Part shown: piece by piece, positions 1 through 64,000 of the stretch
Numbering within the stretch: the first letter of the stretch is position 1
How the letters are laid out: each line of letters opens with the position of its first letter
Origin: Aphrocallistes beatrix
Lineage: Eukaryota > Porifera > Hexactinellida > Sceptrulophora > Aphrocallistidae
Length of the DNA stretch: 64,000 nucleotides
Reading direction: 5' to 3'
Assembly: GCA_963281255.1 (NCBI GenBank)
Contig: OY725492.1
Location: 558,001 to 622,000 of the forward strand
Made by a program: the position numbers and the translations under genes
Notes under the pieces: model-generated
What the model was told of the DNA's origin: nothing
The model's input: the letters and a program-made list of their open reading frames with translations, nothing else
Databases searched by the model: none

Positions 1-1859
1 ACAAAATCAGATTTGTAATTTGAATCTAGTACATCCGGATTTAAGCATCCTCTAAGAATGTTAAGAAGAGCAGACTCAGATTTTAGGTGAAATATCTTCC
101 CACAAGCCAAGTGAAAAGATTCCTCTGATAACAATTGTGGGCACTTTTCATCAAATAAACTCAATAATTTAGCTAAGATTCGCAGAATAAGTTTGGATTC
201 TTCCAGGTGGATACAGTGTTGTGTTTGGTCCTCGTCATTAATCACAGCAAGCATTTTGAATATTACGTCACATGCTTGACAAATATCTTCCTCATTCATG
301 CCCAGGTGTTCAATTTGTTCAGATTTATCTAAAAACGTTATAAATACAGATTCACGAAGTTTGTTATCTTGTTCTATGAAGCATGGCCATTTCTTAACAC
401 GATACAGCAGTACACACATGAAAGACAAGAGATGTGTGGGAAATAACTCGAGAAGTTGTGGAAAAGAATCATCACTCATTGATAGAAGTATGATGGAATT
501 GGCTAAGAGAGGATCAACAATACAAAAGTTTTCGATTGCATTTTGGATTATTGATATCTCTATCTTGTTATTGCACTGAAATTCTGTGTCTGAAGGTAAA
601 CCCCAAAATTCATTATTTTCAAACTCATGTTTATTACATGCGACTTCATATTCCGTTTGAGAATCAAATATAATGTGATAAAGTGGAAGAAAATTGATTA
701 ACAATTCAATCTCCTGTTCAGCAATGTACTTCATAGCATCGTGAAGTATCAGAGGTGATGAAGTCATATTAGATTGATATTCTAAAAATTCATTTTTCAA
801 TCGGGATTGGTCTTGGAGAAGTGTTAAAAAATATTGAAGATCCATTATTTGTAGCAGAAGGTATAATAATTCATTAGAAAAGGACTGAACAAGTTCTTTT
901 TCAAAAGTTACAAACAAGAGAAAGAATTTTGAATGGAAAGAAATGGAATAATTATTTATAACTTTCATCAACCAATTTCCTAGCAATTTTGAAGTTAATT
1001 CATGCATTTTTTCCATCGAGTCATAAAGCAAGAAATTTTTGTTTGCTTTGAAGAATCTTTTCGCACTATAATAACCATAACAGAGTGGGAATAAAACATC
1101 TTGAATTTTATATCCTATATCATGAAAAGATAAATGCACTGAGTCCTCCACTGAAGGAATGTAAAGGTTGAATAATAATTCTAAACGAGTAGCAGGATCT
1201 CGAAAATCACATTCCTTGTCTGTCCCGTCTGGTAGGATAATCATGTCGTATTTCATCACTACATTACTCTCAGAAAAATTAGAATTACCTATTATCAAAG
1301 TTCTGAAACAATCTCCTTGTGGTAAATATAGATTCTCTCCATCTTCACCCAAATAGTATTTATAAGGTATAAAGAGAGAATATTCAGATTTTTCAATACA
1401 AGACAGAATCTTCGAACCAATTTTGATGGTATTATCCAACAAAATATAGTCTTTTCCTTCATAACATTTATTTTCAAATGCAAATGAATTTAAGCACTCA
1501 AATTTGAAATCTCCATATTGAGAATGTGCAAATTTTAGAGAAATATTACCTTTAACTTTGTTATAATCGCTTTTCAAGATCGCTGTTAAGAACGTAATAA
1601 TTGCAACATCTGTTTTGACATTGGACTTTTGAGACTTAGATATAGGATTCCAAGGGTTTTTTGTACATTTTTCCTCTGATATCTTAGGACCTGATTGGTC
1701 TTTTATGTTATTGTTGCCTTCTGAATGTTCAGATGGTTTCTGAGAGACTAGTGGTTTAGTACAACTGTAACATTTATCAAAATAGTTAGGAACGCCATTT
1801 GAACTATTTTCATAAAATTTGCAACCTCGATTTGGACAAAATTTTTTATTTTGCTCCAT
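1..1859 (-). CDS. RNF213-like AAA+ protein paralogue, N-terminal part (cut by window edge)
   Basis: The minus strand is open from an ATG at 1859 down to position 1, about 619 codons without a stop, and continues outside the window. The protein aligns along its length with the N-terminus of the plus-strand RNF213-like gene at 37788. It starts with a cysteine-rich segment (FCPNRGC about residues 7-13, then CYSC) that resembles a small zinc ribbon, followed by a helical, AAA-free stalk region with the shared segment FSESNVV. No RING or AAA motif is expected this early. By eye, the first 45 residues are only about 30 percent identical to the other copy, whereas the part encoded by about 330-780 is above 90 percent identical. 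The frame is intact, so the gene may be functional. The family call rests on the better-covered plus-strand copy. Downstream exons and function cannot be judged here. Confidence 0.8.
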   Translation of the reverse strand, partial: MEQNKKFCPNRGCKFYENSSNGVPNYFDKCYSCTKPLVSQKPSEHSEGNNNIKDQSGPKISEEKCTKNPWNPISKSQKSNVKTDVAIITFLTAILKSDYNKVKGNISLKFAHSQYGDFKFECLNSFAFENKCYEGKDYILLDNTIKIGSKILSCIEKSEYSLFIPYKYYLGEDGENLYLPQGDCFRTLIIGNSNFSESNVVMKYDMIILPDGTDKECDFRDPATRLELLFNLYIPSVEDSVHLSFHDIGYKIQDVLFPLCYGYYSAKRFFKANKNFLLYDSMEKMHELTSKLLGNWLMKVINNYSISFHSKFFLLFVTFEKELVQSFSNELLYLLLQIMDLQYFLTLLQDQSRLKNEFLEYQSNMTSSPLILHDAMKYIAEQEIELLINFLPLYHIIFDSQTEYEVACNKHEFENNEFWGLPSDTEFQCNNKIEISIIQNAIENFCIVDPLLANSIILLSMSDDSFPQLLELFPTHLLSFMCVLLYRVKKWPCFIEQDNKLRESVFITFLDKSEQIEHLGMNEEDICQACDVIFKMLAVINDEDQTQHCIHLEESKLILRILAKLLSLFDEKCPQLLSEESFHLACGKIFHLKSESALLNILRGCLNPDVLDSNYKSDF

Positions 1860-2484
1860 TTCACACCTAATTAATTGAAATATCTGCAAGGTTAAAGCTA
1901 AAGTTTATGAGAACAGTAAATTACATATTAATCTTTAATAGGAAAAAGATGACAGAATGGGTTGCGTATTAACTAAATCTACTCGTAATTTATATGTACG
2001 TATAACATTTTCATATTTTAATACTGAATTGCTTTTTTAACACTAATTCCATTAAACACCCGATTGGAAAATAATTAGGTAAAGTAGAAGTGTCATATGG
2101 TATAAATTCAATTAAATAATGTTGACGGAATGCCATTATTAGTCAATATTTTGCACTAGGGGTGGATCCCATTTCTAACCTAATGGCATATATCTACAGT
2201 CAATTGTAATTGGTAGTTAATCAGATTCTACCGAATTTACATTCGATTAATTGATGTCTCTAATCATGGCTTATCTGGACAGTCCGCTCTGTGTAGAAAT
2301 GATCGTTGAGTATACCAAGTTAGGGCAGTTTGTTATTACTAATATCCTGAAAACCATGAATTATATTGGTATTAAATATATTAATGTTGAATAGGGAGTC
2401 GTGTATGGGGATTTTATTGGTCACATTGGCACAATTAAAATGTTTGTAGTTTTTGAATTTTTGCGGTTTTCACATCATTCTATA
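1860..2484. other. AT-rich region upstream of the minus-strand RNF213-like gene
   Basis: This stretch lies just 5' of the minus-strand start codon and should hold its 5' untranslated region and promoter. I see no convincing open frame, RNA gene or repeat family in it. No TATA box or other element can be assigned with confidence. Confidence 0.4.
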
Positions 2485-2760
2485 TACACCAACTGGACAA
2501 AAGTATTTCAACACTTTTTTCTTTCCTGATTCTTTCCCATACAAATAATACTAAATCGGATTTTTTCATGAAGGGCAATACGTTCAAATTCAAAGAGATA
2601 CTAAAAATCTGATTTCAGATTCGAAATCTACACATTCGAATTAGTCATAGTTGAACATAACTAATAAATTACTCAACTCAATGAATAATCTTATCAGCTT
2701 GAGCCACCATAAGTAATTCATTGCCATCACGTATAGTAGTCAAAATGGGTGCATGCAGCA
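2485..2760 (+). repeat. One-ended Tc1/mariner-like MITE fragment
   Basis: It begins at TA followed by an end of the type CACCAACTGGACAAAAGTAT and runs into an AT-rich body. The same body occurs at about 50686-50925, including the GAAGGGCAATA segment and the tract around CACATTCGAATTAGTCATAG. The GGACAAAAGTATT end motif is shared with the complete elements at 14876-15690 and 48383-48844. I see no matching second end, so this copy is truncated. Confidence 0.5.
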
Positions 2761-2834
2761 TAAGGTTAATTAAAAAAGTTAGAAATGAATGATTGATAAA
2801 AAAAATTAAACTATGACTAATTCGAATGTCTTAT

Positions 2835-3640
2835 TGTTAAAATCGATATCACTCGAAAAATCATCAAATTTGTCAATTTAAAATTTTTTTGAAACTTAAT
2901 GATGACGTTATAACAGAGTGACGAGTCATCATTTTTGGATGAAAGCTGTATCACATATGAGATATATTAATACAGTCGAACCTACTATAACGGCCACTCT
3001 GTATAACGGTCACCTGTCTATAGCGGTCACCATTGAACAGTCCCGTCCGAAATTCCATAATATTGACCCTGTGTATAGCGGTCACCTGCTCAACGCGGCC
3101 AGCGGCCACCCATTTGCAGTTCCTTACTGACCCAAAAATTGTGTATAACGGCCATCATCTGTCTATAATGGTCACTACCTGTCTATAACGACAATCACCC
3201 ATTTCACCTTTTTATGTGTTTATGACAGGAACTATTACGAACGATAAACAAGTTTCATATAATTACTTTAAGTAATGGATTTCTAAAAACTTGACATTCA
3301 TTTCACTACGTTGATACCTTTTGGGGATTAAGACAATCACCTGTATATAACGGCCACCTGTGTATAACGGCCAATTTTGTCCATTCCCTTGGGTGGCCGT
3401 TATATACAGGTTCCACTGTATACACATTCTATTAAAATTTTAGCCTTCTATGATAGCACCTAAATGGCTGAGTTATAGTCGAAAAACTGAAATTTCGAAT
3501 TATAAAGAGGTGACAATGACGTCATAATTGGCATTTTCATCTGAGATCAGAACTTAGTGGAGCCATAGCCAAAAAATCAGCTTTCTGTGCCTGGCCGTTT
3601 CTTCAATCATTTCTTTACATACTTATATATATATAAATCG
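2835..3640 (-). mobile_element. H1 Helitron-like element, partial, with nested MITE
   Basis: This carries the internal H1 sequence seen in about a dozen places in the window: the ATCGATATCACTCGAAAAAT segment, paired ATGACGTCATAA tracts, TTAAAATTTCAGCCTTCTAT, and a terminal CTTCAATCA/TTACA block. The GC-rich 3' hairpin is missing. A pogo-like MITE splits it at 2973-3418. There is no coding capacity, so it is a non-autonomous copy. Confidence 0.6.
2973..3418. mobile_element. pogo/Tigger-like MITE with TA target duplication
   Basis: The terminal inverted repeats read CAGTCGAACCTACTATAACG on the left and, as reverse complement, CAGTGGAACCTGTATATAAC on the right. TA flanks both ends (2971-2972 and 3419-3420). 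The interior repeats TATAACGGCCACCTGT-like units in both orientations. Removing it restores the continuous H1 sequence seen in other copies, which proves insertion. No transposase frame is present. Confidence 0.75.
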
Positions 3641-5127
3641 AGTTTTAATAGTAAGGTGAAAATTTGAACAATCTTGGTTATTATGGTCTTTAGATATTTT
3701 AACTCGAATATTTTCAATTATTTTGGATCAGACAGTTTTGTGATGTGAAAAAGAGCTCCACTTTGGGTTCTTTTGTACCTAATTTGAACTACAATAATAT
3801 ATGTATCATATAATTTCGAAAATCTACACCTCTACCTCATATCAACTGTCGAAAGCTAGTCTCAAATTGTTTTTTGAATTTTTTCTAATCTAATGTAGAC
3901 AAAAGCAAACAAAACTTTGTCATTTCGTCTTGAAATATGATTTAACAGTTGAAAGCTAGCATGTTTTTCAAATTTCATCAAAAGGTGTGAATATATAAAT
4001 AATAGAAAAATAGACACATCATATTTTTATTGTTCTACACTATCATAAAATGTGGGTCGATAGATCAGTAGTACAGCTCCACTAAGTGGCTTGGCGCGTG
4101 AGTTATGAATATATAATACATGTATACGTATACTCAGAAACTACTCGATTTCTGAAAACTCATAAATCATAAATTTTAGAGGTTATCGTTTAAACCGGAT
4201 CAACCGGAACACTTTTAAAAAGTGGCAAGACTAAACCGGACCAACCGGTTGGTTACTAACACTGCCAGATGATGAACTACGGGGAATCGGAGTGGCACTT
4301 TTCCTGCTAAATTTTATCCCCACAAAAATAAACCTCTACAAGCGGGGAATTCTTGGAACTTAAGTAGGAATTGATTTCCCTCCGAATCCCATATCAACAA
4401 ACTCATACTCATCTCTCTTCGTAATCCCATTGGAAACTAAAAATCGCTATAATATGCCTTAAGTCCAATTATAATAGTGGAGCAGAATATCCCTCTGCTT
4501 TTCATTTCCCAAAGAATCGTTTAGGGTAATTCCACGCCCACGGAAAGACAAGGAAGTAAACACGCTAATGTGAGTAAGTTTCTATAATTTATGTGTTATA
4601 CATATTAACTGATTGTCACATTTACACTTCTACACACCGTTTAGATATGTATACATTATTTCAAACCAGATGACATCGAGAGAACCATTACCTACAATGA
4701 CGGGCTTCGTACTGTTACAGTTTCCAGGATAGAATAGCTCTAAAGAAACTTCAGTACTCAGTATATTCCCCGACTACCCTTCCTATCTCTCTGAATGGAA
4801 TTCCAAGCCTAAGAGACTATCTTTGGACCACACTGAACGATTGCTGATGGAATCTGCCTACTCTACTAAGAGCATAACTGACAACGAAAAAAAGGTAGAT
4901 TAGTTCTTAGTTAGTTCATTTTCAGATATTCTTTCTTAACTTAGCGACCTCGACTCTCGACCTACGAAACGCCTGAATAGCTCATGTATCCAATAACTAT
5001 TTTTTTTTTAATTAAGATAATTATTTCAGAAACCTATATTTACTAACAGGCTCGAATACAAAATGATCCATTAAAACTGAATAAAACATCATTTCGGCTT
5101 ATATTGTCATATATCTAGTTCAAACTA
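3641..5127. other. Intergenic AT-rich region
   Basis: Parts near 3800-4060 are weakly H2-like: AAAGCTAGTCTC-like phrases, ACAAAAGCAAACAAAA and a TGGTGTGAA/TATTTTTATTG context. About 4190-4260 has a short run with repeated AAACCGGA/CAACCGG. The rest, including 4270-5100, shows no frame or repeat that I can name. Confidence 0.35.
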
Positions 5128-5269
5128 CAGTCAGGGTCGTTTATTATGAACTAACCTCCTGGTCCCAATTTATATATAGGATTTGTATTGAATCAAGTTC
5201 GCTTAATATGAAGTATATTATGAACAGATTTGTTGGTCCCCTGGTTGTTCCAAGAAGCGACCCTGACTA
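5128..5269. mobile_element. Small MITE, about 140 bp, TA flanks
   Basis: The left end CAGTCAGGGTCGTTTATTAT and the right end, reverse complemented (TAGTCAGGGTCGCTTCTTGG), form imperfect inverted repeats of about 35 bp that include GGTCCC-type subterminal sequence. TA lies on both sides. There is no coding capacity. The ends resemble the pogo/Tc1 MITE class. Confidence 0.6.
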
Positions 5270-6599
5270 TAATATTTCTTATTGTCAAATTTTGGATAGT
5301 GAACGTCGACTTGATTTTTTTTCGATTAAACGACAATCCAATAATCCTAGTATAGGACTTTTAATTAGGACCGTGTTTTATCTCCTCCCCCGCATCAATA
5401 TTCAGCTACCGCATATATTGTCATTTGGGATTAGTATCCCATTATATTTCAGGTACAAGGGTTTATTGCTAGAGATCGAGTCGATATACCAGCATTTCAA
5501 AATATATTGATGGTTATTGATACTTCAATGCGTGAATTAAATGTTTGTAGCCAATTATATCAAATTATCAGCCTTGATTATATTATAAAATAATGAGATA
5601 CTGGTCGTGATATAACGTCTGCCCGCATCCCCACTGAAGGTCTTTTTAGAGCTGAAACAACTTTACTATTAACAGTCAAAGCTCTTAAATAATATTTGAA
5701 TAGTTTGGGGATTTTAATGAAGAAATGTATTTAATAATTCACAAATTGAGTACCAAAATAACGTGGCTGGGTGTGCAGTTTTCTCTTAGACAAAAAATCT
5801 AACCTATTTAACAACTGATAAGGGATCTCAACAAATTATCATAGATTTATCAGACAGGGGTCACGTATGTATCCATATATTGCTGTTATCGACTGCGTTA
5901 CTACTTGTATTATCCATAAAACTTTCATCAAATTGCTAACTCTCAAGTTCTTCGAAAACAGTTCCCGGTTCAACTCATACTAAATTACTAGTATTAATTT
6001 TAATCATAGTTGATGACAAATGGATTGATATGTATGAGAGAATTGTGTTGTTGTGGAGTATAATAATTCTTCTCTTTCGTAGGAATGGTGTGACAAGATC
6101 GGATAAAGGATGAAAAAATGAAGAAGTGATACCTAACGGGTTAACAACGTTTTGATCTTCCTTAATCTTAGAATATTATCTTCTCTTCATAACATCCCTC
6201 AGTTTACTAATTTTAATTCATGTAATTCACCATGTCAATAATGATTATTCCTACTTATTGTCTATTTGTTAGTCTTGCCGTGCTGTGCTATGAATCTATT
6301 TCGAATGTATTTGTTTGTTTGCAATTAATATTATGATTATAAACGCTCATTTATTAAGTACTTAACCTTTTGGGCTCAATGATATGACTTTAGTAAGTGT
6401 GTTGGACAAATAGAAAGCGAATAAATGTTAAATTGATAATTAGTGATAAATTCACTTAGCTCGTTTAACCAATCCATGGTCCAGAAAAAAAGGTCTGCGC
6501 CATTGCCTTAGTGTATTAGAATGCTATGGTTGCACATACATTATATTCATACGGAAATAAAGAAAGAATCGAGTTGAAAGTATCAATTGAATGATTAAA
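5270..6599. other. Unassigned intergenic region
   Basis: A 100-codon frame starts in the MITE at 5208 and ends at 5510. It has no recognised domain and its AT-rich composition matches chance. The stretch 5500-5720 contains short open pieces that could be old transposon debris, but I cannot name a family. The rest shows nothing specific. Confidence 0.35.
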
Positions 6600-7072
6600 T
6601 CTTATATATTAAAACGCTAGGATTTTTGTTTGTTTATTTGTCCGAATTAATTGAAAAATTGAAATGTAGGTGTCAAATGATGAATCTACGATGATGTTCG
6701 CAGATCTAAGCGAATTTTTCACACCTCTGCAAAAAATGGGAAACAATTTTTCACACGTTTTCTATACAATACTATGTATGGCTTCGCTCTCACAATATAA
6801 ATCATTGCACGACACTATTGTAGGCTGTCATTGTTATTAATACTTCAAAGCAACAACTTATATAGATGTTTCAATTTCAAAAAAAAGGTTTGTGTATATT
6901 TTCATACCTTTATATATATATTTTAGCACCATTTGACGAATTTTGAAAAATATGCTAAAGACTAGTTTTTAACGGTTGACATGGGGTTTTAGGAGTGCAG
7001 ATTTCGAAAGTCACATTCACGTATCTATACGATATACTATTTGTTTACTTTTGTTTGGAATAGTTACATATC
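6600..7072 (+). mobile_element. H2 Helitron-like element, 5' part
   Basis: It starts with TCTTATATATTAAAACGCTA and continues with TTTTTGTTTGTTTATTTGTCC, the H2 5' signature found in both orientations elsewhere. The body then carries the TCACACCTCTGCAAAAAATG block and a tract ending near GGTTGACATGGGGTTTT. The 3' hairpin is absent and the copy breaks off beside the neighbouring (AT)n/H1 junction. Confidence 0.6.
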
Positions 7073-7100
7073 CTTACTATTAACACTCAATATATATATA

Positions 7101-7595
7101 CAAGCGCGCTTCGCTTGCTTGCGCTGCGCGGCTGGCGGACAGAAAGTGTCCGCCGGAGGCTCCCTTCGGTCGCCTGCGGTAGCCATTGATTAATTATAAG
7201 GGAGATAACATCTCTAAATACGTCTGTCCTACTATTATATTCAATATCGCACGAAAAAGCACCGAATTTGTCAATTATTAAAATTTTAATGAGTAATGAT
7301 GACGTCATAACAAAGTGATGAATCATCATTTTTTGATGATAGTTGAATCATATGTGAGGTATGTTAGTATACAGATTCTATTAAAATTTCAGCCTTCTAT
7401 TTCCTATAATGGCTGAGTTATGCTCGAATTACTGTATTGCTTAACTTTTTAAAATGTAACAATGACGTCATAATTCCATGATGAGTTGATATTTTAGTCT
7501 GAGCTCAGAACTTAGTGGAGCCATAACTAAAATACTCTCACATACCAAAAGTCTGCTTTCTACGCCAGCCAGTTTCTTCAATCAATTCGTTACAG
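7101..7595 (-). mobile_element. H1 Helitron-like element, near full length
   Basis: The left edge is the conserved GC-rich 3' end in reverse orientation (CAAGCGCGCTTCGCTTGCTT), followed by a CGGACAGAAAGTGTCCG hairpin stem, the internal H1 body and the opposite end CAATTCGTTACAG. Its orientation is minus, with the 5' end on the right. It has no gene. It sits in an (AT)n tract next to a CCTTACTATTAA motif. Confidence 0.7.
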
Positions 7596-7608
7596 TTATA
7601 TATTTATA

Positions 7609-9601
7609 CAAGCGCGCTTCGCTTGCTTGCGCTGCGAGGCTTGCGGACACTCTGTGTCCGCAGAGTCACCCTGCAAGCGCCTGAAGTTACTCAATCTAAC
7701 CTATTTTGTGAATTTTTTATTTTATATAAATATTGTAAACAAAGGTTAACGAATAATTTCTCATATGAACCGAAGATATAATATTCGAAAGCTACAGCAC
7801 TAAAAACCCCATGTAAACCGTTGGAAGCTAGTCTCTAGCCTATTTTTGTAATTTGGTTACGTTATGTATTTATTGTGAACAAAAGTAAACAAATTAATTA
7901 TCAAATTTACTCGAAAATATGATATTCGAAATCAACACCCCTGAAAACCCCATGTCATCCGTTGGAAGCTAGTCTCTAGCATTATTTTCAAAATTCATCT
8001 AATGGTGTGAAAATATGTATATAAAGGTGTGAAAATATGCACATAATCTTTTTTATTGCCATACACTATAATTCATTTAATATATCAAACATAAGTTGTG
8101 GTTTTGTATTAATAACAATGACGATCGATTTATTGTAGTGTCGTACTTGTACAATGATTTCTATTGTGATAGTGTAGTCATATGTTTTGTATAGAAAAGG
8201 TGTGAAAAATTGCATTTTAATATATAAGATATCGTAAACAAAGGTCAACGAATAATTTCTCATATGGATCCGAAAATATAATATTCGAAATCTAGAGCAC
8301 TAAAAATCCCATGTCAACCGTTGGAAGCTAGTCTCTAACCCATTTTTGTAATTTTTTTACTTTATGTATCTATTGTAAACAAAGGTAAACAAATTGATCA
8401 TCAATTTCACTCGAAAATGTGATATTCGAAATCAACACCCCTGAAAACCCCATGTCAACCGTTGAACTCAAGTTTCCAGCATATTTTTGAGATTTGTTTA
8501 CTTTATGTATCTATTGTAAACAAAAGTAAACAAATTGATCATCAAATTTACTCGATAATATGATATTCGAAATCTACACTCCTGAAAACCCCATGTCAAC
8601 CGTTGAAAGCAAGTTTCTAGCATATTTTTGATATTTATTCACTTTATGTATCTATTGTATACAAAAGTAAACAAATAATTTATCATATAGATCTGAAAAT
8701 ATGATATTCGAGATCTACGCCCCTGAAAACCCCATGTCAACCGTTGGAAGCTAGTCTCTAGCCTATTTTTGTAATTTGTTTACTTTATGTATCTATTGCA
8801 AACAAAAGTAAACAAATAATTTATCATATAGATCTGAAAATATGATATTCGAAATCTACGCCCCTGAAAACCCCATGTCAACCATTGGAAGCTAGTCTCT
8901 AGCCTATTTTTGTAATTTGTTTACTTTATGTATCTATTGCAAACAAAAGTAAACAAATAATTTATCATATAGATCTGAAAATATGATATTCGAAATCTAC
9001 GCCCCTGAAAACCCCATGTCAACCATTGGAAGCTAGTCTCTAGCCTATTTTTGTAATTTGTTTACTTTATGTATCTAATGCAAACAAAAGTAAACAAATA
9101 ATTTATCATATAGATCTGAAAATATGATATTCGAAATCTACACCCCTGAAAACCCCATGTCACCCGTTGGAAGCTAGTCTCTAGCATTATTTTCAAAATT
9201 CATCAAATGGTGTGAAAATATGTATATAAAGGTGTGAAAATATGCAGATAATCTTTTTTATTGCCATACACTATGATACATTTAAGATATCAAACATAAG
9301 TTGTGGCTTTGAAGTATTAATAACAATGACGATCTATTTATTGTAGTGTCGTACTTGTACAATGATTTCTATTGTGATAGTGTAGTAATATATTTTGTAT
9401 AGAAAAGGTGTGAAAATTTGGTTTCCATTTTTTTTGCAGAGGTGTGGAAATTTCGCTTAGATCTTAGAACTTAATCCTAGATTCATCATTTGACACCTAC
9501 ATGCCAATTTTCGTATTTCTACGACTTGCCAATTCTTCAATCAATTCGGACAAACAAACAAACAAACAAACAAAAAAATCCTAGCATTTTAATATATAAG
9601 A
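7609..9601 (-). mobile_element. H2 Helitron-like element, about 2 kb, with internal tandem array
   Basis: The left boundary CAAGCGCGCTTCGCTTGCTT is the reverse complement of a 3' end CTTG, preceded by GC-rich stems (TGCGGACACTCTGTGTCCGC). The right boundary is the reverse complement of the 5' start TCTTATATATTAAAATGCTA. The interior holds about ten degenerate copies of a unit of about 141 bp. A TC start, a 3' hairpin and no target duplication are the Helitron pattern, but the CTTG end departs from canonical CTRR. No Rep/helicase is encoded. Confidence 0.7.
7720..9190 (-). repeat. Tandem array, unit about 141 bp, inside H2
   Basis: A unit containing TTTGTTTACTTTATGTATCT, ATGATATTCGAAATCTAC, GAAAACCCCATGTCAACC and AAGCTAGTCTCTAGC recurs. 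Matching points at 8762, 8902 and 9043 give a spacing of 140-141 bp. The units from about 8660 to 9160 are almost identical, while the left units are more diverged. The same units occur in single or few copies in other H2 elements (14455, 32350, 33240). Confidence 0.85.
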
Positions 9602-9744
9602 TACAATATATACGTATTACTACACTATCACAATATAAATCATTGTGCGACACTACAATAGATTGTCAATGTTATTAACTTCAAAGCCTTAACTTATGTT
9701 TTAATATATTTAATGAATTATTGTGTACAGCAATAAAAAATATA

Positions 9745-12150
9745 TATAATATAAACTCACTTGACATTCATTTTAATCAATTAGTATATTGTGTTAGCTA
9801 ATATATTGAAACTGATAATCTGGTATATTTATGCAGTATGATAGTTATAATTATCCAAGCATATATATACTTGTATAGAATTGCTTTAGTCAGTTTTGTC
9901 AGAAGGGTTCATAAGAATTGATTACACAGTATATCAAATTTGCTAACTTCTTGGCTAGCACGGTGCTTTGCAGCAATGTCGTAAGAAGTTACTTAACTTA
10001 TCTTTCCCTAAATTGGTGACAGTTAGCATAGTTCATGCAGTTATTGTAATCGTTTGGATTTCAGGGGTTACACCCAAACAATTAGAATAACTGCAATGAA
10101 ATATGCTAATTGTAACCAATTTAGAAAAGCTGAGTTAGATGACTTCTTATGACATTGTAGTAAAGCACCATTTTGTCGAGAACCTGCGAAAGAACCTGCT
10201 TTAGCTTCGCATAAGTATGTGTTTTGATCTTTTTACATTTTGTAAAAAGGCTAAAACAAATACTAATGGAGGTTCTTCTTAATAATAAACTTATAGCTCT
10301 TTGACTTAACAAATATAGATGGATTTCTTAGTTCTTGAAGGTAAAATTCTTCGCCAAAAATGGGGATATTTTTGAATTTTGAAATATTCTTCATTTTATC
10401 GAATGTTAACCTTAATAAGGCCAGTCACTTCCTACGATGAAAAAATCAAAACTCAAGTTAAAATTTAGAAATGATTAGTATGTGTGTACTTTACAATTCT
10501 AAACTAATAAACTGCTAAAATATACTAATATATCCTAAATGACTGACTAAAGGTCAGAATTTCCCATTATAATCAATTCTATTCTATCTTTATAAAGTTC
10601 CAGACGGTTCGTGAGATAGTGTGAGTAGTATTCGAGTGTTAATTAATTAAAGAGGAACTAATAATTAAATCTCACAGAACTTTTTGGAGGCTTTTTCGAC
10701 CTAAAATGCTCAGTTAACTTCTCCCAATTCCCAACTGGCAAGCTGTATTTCTCAGATGTTTGAAGTTGTCACTGTCAGAATGGACTTTATCATAATTATA
10801 ACATCAGAACTTTTGTAAAATAATCTATAATAATAGGGAGACAAAGCATCACTTTCTGTATAGAATATTAGGAAATTGAATGTAAAAAAGGCATTTCTAA
10901 ATCGAGGGTAGGATTAATTGGCATTTACAACAGAGACCAGGGGGACATAATGTAGGATAGTTAACTTTTGTGAAAGGAATCTATTGAAATTTCGATTTGT
11001 AGCATTTTCTGTCTAGAATATCAGGAAATTGACGGTGAAAAAGGTTTTTATAAACGGTGGGGGGGGTGGAGTGTATTTTTGTCTCGTATTCTGACACGTG
11101 ATAATTCTACAAAAGTCAATTCTGACAAGTGACAATTCTACAAATGTCAATTCTGACAAGTAACAATCCTACAAATGTCAATTCTAACATGTGACAATTC
11201 TACAAAGGTTCATCTGACATTTTAACTTCCATTATTCTGACAACTGACAACTGACAACTTCAAATTTCTGACATATATGCATACAGCTCTTCCCAACTTT
11301 AAATCCTTGTTGACAGCATGACTCAAAGGATTGTAGTTATATTAAAAAGAATTTCCCGCTCAAAAATTAGCAAATTGCTTTTAAGTAGTTGAGATGTTTC
11401 AAGTCAATAATACCTTTTGAGTTATGCTACCAAAAATTGGGAATTTTTTCAACATATGGATTCAAAATTATTGAGCCAATTGATATTATGTCGAAAAGAG
11501 TATAAAGCCAAAAAACGATTTCATAATCTCAACACAATATCTATTTTAGTTTTTCTAGTATAAAATGGTGTGGTAACCAATTATGTATGGTTTATAGAGT
11601 GAGATGTTATCAAACTTTCACTATGTTCTGGGTTAATCCATCTCTTTTTCCATTACTTATAATCACAAATATGTATAATAAGCATTATTCAATGTAATAT
11701 ATGTTATAGTCACGAGTGTATATAATAGTACAAGAATAATTCTAATAGGACAAAATCATTCAAATAAATTGTATACTCAAAGAGATCTACCAAAGAAACC
11801 GGCTATCCAAAACGAGTGTTTATAGAATTTGACAGGTATATGCACGAGCAGAGGTGTAGTCAGCTGAATCTTACGAACAGGGGTCCAGGTGCAGTATGGG
11901 CACAGCAAGGGTCCAGCACAAATTATTGGGTTAAACCTTGGCCGCGTGCACCGAACGCTAGCTACGCCTCTGTGTACGGGACAATTCCGATTTCTTTCTC
12001 TTTTAGTATCGCTATTCATTTTTATTTACTAAAATTGTTCCCTGTCCTATATTGCAATGCTATTATGCTTTGCTGCAGGACAATCTGTGGCCCTGACCGG
12101 TCGTTGTCAATAGTTAATTTCTATTATTAAACAAAAATACTGCTGCCTAG
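9745..12150. repeat. Segmental duplication, copy A
   Basis: Long stretches match 16618-19620 in the same order and orientation: the TAAACTCACTTGACATTC start, the foldback at 9963, the G-rich segment near 11060 with tandem AATTCTGACA-type units, and a final block around 11540-12130 with TATGCACGAGCAGAGGTGTAG. Copy A has about 670 bp (10187-10855) that copy B lacks. The frame at 11816-12130 and its counterpart at 19317 are chance frames within this repeat, because the reading is not conserved at its ends. Confidence 0.75.
9963..10169. repeat. Foldback (long hairpin), about 100-bp arms
   Basis: The sequence from GTGCTTTGCAGCAATGTCGT to the centre near 10070 is mirrored by ATGACATTGTAGTAAAGCAC at the right end, with CATGCAGTTATT and AATAACTGCA-like inner matches. 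The arms fold into an imperfect hairpin over nearly the full 207 bp. A second copy lies at 16799-17002 and a decayed, inverted relative at about 29434. The shape fits a foldback MITE or a hairpin RNA precursor. Confidence 0.7.
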
Positions 12151-12299
12151 CTTTAATAAGAAGGATGCCGGAATAGAGCATTCGTTCAAATCACCATATA
12201 CCACTTTTTTAGGTTATGTCACGGCGAAATCCTGAAAAATTCACAATCTTGAGAATATTCTCTTTTAGTATGGGCATCAACTAGTAGTATCGTTAACTT

Positions 12300-12812
12300 T
12301 TGTCTACAATATTTATATGAATGAAAATAAATTCTCAAAATAGGTTAGATTGAGTAACTCCAATCGCACGCAGGGCGACTCTGCGGAGACGCAGTGTCCG
12401 CAAGCCGCGCAGAGCAAGCAAGCGAAGCGCGCTTGTTGTATATTAAAACACAAGGATTTTTGTTTGTTTGTTTGTCCGAATTGTTTGAAGAATTGGCGAG
12501 TCGTAGAGATACGCAAATTGACATGCAGGTGTCAAATGATAAATCTACGATTATGCTCGTAGATCTTACCGAAATTTTCACACCTCTGCAAAAAAATTTT
12601 TCACACCTTTTCTATACAATACTATGAAATCATTGTACGGCACTATTGTAGGCTGTCATTGTTATTAATACTTCAAAGCAATAACTTATTTAGATGTCTC
12701 AATTAGATTATAGTTTTTGTGTATATTTTCACACTTTTATATACATATTTTAACACCATTTGACGAATTTTGAAAAATATGCTACAAACTAGTTTTCAAC
12801 GGTTGACAAGGT
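12300..12812 (+). mobile_element. Two abutting H2 Helitron-like fragments
   Basis: Positions 12300-12435 end with the forward H2 3' terminus: stem TGCGGAGACGCAGTGTCCGC, then AGCGAAGCGCGCTTG. Directly after it begins an H2 5' end (TGTATATTAAAACACAAGGA) that runs to about 12812 with the CACACCTCTGCAAAAAAATT and TCAACGGTTGACA blocks. The short open frames on both strands here are artefacts of the GC-rich stems. Confidence 0.6.
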
Positions 12813-13165
12813 AAACCCCAAATAATTTGCAATTAAATACTTGTCAATGTATAATTCCAACTTTGCACAGGGATAAGAAAGAACATTTCAAAAACACAAA
12901 TCACTCCAACTTTGTTGCGCCAAGTAGGAATTCTTACTTTGCGCAGAAATGGGATAGTTCGCTATACTTTCTACGTAAATAGCAACCTCGGATGCTCGTA
13001 ACTTACCATATAGAAGAAATCCATGCGAGACAGTAGTTTCGTTGTCATCTTTGCTGAAGTGCACGTGTTTGTATGTATATTTTTATAAGTTGATACATAA
13101 GTGTATCTTAAATCATGAGGATATCTTGACAGATTCTGGATTATTACATTCAGTAACCGGTAATT
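12813..13165. other. Unassigned spacer
   Basis: I recognise no frame, RNA gene or repeat here. It contains two loosely similar phrases around TCCAACTTTG and nothing else notable. Confidence 0.3.
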
Positions 13166-13295
13166 TTACAACAAGTGCGCTTCACTTGCTTGCACTGCAC
13201 GGCTTGCGGACACTGTGTCCACAGAGTCGTCCTGCGGGCGCTTGTGGTTACTCAATCTAGCCTATTTTGGGAATTTGTTTACTAGTTTATATGAA
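13166..13295 (-). mobile_element. H2 3'-end fragment
   Basis: ACAAGTGCGCTTCACTTGCT begins a slightly diverged reverse-oriented H2 3' hairpin region, with the stem GCGGACACTGTGTCCACAGA and the ACTCAATCTAGCCTATTTTG flank. The fragment is interrupted at 13296 by an H1 element. Confidence 0.6.
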
Positions 13296-13785
13296 CAAGC
13301 GCGCTTCGCTTGCTTGCGCTGCGCGGCTGGCGGACACTTCGTGTCCGCCGGAGGCTCCCTTCGATCGCCTGGAGGTGACATTGGTTAATTAAACGGGATA
13401 TATCATCTCTAAATATGTCCATCTTAGTTTTAAAATCGATATCACTCGAAAAATTTGTCAATTGTAAAATTTTTGATACGTAATGATGACGTCATAACAA
13501 AGTGATGAGTCATCATTTTTTGATGAAAGTTGCATCATATGTGAAGTATGTTAGTATACATATTCTATTAAAATTTCAGCCTTCTATCTCCTATAATGGC
13601 TGAGTTATGCCCGAATAACTGTGTTGCTTAACTTTTTAAAATGTGACAATGACGTCATAATTCCATGATGAGTCGACATTTTGCTCTGAGCTCAGAACTT
13701 ACTGGAGCCATAACCAAAAGACCCCCACATGCCAAAAATCAGCTTTCTGCGCCTGGCAGTTTCTTCAATCAATTCGTAACAGATA

Positions 13786-13843
<58 letters not shown>

Positions 13844-14454
13844 CAAGCGCGCTTCGCGCTTGCTTGCGCTGCGCGGCTAGCGGACACTTCGTGTCCGCCG
13901 GAGGCTCCCTTCGGTCGCCTGGAGTCACATTGGTTAATTATAAGGGAGATAACATCTCTAAATATGTCTGTCCTACTGTGCTAATCGATATTACTCGAAA
14001 AATCACCAAATTTGTGAATTTAAAAATTTTTGATGAGTAATGATGACGTCATAACAAAGTGATGAGTCATCATTTTTTGATGATAGTTGCATCATATGTG
14101 AGACGTATTGGTATACAGATTTTATTAAAATTTCAGCCTTCTATCTCCTATAATGGCTGACTTATGCCCGAATAACTGTGTTGCTTAACTTTTAAAAATG
14201 TGACAATGACGTCATAATTCCATGATGAGTCGACATTTTGCTATGAACTCAGAACTTACTGGAGCCATAGCCAAAAGACTCCCACATGCCAAAAATCAGC
14301 CTTCTGCGCCTGGTAGTTTCTTCAATCAATTCGTAACAGATATATATATAGATATATATATATATATACAAATATTAATCGAGTTTTAATAGTAAGGATA
14401 TACATATATATATATATATATATACAAATATTACTCGAGTTTTAATAGTAAGGA
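13296..14454 (-). mobile_element. H1 element with a second H1 inserted in its AT tract
   Basis: The outer copy begins at 13296 (CAAGCGCGCTTCGCTTGCTT) and runs to its AT tract at about 13783. A second, complete H1 starts at 13844 (CAAGCGCGCTTCG) and ends at 14398 with the reverse complement of TCCTTACTATTAAAACTCGA. The outer copy resumes with more (AT)n and its own identical 5' end at about 14454. The doubled 5' ends show the full H1 start: TC, CTTACTATTAAAACTCG, (AT)n, then CTGTTACGAATTG. No coding capacity. Confidence 0.75.
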
Positions 14455-14875
14455 TACTGTAAACAAAAGTTAACAAATAATTCTTCATATAGATCCGAAA
14501 ATATAATATTCTAAATCTACTCTGCAAAAAACTAATGTCAACCGATGGAAACCAGACTCTAGCCTATTTTTCTAATTTGTTTACTTGATGTAATTATTGT
14601 AAACAAAAGTAAACAATTAATTTATCACATAGATTCGAAAATATGATTTCAGAATCTACACCCCTGAAAACCCCATGTCAACCGTGGAAGCCAGTTTCTA
14701 ACCTATTTTTGTAATTGTTTAGTTTATGTATCTAATGTAAACAAAAGACAAATAATTTATCATTTTGATCTGAAAATATAATATTCGAACTCTACACCCC
14801 TAAAAACCACATATTAATCGTTGGAAGCGAGTCGCTAACGATTTTTTAAAATTCATCAAATTGTGCCAAGATATA

Positions 14876-15690
14876 CAGTACCCGGACAAAAGTATTTGAC
14901 CACCATGTAAACCTCCATACAAATAGTATTAAAGTGGGTCAATTAATAAAGGAATATGTACTCAAACTGTAAGGAATACTCTATTTTTTATTTCAAATTC
15001 ATAGACTACACATTCTAATTACTTATAATTGATAGTCTCAGCTTAACTACAGCACACCCTCGCTAATCCGAACAGCTCTGTTCAAATGATCGAAAAAATC
15101 GTTCGGATTGGTGAAATATTTCCGATTAGTGAAATAGCACTAATTCAATAGGGTATTAATTAAATAAATTGGTATTGTTAGAATATTAAGGATATTCGCT
15201 ATGATTGCTTATTTAACGAGACTTCTCAATCTTATTGATAGATTTACGTTTATTCAAAGCAGTTTATTCAAAGCAGAGGGGCGAATCATATCATATTTTG
15301 GTTGTTCGGAATAATCGGATTTTAAAAATGAAGTGTTCGGATTAGCGAAGGTTCAGATTAACGAGGTTCGGACTATCGAGGGTGTACTGTACTAACTCCC
15401 AAATTAATAAATATTATCAACATTAGAGACTTGATGCTACTTGTCCCAAGTCACAGCCATTATATGTGATAGCGATTAGTGACAAAGTGGCAGAGGTTGA
15501 TAATTTTCTACATAAAAATAAGTAATTGAGTTGAGACTCTCAATTTTGAGTAATTAGAATGTGTAGATTACGAATTTAAAGTAAAAGATGAAGAATCTGT
15601 TTAGTACATGTTCCTTTTTTGAGTAGATCCAATTTAATACTATTTGTATGAAAGTTTTCATGGTGGTCGAATACTTTTGTCCGGGTAGTG
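14876..15690. mobile_element. Tc1/mariner-like MITE nested in H2
   Basis: The left end CAGTACCCGGACAAAAGTAT and the right end (reverse complement CACTACCCGGACAAAAGTAT) are inverted repeats that continue through GACCACCATG, flanked by TA at 14874-14875 and 15691-15692. The subterminal parts also pair (GTAGACTACACATTCTAATT-like tracts). It contains a second MITE at 15050-15389. No transposase frame. Confidence 0.75.
15050..15389. mobile_element. pogo-like MITE, CAGYACACCCTCGC family, third nesting level
   Basis: The ends CAGCACACCCTCGCTAATCC and, reverse complemented, CAGTACACCCTCGATAGTCC are flanked by TA. The interior alternates GTTCGGATTAG-type phrases. A well-preserved sibling lies at 49527-49858 and a remnant at about 31763-31890. 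Confidence 0.75.
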
Positions 15691-16110
15691 TATACAAAAA
15701 CTTTTTTATTGCTATGCACTGGAATATAATTTAGACATCTATATCATCTATGTGTGTCATTGTTTTGAAGTTATATTAACAATGTCAACCTACAATAGTG
15801 TCGTACAATGATTTCTATTGCGAGAGTGAGGCCGTACATCGTATTGTATAGAAAAGGTGTGACAAATTGTCCATTTTATCACAGAGGTGTTAAAATTTCG
15901 CGCTTAGATCTTCGAACTTAATCATAGGTTCATCATTTGATACATGCCAATTTTTGTATCTCTATGACTTGCCAATTCTTCAATCAATTCGGACGAACAA
16001 ACAAACAAAAAAATCCTAGAGTTAACATATACAATATATGTTAAAAACTAGTCTCATACAATGAGCTTTCAATATTAAATGTTTAATTATTGTGCCTCTA
16101 AGGAAACACA

Positions 16111-16537
16111 AAGCAGTGGCGTCGTGCTCTATGGTTTCTCTCCCCAAAATTTTAAATTAGCAAGGAATTTATTATATAGATCTACCAATAAGGTGTCATC
16201 AGCGAAGATGCTAATCTCCTTCTACCTAAATAAAGTTATAAAGTTGCTCTATACTTTTGTATTGATTTTGCCTCAAAATGAATGAATAGTGAAATAAAGT
16301 AGATCAAAATGATCGCTCCACAGATGATTCGAATAGCTGTATCGATATTTCAGCGTTCAAGATTTGTAAGTTTTATGGAGGATAAGGCTCCCAGACCTTT
16401 ATTTGCTTGCTTTGCTCGCTCAGGACCTGCCAATACAAAATCCAGGCCACGTCCCTCTATTAACAATGGTATTCTAATTCTAGGACAGTCGACTTAAAGT
16501 TGGCCCTCCTAAATTAAAATCTCTAGAGCCGCCACTA
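16111..16537. mobile_element. MITE with CAGTGGCG ends (hAT-like)
   Basis: The left edge CAGTGGCGTCGTGC faces the right edge GAGCCGCCACTAC, an imperfect inverted pair. The region 16380-16537 (ATTTGCTTGCTTTGCTCGCT, GGACAGTCGACTTAAAGTTG) reappears inverted at about 30306-30440. The two frames seen here (16079-16285 and 16309-16497) show no domain and lie across the element edge, so I do not call genes. Confidence 0.45.
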
Positions 16538-16798
16538 CAAATAATGATTCAAAACTATGCATAATGGAATTTCGTAAAAAATTACGTACTATATATGAAT
16601 AGACTTGAAGGAATAATATAAACTCACTTGACATTCATTTTAATCAATTAATATATGGTGGTAGGTAATATGTTGAAATTGATAATCTGGTATTTATGCA
16701 GTATGATAGTTATAATTATCCTAAGCATATAGTATATACTTTTATGTTCATGTGAATTGATTCACAGAATATCAAATTAACTACTTAGCTAACAATGA

Positions 16799-17002
16799 TG
16801 CTTTGCTGCGATGTCGTAAGAAGTTACCTAACTTATCTTTCCATAAATGGTGACAGTTAGCATATTTCATGCAGTTATTGTAATTGTTTGGATTTCAGGG
16901 ATTAGACCCAAACCATTAGAATAACTGCATGAAATATGCTAATTGTGACCAATTTAGAACAGATGAGTTAGATAACTTCTTGTGACATTGTAGTAAAGCA
17001 CC
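16799..17002. repeat. Foldback hairpin, second copy
   Basis: Equivalent of 9963-10169, with the arms GCTTTGCTGCGATGTCGTAA and GTGACATTGTAGTAAAGC and the same inner ATGCAGTTATT/AATAACTGCAT pairing. Substitutions relative to copy A are scattered on both arms, and most still allow pairing. Confidence 0.65.
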
Positions 17003-17570
17003 ATTTTGTCGAGTATTTTATTTTAAGAACATTTTGTAAAAGGGCATTTCTAAGCCGGGGGAGTGATGAATTGGCATTTACGACAGAGACCAACGAGACA
17101 GAATGGAGGATAGTTGACTTTTGTGAAAGGAATCTATTGAAATTTCGATTTGGAGCATTTTCAGTATATAATATCAGGAAATTGACGGTGAAAAGGGCTT
17201 TCTGAACGGTGGGGGGTGGCGGAGTGTATTTTTGGACATGCAACATTTATGAAACAGTCTATTCTGACACGTGACAATTCTGCAAAAGTCAATTCTGACA
17301 TGTGACAATTCTATAAAAGTCCATCCTGACACACCTTCCATTATTCTGACAACTGACAACATCAAATTTCAGACAAATGTATGCAGCTTTTCCCAACTTT
17401 AAATCCTTGTTGGTAGCATGTCTCAAAGGATTGTTATGATATTAAAAACAATTTCCCGCTCAATAATTAACAAAATCGCTTTTAATTATTTGGGATGCTT
17501 CAAGTCAATAATACCTTTCGAGTTTTGCTATCAAAAATTAGGATTTTTTTAACTTATGAATTCAATATTA

Positions 17571-18034
17571 CAAGCGCGCTTCGCTTCCTTGCGCTGCGCG
17601 GCTGGCGGATACTTTATGTCCACCGGAGGCGCCTAAGGTAACATTGATTAATTATAAGGGAGATAACATCTCTAAATACGTCTGTCCTACTGCTATATTC
17701 GATATCGCACGAAAAATCACCAAATTTGTCAACTTTTAAAATTTTGATGCGTAATGATGGCGTTATAACAAAGTGATGAGTTATCATTTTTGATCATAGT
17801 TGCATCATATGTGAGGTATATTAATATACACATTCTATTAAAATTTCAGCCTTCTATCACCTAAAATGGCTGAGTTATGGTCGAAAAACTGAAATTTCTA
17901 ATTATAAAAAAGGTGACAATGAAGTCATAATTCCATGATGAGTCGACATTTTGGTCTGAGGTCAGAACTTAGTGGAGCTATAGCCAAAATCAGCTTTCTG
18001 TGCCTGGCAGTTTCTTCAATCAATTCGTCACAGA
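17571..18034 (-). mobile_element. H1 Helitron-like element inside copy B
   Basis: The left end CAAGCGCGCTTCGCTTCCTT, the internal H1 body and the right end CAATTCGTCACAGA are present. It splits the segment around TTCAATATTA/GAGCCAATTGGTC that is continuous in copy A (TTCAAAATTATTGAGCCAAT), with no visible target duplication. This is a clean empty-site comparison for H1 insertion. Confidence 0.75.
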
Positions 18035-18082
18035 AAGATAAGAATTGAGCCAATTGGTCATTTAGGAGGTATTAAAAACTAC

Positions 18083-18890
18083 TATTCGCATGCGAACAAG
18101 CTACTATTCGCATGCGAATAAATTGCAATTACGAATCAGGTTCAAGGAACTGTCAAATTTTGGATCGTCACAGAATTACATAGGCGTAGGCTATTACCTT
18201 CTATTACCAAAGATATGATTTGTCCAAAATGGTCCTACCAATCCTTTTCCAGTCTTTTCTAAAGACCCTACCAATCCTCACCCCGAATCTACGACTACAG
18301 TCATTATTAGTGACACAGAGAGCATTTGTTTACTGTACTAATTGACAACTAATAATATTATCCCTTCCATCACGCCATACACGCCACTCGTCCCGTTCTT
18401 AGCACGACATCCCGATTGTACATTCTTCTATTGATCAAATTTTTCTATAGCGATCACCTCTATATTCCATCTGCTTAAAAATAGTCCTGTGGTCGACTTT
18501 CTTACTACAATTGACCTCTGTATAATGGTCGTCCCCATATTTCAGAAGAAAATACTGAAAATTAGTTCCGAGGGGGGTCCAAATATTACGAAATATAGTG
18601 ATCGGGGATTCGGGGGGAACCTAGAAAATAGTAACTTATTGGCATATGCGAATAATAGCTTATTCGCATCATGGGTTTATCTAGGATTTCCAATCCGGCA
18701 CTTTTTTGGAGGTGATAAAAGTTATATAGCACCCAAACAGTGGTTTATCTTGTAATTCCAGGGGTGATAGCAACCCGGGACCAAAATCGAATCACACTGC
18801 AAGCACCTTGGCTCCTCGGACGATACCAGACTGGCACCTATAAGTGCCGACCGAGCACCTAGATAAACCCCTGATTCGCATGCGAATAGC
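18083..18890. mobile_element. Insertion block with ATTCGCATGCGAAT palindromes
   Basis: The block is absent from copy A. The palindrome ATTCGCATGCGAAT (or its GAAC variant) occurs near 18087, 18109 and 18874, and half sites occur at about 18655-18675. Within it, about 18666-18888 forms a smaller inverted-repeat element with arms around GGGTTTATCTAGG and CACCTAGATAAACCC. An 88-codon frame at 18489 has no recognised domain and spans the inner element edge. Confidence 0.5.
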
Positions 18891-19639
18891 AATTTTCAAT
18901 ACATATATACATTTTACTTAGGTCGAAAAAAGCCAAAAGTAAAAAAAACGAGTTCATAATCTTAACACAATACCTATTTTAGTTTTTCTAGTATAAAGTG
19001 GTGTAGTATCCAATAATGTTTTATAGAGTGAGATGTTATCAAACTTTCACTATGTTTCTTGGTTGATTAATCTCCTTTTCCATTACTTATAATTACAAAT
19101 ATGTATAATAAACATTATTCAATGTAATATATGTTATAGTCACGAGTGTATATAATAGTACAAGAGTAATTCTAATAGGACAAAATCATTCAAATAAATT
19201 GTATACTCAAAGAGATCTACCAAAGAAACCGGCTATCCAAAACGAGTGTTTATAGAATTTGACAGGTATATGCACGAGCAGAGGTGTAGTCAGCTGAATC
19301 TTAGGTACGAACAGGGGTGCATCCAGGTGCAGTATGGGCACAGCAAGGGTTCAGCACAAATTATTGGGTTAAACCTTGGCCGCGTGCACCGAACGCTAGC
19401 TATGCCTCTGTGTACGAGATAATTCTGATTTCTTTCTCTTTTAGTATAGTAATTCATTTTTATTTACTAAAAATGTTCTCTGTCCTATATTGCAATGTTA
19501 TTATGCTTTGCTGCAGGTCAAGTTTGACAATCTGTGACTTTGACCGGTCTGTATCAATAGCCAATCTGTGGCTCTAATTGTCAATAGCCACTTCCTATAA
19601 TTAAACAAAAGACTGCTGGCTAGCTGGGCATGCCTAATT

Positions 19640-19860
19640 TACGGGACAGTCCCGAAAATGTAGATGCCTAATTTACGGGACGGGACGGCATCCCGTCCCG
19701 TAAATTAGGCATCTTAACTCGTCCTGTCCCGTAAATTAGGCATCTTAACTCGTCCTGTCCCGTAAATTAGGCATCTTAACTCGTCCCGTCCCGTAAATTA
19801 AGCATCTTGACTCGTCCCGTCCCGTAAATTAGGTACCTAGATTTTCCGGGACAGTCCCAT
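19640..19860. repeat. 31-bp tandem repeat with an inverted head
   Basis: CCCGTAAATTAGGCATCTTA followed by ACTCGTCCTGT recurs with starts at 19697, 19728, 19759, 19790 and 19821, an exact 31-bp period. The first unit faces an inverted copy (GCCTAATTTACGGGACGGGA before it), giving a near-perfect palindrome centred near 19690. Outer ACGGGACAGTCCC/GGGACAGTCCC phrases bracket the array. Confidence 0.85.
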
Positions 19861-20194
19861 CCAGTAAATTCGCATATTTAGATGCTCAACTATGATCTCC
19901 TATTCTTGGGGCATATAAACTAACAATTTAACTTGACTTCTACAGCACATAACAAATTCGTACAAATACCTCTACACAGGAGATTATCGGCGCGATACGC
20001 TCCTTTAGGCGTATAAAGTGTTTAGGAGCGTGAAAATTTAGAATATTATCCAATTGCCTTATATTGTCATGTTATTAATCGATTTAGGCGTATGGAAATT
20101 TAGGGATTTGAGACTAATATTGAAACCAGTCATTTTGTAGAGGAGACGCTCCGCCTTTTTGAGCAGGGATATTTTTTAATATTGTCAATATCTT

Positions 20195-20431
20195 GTGAGT
20201 TATGCTGCCACCAAATATTTGAGATTGAGAATTTTGTATAAATTTCAATTCAAAGTTATCGAGCCAAGTGGGCATTTAGGTGAAAATTCGCCAGAGGGTT
20301 TTTGGTTTCAAAGCTCACAAATTTTAACCTCATTCCTGTACGAAAGTAGGATTTTTGGCAAATTTTCAATTTTGACCTCTACATCACAATTTCCCCTTAA
20401 AGCGACGCTAAATTCCGTTTCCAGCACTTAA
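20195..20431. repeat. Dispersed repeat (also at about 56760-56960)
   Basis: The order of phrases TTTGAGATTGAGAATTTTGT, TTCAAAGTTATCGAGCCAAG and TACGAAAGTAGGATTTTT is matched at 56790-56935 (TTGAGGTTGAGAAAATTTTA, TTCAAAGTTATTGAACCAAG, CATACGAAAGTGATC) and partly at 17500. The 78-codon frame here is a by-product. No coding function is supported. Confidence 0.5.
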
Positions 20432-20689
20432 GAATTTAAAACTAGTTCCTTGGCCAGGACTCTAGTCACTGTCTTATTTCTTCATGTTCATGAATACTCA
20501 GCGATTATTCAAGATACCTATGCTAAATAGAGTATTTGGTAAAAGTTTAGTCTGGATATTGTTCTTTGAAATGCAGAGCCTTTTTATAATATTTCATAAA
20601 ACGAAGTCGTACGTCCATTTTATTTATAATGAGAAGAATTTCTTTATAATTAATGTAACAATTGGACACCCTAATTTCCAGAGTTGCTA

Positions 20690-20815
20690 TAGGTATAGGA
20701 ATTCCCATTCCCATTCCCATACCCATAGGAATAGGATGGGAATGGAATAGGGATACAAATGGGGGCCCATATAGAGCCATATGGGAATTCCCATAGAAAT
20801 CTTATGGAAGTTCCA
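20690..20815. repeat. Simple repeat, CCCATT and inverted GGGAAT units
   Basis: ATTCCCATTCCCATTCCCAT is followed by GGAATAGGATGGGAATGG and further CCATAT/ATATGG pieces, forming inverted low-complexity tracts. It lies about 130 bp upstream of the NHL-type gene. Confidence 0.7.
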
Positions 20816-20947
20816 CTCCCACGGTAACCTTACAGTAATTTCTTAGTTTGAAAATTATACATGTATCGTGCATAGTAGCAGCCTATGCTCTGACAATAAA
20901 AACTGAATATAAAATAATACTATTTCATTTCTTAGATTGAACACAAG

Positions 20948-22216
20948 ATGGCGGAGAGACTTCCTGAAATAGAAGATTCTGATGTTTCGCTAAAAAATTT
21001 GGAAAGTGAGTTAAAGATTGTGAAGCAGAGAGTAGAGCATGTGAAACAACAAGTTAAGGGAGCATTCCAGGAATTCACTGTCAAGTTGATACAGAGGGAA
21101 AACGAACTATTGGCAGAACTTGATGATATTCCGACTTGTATCGAGGTTAAAATAGATGAATGCCGAGATAGCCTCACACAACTGAAACAGCATAGAGCGG
21201 AAACTGAAAAGGATTTACAAACCAACAAACTGAATCAATTTCTAAAAAATCAATTAGAAAATATAAAGTTAGAGATTAAGAGAATATCTACTGAGGACAT
21301 TTCATTTCCTCATATCTCTCTACGATTGTATATGACACCCTTTGCTACAGGACTAAAAGACGCGTGTAGCATCGAGAAACGCACCAAAATCTATACAAAT
21401 AAAATGCCAGTTTGGTCAGGGGTAAAGAGCGGAAAAGGTGAAACCGAGTTAGATGCTCCGTACTCCATATGCATTGATCCAGTCACTCAGCTGATATACA
21501 TCTCAGAATTCTCTGATACTCAACGGATACAAGTTTTCGCAGAAAATGGGAACTATCATTCAACTTTGTATAATGAAGAAATAACTCATTCTAGAACAAT
21601 TAGACTGAACAAAGACTACATATACATTTCCAGTGGTCTAAAAATGTTGAAAAACGCAAAAATTTTAAAGTTAAATAAAAGAGGAGAGCTCATAAAATCC
21701 ATTTCTATCGAACAAGGAATATTTGGAATGGCTTTTCTGGCAGATAGAATCTATACTACTTCATCAGGTAGCACAACTGTACAAATATATGACGTCAATC
21801 TTAAGCACAAGAATACTATCTCACTACAAGCGAAGTCGTTTGATGACGAGATAATTGCTTGTGATATTATAGTGCGAGAAGATTCAATATATGTTCTATT
21901 CAGAGGGAGGTTAAAATGCCACTCAGAATTTATCCAATTATTTCAACTTGACGGGGCCTTTATCCGTACTATCTCGAGTGAGATGGTAAAACAAGCCTCC
22001 AACTTCTGTCTTGACAAATATAGTAATTTCATAGTGAGTGACTGGACGTCTCATTGCATTAACGTATATTCAGAAGATGGAGTTTTGATTCATACGATTG
22101 GAGAGGTAATGAGCAATGAAGCACCCTTATGTCTGCCTAGAGGTGTAGCTGTTAATGCTAGTGGGAGGATCGTAGTCGTCAATGCGAAGGCTGATAACAT
22201 GCTTCAGATCTATTAA
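20948..22216 (+). CDS. Coiled-coil protein with NHL-type beta-propeller (TRIM-like without RING)
   Basis: An uninterrupted 422-codon frame. Residues about 10-115 are charged and heptad-rich (SLKNLESELKIVKQRVEH) and predict a coiled coil. From about residue 165 the chain has NHL-repeat phrases: APYSICIDPVTQLIYISE, then NFCLDKYSNFIVSDWTSHCI, then LPRGVAVNASGRIVVVNA. This is the C-terminal layout of TRIM/NHL proteins, which act as ubiquitin ligases or RNA regulators, but there is no RING or B-box before the coiled coil, so ligase activity is not implied. A splice-acceptor-like TTTCATTTCTTAG at 20923-20935 just before the ATG suggests an upstream 5' non-coding exon. The stop is followed by AT-rich sequence with no clear AATAAA. 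The single coding exon contrasts with the intron-rich 3' half of the RNF213-like gene. I am sure that it is coding and fairly sure of the NHL call. Confidence 0.8.
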   Translation: MAERLPEIEDSDVSLKNLESELKIVKQRVEHVKQQVKGAFQEFTVKLIQRENELLAELDDIPTCIEVKIDECRDSLTQLKQHRAETEKDLQTNKLNQFLKNQLENIKLEIKRISTEDISFPHISLRLYMTPFATGLKDACSIEKRTKIYTNKMPVWSGVKSGKGETELDAPYSICIDPVTQLIYISEFSDTQRIQVFAENGNYHSTLYNEEITHSRTIRLNKDYIYISSGLKMLKNAKILKLNKRGELIKSISIEQGIFGMAFLADRIYTTSSGSTTVQIYDVNLKHKNTISLQAKSFDDEIIACDIIVREDSIYVLFRGRLKCHSEFIQLFQLDGAFIRTISSEMVKQASNFCLDKYSNFIVSDWTSHCINVYSEDGVLIHTIGEVMSNEAPLCLPRGVAVNASGRIVVVNAKADNMLQIY

Positions 22217-22984
22217 ATCGGTTTGTGCTAGTATTAATCGGAGTTATGTATGTTCTTGTTTAATCGATAAACATCTCTGGTTTGTATTTTAAGGCAATAA
22301 TTGAATTATTGATCAATATTATTTATATGCGAGTACTATACGCATGTATATCAGTATTTAATAACAAATCAAGCTTAGATGTGCTGATTTCCTTCGAACA
22401 CACCTGTGCATGTCAAGGTTGAGATGGAGCAAAATGTTACTTGAGTCATTATTTGAGTGTAGTTAGATATTTTTGGGTTTAAGAGGAGAGCTCGCACCTG
22501 CTTCACAACCTCTCTGCCTCCACTGCTTGAAGTATATAAAGTCTGAAAAGGGCATAGTCCATCCAGGTGTATGCCAGCATAACTACAGGCGCAAAAATGT
22601 AAACAAATATAGATCTAGTGAATAAAACAATCAGAGGGATCTTTTTGGAGCAATCCCTAAATATTTGGAAGTAACTCTCGGTAAAGAAATATACATATAT
22701 AGTACTCGGACAAAAGTATTCGACCACCACGAAAACTTCCATAATAGAATTAAAATCAGACTATTCATAATGGAATATGTACTGAACCAGTAAGAGATAC
22801 TCTATACATGATTTCAAATTATTTTTCATAATATCTAAATTATTTTCTTACTCTTTCGTTGTCCGAATGAAGTGACTCCGGTTTTGCTTCTTGAGTAAAT
22901 AATAGGTTTCAATAATTTTACTTGAAGGAAGAAGAGGCAAATTCATCAATTGTTGGAACTGTCAGGCCAAAATTGGTAATTGGT
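22217..22984. other. Spacer between NHL-type gene and retrotransposon
   Basis: It contains a one-ended Tc1-like MITE fragment at about 22699-22830 (AGTACTCGGACAAAAGTATT, GACCACCACGAAAAC), recognisable by the same end as 14876. The rest is unassigned. The 79-codon minus frame at 22503-22742 has no domain. Confidence 0.45.
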
Positions 22985-23081
22985 AACAAGTAAAGCTAGG
23001 TAATAAGTACGACCATCCTGAAAGGACACCCAACGTGAATACTTCTAAGAGATTCTACTTCTAATGTTTCTTATTACATCA
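22985..23081 (-). repeat. 3' LTR remnant of the Ty3/gypsy element
   Basis: It shares AGGTAATAAGTACGAC, ACGTGAATACTTCTAAGAGA and TTCTTATTACATCA with 27351-27447 in the same orientation. The element is on the minus strand, so this left-hand copy is the 3' LTR. The sequence beyond the shared 97 bp is diverged or deleted. Confidence 0.75.
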
Positions 23082-23227
23082 ATCATCTTTCCTCGCGAAA
23101 GAGACTGGTCCTCTATCCCGAGGTCCTTTGACCACCTGGGCCCATGAGACATGGCCCGGATATTGTTTCGGCTTGCGTTTCCTCCCATACCTTGAGTAAG
23201 CAACTCCTGGCTCTGCTGTAGTTGCCT

Positions 23228-24394
23228 CTAACTCCAGATCGGCCGAATCATCCGCGTTTGTATCCAGTATTGCTTCTGCGAACTCGCTCGGCTGCCCTTT
23301 CTCAGTGTTGGGACTTGGCTTGGGATGAATAGCTCATCCTTCCTTTCGAAACGCTTGCAGCGGTCGACATGGTACCACTTACTCCCTCTTGGTAGCTCCA
23401 CTAATACATTGGATCCTTTCTGGTCGAGCGCCAAATATGGACCATCAAATTTTGCAGACAGTGAATTATCTCTCTTCCCTACTTCCAAGAAGATACTATT
23501 ACTTGGTCTAATATTCGTGCTTCTTTTGCCTTTATCATATCTTCTTTTTGTTTCGGAAAACCTCTTATCCTCATTTGACGTCATAGCCTCTGTTAATTCC
23601 TTCTGAACGTCCTGGAGAGCTTCCCAGTAATCTTGGGGCGAGGACTCTTCGGAATCCAAGTTTCTCGATCCTAAATCGGTCAGTGCTCTAGGCTGCCTCC
23701 CGAAGGTAATCATGTGAGGCGACACTTTGGTCGTTGTGTTTTTGACGTTGTTCATGAGGTAGCTTACCTCGGGTAGGGCCGAAAGCCAAACACCTTTTTC
23801 CATTTCTCGTTCCATCAGTAGGCTCCGGATGACCAGCTTCGCGGTACCAATATTCCTCTCCGCCATCCCGTCTGCTTGGGGGTGGTAGGGTGAGGAGTGA
23901 CGCTTGTGTATTCTCAATTTCTTGCAGAGATCCCTGATTTCGTGGCCGTCAACGTTCTTGCCTTGGTCCGTTAGAAGGACATCTGGAATACCATGACCCC
24001 GGAATATCCAGCCTACTCGGAATGCTTCCGCAATCGACTCCGCCGTCTGATCTCGTAGTGGTAGCAGCTCGACAATTAGGGCGAAATATCTGAACATTCC
24101 ATCGCCCCACGGCAGTGTACCTATGTCCAACGCAACCCATGCGCCTGGTTGGGCCTTTGCTCGACTGAATCGTTCCAACGGTTGTTTCGGGTCTATGTTG
24201 GGTTTCGTTCTCTGGCATATGGCACATCCTTTGCAGAATATTCTCACATCACGAGCCATCTTATACCACAAATACGACCTTTTCACCAGCCCCAGGGTTC
24301 TCGCCTGACCAAAGTGACTCTCGTTATGCACTTTTTCTAAGACTTCTCGTCTGAGGGTCCTGGGGATAACAATACGGTCACCAAGGTAGAGCAC
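23228..24394 (-). pseudogene. Ty3/gypsy integrase region of pol
   Basis: A 388-codon frame. It begins with the zinc-binding HHCC segment (HNESHFG, about residues 23-29, then CKGCAICQ about 54-61), followed by the catalytic core: ALDIG about residue 93, LLTDQGKN near 140, and HPQADGMAERN near 173 with the glutamate. A C-terminal GPY/F-type stretch (FDGPYL) follows. No chromodomain is visible. The fragment starts inside pol and is not joined to an intact RT, so it is a relic even though this piece is open. Confidence 0.85.
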
Positions 24395-24542
24395 GCCCCC
24401 AGTAACTTGAGATGTGCTGATGAATTCCTGAGTTGGCCCCTTTCAATAATCCCACATCCGAGGAGTTGCTGGCTGGCATCGAGTACAACTTCATCGCTCT
24501 TCTGCCCTCGCTCAATTTTACTAATCCAACCTCGCAGGGTAT

Positions 24543-25055
24543 TTACTTCCAGGACTCTGTCGCCGGTTCCGTCCGGTTTAGGCTCTTGTGTTTGATAGTG
24601 TTCCACACTCCTGTTGTCCCTTCATCGGTTTCTTCCGTGTAGTAAACCTTGTTTTCGAAGTGCTGCTCGTCATTTACGTCAGTGTCCACTCGCAAATTGG
24701 GAGCGCGACTAAGCCAGTCTGGCAGTTTATTATCCTTTCCTGGACGATAAACTACTTGGTACGGGAGTTCCTCCAACTCCATCAGCCATCTGGAGAAGGT
24801 GTGCCGTGGGTCCCTTTGACCTCTCATCCACCGTACCGGGTTATGATCTGAAATTAGGTAGATCTTGGGTGAAGCCCTCAAGTAGGTAATCCACTTTCTG
24901 GTAGCCGCGACCAAGGCCCAGGCTTCTAACTGGCATGCAGAATAGTTCTTTCGTGTGTCGCTTAGTGCCGAGGAAAAGTAGTTGATGGGTCTGAGGATAC
25001 CAGTTCGTTGATCCTTCTGGGATAATACCGCAGCTACACAATATGCCGAAGCCAC
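24543..25055 (-). pseudogene. Ty3/gypsy RNase H fragment of pol
   Basis: A 170-codon frame with the RNase H signatures of Ty3 pol: AAVLSQKDQ near the start, the INYFSSALSDTRKNYS segment, ACQLEAWALV with the catalytic-type glutamate, and ISDHNPVRW with the aspartate. It ends in the tether that precedes the integrase. Immediately upstream the frame shifts into an RT remnant, and a TSLDVAS-type RT motif runs directly into the RNase H start. This shows that most of the RT palm is deleted. Confidence 0.8.
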
Positions 25056-25090
25056 GTCCAGGGAAGTGAAATACTTCGCCTTTAGCTTGT

Positions 25091-25330
25091 CTAAGATTGT
25101 TTGTATATCGTTTGTAAGTACGCGTCCTTCTTTGTCACGTCGTTCACTTTTCTGTAATCTATCGCGAAACGTAGGGTTCCATCCCTCTTACGTACCAAAA
25201 CGACATTGCTGGCCCATTGTGACTTTGAGGGCCTGCAGATATCGTTTTCCATCATTTCCTGAACTTGAGATTCAATTTCCTTTTCCCAGCCAGGCGGAAA
25301 TCTCCGAGGGCGCACTTTGACTGGGGCCAC
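25091..25330 (-). pseudogene. Ty3/gypsy reverse transcriptase N-terminal fragment
   Basis: A 79-codon frame containing RT fingers/palm block 1 phrases: PSKSQWASNVVLVRKRDGT and FAIDYRKVNDVTKKDAY. It then goes out of frame. The catalytic Y-x-D-D block is not found between here and the RNase H fragment, so the enzyme is inactive. Confidence 0.8.
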
Positions 25331-25466
25331 CTCACCAGTGTCAATATAATGCTTTTCTGATTGGGTACGTTCAGGTTTTTTTGGGTTGATGGCGAATCGA
25401 TCTGAAAATTATTCGCAGAGCTGTTTCAATCTATTACGCTCCTTTACGTTTATCGCTGAGTCTATA

Positions 25467-26200
25467 TCAAAGGGGTGTGGGGCCTGCGTTACTACCGATA
25501 CTTCTTCCTCTTTTGCTGCTGTCTGGACCCGAAATAGGGGACTGCCTCCAGTAGATGCGGCCTTTATGTATATAGATCTGTGTCATGTCCTTTTCCTCCG
25601 CACGCAAGACATGTTCGTTCTGGGAATTGTCGGTATCCATGCCCCCATTCTTTGCACTGATAACACTCAAAATTTCTCCCTCTGCCTCTAAGGGTGGGCG
25701 GTTGCTTTCCTTCCCAAAGCGACGTGGTGTGAACACCGGCTGTACATTCTCCTCGGAGGGGATTTCCTGATTTACGCCTTGAACAAAGGGGCTTTCCTTG
25801 CTATCGAGCTGGTTCACCATACTCCCTTCCACTAAGGATATGGACACGGTCTCTTTCTGGCGCCATCCCAGATCCGCAGCTATTCCCTTTTCCATTAGGT
25901 TCTTGCGCATTTCTACCATGAATTCTCGTCCCTCCTTATCGCGAAAGTGTTCCTTCCCGTTTATCCAAACCTTTGCTTGTTGCTGAACGGTCTTTGGTAG
26001 CTGTGGAACAGCGCTGGTGCAAGCCTGTAGAATTGTGTGATCTGCACGCGTGGCCTCCTTCCAAAGTCTGACGAGGAAATCGTCAAATAGTTCGCCACTT
26101 TGCCAATGCATGTCATAGTACTTCCGAGTGGCATCAAACATATCGATTGGGGGATCGAGGTTTTCCTTTAGAACCTTGAAAGCCTCGTCAATAGTACTGT
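25467..26200 (-). pseudogene. Ty3/gypsy gag C-terminal part with zinc knuckles (frameshifted)
   Basis: The frame at 25467-26141 includes FDATRKYYDMHWQSG and similar gag capsid-type helices. Reading on in an adjacent frame near 25600-25680 gives two CCHC-like knuckles (C-x2-C-x4-H, then CLACGGKGH). The first lacks its last cysteine. The gag frame is therefore broken by a shift. Upstream it is interrupted near 26205 by the palindromic array. Confidence 0.7.
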
Positions 26201-26204
26201 CACT

Positions 26205-27065
26205 GGAAAATTGGTCTGTGAAAATTTTGGTCCGGGGGGACCAACTTTTTCAGGGAAAATTGGTCCTCACCTGAAAATTTTGGTCCTACGATGGACCAAC
26301 TTTTCATGGAATTTTGGTCAGGGGAGATCATTTTTTTCATGGAATTTTGGTCAGGGGGACCATTTTCCAAAGAAATTTTGGTCCGCCCGAACCAATATTT
26401 CCATGAAAAATGCTTCACCATTCCAGAACAATTTGGAAAGGATGTCAAGTCTCAGTGGCGCTGCGGTAGCTGTTATTATGTCTAGTTATTATAGTTGCAA
26501 AGGGTAGGCACTCAATAGGAAGAGAGTTCAGATTTTAGAGAGAGCAGAAGAAATAAAATATACTTCTTAGATTAGAGATTAAATATGTATTGAATACTAA
26601 AATATGAATTGTCAGTCCGGGGTCAAACAGCTTGGTTGTTCGACAATTTAAAAGTATCAAAAAATCGAGGATGTCAAATGATTGATAGAATCTAATTTTC
26701 CATGAAAGAATTAGTCTCCCGGATAATTTTTCCTGAAAAAAATGGTCCCCCCCAGACCAATATTCATATATTTAAAATATTTTAGCGCATGCGCTAAAGC
26801 AAAACAGCGCATGCGCTAAAATATTTTAAATACCTCCAATATTCCTTGAAAAAAATGGTCCCCCCAGACCAATTTTCCCTGAAAAAAATGGTCCTCCGGA
26901 CCAATATTTCCCGAAAAAATGGTCCCTCCGGACCAATTTTCCCTGAAAAAAATGGTCCCCCGGACCAATTTTCCCTGAAAAAAATGGTCCATTGCAGAAC
27001 CAAAATTTTCAGGGGAGGACCAATTTTCCATGAAAAAATTGGTCCTCCGGACCAAAGTTTTCGTA
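26205..27065. repeat. Palindromic TGGTCC/GGACCA array inserted in gag
   Basis: Runs of AAAATTGGTCC and GGACCAATTTTCC alternate about every 30-40 bp from 26205 to 26410 and from 26700 to 27060. Each unit contains a GGTCC..GGACC palindrome. Between the runs (26415-26700) is unassigned AT-rich sequence. Gag homology stops at the left edge and resumes near 27100, so the block is an insertion. Fragments of the same unit lie at 27448-27560 and 28085-28165. The open frames on both strands are artefacts of the repeat. Confidence 0.75.
26769..26832. repeat. Perfect inverted repeat, 27-bp arms
   Basis: TATTTAAAATATTTTAGCGC plus ATGCGCT is followed, after a 10-bp spacer, by its exact reverse complement. 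Each arm ends in the palindrome AGCGCATGCGCT. It sits inside the TGGTCC array. Confidence 0.9.
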
Positions 27066-27104
27066 ACAATACCTTCCTTAGCCGCCTCAAGTGCGATTAC
27101 CCTT

Positions 27105-27275
27105 TCAACTTCTCTGCGCGCGCGACATAAGCTGGTAGTAATCGGATGGCTGCCTTTCTCCCTTCTTCAGTTGTGACTAGGGTACTGACTGCAGCCTTGA
27201 AGAGAGGTTCGTAGTCTTCCACTCTTTGTGCAGCTCCAATGGGCGGAATGGTAACCGTGAAAGGCGTGGCGATAA
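27105..27275 (-). pseudogene. Ty3/gypsy gag N-terminal fragment
   Basis: The minus strand reads through PFTVTIPPIGAAQRVEDYE and EEGRKAAIRLLPAYVA before it hits a stop, in the style of a gag N-terminus. No ATG is present at the expected place (an ATC stands there). It lies between the 5' LTR remnant and the inserted array. Confidence 0.6.
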
Positions 27276-27350
27276 ATCCAGATCAATTAGTATTTATGTT
27301 GTAATGTTCAATTACAGAGAAATACTAATTGAGATCTGTAAACTAAAGCT

Positions 27351-27447
27351 AACAAGTAAAGATTAGGTAATAAGTACGACTACTTGAAAGGCCACCAAAC
27401 GTGAATACTTCTAAGAGATTCTACTTCTAATGTTTCTTATTACATCA
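27351..27447 (-). repeat. 5' LTR remnant of the Ty3/gypsy element
   Basis: Counterpart of 22985-23081, with the same start AACAAGTAAAG and end TTATTACATCA and substitutions such as TACTTGAAAGGCCACCAAAC. The elements flanking it on the right are TGGTCC-type fragments. Confidence 0.75.
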
Positions 27448-28195
27448 CGGGGGACCATATTTGGTCGCGAAAATTGGTCCCCCTAGCTAAATTTGGAACC
27501 CAGACCAGTTTTAGCTGCCAAATTTGGTCCGAGGGATCAGTTTTGGCTGCCAAGTCCGGAGGACCATTTTTAGTGCAGTTTCTGCAGAGAGATGCCCCTA
27601 TGGTAAGGACGGTGCACCACATCCGTCCATATGTATGCATGTATCTCCGTACGCTGCGAAATTTGAGTTTTCAAAAATTTAGTAGTCCCGATGTATTACA
27701 ATATTCATATATCACATGCCAAGTCATCTGCACTATCGGTCTACCGACAGATATTTATTTAACATGAATAATGCCAACTTGAGCCATGATAAAGCGGGGC
27801 GCAGCGTTGAAGTTTGTGGGAAATGGCGGGACGCAATAGTAGAACTTCTACATACTTGTGAGTCAAAAAAGTGGACAGAATAAAACTTCATATAAAAGCG
27901 GGACATTCATGAAAATTAACTCAACAGAAGAATGCAAAAATCGGGACGTCCCGTCAAAAACGGGCAGTTGGCATGTATTGAATAGACTCCATAATAATAG
28001 AGACCTCCTAGAGTGATTGTAATGTCATCACATCCTATGAGGAGAGGACTACTTTAGTGTACGTAATTAAATGACACAAAATTTAACCCCGACCAATTTT
28101 GGTAGGGGTGGACCAGTTTTGGTCTGGCAAAATTGGTCCTCCCGGGTCATTTTTTCGTGACAGAACCAACTGTTAAACTGTTTATTGCAAGAGGG
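27448..28195. repeat. TGGTCC fragments and a CAACTTGAGCC..GGCAGTTGGC element
   Basis: 27448-27560 and 28085-28165 carry GGTCC/GGACC phrases of the palindromic array. About 27773-27975 is a MITE-like piece (CTTGAGCCATGATAAAGCGG ... GGGCAGTTGGCATGTAT) whose reverse complement occurs at about 37410-37605, just upstream of the RNF213-like start. No gene is seen. Confidence 0.5.
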
Positions 28196-28610
28196 TGCTA
28201 GGACACCTTGCAGAAAGACATCTCGCCGAAGGACATTGTGCCGAAAGCCATTGAATATCAAATTGTAATAATCATAATTAACAACTAAGTGTCGCATAAC
28301 TGGTTCAGAGTTTGAATAAGTTTATTATTAAGTGTTAAGAAGTAATAACAAGAAAAACAAAAATATTAGAAAGATAAGTTTTGTGATATGCCGCGAAGAT
28401 ATTCTAGATGTAGAATTTATATATATTCATCAACCATCAGAATAAACGCTTGTTTAATTGGAGGTACTTCTTCTTTGATTGGGGCAGCTGATGTCCGCTT
28501 CTAACTTTTTCCAAGGTAATTTCACTATCACTTGTGTTGTCCTTTTGGCAAAATGTCCTTTCGGCAAGATATCTTTCGGCAAGATGTCTTTCGGCAAGGT
28601 GGGCGGACAC
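28196..28610. repeat. Inverted-repeat element with short CGGCAAG(A)TGTC units
   Basis: On the left, CTTGCAGAAAGACATCTCGC and CCGAAGGACATTGTGCCGAA. On the right, the inverse, TTTCGGCAAGATATCTTTCG and GCAAGATGTCTTTCGGCAAG. The 17-bp unit repeats three to four times on each side. The minus frames at 28437-28762 owe their repeated ERHLAERYLAE-like peptide to this unit. Confidence 0.6.
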
Positions 28611-28800
28611 GGTAAGCAAATAAAGATCATATAACAAGAAGCCAAAATTACAAACCAGACGTGGTTTATTAATAGAGCATTGTTAACACATTGTGAGCAT
28701 AGTTTACATAAAAAGTGAAACAATACAAAATTTTTTTGACAAATAGATACAATACCTTTCAAGACTAAGAAATCTATCGGTATTTACTCAGCCATTAAGG

Positions 28801-29334
28801 CAGCGGTTTTCAACCTATTAGGGCTGTGGACCCCTATTAAAATTTTCCTATATTATGTGGACCCCTCCTATTAACCGTAACACAAAATTTCGAATCCTGT
28901 GGACCCCTGATATCTTCTGTGGGCCATAAGGGGTCCATGGCAGAGTTGCACGCGGACCGAAATAAGTAACTGCGGCCCGCAAGAAGCCCGCAACCAAATT
29001 ATTCGGCTTGCAAAAAGCCCGCATAAATATTTTTGGCCCACTTTGTTAGTTAATAACTATGGAGAGACACTTAGAGAATCCTTTTATGGGAGTGAGTTTC
29101 TGCAAACACAAATAAGTGGAAACTAACAAAGTTACATTTACGTAAGTATTCTTTAATTGGTACCTCGTGGCAATTAAAAACATCGTCTCGGTTGTCATCG
29201 CGGGGATTCCTGCCAAGATTTCCGGCCCGCGGAGCCCGCAACTTATTATATTTGACCCGCACGTCCCGCGGACCGATAAGAAAAGTCGGCCCGCGTGCAA
29301 CTCTGGTCCATGGACCCCAAGTTGGGAACCACTG
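28801..29334. mobile_element. hAT-like MITE (CAGCGGTTTTCAACC ends)
   Basis: The left end CAGCGGTTTTCAACCTATTA and the right end, reverse complemented (CAGTGGTTCCCAACTTGGGG), follow the hAT consensus C-A-G-x-G-G-T-T-x-x-C-A-A-C. Internal TGTGGACCCC units repeat. A shorter relative is at 31894-32059. It hosts a second element at 28941-29305. Confidence 0.75.
28941..29305. mobile_element. hAT-like MITE with exact 8-bp target duplication
   Basis: The ends CAGAGTTGCACGCGGACCGA and, reverse complemented, CAGAGTTGCACGCGGGCCGA form inverted repeats. GTCCATGG flanks both sides exactly (28933-28940 and 29306-29313), which is the 8-bp duplication of hAT transposition. It splits the outer element's GGGGTCCATGG/GACCCC sequence. 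No transposase. Confidence 0.9.
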
Positions 29335-29384
29335 TAATAATGGCTTGTGTTTCTTATCTATAGGAATTGCTTTGATAAGTACGT

Positions 29385-29735
29385 AAGTGTTTTAGCACAA
29401 AACTTAAAATGCAAGTAATATTCTCCACAAATGGTGCTTTGGTGCAATGTCGTAAGAACTTATCTAACTCATCTGATCCTAAATTGATTACAATTATGTA
29501 GTTTTTGTATTGTTTGGGCTAGAACATGAAGTTAGCATATCTTGTGCAATCAATTCAATGAACTCTCAAAACTGACTAAGCGAAAAATTCCATTATATAT
29601 ATGACAAAGAGCAAGCTATATAATTATTACTATCATATTCCATACACACCAAATTATCAATTTCAACATATTAAATAACACAATATATTAATTGATTAAA
29701 ATGGATGTCAAGTGAGTTTATATTATCCCTTTAAG
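29385..29735. repeat. Inverted, decayed copy of the foldback family
   Basis: TGCTTTGGTGCAATGTCGTA (compare 9965) is followed at the far end by the reverse complement of the family's outer flank (ATGGATGTCAAGTGAGTTTA). The middle is diverged and can no longer form the full hairpin. Confidence 0.55.
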
Positions 29736-29972
29736 TATATTCAAATATAGTACGTACATAAGTTCTTTCACGAAATTCCATATGCATTGTTTTGCATTTT
29801 AGTTGATAGTTTAGTATAGTCACACTAAAGGATATTTTTTTACTTGATTTTCAATTCTGAACTACAACCTTGTAAATATATGGGATAGGAGGCTTAAATT
29901 TTTAATTACAGGTATCTTCGTATATTAAAATGAAAGGATTTTAGTGCCTATCTATTATAGAAGATGCCTTAT

Positions 29973-30060
29973 TGACGTGGAGGTGTACGAAACCCGTTTG
30001 TCCATCTCCATCTATTGACGTGGAGGTGTACGAAACCCGTTTGTCCATCTCCATCTAGAC
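29973..30060. repeat. Tandem duplication, 2 x 44 bp
   Basis: TTGACGTGGAGGTGTACGAA ... TCCATCTCCATCTA occurs twice head to tail with no difference seen, so it is a recent duplication. Confidence 0.8.
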
Positions 30061-30305
30061 GTTCTTAAAATATCTTCCAGACTAATTTTTATTAAACTTG
30101 TCACAGACATCCTTGCATACTGGAGATTTATACCTTTTTCTCAATTCTCTTAAATTATCAATTTTGATTTAGAATGAAAATACAGTCCTGGTTCCTTAAC
30201 AAAGTATTAATGAGGTCAGTAAATTGGATATTTTGTTATGGTGTAATGATATAAAAGTACCCAAGGAATTAAATCGATACCTATAACTGTTGAGCATATT
30301 GTGGG

Positions 30306-31062
30306 CAGTAGCGGCGCCAGAAATTTTAATTTTGAGTGTTAACTTAAAATCGACTGTCCTCGAATTATAAGACCAGCGTTAATGTAGAAGACAGGATGTT
30401 GGATTGGGGGATCCTGAACAAGCGAACGAGCGATGCGAGCAAATAAGGTGATCGTCCAGAAAGTTTTCAGATCTTAGATGCTGAAATATCGATCTACAGT
30501 TATTCTAACCATCGATTGAGCAATAATATTGATTTAATTAATCATATTATTCCTTCATTTTGGTGCATAAAAATCAAGACTAAAAGTAGAAATCAAATTT
30601 ATAACAATATTTATAAGAGGCATGATCCACCTTATGGAGCTGCTACTGATTATGGATAATTGAAGGCCTGATATAGGGCATTCCGCTATGTATATTTAAT
30701 ATATTACACTTAGATAGCGATAATATAAAATTCTATTTTGAGCCTCCGGGTACAAATTTGATGATTTCTTAAGCGATATCGATTATAACAGTAGGACAGA
30801 TGTATTTAAAGATGTTATATCCCTTATAATTAGTCAATCTAACCCCAAACACCTGAAAGGAGCCTCATATCACATAAAATAGCTGAGTTATATTCAAAAA
30901 ACTGAAATTTATAATTATAAAAAAGTGATAATGACGCCATAATTATATGATGAATCGACATTTTTGTCTGAGATTATCATTTAGTAGAGCAATAGCCAAA
31001 AGACTCCCTATGTCAAAAATCAGTTTTCTGACCCTGTCAGTTTCTTCAATCAAGCCGTTACA
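30306..31062. mobile_element. CAGTAGCGG MITE relative followed by an H1 mosaic
   Basis: GCAGTAGCGGCGCCAGAAAT with AAATCGACTGTCCT and GCGAACGAGCGATGCGAGCA is the inverse of 16380-16537. From about 30735 to 31062, scrambled H1 sequence follows (TTCAGACC-type end, TGACGCCATAAT, TTCTTCAATCAAGCCGTTAC). No frame is supported. Confidence 0.45.
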
Positions 31063-31069
31063 TCTTATA

Positions 31070-31297
31070 CAGGGTGTCCTGAAATTATTGGCACCTTATT
31101 CAATATATTAAAAGTTCAAATAATCATAAATTATCTCATAAATACAAGCAGGTCCTAATGCTATCAAGCATCAAATAATAGCTATGACAGAAACTCATAG
31201 AATAATAAGAACGTTGAAAGGATATACAGTATGGTCATACAAAATATAGTAAGTCAAGAATAACATCATAAGGCACCAATAATTTCTGGACACCCTG
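31070..31297. mobile_element. MITE with ACAGGGTGTCC ends, TA flanks
   Basis: The ends CAGGGTGTCCTGAAATTATT and, reverse complemented, CAGGGTGTCCAGAAATTATT are inverted repeats of about 30 bp (GGCACCTTAT further in). TA is duplicated at 31068-31069 and 31298-31299. The length of 228 bp and lack of coding fit a Tc1/mariner-type MITE. Confidence 0.8.
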
Positions 31298-31299
31298 TA

Positions 31300-31762
31300 T
31301 ATTAAAATTTGTTTGTTTGTTTGTGCAGAATCGATTGAGGGACTGGGGGTGCTAGAAATGTGAAATTAGGCACACCCGTAAATATAAATGAGTCTACGAT
31401 TAAGTTCGAAGATCTAAGCGAAATATTCACATCTCGCAGAGATAGGTGACAAATGTGCTGACCATTGAAATTCGTTTCTTTTATGATGCTAATACATTAA
31501 GGTCGAACAGTAGTGACTTATCTATACAATCAAAAGGACTATGTGTGATTGAAATTCATTGGCTCATGTGAGAACCAATCAATCATCAGACTTGTATATT
31601 GCAATTCACACGATTCTATTTCATATAAAAATATTTTCATGTCTATAAATTATTTGTTTACATTTGTTTACAATAGATACATAAAGTAAGAAAATCCCAA
31701 AATATGGTAGATTGAGAAACGTCTGCAAGCCGCGGCTCGCAAGCAAGTGAAGCGTGCTTGTT
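31300..31762 (+). mobile_element. H2 Helitron-like element, short form
   Basis: It starts near TTAAAATTTGTTTGTTTGTTTG (the GCTAGG part is lost) and ends with AGCAAGTGAAGCGTGCTTG at 31762. Between them are the TGAGTCTACGATTAAGTTCG block and the ACATAAAGTAAGAAAATCCC segment. It is followed at once by a pogo-MITE remnant. Confidence 0.6.
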
Positions 31763-32059
31763 ATAGTTAATACCCTATTGAATTAGTATTGTTTCACTAA
31801 TCAGAACAAATTCACTAATCCGATTTTTTACGATTTTTTCAATATTTAGCACAGGGCTGTTCGGATTACTCATAGTGAGGGTGTACTGAACTGCAGCGGT
31901 TTTCAACCTTTTTTAGGCTGTGGACCCCCTAAAGCAATTTTTCTATATTCTGTGGACCCCCTCCTATTAACCGTAATACAAAATTTCGAATCCTGTGGAC
32001 CCCCTGATATCTTCTGTGAACCACTAAGGGGTCCGCGGACCACAGGTTGCGGACCACTG
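31763..32059. mobile_element. pogo-MITE remnant with a hAT-like MITE inserted
   Basis: 31763-31890 carries TATTGAATTAGTATTG and AGGGTGTACTG, the right half of the CAGTACACCCTCGC family. At 31894-32059 lies a short hAT-like element (CAGCGGTTTTCAACC ... GCGGACCACTG). The flanking octamers CTGAACTG and CTGTACTG match at 7 of 8 positions, consistent with an 8-bp duplication that has since mutated once. Confidence 0.65.
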
Positions 32060-32079
32060 CTGTACTGTACACTATAACA

Positions 32080-34013
32080 ACAACCATATAATGTATTGCT
32101 TTGATGGATTCATAACATGACAGTGTATTGTAGTGTCGTACAATGATTTATATTGTGAGAGTGAAGTCATATAGTATGTAGGTATATTGTATAGAAAGGG
32201 TGTGAAATTTCACTTAGATCTTAGAACTCAATCGTAGATTCATCATTTGACACCTGCATGCCAATTTTCATATCTCTACGACTTTCCAATTCTCAATCTA
32301 TTCGGATAAACACAAAAAAACAAAAAACAAATCCTAGCGTTTTAATTAATAAGAAATCTAGAGCACTAAAAACCCCATGTCAACCGTTTGAAGCTAGTCT
32401 CTAGCCCATTTTTGTAGTTTGTTTACTTTATGTATCTATTGTAAACAAAAGTAAACAAAAATAAACAAATTGATCATAAAATTTACTCGAAAATGTTATA
32501 TTCGAAATCAACACCCCGGAACCCCCATATCAACTGTTGAAAGCAAGTTTCTCGCATATTATTGAGATTTGTTTACTTCATGTAGCTAATGTAAACAAAA
32601 GTAAACAAATAATTTATCATATAGATCAGAAAATATGATATTCGAAATCTACACCCCTAAAAACCCCATGTCACCCGTTGGAAGCTAGTCTCTAGCATTA
32701 TTTTCAAAATTCATCAAATGGTGTGAAAATATGTATATAAAAGTGTGAAAATATGCACATCATTTTTTTATTGCTATACATTATAATACATTTAAGATAT
32801 CAAACATAAGTTGTGGCTTTGAAGTATTATTAACAATGACGATCTATTGGAGTGTCGTACAATAATTTCCATTGTGACAGTGTAGTCATTAATCTTATAA
32901 ATTAAAACGCTAGGAATTTTTTAAATTTGTTTGTCCGAATGGATTGAAGAATTGGCAAGTCGTAGAGAGATATGAAAATTGGCATGTAGGTGTCAAATAA
33001 TATGACTACGATTAAGTTCTAAGATCTAAGCGAAATCTTCACACCTCTGCAAAAAAATGGAAATCAATTTTTCACACTTTTTCTATACTAAATAAATAAC
33101 TACACTATCACAATAGAAACCATTGTATGACACTGCAATAGATCGTCATTGTTATTAATATTTCAAAGCCACAACTTAAGTTTGATATCTTAAATGTAAT
33201 ATCGTGCTTGGCAAAAGAAGATTATCTGCATATTTTCACACCTTTATATACATATTTTCACACCATTTGATGAATTTTGAAAATAATGCTAGAGACTAGC
33301 TTCCAACGGGTGACATGGAGTTTTTAGGGTATAGATTTCGAATATCATATTTCCAGATGTATATGATAAATTTTTTGTTTATTTTTGTTTACATTAGATA
33401 CATAGAGTAAACAAATATCAAAAAGATGCTAGAAATTAGCTTTCAACGGTTGACATGGGGTTCTCAGGGGTGTAGATTTCGAATATCACATTTTCGAGTA
33501 AATTTGATGATCGAATTGTTTACTTTTGTTTACAATAGATACATAAAGTAAACAAATTCAAAAATGGGATAGAGACTAGCTTCCAATGGTTGACATGGGG
33601 TTTTTAGTGCTGTAGATCTCGAATATTATATTTTCGGATCTATTTGAGACATTTTTCGTTATCTTTGTTTAAAATATTTATATAAAGGAAAATTCCCAAA
33701 ATATGTTTGATTGAGTAACTCCAGGCCCCCGCAGGGTGACTTTGCGGACACATAGTGTCCGCAAGCCGCGCAACGCAAGCAAGCGAAGCGTGCTTGTTTT
33801 GTATAGAAATGGTGTGAAATATTTTCCATTTTTTTTGCAGAGGTGTGAAAATTTCGCTTAGATCTTAGAACTTAATCGTAGTCATATGATTTGGCACCTA
33901 AATGTCAATTTTCATATCTCAACGACTTGCCAATTCTTCAATCAATTCGGACAAACAAACAAAAGACAAAATAATCCTAGCGTTTTAATATAAGCTATAT
34001 AAGATACTTTCAC
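32080..34013 (-). mobile_element. H2 elements, one inserted in another
   Basis: 32080-32347 is a reverse-oriented H2 5' part. 32348-32892 and 33797-34013 are two halves of another reverse H2 (tandem units on the left, TCACTTAGATC-like region and 5' end on the right). They are separated by a full forward H2 at 32893-33796. Confidence 0.65.
32893..33796 (+). mobile_element. H2 Helitron-like element, complete, 904 bp
   Basis: It starts TCTTATAAATTAAAACGCTA and ends AAGCGTGCTTG after the stem TGCGGACACATAGTGTCCGC. The host reads GTAGTCATTAA before it and TTTTGTATAG after it; the uninterrupted equivalent near 8178 is GTAGTCATATGTTTTGTATA. No target duplication is seen. It contains about three of the 141-bp units, now in plus-complement order. 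Confidence 0.75.
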
Positions 34014-34736
34014 TATTCCGTTTCAAATTTGTTTACTTTATGAATGTCTTGTAAACAAAAAAGTATCCATAAAAGGTCGAAAATGCGATATTTGGAATCG
34101 ACATCCCTAAAACCCAGATCAACAATTGAAAGTTAGTCACTTGCTTATTTAAAATATTTGTTTACATTATGTATCTATAGTAAACAAATTTTACTTTATA
34201 AAATCTACTATTGTAACAAAGTTAACAAAGGATTTACCATATATTGCTTCAAAAATACGATTTTTGCAAACGACACCTCTAAAAACCACAGGTCAACTCA
34301 TGAATGCTAGCCTCTAGCATATTTTCAAGTCTTCAAAAAGTAAAATATACACATAACGTTTTTATTGCTATTCACTATAATATAATTAAAATCAGTGGCG
34401 GATACAGGGGGGGTCCGGGGGGGCTTTGGCCCCCCTGAAAATTTTACGAATTGATCTACGGGGGAGCTATTTGGGCCTAGCCCCCAGATTTGTGAACTTT
34501 AGCCCTCAATTATATGAGTTTATTTTCTCAATTCCAATGATATCTACTAAGATACTTCTTTCTTCAATTTAATTATTTGTGTTTAATGATTTCATCAGAT
34601 CTGATTTACATTAACCCATAAATGTAACAATTATTCCTTTATTTGAGACGAAGACTCCAACATTAGCTTCGAGTTTCCATTTAGATTCGATTGAGGTGAA
34701 AACTTGAGTATGCTACCATTTCATAGGCAACTACAT
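34014..34736. repeat. H2-derived sequence, then unassigned DNA with a CAGTGGCGGAT end
   Basis: 34020-34380 is diverged H2 tandem-unit sequence (TTTGTTTACTTTATGAATGT, ACATTATGTATCTATAG). At 34395 a CAGTGGCGGATACAGGGGGG end begins, typical of a hAT-type MITE, but I find no partner end. The remainder to 34736 is unassigned. Confidence 0.45.
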
Positions 34737-35497
34737 AGGGCATTCCAAAAGTTCTCGTCCCAAATCTGTATCTCAAATGACAGTGAAAATATGATATTTT
34801 CAATTTGTCTATTGTATTCCTTAGGGGATCAGCAATTTATATATTGGTTTATTTTAAAAGTACAATTATTGTGGTTCCTATATTAGATTTTTGTACATCG
34901 GTTTAGGGCACTGCCTTTGAACGTGATCTTTGGGGTTCCCTTTGATATATTTCAGTTCTGAGCAGATTTAGATAAAAACTGATCCCGCCATCCAATTCTA
35001 CGCATCAACTAACACATATAGATTGAATTCTCTGAAGTATTATAGTTTGATCCTGAGGGAATAATTGTGTTTTGAAGTAGTTTACTACCATTTTTGCCCC
35101 ACTTTTTGAGTGGCGAAAAATGATAAAAAATCCACTAAAAGTAGCATGATATTTTTTCAACACGAGCAATACTATTGAACACCTCCCGTTTACTTTTTCA
35201 CATTGGATCTTAATTATTTCACCTTTTATGACCTCGTTCTATCATTTTCACAACTTGTATTCTCCAAATTTAGTTTTAAGCCATTTTCAATGGGAAGATT
35301 CCAACTTTTCGACACTATCCTAAACCGATGCATAAAAATATAATAAAGGAACCACAATAATTGCCCTCTTAAAATAAACCAATATACAAATTGGAAGCTG
35401 ATCCCTTAAGGAATACAATGGACAAATTGAAAATATCCTATTTTCACTCTCATTTGAGATACAGATTTGGGACGAGAACTTTTTGGAATGCCTTTAG
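34737..35497. mobile_element. Long inverted-repeat element, arms about 190 bp
   Basis: GGGCATTCCAAAAGTTCTCG through ATCGGTTTAGGGCACTGCC (34737-34915) is mirrored by CCTAAACCGATGC through TTTGGAATGCCTTTA (35320-35497) with scattered differences. The centre (about 34920-35300) is unassigned. No transposase frame, so this is a MITE or foldback element. The frame at 34704-34886 lies in the left arm. Confidence 0.75.
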
Positions 35498-35709
35498 TAA
35501 ATCCGTACAGAATTATTTTTCATTAGAATGCCATACATTGTATCATTATCACTATGTTGACTAAAACCTAAATATACTCGCAAACGCTTGTGATGAATTG
35601 GCGCGAAGCACAAAGTGGTAATCAGGTTACAGGAAGGAAATTCAAATCCCGTATGAGATTTGATAAGAATTGATGTACATTGATATTTGACCACCTTAAG
35701 TTAAAAAAA

Positions 35710-36112
35710 TTTTCTTTTGGCAATTTTCTGACCTGTTTTAAGCACATTTTAAAGCGTTATTAATGTAGTATGATTTTCGGTGCAATATATTTTATGAATC
35801 AAATTTGTTAAATTGCACCATATCTCGAAAACCTTAAGATTTAATGTTATAAAATGTATTAGGAGCTAATAGAAAGTAACCTACGTATTGTCTATCAAAT
35901 ATAGTCAAATTTGACTGTCTAACTGTAACGGTTTTCAAGATATCGGCTCAAATGGTATACATACGTTTCCATCGCAACGCTGGAATGTAGCAACATTCCA
36001 TTTGAAATGTCCCAAATATTTCGAATTAACCCGTTCCTACCTTGATTATCTTCGAAAATCATACATTAATAACGTTTTAAAATGTGTTTAAAACAGGTCA
36101 GAAAATTGCCAA
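35710..36112. mobile_element. Inverted-repeat element, arms about 70 bp
   Basis: TTTGGCAATTTTCTGACCTG and TTTTAAGCACATTTTAAAGC on the left match AACGTTTTAAAATGTGTTTA and AACAGGTCAGAAAATTGCCA on the right in inverse order. Inner ATGATTTTCG and CGAAAATCAT also pair. There is no coding capacity. Confidence 0.7.
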
Positions 36113-37409
36113 AATGTATCTTAAATCTGTGAAAAACGACATAACTCACATTCCACACATAGTTGAAGTAGGCCATCATGACCAGTCGATCATGACCAGT
36201 TGACTTCCTATTCAACAATAATACATCTACTATGTCTAACTTGAGCGGATTACGGGATATCAATAATACACAATGGACCCAAGTTCCAGGACCTGAGATT
36301 GAACGCCTACAGTCCTTACTTAAAGGAGTCTATGAATTTAACCTATTTTGGGATTTTTTTTGCTTTATATAAACATCGCAAACAAAAGTTAACCAATAAT
36401 TTCTCATATGGATCTGAAAATATAATATTCTAAATCTATACCAGTAAAAACATCATGTCAACAGCTGGAAGCTTATGTCTAGATTTTTGTAATTTGTTTG
36501 CTTTATGTATCTATCGAAAACAAAGGTAAACAAATTAATTATCATATTTACTCAAAAATAAGATATTTGAAATATATCAACAAAACAACACGAAGTTTGA
36601 ATAATTCAGTTGATTCAAAAGTAGGAAATTGTGAAAAAGAACCCATTTGAGATCGGAAGAAGGTTGAAATTTTGTATTCAAAGAGCCTCCTAGAACCTAG
36701 AATTATAGTTATCCACTTTAACTCAAAGGTGATTCATTGTATTAACTACAAAATGTTAGGCTTAGAATTACGTAATAGTGACTTCCATACATTTATGACC
36801 TTTTAAAGTCAAAATGTTTCCACTTTTAGTTTTCTTTTCATTAAATAGTTGCAAATATGTAGCAAGTGACTTTTGTTAAATCCTAAATCGATATTTTGAT
36901 GAGATTATTATGCGTCTTTTTGGTTGGAAAATTTTTTTAATACACAGAATAACTTTTGAGTTAAGGTGGGTAACAATGATTATAAGTTGGGAATTATTGA
37001 GAAATTACTCTTAAATCGTGCGAGTATGTGAGGTTTTTGGGTGAATAGTCCAAGAATGGGCTCTGGGGCGCTTCTTTGTATGGAATACCAAATCTCAACC
37101 TCCTTCTTTTTTCAAATGGATGCTTTATTTATAATTTTTAAATTTTGAATCGAGTGGCGTTGTTTAATCTTGATCGAGGGCTTGTAAATTGAAAACAGTC
37201 ATCAATTATTAATATCTAGAAGATTCATCATATTATTACTCTCAATGTGTGAAAATGGGATTACACATGGATTATACACATAATTCCGAGGCCTTTAGTC
37301 CGAAATCTAGTACAAACCAGGAGCATAACTACCATTGAAACAGAAGTGGTAGTTGTTATACTTCAATTTTCTCCTGGACAAGGCAGAGACCTAACTGTTA
37401 AGACATCTG
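36113..37409. other. Intergenic region with an H2 fragment
   Basis: 36335-36575 is H2-like (TTTAACCTATTTTGGGATTT, CAAACAAAAGTTAACCAATA). From 36580 to 37409 I see no frame and no repeat I can name. This region precedes the RNF213-like gene and may carry distal regulatory sequence. Confidence 0.4.
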
Positions 37410-37670
37410 CATACTTGCCAACTGTCCCATTTTTGGCGTGGCATCCCGATTTTTTTACCTTTCTTTGAGTAAATTTTCACGAGTGTCCCGCTTTTACATG
37501 AAATTTCTCCATGATGTCCTGCTTTTTTGATTCTATATATAATACTTTTCTACTGCTTCCCACCATGTCAAGCGAAATTCAACGCTGCGTCCCGCTTTTA
37601 TCGTGGCTCAAGTCTGTATGCAGACATACAGACTTGAGCTACGATAAAAGTGGGACAGCGGGAATGTGGT
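37410..37670. mobile_element. Foldback MITE just upstream of the RNF213-like start
   Basis: TGCCAACTGTCCCATTTTTG, GTCCCGCTTTTA and GCTGCGTCCCGCTTTTATCG are the inverse of 27773-27975. At the inner end an inverted repeat CTCAAGTCTGTATG/CAGACATACAGACTTGAG at about 37606-37639 turns the sequence back (CTACGATAAAAGTGGGACAG). It ends about 120 bp before the start codon and so may overlap the promoter. Confidence 0.55.
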
Positions 37671-37787
37671 AACCACGGCTCAAATAACTTACACCTCTTA
37701 TGCGCTCTGCTATGATATATAATTAACTTGTGTTTATTTATTAATTCTGCAATAGTTCTATGAATTTTTAAAGCAATTAGCTCTGAA

Positions 37788-40700
37788 ATGGATCGAGGCA
37801 ATAGATTTTGCGTTGATAAAGCCTGCAAGGTTCATGAAATGATGCCAAATGGTTTGCCTGCATTTAATGAACGCTGTTGTGTATGTGGTGGACCTCTAGC
37901 CGCTAAGGAACCTGATGAACCAGTGGTAATTAAAGAGCAGATTGTTCCTAAATCACGTCGAACAATACGTAAACACCACTTTTGGAAACCAACTTCTAGT
38001 AAGTCTCAAAAATCGATCGTCAAAGCAGATATAGCGATTATCATTTTTATGACAGGCATATTGAAAAGCGATTATGAGAAAGTTGGAGGTAAGATTTCCC
38101 TCAAATTCACACAAACTCAATTTGGAGAACTAAATTTGGCAATTCAAAATCCTTTTAATTCTAGAATACTGCATTATGAAGGGAATGATTTTATTATACT
38201 GGATAATATCATCAAACTTGGTGCAAAAATTATTTCTTACATTGAAAAATCTGAAAATTTTCTTTCAATACCCTATAAATATTACTTGAATGAAGATGGA
38301 GAAAACCTGTTTTTGCCACAAGAAGATTGCTCGAGAACTTTAATAATAGACAATTCCAATTTTTCAGAGAGTAATGTAGTTACAAAATACGACATTATTA
38401 TCCTACCTGATGGAACACATAATAAATCAGAATTTACAGATCCTCTGAAACGTTTGATGACATCATTCAATCTATTCATTCCTCCAATAAGAGACCTTTC
38501 GCGATCGTCATTTATGGAAATAGGCAATAATATTCGAGATATTTTATTTCCACTTTGTTATGGATATTTTAGTGAGAAACGATTTAAAACAAACAAAAAT
38601 CGTTTGCTTTATGACTCAGAGGAAAAAATGCATGAATTATCAATAGATTTGTTAAAGAATTGGTTAATGAAAGCTTTAAGTAATGATAGCTCCATCCCAT
38701 TTCATTCTAAAATTTTCCTACTATTTCTGACATTTGAAAAAGAACTTATTCAACCATTTTCCGATGAGTTATTTCTGTATTTATTGCACACAATGAATTC
38801 TCAAAAATTTTCAATGCTCCTCCATGATCAATCCCAACTGAATGACTTAATAGTATATCAATCTAATATGACTTCATCACCTCTGATACTTCACGATGCT
38901 ATGAAGTATATTGCTGAACAGGAGATTGAACTGTTGATCAATTTTCTTCCACTTTATCACATTATTTTTGATTCTCAAAGGAAATATGAAGTCGCATGCA
39001 ATAAACATGAATTTGAAAATAATGACTTTTGGGGTTTACCTTCTGACACAGAATTTCAGTGCAATAACAAAATAGCGATATCAATAATCCAAAATGCAAT
39101 CGAAAAATTTTGCGAAGTCGATCCTCTCTTAGCCAATTCCATCATAGTTCTATCAATTAGTGATGATTCTTTTCCACAACTTCTCGAGGTATTTCCCACA
39201 CATCTTTTGTATTTCATGTGCGTACTGCTGTATCGTGTTAAGAAATGGCCATGCTTCATAGAACAAGACTACAAACTTCGTGAATCTGTATTTATGAAAT
39301 TTTTACACCTGAGCATGAATGAGGAAGATATTTGTCAAGCATGTGACGTGATATTCAAAATGCTTGCTGTGATCAATGATGAGGATGAAACGCAACACTG
39401 TATTCACCTGGAAGAATCCAAACTTATTCTGCGAGTTTTAGCAAAATTATTGAATTTATTTGATGATAATTGCCCACAATTGTTATCAGAGGAATCTTTT
39501 CACTTGGCTTGTGGGAAGATATTTCACTTAAAATCTGCGTCTGCTCTTCTTAACATGCTCAGAGGATGCTTAAATCCTGATGTACTAGCCTCAAATTACA
39601 AATCTGATTTTGTGAAAGAAGTGTCAAATATTTGGGAGTTCTTATACAAAATACAATTCCCTCAACCATACAAGTTTCTCTACGCTGTTGATCAGTTATT
39701 TATCAGAAAATTAGAAGTACAGGACTTAAGAAGCATTCTAACTACTTTGGTTGACATATGTAGTATAACTTACAGTTCAGTCAGTTATTCAGATAGTTTG
39801 AATTATTCTCTCTGCAATGAAGTGATTTCGATATTGGATCAAACTCAAACTCCTGAACAAGAGTATGAACTGTGTGTCAGATGCTTAGTTGAAGTTCCAA
39901 TTGAACATTTTAACATGATTGTAGAAGTGTTTGCCAAGATCTTAGAATGCATTTCAAAACCACTAAAATCAGATCCAGTAAAGCACATTCTATCTGCAAC
40001 ATGGTGGCCTAAATTCATCAATTATTGTCAACCGAAACATTTTGAAGAACTTGATTATGATGATGCAGCCTCTTTAATTGAATTAGTTATAAGTACTGGC
40101 AAATCTCTCGTCACTTCGTTTCAAGATCAATCTATCAAAACTAAAAATTCAGAACTTATTATTGAATATGATCACAATTTTTTCAATTTATTGCAATCGG
40201 TTTCAGGAAAAGAGCATGAATTTTCTGTTCGAGCTACGTTCGACACATCCATTCTACTTATCAAAGATCAATTAGAAACATTTTTACAATTCCATCGACG
40301 AATGAATGATTTGAAAACATTGTTAGATTACACCAAAACACAGATGAGCTCTCAAATTCTCTCTGATGTTCTAACAATTGAATTTGAAGATATGTCTATA
40401 TCTTCGCTATGTCATAATTCAGTCATTTTACCTCATTCAAAACATAAAGATTTCCTTAATAATGAGGAATTTGTCCTAATGTTAGAATCTTTACCTGATC
40501 TTCTTCAATCTCAATTTTTCATGACTACATTTTCAAATACATTTCAAGAATATTTTAAGGACAATCAATTCGAATTCTTTGAATTGAAAATTATTCTAGA
40601 CAAAGTTTGGTACGAATCATCTCTATTTGTGTCTCAGATAATTCGCGACCTTCTCTTTATGAATATTCTATTATCAGACATTGATAACCATTTTGGAATT

Positions 40701-43700
40701 TACAGAAGAGATTCAGATAAAATGGAATCTGAAATCAGCAACCTTCTAAGAGGAATAAATACTGGAGCTTCGAATGATTATGATAAAGAGGAAGATAGAT
40801 CTGAAATCTTAACAAGAATCAAGCATTATTTTAAGTTAGTGCAAGTACGGAGCATTGCTGAGAATATTCTCGAGGTAAAAGATGCTTATAGTATGAACGG
40901 CGATTTTAGTACAATCAAGTTTATAAATGAGCTAAATTTGGAAGGGAAAAGATTAAAATACATTTCAAAAGAAATGGTTAAAATTGGGACTAAATTATCA
41001 CATTGTGACGATTTACATTTTGAAATTCTGAGGCAAATGATAGTGTGTATTAATCTCTTCCATTGGATAATCGAAAATCTGAAAAATCAACGCCAATTGG
41101 ATAATTTCACTGACTTAGCACTGAATCAGAGTAACAATTCTACTTTTGAAGTTAATCGCATTACTTGCTTCAAAGATGTCTGTAGGATATTCGCACCTTT
41201 TATTTTTGAACGTCGAAATGAAACGGACCAAGAGAGCTTCTTGGTAATGCTCAGTGCTGTTCACAACAATATTAAATCGAGCGAACTAGATATGTGCACC
41301 ATTTTAGGGATGAGTGAAGACTGTGCGAAAGAGATTTATTTTGACTTTTGGAAGCAGTTGCTCCTTAGCCACACTTCAATTGGTGGTAATATAATTTCCA
41401 AGATTAAAGAGATATTATCAAAGGGAGTCTTTATCGTAAAATTGGAGGAAGATTTCAAGAATGTTGAAGATGTAATGTTTATCCAGGCTGGTGAGTCAAA
41501 ATTCTACCCCTTACACGAACTGAAAGAGATGCAGAGTGAAGTTGTACTAATTACTTCTGAGAGACATGATGACAAAATAGGGACACAATTTCAAAATATT
41601 TTAGAGGCTTTAATGAAGTTTTCTGAAATAGTATTGAAATTGTACTTATCAGGCAATACCTTCTTCAGAAAAACAAGGGAGAACTTATCCTACCGTTTCC
41701 ACTCAATTCAAATAATTGAAGAGGATACTGCCTTTCTTGAAAAGGAGTATGATAGTTGGATAAATACCCTTGAAAAAGCACGTGATAAACATTACTATCT
41801 GAATTATTTCACTTCTTCTCAAATAATCGCAATACAGATGAGTTTAAACTCATATTTCAAAAACAAAAATAAAGAATTAGACCAACAGTTTTTCGATTTA
41901 CTATCTTTGATTAAAGAAAATTTGACTATTGAAGATTTGAAAACAGTTATTAAACGATTGAATGAAGGTTCTCGTTCTATCACTAATTCACTCACCGAAC
42001 CGTCCCTTTACCGTCAAGAATCTGATGAGGATCCTATTTTGTCTCCTAAGTGCAATCTCTTTGGTGATAATTTTGAATTTAGTCAAATTCATACTAAAAA
42101 ATTTGGCGCCCCTTATCAAATAACAGCATCTTCAGACTCAGATGAAGGTGCAAAATCAGAGTTACAGCAAAGTTATGAAAAAGAAACAAAAGCGAATCTA
42201 AATTCTCTAGATACTTTGGAGAGTATATTCGAAAAATTATCAACTAATTCAAAGCATCAAGCAAGAAGAGATTTCCCAGCCACATTTAAAGAAGCAGAAC
42301 CCAACCTATTATTCGTCACAAGTTCAAATATTTTAACGTGTCTACTATCCATTTACATACCATCTAATTCAGATTTTGAATTCCCTCAAACTCATGAGGT
42401 ATTGCTATGCTCTGAAGACACAACTTTGGAGGAAGTTGAAATATTTTTGAGACGCGCTTTAAAAGATCGATATTTTTATATTTTTTGCATTGCTTTCATT
42501 GAAAAATTGAGATATGAAGTCGCTGTTGGCAGCCTAACACTATTCAAAGAATATGCCAATCGATCGAATCAAAACTCAAATTATCGTTTAGTTTTTATAT
42601 GTTCAGATGAATGCAAAACATCTTCATATATGGCAACTGCTTTTGCAAGGTATACAAGAATCAGTCCGTCAGATAAACACATTGACAAAAAAATGGTTTT
42701 TAAGATAATTTCCCAATCTTCTGATCAAACAATCTCTAAAAGACAAGCCTGGCAGGTCGATCCAGACAAACGTTACATCAGAATTGTAACTTCTAAATCA
42801 TCTGGCAATGGGAAGTCTCTCACCGTATTAAGGCAGGTGGACGAATTGAAATCAATTTTTCATCCTCCAGACATTCCTTCAATATATACTACCATTACCA
42901 TCCACGAAGGTGAGGGATTTGAAGATAAAGTAGTTCAAACTTGCATAAAATCTCAGCAATTAGCGAGTGATTATGGAAGAATATATCATTTTGACCTCAT
43001 CTCGGATTCCGATAAGCTACTAATACCCTTTTTATTCAAACTTCTCGTCACAAGAACTCTCTGCGATTATTCAGGAAATATTTGGCGCTGTAGTAAAGAC
43101 AATTATTACATGATCGAAATCAACTTAAAGTCACGAGCACCCGAATTGGTTCGTTTTTTAGATATATTTCCTACCTGGGATTGCTTATCACCAAATGAAG
43201 CAATCAATATTGAGGAAAAGTCAACATTATTAGGGTGTCAGATGACAAAATTTGATCAGCTTGAATCTAAATCTGATATTTACAGAAGAACCCATGAATA
43301 TCTCTCTAAGTTAAAATCAGGATCTAATATGGATAAATATAAATTTAATCCGAAAAATAGTCCTAAAATTGATTTAAAACTTCTATTGGAATATTTAAGA
43401 CTTGAAACTCCTTCTTGGAGTGAACTGAAACACTTTCTCACTTTCATGAATCACCAATTAGTAGCTTGTGAGAAAAATGTATATTGCCAATCAGTTGATT
43501 TAGATAGTAACTGGCGTGGATTCAAAAAGTTTGTAATTGATTGTTTGATACTAATGACCTTAGATTTCACAACTCCTTCCCTCAGGATTTCGTTACAGTC
43601 TTCTATACTATCAGATGAACTTTTAGGATATAGCATCGATTCTGAAAGAAAATGGGAACAAAAGAAAAATCCTTACATCTTTTTCAATGAAGATATGCAA

Positions 43701-46700
43701 TCAATGACTTTTTTTGGAATATCTATTGATAAAAACTTGAACCAATTAAACGTATTTGGTTCGAATCCACAAAAAGAGAAAAAGGTAATTAGCAAACCAC
43801 TCTACAATGTTCTTGAAAAGAACAGAGTAGATCTAGGAGATGATTGCAATAAATGGGACCGATCGAAAATGATCAACGTTTTGGCTAACGTACTAGGAAT
43901 ACAATCTCCCATTGATCCTGATCCTTATTATGTGCTCACTATTGACAATCTTAAAAAAATGCTCGCCATCCAGATGCGTTTCCGTAGTAACATTCCCGTC
44001 ATCTTGATGCGTGAAACAGGCTGCGGGAAAACTCGTTTGATTAACTTTATGTGTCAACTACAAACCAAAAGTCGCGATATTCAGAATTTCATCATTTTCA
44101 AAATCCATGGTGAAATCTACAAAGCTGATATAATGGACTATTATCAAAAAGCTCTAGAGTTAGCAAAAGAGAATGCTAGCAAAAATATTGATACAATCCT
44201 TTTCTTTGATGAAGTGAACACTAGCTATTCGATTGGCTTGATAAAAGAGATTCTTTGCGACAGAAGAATTGATGGTGTAAGAATTCCGAATGATTTACGG
44301 TTACAGTTCGTAACTGCATGCAATCCTTATAGAAAACACACTGAAGAGATGTTGAAAAAGCTAACCTCTGCTGGTCTAGGAATGTTCAATACAAGTGATA
44401 AAGTTAGGGAACATTTTGGAAAAATCCCACTACGAGAACTTGTGTACCGAGTTCTTCCATTACCAGATAGTCTATTACCATTAGTTTGGGACTTTGGAAC
44501 ACTGGATCCTGAAAGTGAGCGTTCTTATATTCAGAAAATTGTTGACACCCACTTACCCCACGATAAAAGTTCAAGTCCTTTGAGCAATGCCATTGCGACA
44601 GTTCTATTATCTGCTCAAATGTTCATGAGAGATAAAGATGATGAATGTTCTTTCGTTAGTTTGAGAGATGTTGAGCGAACATTAAAAGTTATGCTATGGT
44701 TTCAAGAACTTTTACCTAAGATTGATAAAAGCATTGATACTGGAATAAATTTGGATACACGAAGTCTTATACTCTCCATAGCAGTGTGTTATAGAGCTAA
44801 ACTTGTCAATAGAAAGGATTTTGATAAAGATAATTTCAAGTAAATTCGATTATCCTCTGGATAAAATTACAAATGCAAGCCTAATTTTCAAAGAGATAAA
44901 AGCATTCCAAGACGTTCTTGTGAGTTTAATGACAATCGGAGAGCATATTGCAAAAATAAGGCATTGAAGGAGAATTTGTTTATGATGTTCGTTTGTATTC
45001 AATTGAAAATTCCATTATTCATTATTGGTAAGCCAGGAACATCCAAATCGTTAGCAAAACATATCATTAGCCACTCACTGAATGGAGATTTTAACTTGGA
45101 TGGAAATAAAATAGCAAAATACACACAAGTCTATATGCGATCTTACCAATGCAGCCAATTGACCACATCCAAAGAAATTCAAAACTTATTTGAAAGCTGT
45201 CAGACCATTCAAGAGGAGAGTGCCGCTGACTGTGTTGCTTGTGTCGTTTTGGATGAAGTCGGTTTAGCTGAAGATTCTCCTAGTTTACCTCTCAAAATAC
45301 TTCATCCTCTCCTTGAAGATGGCATTAACGAAACAAATGGACAAAGACCAAACATTGCTTTCATAGGTTTGTCCAACTGGGCTCTTGATCCAGCTAAAAT
45401 GAATCGGGGCATTATGTTACGGCTTGAAGATCCTACACTTGAAGATATTGTGGATACCGGTCAATCAATAATTAATTCTAGTGAAAAAGAAGATATCAAT
45501 TCTTTGCGTAAACTTATCCCTAACATCCCAAACCTATCTAAAGGATATTTGAAATTAATTGAAAAGCAACAAAAAGAAGGATTAAAGGATTACTTTGGAC
45601 TTCGAGACTTGTATCACCTTATTAAAATGCTGAACCAACTCTGTAAGGAATATGGAACTTTCAACACTAGAATTTTTAATCATGCGATATTGAGAAACTT
45701 TGGAGGAATTACCGGGATCAATGTTATCGATGTTTTTAAACATGATCTACCCGATCTAGGATGTACTGAAATTGGTCCTCATTCAGATATTTTATCTCTA
45801 ATTAGATCAAGTTTACTTGGCAAATCGAAATGGAATCTTCCCGAAGAAGAGAGAGAGAAGCAGAGAATGGAGAGGTCAAGGTATCTTCTTCTATTGACAG
45901 AAAATTACGTTGCTTTAGATATTTTATTTCATTCAGAAATCTTAAAAAACGATGCTAAAGTGATATTTGGGAGTAGTTTTCCTCTCGATCAAGAATACTT
46001 CGGCATTTGCCACACTATTAATCGTATCAAAGTATTCATGGAAACCGGAAAAGTCGTAGTATTGACCAATTTGTCCAATGTTTATGAGAGTCTTTACGAG
46101 CTTCTCAATCTCTTCTATGTTGATATTCTAGGCAAGAGTTGGGTGGATATCGGAATTGGTTCGCAGCGAATTAAATGCCCAGTACATCCTGACTTCAGAT
46201 TGATAGTCATTGCAGATAAAAACACTGTCTTTGACCGATTTCCACCTCCTTTGATCAACAGACTAGAGAAGCATAACTTGACATTTTCTACTATACTTGA
46301 AGATGACATTATTGTGAAGAACATCATTACTTTGTCCAAATGGGTTCAGAATTTCGTTACTATTCACAGTAATGATTCTAATGAATCATCATATAAATAT
46401 ACTCAGGATAAGTGTTTTATTGGGATTCAGAATGATACTCCATCATTTATAGTTTACTCTTCAATAAGAATTTTAGGTTTAAAGGGAAAGGAAAAGGAAA
46501 GTATGGGGAAAATATTAGATTATTGCAAATTGGAGTTATTGAAGATTGCTTCTCCAGATTCAATTCTTCGAATACGCGAAAGTCAGTTAGCCGAAGAGGC
46601 TGATAAAATTTACGAAGATTACTGTACTCTCAAATTATTTGATCTTGCGAGCTACTTGGAAGAATTGCCTAATACTCGAGAGTATCATAACCAATCAACT

Positions 46701-47207
46701 CCATATTTATCCTATATTACAACATATTCTACTCTCCTGACGGAATTTGATATTGAGAAATTGAGAACTAAGCTAAATGTATTATTATATAGTGAAGTCA
46801 AGATTACCTTCCAAAATTTATCTCAGTTTACATCAGAACGGGAATTCATTTTAGCAATCAAAGAAGACATTCAAATCATAGCTAATCATGAATCAAAGGG
46901 AATTATCATTATTCAATGCGAAAACGGTCAAGCCAACTTTGATCTCGTGTCATGTGCTAAATACAAAGTGATGGAAATAATTACAGAAATGAGTGCGAAA
47001 CTAAACTCAAATTATTATTTTGTTTTCATCACACAATTTTTATTTCATCAGGGTCTTTCAAAACACTCAAGCTTCTGTGGTGGAGATTGGGATAGTGTTT
47101 ATATCGATGAACTTCGAGACTCTTCTCATTATTTGTTACCTCCATTCAATGAGCTTACCAATAATTCTGTTGCTCAAGTATTCAATTATCAGCATTTCAA
47201 TAATACG
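37788..47207 (+). CDS. RNF213-like giant AAA+ protein, exon 1 (stalk and AAA+ core)
   Basis: This exon codes for about 3,140 residues. It starts with a Cys-rich zinc-ribbon-like segment (FCVDKAC residues 7-13, CCVCGG about 34-39) and a long helical stalk. Three P-loops follow. SGNGKS near residue 1676 matches the ATP-binding AAA2 of the RNF213 core. RETGCGKT at 2075-2082 with FFDEVN at 2139-2144 matches AAA3. GKPGTSKS at 45027-45050 with VVLDEVGLAEDSP and NWALDPAKMNRG matches AAA4. RNF213 is a dynein-like AAA+ ubiquitin ligase of the cytosol and lipid droplets. The first P-loop glycine of AAA3 is arginine here. The frame is broken at 44841 (TAA). An adjacent frame encodes conserved-looking linker from about 44839 to 44954, and the original frame resumes near 44955 (KALKENLFMM). 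This needs a +1 and then a -1 change, by sequencing error, mutation or recoding. The exon ends at ACG|GTACGT. The start is the first ATG and matches the start of the minus-strand paralogue. Confidence 0.9.
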
Positions 47208-47538
47208 GTACGTTTGATAGTGTGATTTCTTACGATTAATATTAATCAAGATATTGTTCTTAAAATGAGTGCTGGTGATATAGTCAACTGACTTGCACAG
47301 TCAGCCAAAGTTTCTGCAACAATTAATTTTATTTCATTGATTTGAATAAGATAAATTTGTTTAACTTTGAATCGGCATGCATTAATGGATTCTAGTACTC
47401 TTCTAGTTCATAACGCAAAATATCTTGAAAATGTATTGAAAATATGTACTATATAACCCAGATCTAATAACCAAAAATTCTTACTATTAAAACTCAACTA
47501 ATGTATATCTATATATCTATATCTATATCTATATATAG

Positions 47539-48318
47539 AAGCGCGCTTCGCTTGCTTGCGCTGCGCGGCTGGCGGGCACTTTGTGTCCCCCGGAGGCTCC
47601 CTTCGGTCGCCTGGGGTCACATTGGTTAATTATAAGGGAGATAAAATCTCTAAATACGTCTATCCTACAGTTATAATCAATAATGCACGAAAAATCACCA
47701 AATTTATCAATTTTAAAAATTTTGATGCGTAATAATGACGGGAACGCGGAATTTGACCAACGAATAAGTAGGAATTTGACCAACGCACGAAGTGGGAATT
47801 TGACCAACGCACGAAATAGGAATTTGACCAACGCACGAAATAGGAATTTGACCACAGTGACACAGTGACATTTTGAGGTTGGAATGTGTCCAAATGAGAG
47901 CGAAACCAGGCATTTTAGGACGGAAACGTTATAAGAACAAAGTGAAAGTAAGCGTTTTAAGTTTGGATCAAATTGAAATTGAAAGTGATCTGAGGCATTT
48001 TCAGTGAATCCGTTAAGTGATGTTAAAATAACAGTAATGCGTTAAATAAAAACAAACAGTTGGTCAAATTCCTACTTATGAAAAACTGTTGGTCAAAATC
48101 CTACTTCGTACGTTGGTCAAATTCCTACTTATGAAAAACAGTTGATCAAATTCCTAACTTTAAATTTGTTGGTCAAATTCCTACTTATTCGTTGATCAAA
48201 TTCCGGCGTCCCATAATGACGTCATAACAAAGTGATGAGTCATCATTTTTTGATGATAGTTGCATCATATGTGTGGTATGTTAGTATACAGACTCTATTA
48301 AAATTTCAGCCTTCTATC
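47539..48318 (-). mobile_element. H1 Helitron-like element with nested insertion
   Basis: GCGCGCTTCGCTTGCTTGCG at the left is the reverse H1 3' end, followed by the body to TTAAAATTTCAGCCTTCTAT near 48318. There the copy is truncated and meets CCTTACTATTAAAACTCGAT, an H1-type 5' start in reverse. The interior is split by 47741-48212. Confidence 0.65.
47741..48212. mobile_element. Foldback element with 8-9-bp target duplication and subterminal tandem repeats
   Basis: The ends GGGAACGCGGAATTTGACCA and, reverse complemented, GGGACGCCGGAATTTGATCA are inverted repeats of about 32 bp. ATAATGAC is repeated exactly at 47733-47740 and 48213-48220, or 9 bp if the ambiguous G is counted. Inside the left end a unit of about 24 bp (AGGAATTTGACCAACGCACG) repeats four times, and the right end carries the inverse units. 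Removing it restores H1 sequence. The duplication length fits a MULE- or hAT-type origin. Confidence 0.85.
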
Positions 48319-48339
48319 CTTACTATTAAAACTCGATGA

Positions 48340-48373
<34 letters not shown>

Positions 48374-48382
48374 GTATATATA

Positions 48383-48844
48383 CACTGCCTGAACAAAAGT
48401 ATTCGTACACCCCTTAATTCCCCATACAAATAGTTATAATACTGATTTATTTAGCGAGTCAAGGTATTTAATTGGTAAGAGATACGCTTAATTTAACTTC
48501 AAATTCGAATTGCTCCCTTTTTCATCTTTCAACTTGTTGACACTCCCACAAGGTTAAATATTTTCAAACTGTGCCACCTCATATCATTAATGCCATAATA
48601 TACAATGGTGATCACTCGCGACATGTGGCATAGGAAAGCAAATGCTGAAAACACTTAATCTTGAAGAAGAGTAATTAAGTTGAAAACTTATAAAGTGGGT
48701 AATTTAAATATGGAGAATTCGAATTTGAAGTTTAATTAAGCGTATCTCTTACCAATTAAATACCTTGACTCGCTAAATAAATCAGTATTATAACTATTTA
48801 TATAGGGAATTATGGGGTGTACGAATACTTTTGTTCAGGCAGTG
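48383..48844. mobile_element. Tc1/mariner-like MITE, inverted repeats about 135 bp
   Basis: CACTGCCTGAACAAAAGTAT through about 48515 is mirrored nearly perfectly by the right end (ATACTTTTGTTCAGGCAGTG). TA flanks at 48381-48382 and 48845-48846 lie within a (TA)n tract. A short unique centre remains. No transposase. Confidence 0.85.
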
Positions 48845-49139
48845 TATATATATATATATATATATACGTATATATCTCTCTATATATCTATATCTATCTA
48901 TATATCTCTCTCTCAACCGGGCAGCCCTTTCGACATTTAGTTAATATGCATTGTCCTATTTTCAAGTCAATTATTAACCACAATTCCAGCAATCACTATC
49001 ATATAATATTATTTAATGAACTTTGATAATGAATTTGGAAGATAATTGCGACATCTAATATATTCAGGGATAAATACTGCTTAAAATGTATTAATCAATC
49101 GCAATGGAATAGTTTCTTTTCCTTTATACAATATCTATT

Positions 49140-49361
49140 TTAGAATCACCTCTCTTATCCGGAACTCAAATTTTGATAACCTCTAAGTTCCGGGCACTAG
49201 ATATTGTTTAAACTCACCCATCATACAAATTGACAGTTTTAACACTATAAACTGCTATTCAAGTTGATTTCTGAGTTACGGGCACCTCTCTTATCCCGAC
49301 CTCCGATATCCGGGCACCCTCCGGTCCGGCACTGCCCCCGGATAAGAGAGGTTCGAGTGTA
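49140..49361. mobile_element. pogo-like MITE (CTCTCTTATCCGG ends)
   Basis: TAGAATCACCTCTCTTATCC and, reverse complemented from the right, ACACTCGAACCTCTCTTATC form the ends. GGGCACC-type phrases repeat inside in both orientations. It abuts a (TA)n tract. Confidence 0.6.
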
Positions 49362-49378
49362 TATATATATATATATAT

Positions 49379-50195
49379 GTAACGAAATGATTGAAAAAAC
49401 TGCAAAGCACAAAAAGCTGATTTTTGGCATGTGGGAGTCTTTTGGCTATGACTCCAGTAAGTTCTGAGCTCAGACGAAAATGTCGACTCATCATGGAATT
49501 ATGACGTCATTGTCACCTTTTATATACAGTACACCCTCGCTAGTCCGAACCTCGCCAATCCGAACCCTCGCTAATCCGAACACTTCATTCTTAAAATCCG
49601 AACACCCAAATTATAATTTTATTCGCCTCTATGATTTGAATAAACGTTTATAAACTTAAATTTAACATTAAGACTGAGAAACCTCGTTAAATAAGCAATC
49701 ATAGCGGAATAATATCCTTAATATTCTAACAATACAAATTTATTATAATCAATGCCCTATTGAATTAGTGTTATTTCAGTAATCGGAACAAATTCACTAA
49801 TCCGAACGATTTTTTCGAACATTGGAACAGAGCTGTTCGGGTTAGCGAGGGTGTACTGTAATTAGAAATTTCAGTTTTTCGACCATAACTCAGCCATTTT
49901 AGGTGATAGAAGGCTGAAATTTTAAGAGAATGTGTATACTAACATACCTCAGATATGATGGGACTATCGTCAAAAGATGATGACTCATCACTCCGTTATG
50001 ACGTCATCATTATCCATCAAAATTTTAAAAATTGAAAAATTTGGTGATTCTTCGAGTGATATCGATTTTATAATATGGACATACTTAGAGATGCTATCTC
50101 CCATATAATTAACTAATGTGACTCCAGGAGACCGAAGGGAGCCTCCAGCGGACACAAAGTGTCCACCCGCAGCGCAAGCAAGCGAAGCGCGCTTG
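49379..50195 (+). mobile_element. H1 Helitron-like element with nested pogo MITE
   Basis: The 5' side begins GTAACGAAATGATTGAAAAA, and the 3' side ends with AAGCAAGCGAAGCGCGCTTG at 50195. The sequence that continues after it (TCTCCTATAATGGCTGAGTT to CGTTACAGATAT at about 50390) is the remainder of another H1 in reverse orientation, so this copy jumped into an H1. The nested MITE is at 49527-49858. Confidence 0.7.
49527..49858. mobile_element. pogo-like MITE, CAGTACACCCTCGC family
   Basis: The ends CAGTACACCCTCGCTAGTCC and, reverse complemented, CAGTACACCCTCGCTAACCC are flanked by TA on both sides. Internally AATCCGAAC and GTTCGG phrases are arranged symmetrically. It is the best preserved of three copies (others at 15050 and about 31763). 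Confidence 0.8.
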
Positions 50196-50420
50196 TCTCC
50201 TATAATGGCTGAGTTATGCTCGAATAACTGTATAACTTTTTAAAATGTGACAATGACGTCATAATTCCATGATGAGTCGACATTTTCGTCTGAACTCAGA
50301 ACTTAGTGGAGCAATTACCAAAAAGACTCCCACATGCCAAAAATCAGCTTTCTGAGCCTGACAGTTTCTTCAATCAATTCGTTACAGATATATATATATA
50401 TGTATATACATATATATTTA

Positions 50421-50546
50421 TATCCCTACTTGGACTCGGAATGTTGAAGTGAAAGTGAAAGTTAATTGAAAGTGAATTGAAAGTGAAAATGAAAGTGGGA
50501 TTTTCTATTTATGTATACTTTGTACCCCAAGTCCAAGTAGGGATAT
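50421..50546. repeat. Small inverted-repeat element with GAAAGTGAA repeats
   Basis: TATCCCTACTTGGACTCGG is mirrored by CCAAGTCCAAGTAGGGATAT. The interior repeats TGAAAGTGA and TGAATTGAA units. H2-type 3'-end sequence in reverse (CAAGCGCGCTTCGCTTGCTT) follows at about 50556, and a one-ended Tc1-like MITE at 50686-50925 is inserted in it. Confidence 0.6.
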
Positions 50547-51041
50547 ATATAAATACAAGCGCGCTTCGCTTGCTTCCGCTACGCGGCTTGCAGACAGTGC
50601 GTGTCCTCAGAGTCACCCTACGGGCGCCTGGAGTTACTCGATCTAACCTATTTTGGGATTTTCTTTTTAATATAAACAATATATACACTGAGCGGACAAA
50701 AGTATTTCAACACTTGATTCTTTCGCATACAAATAATACTAAATCGGAGTATTTCATGAAGGGCAATATGTTCAAATTCAAAGAGATACTAAAAATCTGA
50801 TTTCAGATTCGAAATCTACACATTCGAATTAGTCATAGTTGAACATAACCAATAAATTACCCAATTCAATGAACAATTTTATCAGCCTGAGCCACCATAG
50901 GTAATTCATTGCCATCATGTATAATTTTCGCCTTTAGTGGTAAACCTCAGCAAACATTCAGGGACTTCTGTTAAAACATTTTAGTATATTCTATATTAAA
51001 ATTATCACACGAATCAAAAAATAATTCTATATTTCTCCTAG

Positions 51042-51186
51042 GGTGAATCAATCAGTACAGACAAATATAAATTTCAAAAGAGGAGATTGGTCAGATGTAT
51101 ACAAGAGGCTGTTTGTAGATTGAATAGTAGAAATGCAGATAGAATCAATTATATTGTTCATCTTTTGAAACTACCTCAGTTTACAG
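51042..51186 (+). CDS. RNF213-like exon 2
   Basis: The acceptor is TTTCTCCTAG, and the exon reads in phase 0 as GESISTDKYKFQ.. then KRRLVRCIQEAVCRLNSRN. It ends ACAG|GTATTC in phase 1. The peptide resembles the human RNF213 segment around 'LVRSCVQSAVGMLRDQN', directly after the AAA region. Confidence 0.75.
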
Positions 51187-51560
51187 GTATTCAAACTCTC
51201 TCTTTGTTTTATCAGCTTTTTTCTGTATTTTACTTATACATAGTATTCATATAGGACGGACCATGGGCTGTATTTGTCTCTATGCGGAATATTTAAGGTT
51301 ATTATTCCAATTAAGTGCAGCTCCTTCCTTATGAAATATGTCTTTATTGGTAGAGATGCCATCTACTGTAGATTAATCCTTTTTATCCTACAAAATCTAT
51401 ATATTCTGATTTTCTCACAATTTGCAACTTATTTGCGTAATATTTTAAAATTATATTGTAGCTTTTTATGTGCGAATGATACTTAATAAATTTCATAAAT
51501 TACGGTTTTTGTGAGTACATAACATTTTGAAACTATTCTCACACTAGCATTTTTTTCTAG

Positions 51561-51992
51561 AAATTGCTGATTTAACATGCGAGATTGTTTCTAACCTATT
51601 GAACTGGAGTTCTAATTTAAGATACAGCAGGGAGTGGTCTTGTATTGCAGCTTTAAAATCCGATTTTTCTACAGTCTCGACTACTTTCGCGAAGGCTCTC
51701 TCTTCACATATCGATGATCTTATTACGCCATTGTTTAGCGATATATTATCCATCATTGACACAAATGATAATTTGAATCTGATCTTTCTGGATCTACCAT
51801 GTACTAAGCTTGCTTGGGAACATATTTATCAAGATGAAAGAATATTACACTGGAATTCCTTAATTAACGATTCTTCGCTAAAAGTTCTAAATAATTCTAA
51901 AAAGTGTCTGCTAAATACCAATCAATTTCCATTCTTTACAATAATATATCAACAAGTTGATCGTCTTTTTAGTGACATGAATACAAACCTTG
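51561..51992 (+). CDS. RNF213-like exon 3
   Basis: The acceptor is TTTTTTCTAG. The exon enters in phase 1 and encodes 144 codons including ITPLFSDILSIIDTNDNLNL, which parallels the family's 'VTPVFARLLAFVDRNANLDL' helix. It ends CTTG|GTAAGT in phase 1. The frame is fully open. Confidence 0.8.
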
Positions 51993-52596
51993 GTAAGTAA
52001 ATTAGATTCACTAATTAAGTACACCATCGTGTATTACTATAATTCTTTTCAATGAGCAAATTATTAAGTACTGTGCAAGGGGACAATGAAGTAAGAATTT
52101 AAAACACAAATCAAAAGAAAGTCTCACAAACGGGATTGTGCTTCCACATTTTTAGCTGGTAATGCAATATTTTACGTTGTGTCACACCAACCCTATAATG
52201 TGGAAACACATCCCATTCTTTCAGTGATCAGTGAGTTTTCTCCCTAATAATTTGTGGTATGAGAGGAATTTTCTTGTAAGCCCTTCTTTCACCTAAAATT
52301 CCCGCTTAGATGAATAATGTCGAATATTTTCCACATTTTTCAATGAGGTTTAAGATTGGGCACATTCAGCCGTAGTGACTTTCTTCCTAGACAATCAAAA
52401 TCCTCGTACACCTTCGAGCGATGTGTAATGTAGAATATGACAATTTGAAATTATTATTCTATAGTACATTGTAATATCACATCTATAATGCAGTAAATGT
52501 TAAAATGCATGTTAAAATACAAGTGATATATTGTTAATGGTTGTCCACATAAAGTTTTATCTTCATTTCATTATATATTCATTGAATTTATTTTAG

Positions 52597-52772
52597 GAAT
52601 AAAGGAGACGTGTAAGATATTTGAAGATAATTTTAATCAATCACCAATCGGAAAGATGATGTCTTTCGTGCAGAAGGAAAGTAAAAAGGCATTTTCCCTC
52701 AATGCTGACTATCTTAGGGACTTTCTATTATTTCATATGATGGAGAGTAAAGAAGAAGTGCAGCAATACCAA
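52597..52772 (+). CDS. RNF213-like exon 4
   Basis: The acceptor is TTATTTTAG. The exon enters in phase 1 and reads GIKETCKIFEDNFNQ.. to MESKEEVQQYQ. The donor is CCAA|GTAATT, phase 0. Sequence similarity alone is weak; phase continuity supports it. Confidence 0.7.
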
Positions 52773-52884
52773 GTAATTTCTAACTAAAATTTATTTATTT
52801 TTAATGGTGAATAGAAAGTGTACAAAAAAAGATTTACTATTAACATATTGTATTAAAAAACTTGATTACATTTCTATTTTATAG

Positions 52885-53300
52885 TGCTTATTTATTCTCA
52901 TGTCTATTACTGCTTCCAAACACAGAGGAACAAACAACCAAGATCAGGAAGATTTCTTTCAAAAGCTCCCAGACTATAATATACCCAGTATCCACATAGC
53001 ATATTCTATCGTGAAAGAGAGAGTTTTCTTCATTAATGAGGCCTTTAATAATGGATTTAAATTTCCTAAAGGTCACCCTATTCTGTCTGATAATTGCCTA
53101 TCGATACCAAGCAATTATTCTAAGTTGCAAAACATCGACTTCGAAATTTTCAAGGATTTGGTTAATACTTGCTGGGAAGACATTTCAAAATTGCAAGTGA
53201 ATGATCCAAAATGGTTAGAAAGATTTACACGCTACAGCTGCTTGATTGAAGAGAATTGGACTTTTTTCAAAAGTTTTTCAGAAGAGATTAATCTTCTCAG
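52885..53300 (+). CDS. RNF213-like exon 5
   Basis: After TTTTATAG the frame runs 138 codons (CLFILMSITASKHRG.. to FSEEINLL) and ends CTCAG|GTATGT in phase 2. The stretch WEDISKLQVNDPKWLERF lies where human RNF213 has a helical segment preceding the RING. No zinc-binding pattern is present. Confidence 0.75.
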
Positions 53301-53414
53301 GTATGTGTATACTATTAAAATGATGCATTCTTAAGATATAATGTTTCAAAATTAAAATATTTGTTGACACATGACAAGGATACTATGCTATTTATTGTAC
53401 TCGATTCTATGTAG

Positions 53415-53562
53415 GAACAAATGGCGGTGTATTCAGTGCGTACATCTATTTATCACTCATTTTCTAACTGAGAGCGCATTTAAAGAGATAAATTCGAAGA
53501 CTAATACGGTCCGGATTCAGTCAATTTCTATATTTGAGACAGCCTTCAATACTATATCAAAG
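53415..53562 (+). CDS. RNF213-like exon 6
   Basis: The acceptor is TTCTATGTAG. The exon completes a split arginine codon and reads NKWRCIQCVHLFITHFLTES.. to FETAFNTISK. The donor is AAG|GTAGTT, phase 0. Length and phase fit the neighbours. Confidence 0.7.
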
Positions 53563-53675
53563 GTAGTTATAGAAGATGTACAATAACTTCTTATTTATTT
53601 TAGTTCGAAAAATATTTAAAATGCTTACTCATTGAATAATGACATCCTGCAAATGCAAATTTATTGAATTTTAAG

Positions 53676-53805
53676 AAACGTACTTTTATAACGGTAATTA
53701 AGGATGAGAATATCCCTAAAGTTGAATGTAAATCCAACATCAATAAATGATATTGAAACTCTAGTTTCGGATGAAATTAGAATAATTGAACTGTTTAAAC
53801 AACCG
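53676..53805 (+). CDS. Possible extra RNF213-like exon (frameshifted, uncertain)
   Basis: A coding-like stretch reads KRTFITVIKDENIPKVEC.. and hits TGA at 53748. Skipping one base, it continues DIETLVSDEIRIIELFKQP. The acceptor (TTTTAAG) and donor (CCG|GTTAAC) are weak. It may be a real exon with a one-base change, a decayed exon or chance. Confidence 0.25.
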
Positions 53806-53877
53806 GTTAACAGACAACAACAGTAATTGTCAACAATATTCATAAATTTATTTGTCAAATTACATGAATATAAGAAT

Positions 53878-54343
53878 TCGCTTTTTTGCGGAGCGGGGCT
53901 GGCGGACGCTTTGTGTCTGCCAGAAGCGTTCTTTGAGTGGCTAGGCTCACATTGATTAATTATAAGGTAGATAATATTATCTCTAAAACCTTGTACGTCT
54001 GACTTACTGTTAAATCGATATCAATCAAAAAATCGCCAAATTTGTCAAACTTTCAATTTTTGATGCGTAATGATGTCATCATTGTAATAATCATTTTTTT
54101 GATAACAGTTGTATCGTATGTTATTAAAATTTCAGCCTTCCATAATAGCACCTAAAATGGCTGAGTTATAGTCGAAAAACTGAAATTTCTAATTATAAAA
54201 AAGATGTCATGATGGCATAATTCTATGATGAGCCGTCATTTCCGTATGAAGTCTTTGTGGAACTTAGTTAGCTAAAAGACTAAAAAAACAAAAATCAGTT
54301 CTCTGTGCCTGGCAGTTTCTTGAATCAATCCGCTACAGATGGG
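53878..54343 (-). mobile_element. H1 Helitron-like element in an intron
   Basis: The 3' hairpin is reduced (GCTGGCGGACGCTTTGTGTC), but the body (AATCGATATCAATC, TTATTAAAATTTCAGCCTTC) and the end TTGAATCAATCCGCTACAGA are clear. It lies between exon 6 and exon 7 in the minus orientation. Confidence 0.65.
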
Positions 54344-54572
54344 ATTTTCCAGGAATGGGCTGCATCATTTCAACTTTAAATCATATACTAGTGAAGTCCT
54401 ATAAATTCGAGGTCTAGACTATAACTAGAGAAACTCTAGGTAGAATCGAGGATTTTCAACCCTTAGCCATGGAGCCAATTCTATTTATAGTTTGACCCCT
54501 ACAAAATCAATTTTAACATAAATTATGAAATATATACAAATTTACTATAATAACACATTTTATGTTTCACAG

Positions 54573-54658
54573 ATTTCTCCTCGAGAAGTAAATTTTCATT
54601 CCCCAGAAAGTACCCAGTCCATCTTGGATACCCTCAACTCCATGAACAAAGGAATTTT
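54573..54658 (+). CDS. RNF213-like exon 7
   Basis: The acceptor is TATGTTTCACAG. In phase 0 it reads ISPREVNFHSPESTQSILD.. to NKGI, and it ends TTTT|GTAAGT in phase 2. It sits at the position just before the RING in human RNF213. No cysteine pattern is present. Confidence 0.7.
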
Positions 54659-54911
54659 GTAAGTTGATTGTTTGCTTGAAAACATCAATAAATGCTACAC
54701 TCGCTAAAATGGACGAACACATACATAATAACATTCTCTACATTATTAATCGTTTCAATAATATTGCTTCATCATCATGGATGATGACATTTGATGCTCT
54801 AATAGTAGCATTTTAACTCTTTAATCAATTCAAACACCCAAGCAAATATTCACACTAAATCACAAAATGAACATTTTTAGTCGAATACTGAGTTACAACT
54901 TATCTTATTAG

Positions 54912-54968
54912 GTCATTAAAAGTAGAAGATTTAAATCACAAATGCGAAACATCGAAAGAAGGTTCCAG
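54912..54968 (+). CDS. RNF213-like exon 8
   Basis: The acceptor is CTTATTAG. The exon codes for LSLKVEDLNHKCETSKEGS and ends CCAG|GTGATT in phase 2. It is only 57 bp long. Its phase matches exons 7 and 9. The single cysteine cannot form a RING. Confidence 0.6.
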
Positions 54969-55127
54969 GTGATTAATATACATTATATTTTGCACACATT
55001 ATATTTTTTAAAATGAATCAAGTATTGTACACTGTCAAATTATTCATACAAGCATATATAATGTGATTAGAAACCAATTATTTCGAGTAGGGATTAACTT
55101 GAAATCGAATTAGTGAATGTTTATATA

Positions 55128-55377
55128 TAGTAGAACCTAGATAAGACATACCCTTTCGGGAAGGAATTATTAATACGTACTATCTGTAAGTACGTACTAG
55201 CCGAGTTTGTACTAAGTCGTAGAAATCTATATTATAGAATATAGATGGATTTTGGTTCAGAGAAATAAGTACGGTTTAGTAGGTACTTATTTCTCTGAAC
55301 TAAAATCCATCTATATTCTATAATATAGATTTAAGAACGTATTATCCGAGTGGGTACGTACTAACCGAGTTCTACTG
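55128..55377. mobile_element. MITE with TAGTAGAAC ends and a 50-bp internal hairpin
   Basis: The ends TAGTAGAACCTAGATAAGAC and, reverse complemented, CAGTAGAACTCGGTTAGTAC lie between TA dinucleotides. Inside, 55223-55331 is a nearly perfect hairpin (AAATCTATATTATAGAATAT ... ATATTCTATAATATAGATTT). It lies in the intron between exons 8 and 9. Confidence 0.75.
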
Positions 55378-55391
55378 TATATACGTATATA

Positions 55392-56275
55392 CAAGTGCGC
55401 TTTCTTGCTTGCGTTGCGCGGCTAGCGGACACTGTGTCCCATTGGCCGCCTGGGCTTAATTATAAGGTAGATAACATCTCTGCAGACTTACTGTTATAAT
55501 TGTTATCACTCGAAAAATCACAAAATTTATCAAATTTTCAAATTTTGATGCGTAATAATGACGTCATAACAGAATGATGCGTCTTTATTTTTTGATGATA
55601 GTTGTATCATATGTGAGGAATATTAATCTACATTGACTATTCAAATTTCAGGTTTTTATCACTTGAAATAGCTGAGTTATTATTGAAAAACTGAAATTCC
55701 TAATACAATAGAGTTCGCTTATTAGCAATTGCCTTATTAGCAAGATTCGCTTATATTAGCAAGTTTTTTAAGGTCCCAATGGACCAAAATGTATAAGTAT
55801 TAATTATGTTCCCTTATTAGCAAGTTCGCCTATAAGCAAGCTTTTCTCGTGCAAAACACGACTTGCTAATAAGCGAACTCTACTGTAATAAAATGGTGAC
55901 AATGACGTCATAATTCCATGATGAGTCGACATTATCAGACATTTCAGTTTTTCGACTATAACTCGGTCGTTTTAGGTGATAGAAGACTGAAATTTTATTA
56001 GAATGTGTATATTAAGATGCTTCACATATGAGGCAACTATTATCAAAAATGAAGACACTCCATTTAGTCATGACGTCATCATTACGCATTAAAACTGAAA
56101 AATAGACAAATTTGGTGATTTTTCGAGTGATATCTATTAAAACATAAGACAGACGTATTTAGAGATGTCATCCACCATATTATAAATAACTGTGAGCCTA
56201 GGCGCCAACAGTGTGCATCCGCGGACACAGTGTCCGCCAACCCCGCAAGGCAAGAACGCGAAGCATGCTTATATA
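55392..56275. mobile_element. Two opposed H1 elements with a nested MITE
   Basis: 55392-55930 is a minus-oriented H1 (AAGTGCGCTTTCTTGCTTGC, then the H1 body). 55940-56275 is a plus-oriented H1 remnant ending in AACGCGAAGCATGCTT. A MITE at 55706-55885 splits the first. After it, up to about 56425, comes another element whose end TTAATAGTAAGGA is the reverse of the H1 5' start. Confidence 0.6.
55706..55885. mobile_element. MITE with CARTAGAGTTCGCTTATTAGCAA ends
   Basis: The left end CAATAGAGTTCGCTTATTAG and the right end, reverse complemented (CAGTAGAGTTCGCTTATTAG), are inverted repeats of at least 23 bp with TA on both sides. TTAGCAAG units repeat inside. It interrupts H1 exactly. Confidence 0.85.
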
Positions 56276-57010
56276 TATATATATTAACCTCCTTTGCCCC
56301 TATAATGTGTTGCGCCATTTCCGGTTTAAGCCTTTTAGGGCGGTAAGCCATAAAAATTCAGGGTATTTACTATAAATAGAAAAAGCCCAAGCGATTCAGG
56401 GGATAATTATTCACCGAGGTTAATAGTAAGGATATCGTTAGATTATGTATGAATTAAAATTTAAGACAAATCACGGCGTAGAGGTCAAAACTGCAGAAAT
56501 TGCAAAAAGTTTGGACGGGAATGACGTTGAAATTTGTAATTTTACACCAAACCCCTCCAAGCACTAGAGGAGGCAATTTTTACCCAAAATGCCCACTTTT
56601 CCCTCAACAACTTCAAATTCAAATTTAGACAAAATTCCCAACCTCAAATCTTTGGTAGTAGCAAAACTCTAAGGTATCCATAATCCCAGGACAAAAATAC
56701 ACACAGAGTCTCTTCACAAATGACTGGTTTCGATTTTTGAAAAATGTATTTTCAAGTAATAATGTCACTTAATGAATACCTTTTGTGTTACCAAGAATTT
56801 GAGGTTGAGAAAATTTTATCAAAGTTTGAATTCAAAGTTATTGAACCAAGTGTGTATGTTAGGTTAAAAAGGTCTTGGAGTGTTTTGGTGCAAAACTACA
56901 AATTTCCACATTCTCATACGAAAGTGATCTTTTTTAACACATTTTCAGTTTTCACCTCAACAGCGTGATTTAACCTTAAATGAGCATGAATTAATCTTAA
57001 ATGAATTTAG

Positions 57011-57274
57011 CTGTCTTCGATGCTTATTTGAGTTGGAATTTCAAAATCACGCTGTACAGTTCTTTATTCAAATTTTAATGAAGATTATCTTTACATCTGC
57101 TACTCAATTTCATGAAGATTTTATACATCATTTTATTGAATTTATTTTCAACGATCAAGCATTTAATATCAGGAAAGAGTCAATGTGTAAGCTTTCTTTG
57201 TTCAATTCTAAAAATATTGATCCTTCTTCATCACTTCGCTGTATGCTCTTACAATATCTACTCAGACATTGCAG
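57011..57274 (+). CDS. RNF213-like exon 9
   Basis: The acceptor is ATGAATTTAG. The exon completes a serine codon and reads CLRCLFELEFQNHAVQFFIQ.. to LLQYLLRHC, parallel to the human segment that directly follows the RING ('FVDLVSTICF', 'LLSLLF', 'VILKLLLKYS'). It ends GCAG|GTAATT in phase 2. Confidence 0.8.
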
Positions 57275-57393
57275 GTAATTTAATTAAATACATGTATGTA
57301 TATATTTCTTTATTGCTTTAGAACACATTTTAAATTACTATTATGATTTAGAATATTATATTAACATTTCGATATTTTATTTACTTTTTCTAG

Positions 57394-57505
57394 GTATGAA
57401 ATCATAAACAATCAGATTGGAGATCACATAGCAAAAATATGTTCGGATTCAAAAGAAAAAATCCAAGCAGAAAGCCTGATTATTGTTGTTCTACAGAGTT
57501 GGGAG
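57394..57505 (+). CDS. RNF213-like exon 10
   Basis: The acceptor is TTACTTTTTCTAG. The exon reads RYEIINNQIGDHIAKICSD.. to VVLQSWE and has a GAG|GTTTGA donor, phase 0. Its position matches the human post-RING helices ('LYMLFINCLEDSI'). Confidence 0.75.
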
Positions 57506-57869
57506 GTTTGATTCTTAAATGTAGAATATTCAGTCGCGTAGCTAGAATAAAATGAGTGACAGTACAACTTTAGGATAGGACAAAAAGGGTGTCTTTTCTA
57601 TACTTAACTAAATGTTCCCATTATCTAAAACCTTCAGTTTCTTCTAGTCTAGTAACACTAGATTGAAAAATACTAGTATCATTAATTTTAGAATTTTCAG
57701 TCATCGAATGGTCATTAAAATTAAGCGGCTGTTGATATAATGGTAAAGAAAAGTGGCCAACTCAGTTGCCCTAGTTCCGATGACCCTTGAATTTATGTAG
57801 TAGTCTGTTGAACTGTAATTCACCAAATTCAAAAATACGTATGTAACTTTATCACGAACATTTTTGTAG

Positions 57870-58334
57870 GATTACCATCACTATCAGTGTAAAATACAAA
57901 ACAACTTTGGAATCAACTATGTTTTATCACATCTGATGAATACTGACCTTTTAAAACCATTTTCATCTAAGGATGTAACATATGAATTGATCAAATCTGT
58001 TGCAATAATCAAGTTTGTAATATATTGGATTGTGAAGTGGAAAGTTGATCACTTTTTGTTTGACAAGTACATCAACAGTCAAAGGTTTTCATTCAGGTGT
58101 CTGGAAAATTATCCAAGATATGTGAAAGCTCCAAATTTAGTTTCATTAATCGATGAATTTGAGAGGCTTATACAAACGACTAAAATTCCTAACATTTCGA
58201 AAACAATTCAAACATTTTTATTAAAAGCACTATATTTTCATGTTGGATATGGATCATTGCTGAACTATCAGAACGATCCGAAAATGGAGTATTTTTTCCC
58301 GAAAGTATCTACTACATCTGGAGATGGATCAAAG
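57870..58334 (+). CDS. RNF213-like exon 11
   Basis: The acceptor is ATTTTTGTAG. There are 155 open codons in phase 0 (DYHHYQCKIQNNFGINYV.. to TSGDGSK) and the donor is AAG|GTATTT. It contains a helical segment with RCLENYPRYVKAPNLV, in the E3 module region of the family. Confidence 0.8.
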
Positions 58335-58556
58335 GTATTTGAGTTTTAATTTTATTTATTAATGAAAAGCGCATCAAAAATATTATATTTAGAAAGTAGG
58401 CTACTAATGGGGAAATTAAATATTTTAAATCTTATATATTGTCTTTAAATTTTACTAAGAGACAGTTCCATTTTGATTATACCTATGTGAGAATAGGCAA
58501 TCGAATATCGATTCTTCCAAATTCCTAACACCATTCAGACTATTATTTTTCTACAG

Positions 58557-58640
58557 GGAACCTATCTTGATCTATTTTATGGAATCGATCTATCATATCA
58601 GAAAGTACTTCATATTCGTAAAAAAGACCAAAAGTCACAG
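58557..58640 (+). CDS. RNF213-like exon 12
   Basis: The acceptor is TTTTTCTACAG. The exon reads GTYLDLFYGIDLSYQKVL.. to KKDQKSQ in phase 0 and has a CACAG|GTAATG donor. It is in frame with both neighbours. The human equivalent, 'YGDEYKALRDAVAKAV', has a similar place and pattern. Confidence 0.7.
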
Positions 58641-58994
58641 GTAATGTTTTAGTTCTATAACTAACATTAGTTTAAAATGGCATCAATATATATTTACAAT
58701 ATTCTATATTATTAGAACGGAGGGATTGAATACAAAAATGCACTCCATTATATCAAAATTCATACCTATTTAGTATGTAAGAAAAATTGATGAGTTAGAA
58801 TATCTTCTTGCTACTGATAGCCAAGCACATATGCACATATAATGCACAACTTAATGCATTCACTCAGCCACTATCGTAGTTTAGTACCTAAACGTGACCA
58901 TCAAGATCCTTTGAACATATACACATATATTTGGGATGCTATGTAAATGTTACACTTCACTTAAATTATAATTAAAAAATTGTGACATTTATAG

Positions 58995-59126
58995 ATGGGT
59001 GAGAAGAAAATGACCAGAAATATAATTTTTTCGATATTTACCAAATGTGTTTTTAATCGAATCAGCAATGAGAATGGGTTAACACAGAGACAGGAGCATA
59101 AAAAGATCTCAACAGATGGATTAAAG
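58995..59126 (+). CDS. RNF213-like exon 13
   Basis: The acceptor is CATTTATAG, phase 0. The 44 codons include KMTRNIIFSIFTKCVFNRI, and the donor is AAAG|GTTAGT. It resembles the 'YFLLTLFREVAILYRS' helix region of human RNF213. Confidence 0.7.
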
Positions 59127-59686
59127 GTTAGTTAGAAAGCATTTCACTCATCCCACTTATTAGTGTGCTTTCTAGACTAGAGCTATGATCCAAATTAAGA
59201 GTATAGGTGCACAGTTCTTAATTAAGTGTTGGCGTCCTGCTGGCTGTACCTACTCCCCTAGGCACAGTTTAAAAGATATTGATTTTTTTGTGATGATGAC
59301 ACATTGTATGATTTTCAGAGATGCCTGTTGAATATGTTATACGTATTAGCACTATGTTAATTCGTTCCACATGGTACATCACCTTATTGTTGGACTGATG
59401 GTATAAAAAGCTACCTATCTTGATAATGTATTCCATAATATGAAACTCAAGAAGAGGAATAACACTACCCTAGAAATTGTGTCTTCCAGTAATCAGCGAC
59501 CCAATATTTGGTATTACCTTATTTTAAGTGTTTTTATCATGGCCTGTGGGTGAATCTTTGTTTCTTTGTCCATAGGTATTTAACTTAGCAACAATTAGTT
59601 TTGAATTTCATTTCATCGAATTCGAATATCTTGGAATTGTAATTGATAATATTCTAAATTCATATAACAATGTTTATCTTATTTAG

Positions 59687-59956
59687 AAAGAACTAACACA
59701 ACTCACTAATAGTCTTCCTAAACAACCCATCAATTTGCAATCTTTGGCTGCTGACATTCTGGATAATAAACTATTCAATATGCAGATGTCAATATCTGAA
59801 GATACACACCTGAACACTGTCTTTATTGCGGGGGTATTGTGCCATGTTGGGATTCTTCTACAATACACCGAGCATTCAAAATTTTTGCAACCTCTCACAC
59901 AAATTCATTACAATCCTTCATCTCTTAAAAATAACGTTTTTCCTGCAATCGAAGAG
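59687..59956 (+). CDS. RNF213-like exon 14
   Basis: The acceptor is TTATCTTATTTAG. The 90 codons, phase 0, include NTVFIAGVLCHVGILLQ and end SSLKNNVFPAIEE. They parallel the human 'AIHAAAVLLCGQNELLEPLKNLAFSPATMAHAFLP' region just before the RZ finger. The donor is GAG|GTATTA. Confidence 0.8.
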
Positions 59957-60054
59957 GTATTATTTTTAGATGGTAGAGATATTTTGAATTTAAAAATCTA
60001 TATTATATATGGTTGAAATAGTATCCATTTTTTGCATTTTATTTTTTAATACAG

Positions 60055-60113
60055 AAATATCTTTAAATGGAAATTTTCGTTCGATAACTCTTGAAACTGA
60101 TGACGGACAGAAG
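60055..60113 (+). CDS. Possible small RNF213-like exon (uncertain)
   Basis: TTTTTTAATACAG is a good acceptor and AAG|GTATAC a good donor. Read with two leading bases it gives ISLNGNFRSITLETDDGQK and would join exon 15 in phase. However, exon 14 ends in phase 0, so its entry does not fit. The peptide has no cysteines and is not an RZ finger. Confidence 0.25.
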
Positions 60114-60592
60114 GTATACTCATAAATGTTTTTGCAAATATGAACAAAAACGTAGATTTCCCAGAATGAAAAGATGAAATACACCATTAATAATATAGTA
60201 TCATTTTAACCCAATTTATTAACTGAAATGGTGGGATCTTTTTAAGATAAATGTCCTGCAGATTTAAGATGTGAACTAACTATGTATTTTCTGAGGAACT
60301 GGGGATAATTTATGATAAAAAGTGGTTTCAATGATTTATGACGTTAGTTACTTTGGCATTCCTAAATCCAATATTAAAAATATTCTATTCTATGCACTAT
60401 TAATTACGGATTTTATTTATGATGAAATCATTGGTATGTTACTATTGTCAAAAATTTGCATTAAATTGTCGGTCAACATACTGACAGTGCCGCTATTAAA
60501 ACACTTAACAAAGATGCGATGTTTGTAATCCATCATGTATAAGTGTGAAAATCGGGTATACACAGAGAAATATCAAATATAACATATATATA

Positions 60593-60720
60593 TATGTTAC
60601 AGGGTATCTGTAAAATCAGGGTAATTGTAATTACCCTGATTTTTTTAGGGTAATTGTAACTACCCTGGTTCAATCAGGGTAATTGTAATTACCCTGATTT
60701 TACAGATACCCTGTAACATA
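60593..60720. repeat. Perfect 128-bp inverted repeat made of smaller palindromes
   Basis: The 48-bp arms (60593-60640 and 60673-60720) are exact reverse complements. Each contains ATCAGGGTAATTGTAATTACCCTGAT, itself a near palindrome, and the 32-bp centre repeats GGGTAATTGTAACTACCC. It lies in an intron upstream of exon 15. Confidence 0.9.
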
Positions 60721-60835
60721 TACATACCTAAGTACGGATATATAACGCAGTCCACGCTATAAGGCAATATCATGAGTTGCATTTTAAATGAGACTATAGA
60801 AGCAATCTGGATTGATACGATTCTTTTTTTGATAG

Positions 60836-60984
60836 ATTTCTAATTCATCTGGATCAAATATATACTCGTACAGCTCAAAGAAATCAAAATACAGTGAAAG
60901 TTTGCATGCTGGTAGAACAGTATCCTATAAGCCACATGTTCTTGGAGATCCATTTGGAAGACCTAGGATACCAAGTAGCATAAG
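60836..60984 (+). CDS. RNF213-like exon 15
   Basis: The acceptor is TTTTTTGATAG, phase 0. It reads ISNSSGSNIYSYSSKKSK.. then VSYKPHVLGDPFGRPRIPSS and ends ATAAG|GTCAGT in phase 2. HVLGDP matches human 'TGHVLGNPQRR', which lies immediately after the RZ finger. The finger itself is not encoded here. Confidence 0.8.
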
Positions 60985-61391
60985 GTCAGTGACAAATAAT
61001 CGGAGTAAAACGAACACGACATGAGTTTTAAATTTATAGCCAACTCAGGGATTTACCATAGTCAGAAGTGGTGATTCGTCATTTTGAAAATCCCAATGGA
61101 TATTATGTGCGAAATATACAAGCTTAGTCCGGGTATTGGTTCCTATTCGGGAGATAATATAATATTTTTTCATATTGTTTTTCTTACTTTTTAAACCTGT
61201 AAAAAATGATAAAACGGTTTACTATCAGTCCTTAGACCAAATATTCTTTTTTCGACGAATTCCTCATTTTTTTTGATAAATTTGCATTACTATTAATATA
61301 CTGGAAAAATAATCTCAATAAAATGTTATTGATAGAACGATATCTATTTTTACAATAGCAAACAATCCATCATATGGTGATGGGATACAGA

Positions 61392-61556
61392 CAATTCGTG
61401 ACATAAATTTCGTAACTTACAATTCGTGACTATTCAACTAATAGAATTGATAAATTCAATGGTAGAATGTGAGAATTAATTCTTTCCTGGTCAATCGTAT
61501 ACGCTACAAGAATGTCATGAATTGTAAGTTACGAAATGTATGTCACGAATTGTTTG
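61392..61556. mobile_element. Inverted-repeat MITE close to a splice acceptor
   Basis: GACAATTCGTGACATAAATT and TTCGTAACTTACAATTCGTG are mirrored by TGAATTGTAAGTTACGAAAT and GTATGTCACGAATTGTTTG, with arms of about 42 bp. Its right end lies about 40 bp before the exon 16 acceptor, so it probably sits across or next to the branch region. Confidence 0.75.
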
Positions 61557-61596
61557 AAACTCCAACCATATTTCATAACTAAATACTTTTTTCTAG

Positions 61597-61871
61597 AGAT
61601 TTGGCGGCGATTTCAGTTGCTCTCATCCGAGCGCTAATGCATAGCATATTTATATGGACTTTACATACGAAGCATTTTAACATACCTGGCACTGTTGGGC
61701 AATTGGTTGAACCTATTCATCATAATACATACTCGCAATACTTCTACCTTCATCTTGTGCAGGATATCATTGATGTAGCCACGATCAGTAACAAGACATT
61801 CGAAGAGGCTGTTCTCCTCGTGCACTTACTATTTGATAGTATTGTCAATGAAAGATCGTCACCGTGTGGAC
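61597..61871 (+). CDS. RNF213-like exon 16
   Basis: The acceptor is ACTTTTTTCTAG. The exon completes an arginine and reads DLAAISVALIRALMHSIFIW.. to EAVLLVHLLFDSIVNERSS, closely following the human 'PPVVFLLIRLLTHLALL .. IGVVHLVLRRLLQEQ'. The donor is C|GTAAGT, phase 1. Confidence 0.85.
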
Positions 61872-62347
61872 GTAAGTTGTTTCGACTAAGTTCTATCTAA
61901 ATTAGCATACTATTGTAAATAATAATCATGTCTAATAGATATCAAATACTATTAGATACCTAGTCAAGTCAGGTTTTAACTAGGATAATCCTATTACTAC
62001 TACTACATACTTAAGGTTTGATACTAAGGAATAATAGTTATACTCATTACAAAATCGTATAGGAACTACAGTACAAAAATGGCTGTTGTTTCCTGCAAGA
62101 GATAATTACTTGTAGAGGTGTAACTACAAGTATATATGTAAATTTGTATCCAATTCATCGATTTCTGATATGTGCTAAATCATTACGATTACGCAGCATT
62201 TCATACAGTATATCAGTGGTAAATATATCTTACTGCAAATAGTGGTAAAAAATTCTCAGAAATGGAATCAACTTCCACACTTTTGAATGTCGCAAAATAC
62301 ATATGCATAGTGTCATACTCTGTATTATTTGGTTTTATTATTAATAG

Positions 62348-62513
62348 CTGACCCTTCGAACGAGCTAACAAATGAAGCAAAAAGACAAAGTTGGGAGGTT
62401 TCCTTTCAAGAATTCTATATCGTAAAGCTTGAGAAGTATATCGATGTAGAGCTCCGTGAGAAAATGATAGCGATTATTTCAAATTCAAACAACTGCGATA
62501 GTGATTTACTACT
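62348..62513 (+). CDS. RNF213-like exon 17
   Basis: The acceptor is ATTATTAATAG. The exon reads DPSNELTNEAKRQSWEVSF.. to ISNSNNCDSDLL, parallel to the human 'LSTKEMRNNWEKEIAAVISPELEHLDKTL'. The donor is CT|GTGAGT, phase 2. Confidence 0.85.
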
Positions 62514-62588
62514 GTGAGTTTCTTGTTATACACGAATTAACTTGTTTCATATTTATAAATTTACATTTGCTTATTCAATTAAATCTAG

Positions 62589-62884
62589 AGGTTTTTATGA
62601 AAAAGAAGAAAAAAGAGATTTTCAATCCATTTTATGGAGACATCGACACATTATAGGATATGAACATCTTTTGCAAAGTTTTAATTGTCAAGCTGAAAAT
62701 CCTTCCAAAAAATATCCTCTCCTGAGAAAGTTTTTAAAAGAAGAGTCTCTGTTGAAAGCTACAAGATATTTACCTGATTATGTTCGTCTCAGAACAGAGT
62801 TGATACAGAAGAGTTTGGAGTATTCTAGCAAAGTGGAAATATCTGAATTAACCATTGGAGAATTCCAGGAATTAATTGAGAAAG
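62589..62884 (+). CDS. RNF213-like exon 18
   Basis: The acceptor is TTAAATCTAG. The exon includes YPLLRKFLKEESLLKATRYL and VEISELTIGEFQELI, matching the human 'VPILWHFLQKEAELRLVKFLPEI .. VEYSSIRGFLSK'. The donor is AAAG|GTAACG, phase 1. This is among the strongest matches to the family. Confidence 0.9.
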
Positions 62885-63415
62885 GTAACGAATAACAAAT
62901 ATATTGTTTGGTTAAAAATATTGCTGATTAGCATACAGAAATCTAGTCATAGTGGAACCCAAGTTAACGACCACCTAAGCATAGCAACCATCCTGATATT
63001 AAGACCACTCTTTTAAGCTCCATTCGTCTTCCCATAGACACTAAATTAATTAATTTTAGGGTTACGAACAATCCGAAAAAACTACGGAACTCCGGAGCTC
63101 GATGCGCCCTAGTTTCGGTCTTATACAGCACAATCAGTAATTTCTTCTCCTCACGCCAACTAAATGCCTGTCAAAAATAAGTAACAAGTAAAAGAATAGT
63201 GAGTGGGTTAAACTGAATCTAAATGGAAGAAAAAATAAAGTAGCATGTAAACGGTTGGCAACAAATTATGTACGACTTTTTTTACCAGTTCCAGAATCCC
63301 TGGGTCGAAAAACTGAAATTTCTAATCATAAAAAAGGTGATAATGACGTCATAATTCCACAATGTGTATATATATATATACATAAATCTAAATTTCTTTC
63401 CACTAACATTTTTAG
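62885..63415 (+). other. Intron with MITE and H1 fragments
   Basis: The interval around 62945-63080 looks like a one-ended pogo-type piece (TAGTGGAACCCAAGTTAACG). 63300-63362 is an H1 snippet (GGTCGAAAAACTGAAATTTC, TGACGTCATAATTCCA), followed by (TA)n. The acceptor is CTAACATTTTTAG. Confidence 0.55.
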
Positions 63416-63689
63416 AGGATGACAACTCATACGATGAACTCATGGATCTTTTTACCAGCTTACTGCTCGATTGGAAAGAATTTAGAAAGGACAGTTATAG
63501 CTCTAATTATAATCTTCCTCTGGAATATATCAATTATGAAATTGATTACAAAACAACAAAAATCAGAGATTTGATTGGAACATCCTGTCGAGGTGATGAA
63601 GGTCTGTTGACGCCCCTAATTAAAGTGCTTGTCAAAATACACAACTCATTAATTCACAAATATAATCAAGTCTTTGATGTGCCATCCAG
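63416..63689 (+). CDS. RNF213-like exon 19
   Basis: It reads EDDNSYDELMDLFTSLLLDW.. to IKVLVKIHNSLIHKYNQVF, following the human 'SDGLRQLLHNRITVFLSTWNKLR .. LVSYLIRLHNEIVYAVEKL'. The donor is CCAG|GTAAGT, phase 2. Confidence 0.9.
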
Positions 63690-63763
63690 GTAAGTCAATC
63701 AATCTACATTTTAACAATTTTAGAATCATAGATGGCATATTACATTCTTTCTATTTCCATTAG

Positions 63764-64000
63764 TTCTGAGAGAAGAGTATCACTATCACTTGTTTCTCCT
63801 TCCCACATAATAAAATATAAGCATCAGCTAGACAATGTTATACTATCCAATGCGACATACTCCTTTCAAATGGGAGAAGGAACACTCATTTACTATGACT
63901 TCAATGGGATACAGAATGAGCTGGGACGATTTATCTTTTCCAAGCCTATTATTTCCCTCGAAGATTTCGACACGGAATTCTCTTACCAAGTTCCTATTAT
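63764..64000 (+). CDS. RNF213-like exon 20 (runs off the window)
   Basis: The acceptor is TCCATTAG. The exon reads SSERRVSLSLVSPSHIIKY.. with NVILSNATYSFQMGEGTLI, parallel to the human 'LHVISYEVERDLTPLILSNCQYQVEEGRETV'. It is open to the window edge, so the C-terminus of the protein lies outside. Confidence 0.85.

Follow-up and report, generated by a model that had tools for sequence, protein, structure and literature searches.

We have found that the gene at the 3' end of the window, the stretch of 64,000 nucleotides of Aphrocallistes beatrix DNA analysed here (C6:558001-622000), encodes an RNF213-like protein without the two fingers of the RNF213 ubiquitin ligase. The RING finger is absent from this gene, as is the RZ finger with its zinc ligands and catalytic cysteine, and we consider that both have very probably been lost. 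The initial annotation had proposed such a protein, and pattern searches, Pfam searches and an exon-by-exon comparison with the C16 paralogue from the same genome (100.5 Mb in 28 contigs searched) confirmed it. Given a probability of roughly 0.55, our main reading is that the window gene belongs to an expanded clade of RNF213 relatives without ligase chemistry, which would work through their ATPase body, either alone or with active copies.

The window gene lies on the plus strand and extends from 37788 beyond the window end (Table 1). The partner copy C6_550 can be aligned with it starting at the first Met, and the copy C6_644 shows similarity up to 64041, with more blocks to 66396; the 3' exons past 64041 were recognized by eye. 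The RNF213-type AAA core at 44865-47222 matched the PDB RNF213 chains in phmmer with a best E of 2.3e-140, and the joined shell of the window gave no RNF213 match at E <= 0.1 in the same program. The exon phases and several exon ends and first codons were read by hand, and counterparts of the exon immediately 5' of the RING slot were recognized by eye in C6_644 and C1_8448. The exon that the initial annotation had started near 53676 was dropped as unsupported: it is not conserved, DNA similarity to C6_550 ends at 53704, and C6_644 has no match there, while the exons at 53415-53562 and 54573-54658 join directly in phase. Further upstream, we noted open frames in several frames resembling a retrotransposon reverse transcriptase and integrase (23228-25408, minus strand; by eye) and a 426-codon open frame resembling an NHL-repeat protein (20936-22216; by eye), a partial copy of which follows the window at 68549-68791.

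Table 1. Features of the window gene, in window positions.
Feature	Position	Strand	Basis
N-terminal and AAA part, to in-frame TAA (44841-44843)	37788..44840	+	open frame; Walker motifs
AAA3 Walker A (RETGCGKT) and Walker B	within 37788..44840	+	motif reading
AAA4 core and following part, single open frame	44865..47222	+	phmmer to RNF213 chains; dN/dS 0.248 to C6_644
e7, shell exon before RING site	53415..53562	+	C6_550 and C6_644 matches; ends by hand
e9, shell exon immediately 5' of RING slot, ends in phase 2	54573..54658	+	C6_550 match
e10, stub exon in RING slot, 57 nt, phase 2 on both sides	54912..54968	+	same length in C6_550, C6_644 and C6_1175
e11, shell exon immediately 3' of RING slot	57011..57274	+	21 genome matches
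e16, exon before RZ finger, ends ahead of RZ first half	59687..59956	+	23 genome matches, 15 in RZ-less clade
e18, remnant of RZ second-half exon, no Cys, HVLGDP segment kept	60836..60984	+	C6_550 and C6_644 matches; phases
e19, shell exon after RZ slot, ends approximate	61608..61873	+	C6_550, C6_644 and C16 (E 1e-20) matches

The comparison of paralogues, which the initial annotation had suggested as a check, showed that C16 keeps both fingers and where those of the window gene stood. The joined exon model of C16_3778 aligns through both RING and RZ with the RNF213 chain 6tay, which we take to be mouse RNF213. In the RZ finger of 6tay, the residues C, H, C, C, C and H stand at steps 0, 4, 11, 20, 23 and 32, and the identical six residues at identical steps are present in C16. 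These spacings fit C4451, H4455, C4462, C4471, C4474 and H4483 as given in excerpts of PMC12075652, according to which C4462 is the RZ nucleophile of RNF213 and autoubiquitination is abolished when the four zinc ligands or the nucleophile are changed. Between the window exons and the C16 gene, we found five clear one-to-one matches (E 6e-8 to 1e-20). The C16 RING is encoded by one exon of 192 nt (L062:3795-3986; length read by hand) with phase 2 on both sides; a 117-nt version, obtained when the script stopped at an inner GT, was rejected, losing the last RING cysteines and breaking the phase.

On the one hand, the RING slot of the window gene is occupied by a stub of 57 nt between homologous neighbour exons. 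The phase continuity described in the initial annotation holds at both finger sites, but a further small exon, 54912-54968, with phase 2 at either end, has to be added at the RING site. Stubs of the same length were read in C6_550, C6_644 and C6_1175, and stubs of 78 and 87 nt in C1_8448 and C1_8139, respectively, the latter by hand where the script gave none. Eight RZ-less copies were tried, and all six readable ones have the stub; C1_8203 and C6_692 showed no stub exon in the stretch examined, and their stubs are taken to sit further upstream. When the stub is read together with the start of the next exon (junction codons by hand), His-x-Cys followed by Cys-x(1-2)-Cys appears in five of the six copies read, namely the window gene, C6_550, C6_644, C6_1175 and C1_8139, and C1_8448 shows the same Cys pattern without the His. 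This pattern could represent a small metal site or could arise by chance in a short stretch. Elsewhere in the genome, C10:1859830-1860012 is a partial copy of the window exon after the RING slot (61 residues, 84%).

Two RZ-bearing copies, C4_1467 and C6_3215, have neither RING nor stub, and their flanking exons join directly over short introns (C4:1465801-1467500, L066, and C6:3213701-3215400, L067). Therefore, we regard the loss of the RZ finger as the telling step. If the placement of C16 in the tree described below is right, the RING was lost at least twice, and multiple RING losses are in keeping with excerpts of PMC11549300, in which the RING is reported as dispensable for ubiquitylating bacteria. 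Taken together, the copies suggest more than one loss of the RING and a single loss of the RZ.

On the other hand, the RZ finger of C16 is divided between two exons: the pre-finger exon continues into the first half, and the next exon starts at the catalytic-Cys codon. In the window gene, the pre-finger exon ends with FPAIEE at 59956, ahead of the finger and in phase 0, and the following exon starts in phase 0 with Ile at the catalytic-Cys codon and contains no Cys. These two exons, 59687-59956 and 60836-60984, join in phase 0. The second-half exon was read in four of the 15 RZ-less copies: those of C6_550 and C1_8448 likewise start with Ile and have no Cys (first codons by hand), and in that of C6_644, Gly takes the first codon and two Cys are present, neither of which belongs to a CxxC. 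Downstream of the finger, the window gene, C6_550 and C6_644 retain the HxLGxP segment; the window exon matched the HLLGNP segment of C16 at E 0.28. Across the genome, the pre-finger exon has 23 matches, and the RZ first half directly follows it in 8/8 outside the window clade and in 0/15 inside. As judged from these exons, the RZ first half is removed by an earlier splice donor, and the second-half exon has lost the zinc and catalytic cysteines. Accordingly, the loss of the catalytic zinc modules that the initial annotation had considered is borne out at the exon level against C16, and the RZ loss is common to 15/15 clade copies. Near this slot, a conserved-looking stretch at 60055-60113 was rejected as an exon because it hits a stop in the phase set by the exon 59687-59956, and the intron before the RZ-remnant exon contains an inverted repeat (60587-60726, 86% match to its own reverse complement). 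Two more RZ first halves without a pre-finger exon match are present on C19.

A tree was built from the AAA cores of 25 of the 28 AAA-core loci, with three C15 loci left out, and one RNF213 row. The 15 RZ-less copies formed one group with support 100/100, and the C16 pair joined this group at 100/99; according to a warning of the tree program, this join may be a long-branch effect. The RZ labels depend on pairing an AAA locus with the first RZ match that follows it on its own strand, at a distance of about 6 to 61 kb; C6_3107 was labelled as RZ, although its AAA core (C6:3107483-3109843) has no match to the RZ, to exon 16 or to the post-RING exon in its vicinity, and the row C4_1946 consists of two matches of different frames joined. 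None of these weak points affects the clade of 15. Five RZ-less copies, with 78-93% identity to the window gene, are located on C6, and ten, with 64-66% identity, on C1 at 8.08-8.45 Mb, where C1:8085728-8451197 forms an array of ten such genes in a single orientation. We also observed an RZ-bearing shell without a nearby AAA match at C4:1471161-1472235.

A protein without the RZ finger would be unable to form the ubiquitin thioester of RNF213. With an ATPase core and shell remaining, such a protein would most simply form coats or scaffolds and have no ligase activity, and we give this action of the RZ-less proteins about an even chance. ATP would drive the assembly of the body on a target, such as a microbe, a vacuole or a lipid droplet, and the RZ-less copies would either act on their own or serve as binding subunits together with RZ-bearing copies. 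RNF213 has been reported to oligomerise on lipid droplets, and excerpts of PMC12075652 report that its ligase is activated when the AAA core binds ATP. Excerpts of PMC11549300 report that T. gondii vacuoles still acquire a coat of RNF213 when its RZ is dead, that coats on three pathogens require the ATPase activity and that those on bacteria require the RZ finger; in that text, a ligase-free coat is known for one kind of target only. A further-reaching version, in which the whole clade is a ubiquitin-independent defence machine of 15 copies that builds giant coats driven by ATP without any ligase, with the RING exon rebuilt as a minimal Cys/His knuckle, appears improbable to us.

RZ-bearing and RZ-less copies occur together in one genome, which also suits a brake, in which RZ-less copies become part of RZ-bearing RNF213 assemblies, whose ligase activity they dilute or block as dominant-negative regulators. 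Excerpts of PMC8831215 describe RNF213 disease variants as dominant negative. However, fifteen diversified copies exceed the need of a simple brake, and we consider this explanation unlikely as well. As far as the sequence goes, it fits each of the roles that RZ-less copies may have, whether acting alone, helping active copies or restraining them.

In the AAA4 module, Walker A is present in 25/25 copies and the Walker B pattern in 24/25 (not in C16_3798). In AAA3, Walker A was seen in 16/25 and Walker B in 19/25, but only one frame was read, and the absences are not evidence. The window gene has the AAA4 motifs and the AAA3 Walker B; its AAA3 Walker A, RETGCGKT, has Arg for the first Gly, and C6_692 has GETGCGKT. 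Between the window gene and C6_644, dN/dS was 0.248 for the core (744 codons) and 0.269 for the other exons pooled (1267 codons); against C6_550, it was 0.256 (740 codons) and 0.51 (1052 codons); the pools include some short matches that are spurious (13 and 17 codons). The RZ-remnant exon alone gave 0.64 and 0.44 (42 and 47 codons). By these ratios, the core and shell are under purifying selection, and the value of 0.51 outside the core against C6_550 points to a weaker recent constraint on the window copy. The N-terminal part of the C6_550 paralogue lies on the minus strand at 3-1859 of the window and shares 70% identity with the window gene across 608 residues; along it, dS drops from 0.89 to 0.19, reaching 0.12 in the AAA core, and this fall suggests gene conversion.

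When the window gene is compared with C6_550 and C6_644, one inserted base and, about 120 bases further, one deleted base appear within 44820-44970, and these produce the in-frame TAA; a 54-nt intron could remove it, or an assembly error is possible. This stop would fit pseudogene relics, a decaying clade whose fingers were lost along the way, as would the shorter open frames of C6_1175 (844), C1_8275 (1038) and C1_8358 (1256) and the stops that interrupt matches in C1_8159 and an exon match in one C1 copy. Nevertheless, we think that decay of the clade is quite improbable, considering that C6_550, C6_644, C6_692 and most C1 copies have open frames of roughly 3200 codons, that dN/dS is 0.25-0.27 and that slot-specific change lies behind the loss in several copies. 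The suggestion of the initial annotation that the fold is used differently is therefore favoured over decay by the constraint on core and shell and by the AAA4 Walker A in every copy, and the actual use would be that of an ATPase body.

Another catalytic site seems just as improbable as decay: the shell would bind an E2, and ubiquitin would be transferred via a different cysteine. Several cysteines are kept in the stub and next exon in 6/6 copies read, and a Cys-His of the pre-finger exon is common to the window gene and C16; however, Pfam scans of 10 open frames showed no known ligase domain, and in excerpts of PMC12075652 deletion of the RZ abolished RNF213 activity.

The statement of the initial annotation that no C3HC4 or RZ-type Cys/His pattern occurs in exons or introns held in the six-frame pattern search and the Pfam searches. 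A RING spacing pattern, which recovers the RING of the C16 paralogue as a positive control, found no match in six frames of 47000-72000 (the window and following bases). In genome-wide Pfam searches, no match fell inside the window gene for PF00097 (83 matches at E <= 0.001), for PF20173 (RZ; 20/20 candidates scored) or, among the matches listed, for PF13920 (best 150 of 186 candidates); as a control, PF13920 gave one of the two C16 RINGs over the cut-off among the matches listed and PF00097 neither. The C16 RING exon alone retrieved generic RINGs, not RNF213, in phmmer, and in the genome both C16 copies and three weak matches elsewhere. The HMM check proposed earlier, performed with home-made RING and RZ HMMs on six frames of the window region and pieces of C6_550, C6_644 and C1_8448, gave nothing significant (best RING E 0.08), but the RING and RZ second-half HMMs have low power. 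When the C16 members were removed, the RZ first-half HMM recovered C16 (E 2e-10), the RING HMM missed it (E 0.08, below a chance match at 0.06) and the RZ second-half HMM missed it as well (E 3.1). Therefore, the claim of loss rests on the exon-by-exon comparison. A divergent or intronic RING or RZ in missed exons would benefit from this low power and from the intron of about 2 kb after the stub, but it is very improbable given that the pattern search was empty, that both slots hold phase-matched exons without the needed cysteines and that the RZ first half is readily found elsewhere in the genome.

As a separate observation, COX1 at C28:3140-4480 has 11 in-frame TGA codons; accordingly, we read C28 as a mitochondrial contig in which TGA encodes an amino acid.

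The sister genes provide a natural experiment on the functions open to RNF213 when it is no ubiquitin ligase. In excerpts of PMC11549300, parasite-vacuole coats form without RZ activity and bacterial coats do not, and natural RZ-less and RZ-bearing copies in one genome make the role of the ATPase body testable by comparison. If our main reading is true, the RNF213 family would be a set of giant ATPases, with the ligase as one kind among them. Our searches of open-licence papers listed no description of RNF213 relatives lacking both RING and RZ. The window gene resembles mammalian RNF213 (mysterin) in its AAA core and, as seen through the C16 paralogue, in the layout of its shell, where the slots for RING and RZ follow each other as in RNF213, but its RING exon is a stub and its RZ finger is lost. 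The C16 copies are its nearest relatives in the AAA-core tree outside the clade and, unlike it, keep both fingers. The expansion of RNF213 in symbiotic bivalves is a similar gain of copies in an invertebrate, whereas the excerpted text of PMC9993606 describes no finger loss. A further likeness is to the RZ-dead and RING-deleted laboratory mutants of RNF213 in excerpts of PMC11549300 and PMC12075652, which also have an ATPase body without ligase activity; in contrast to these mutants, the clade is natural, multi-copy and under selection, and both of its fingers are gone together.
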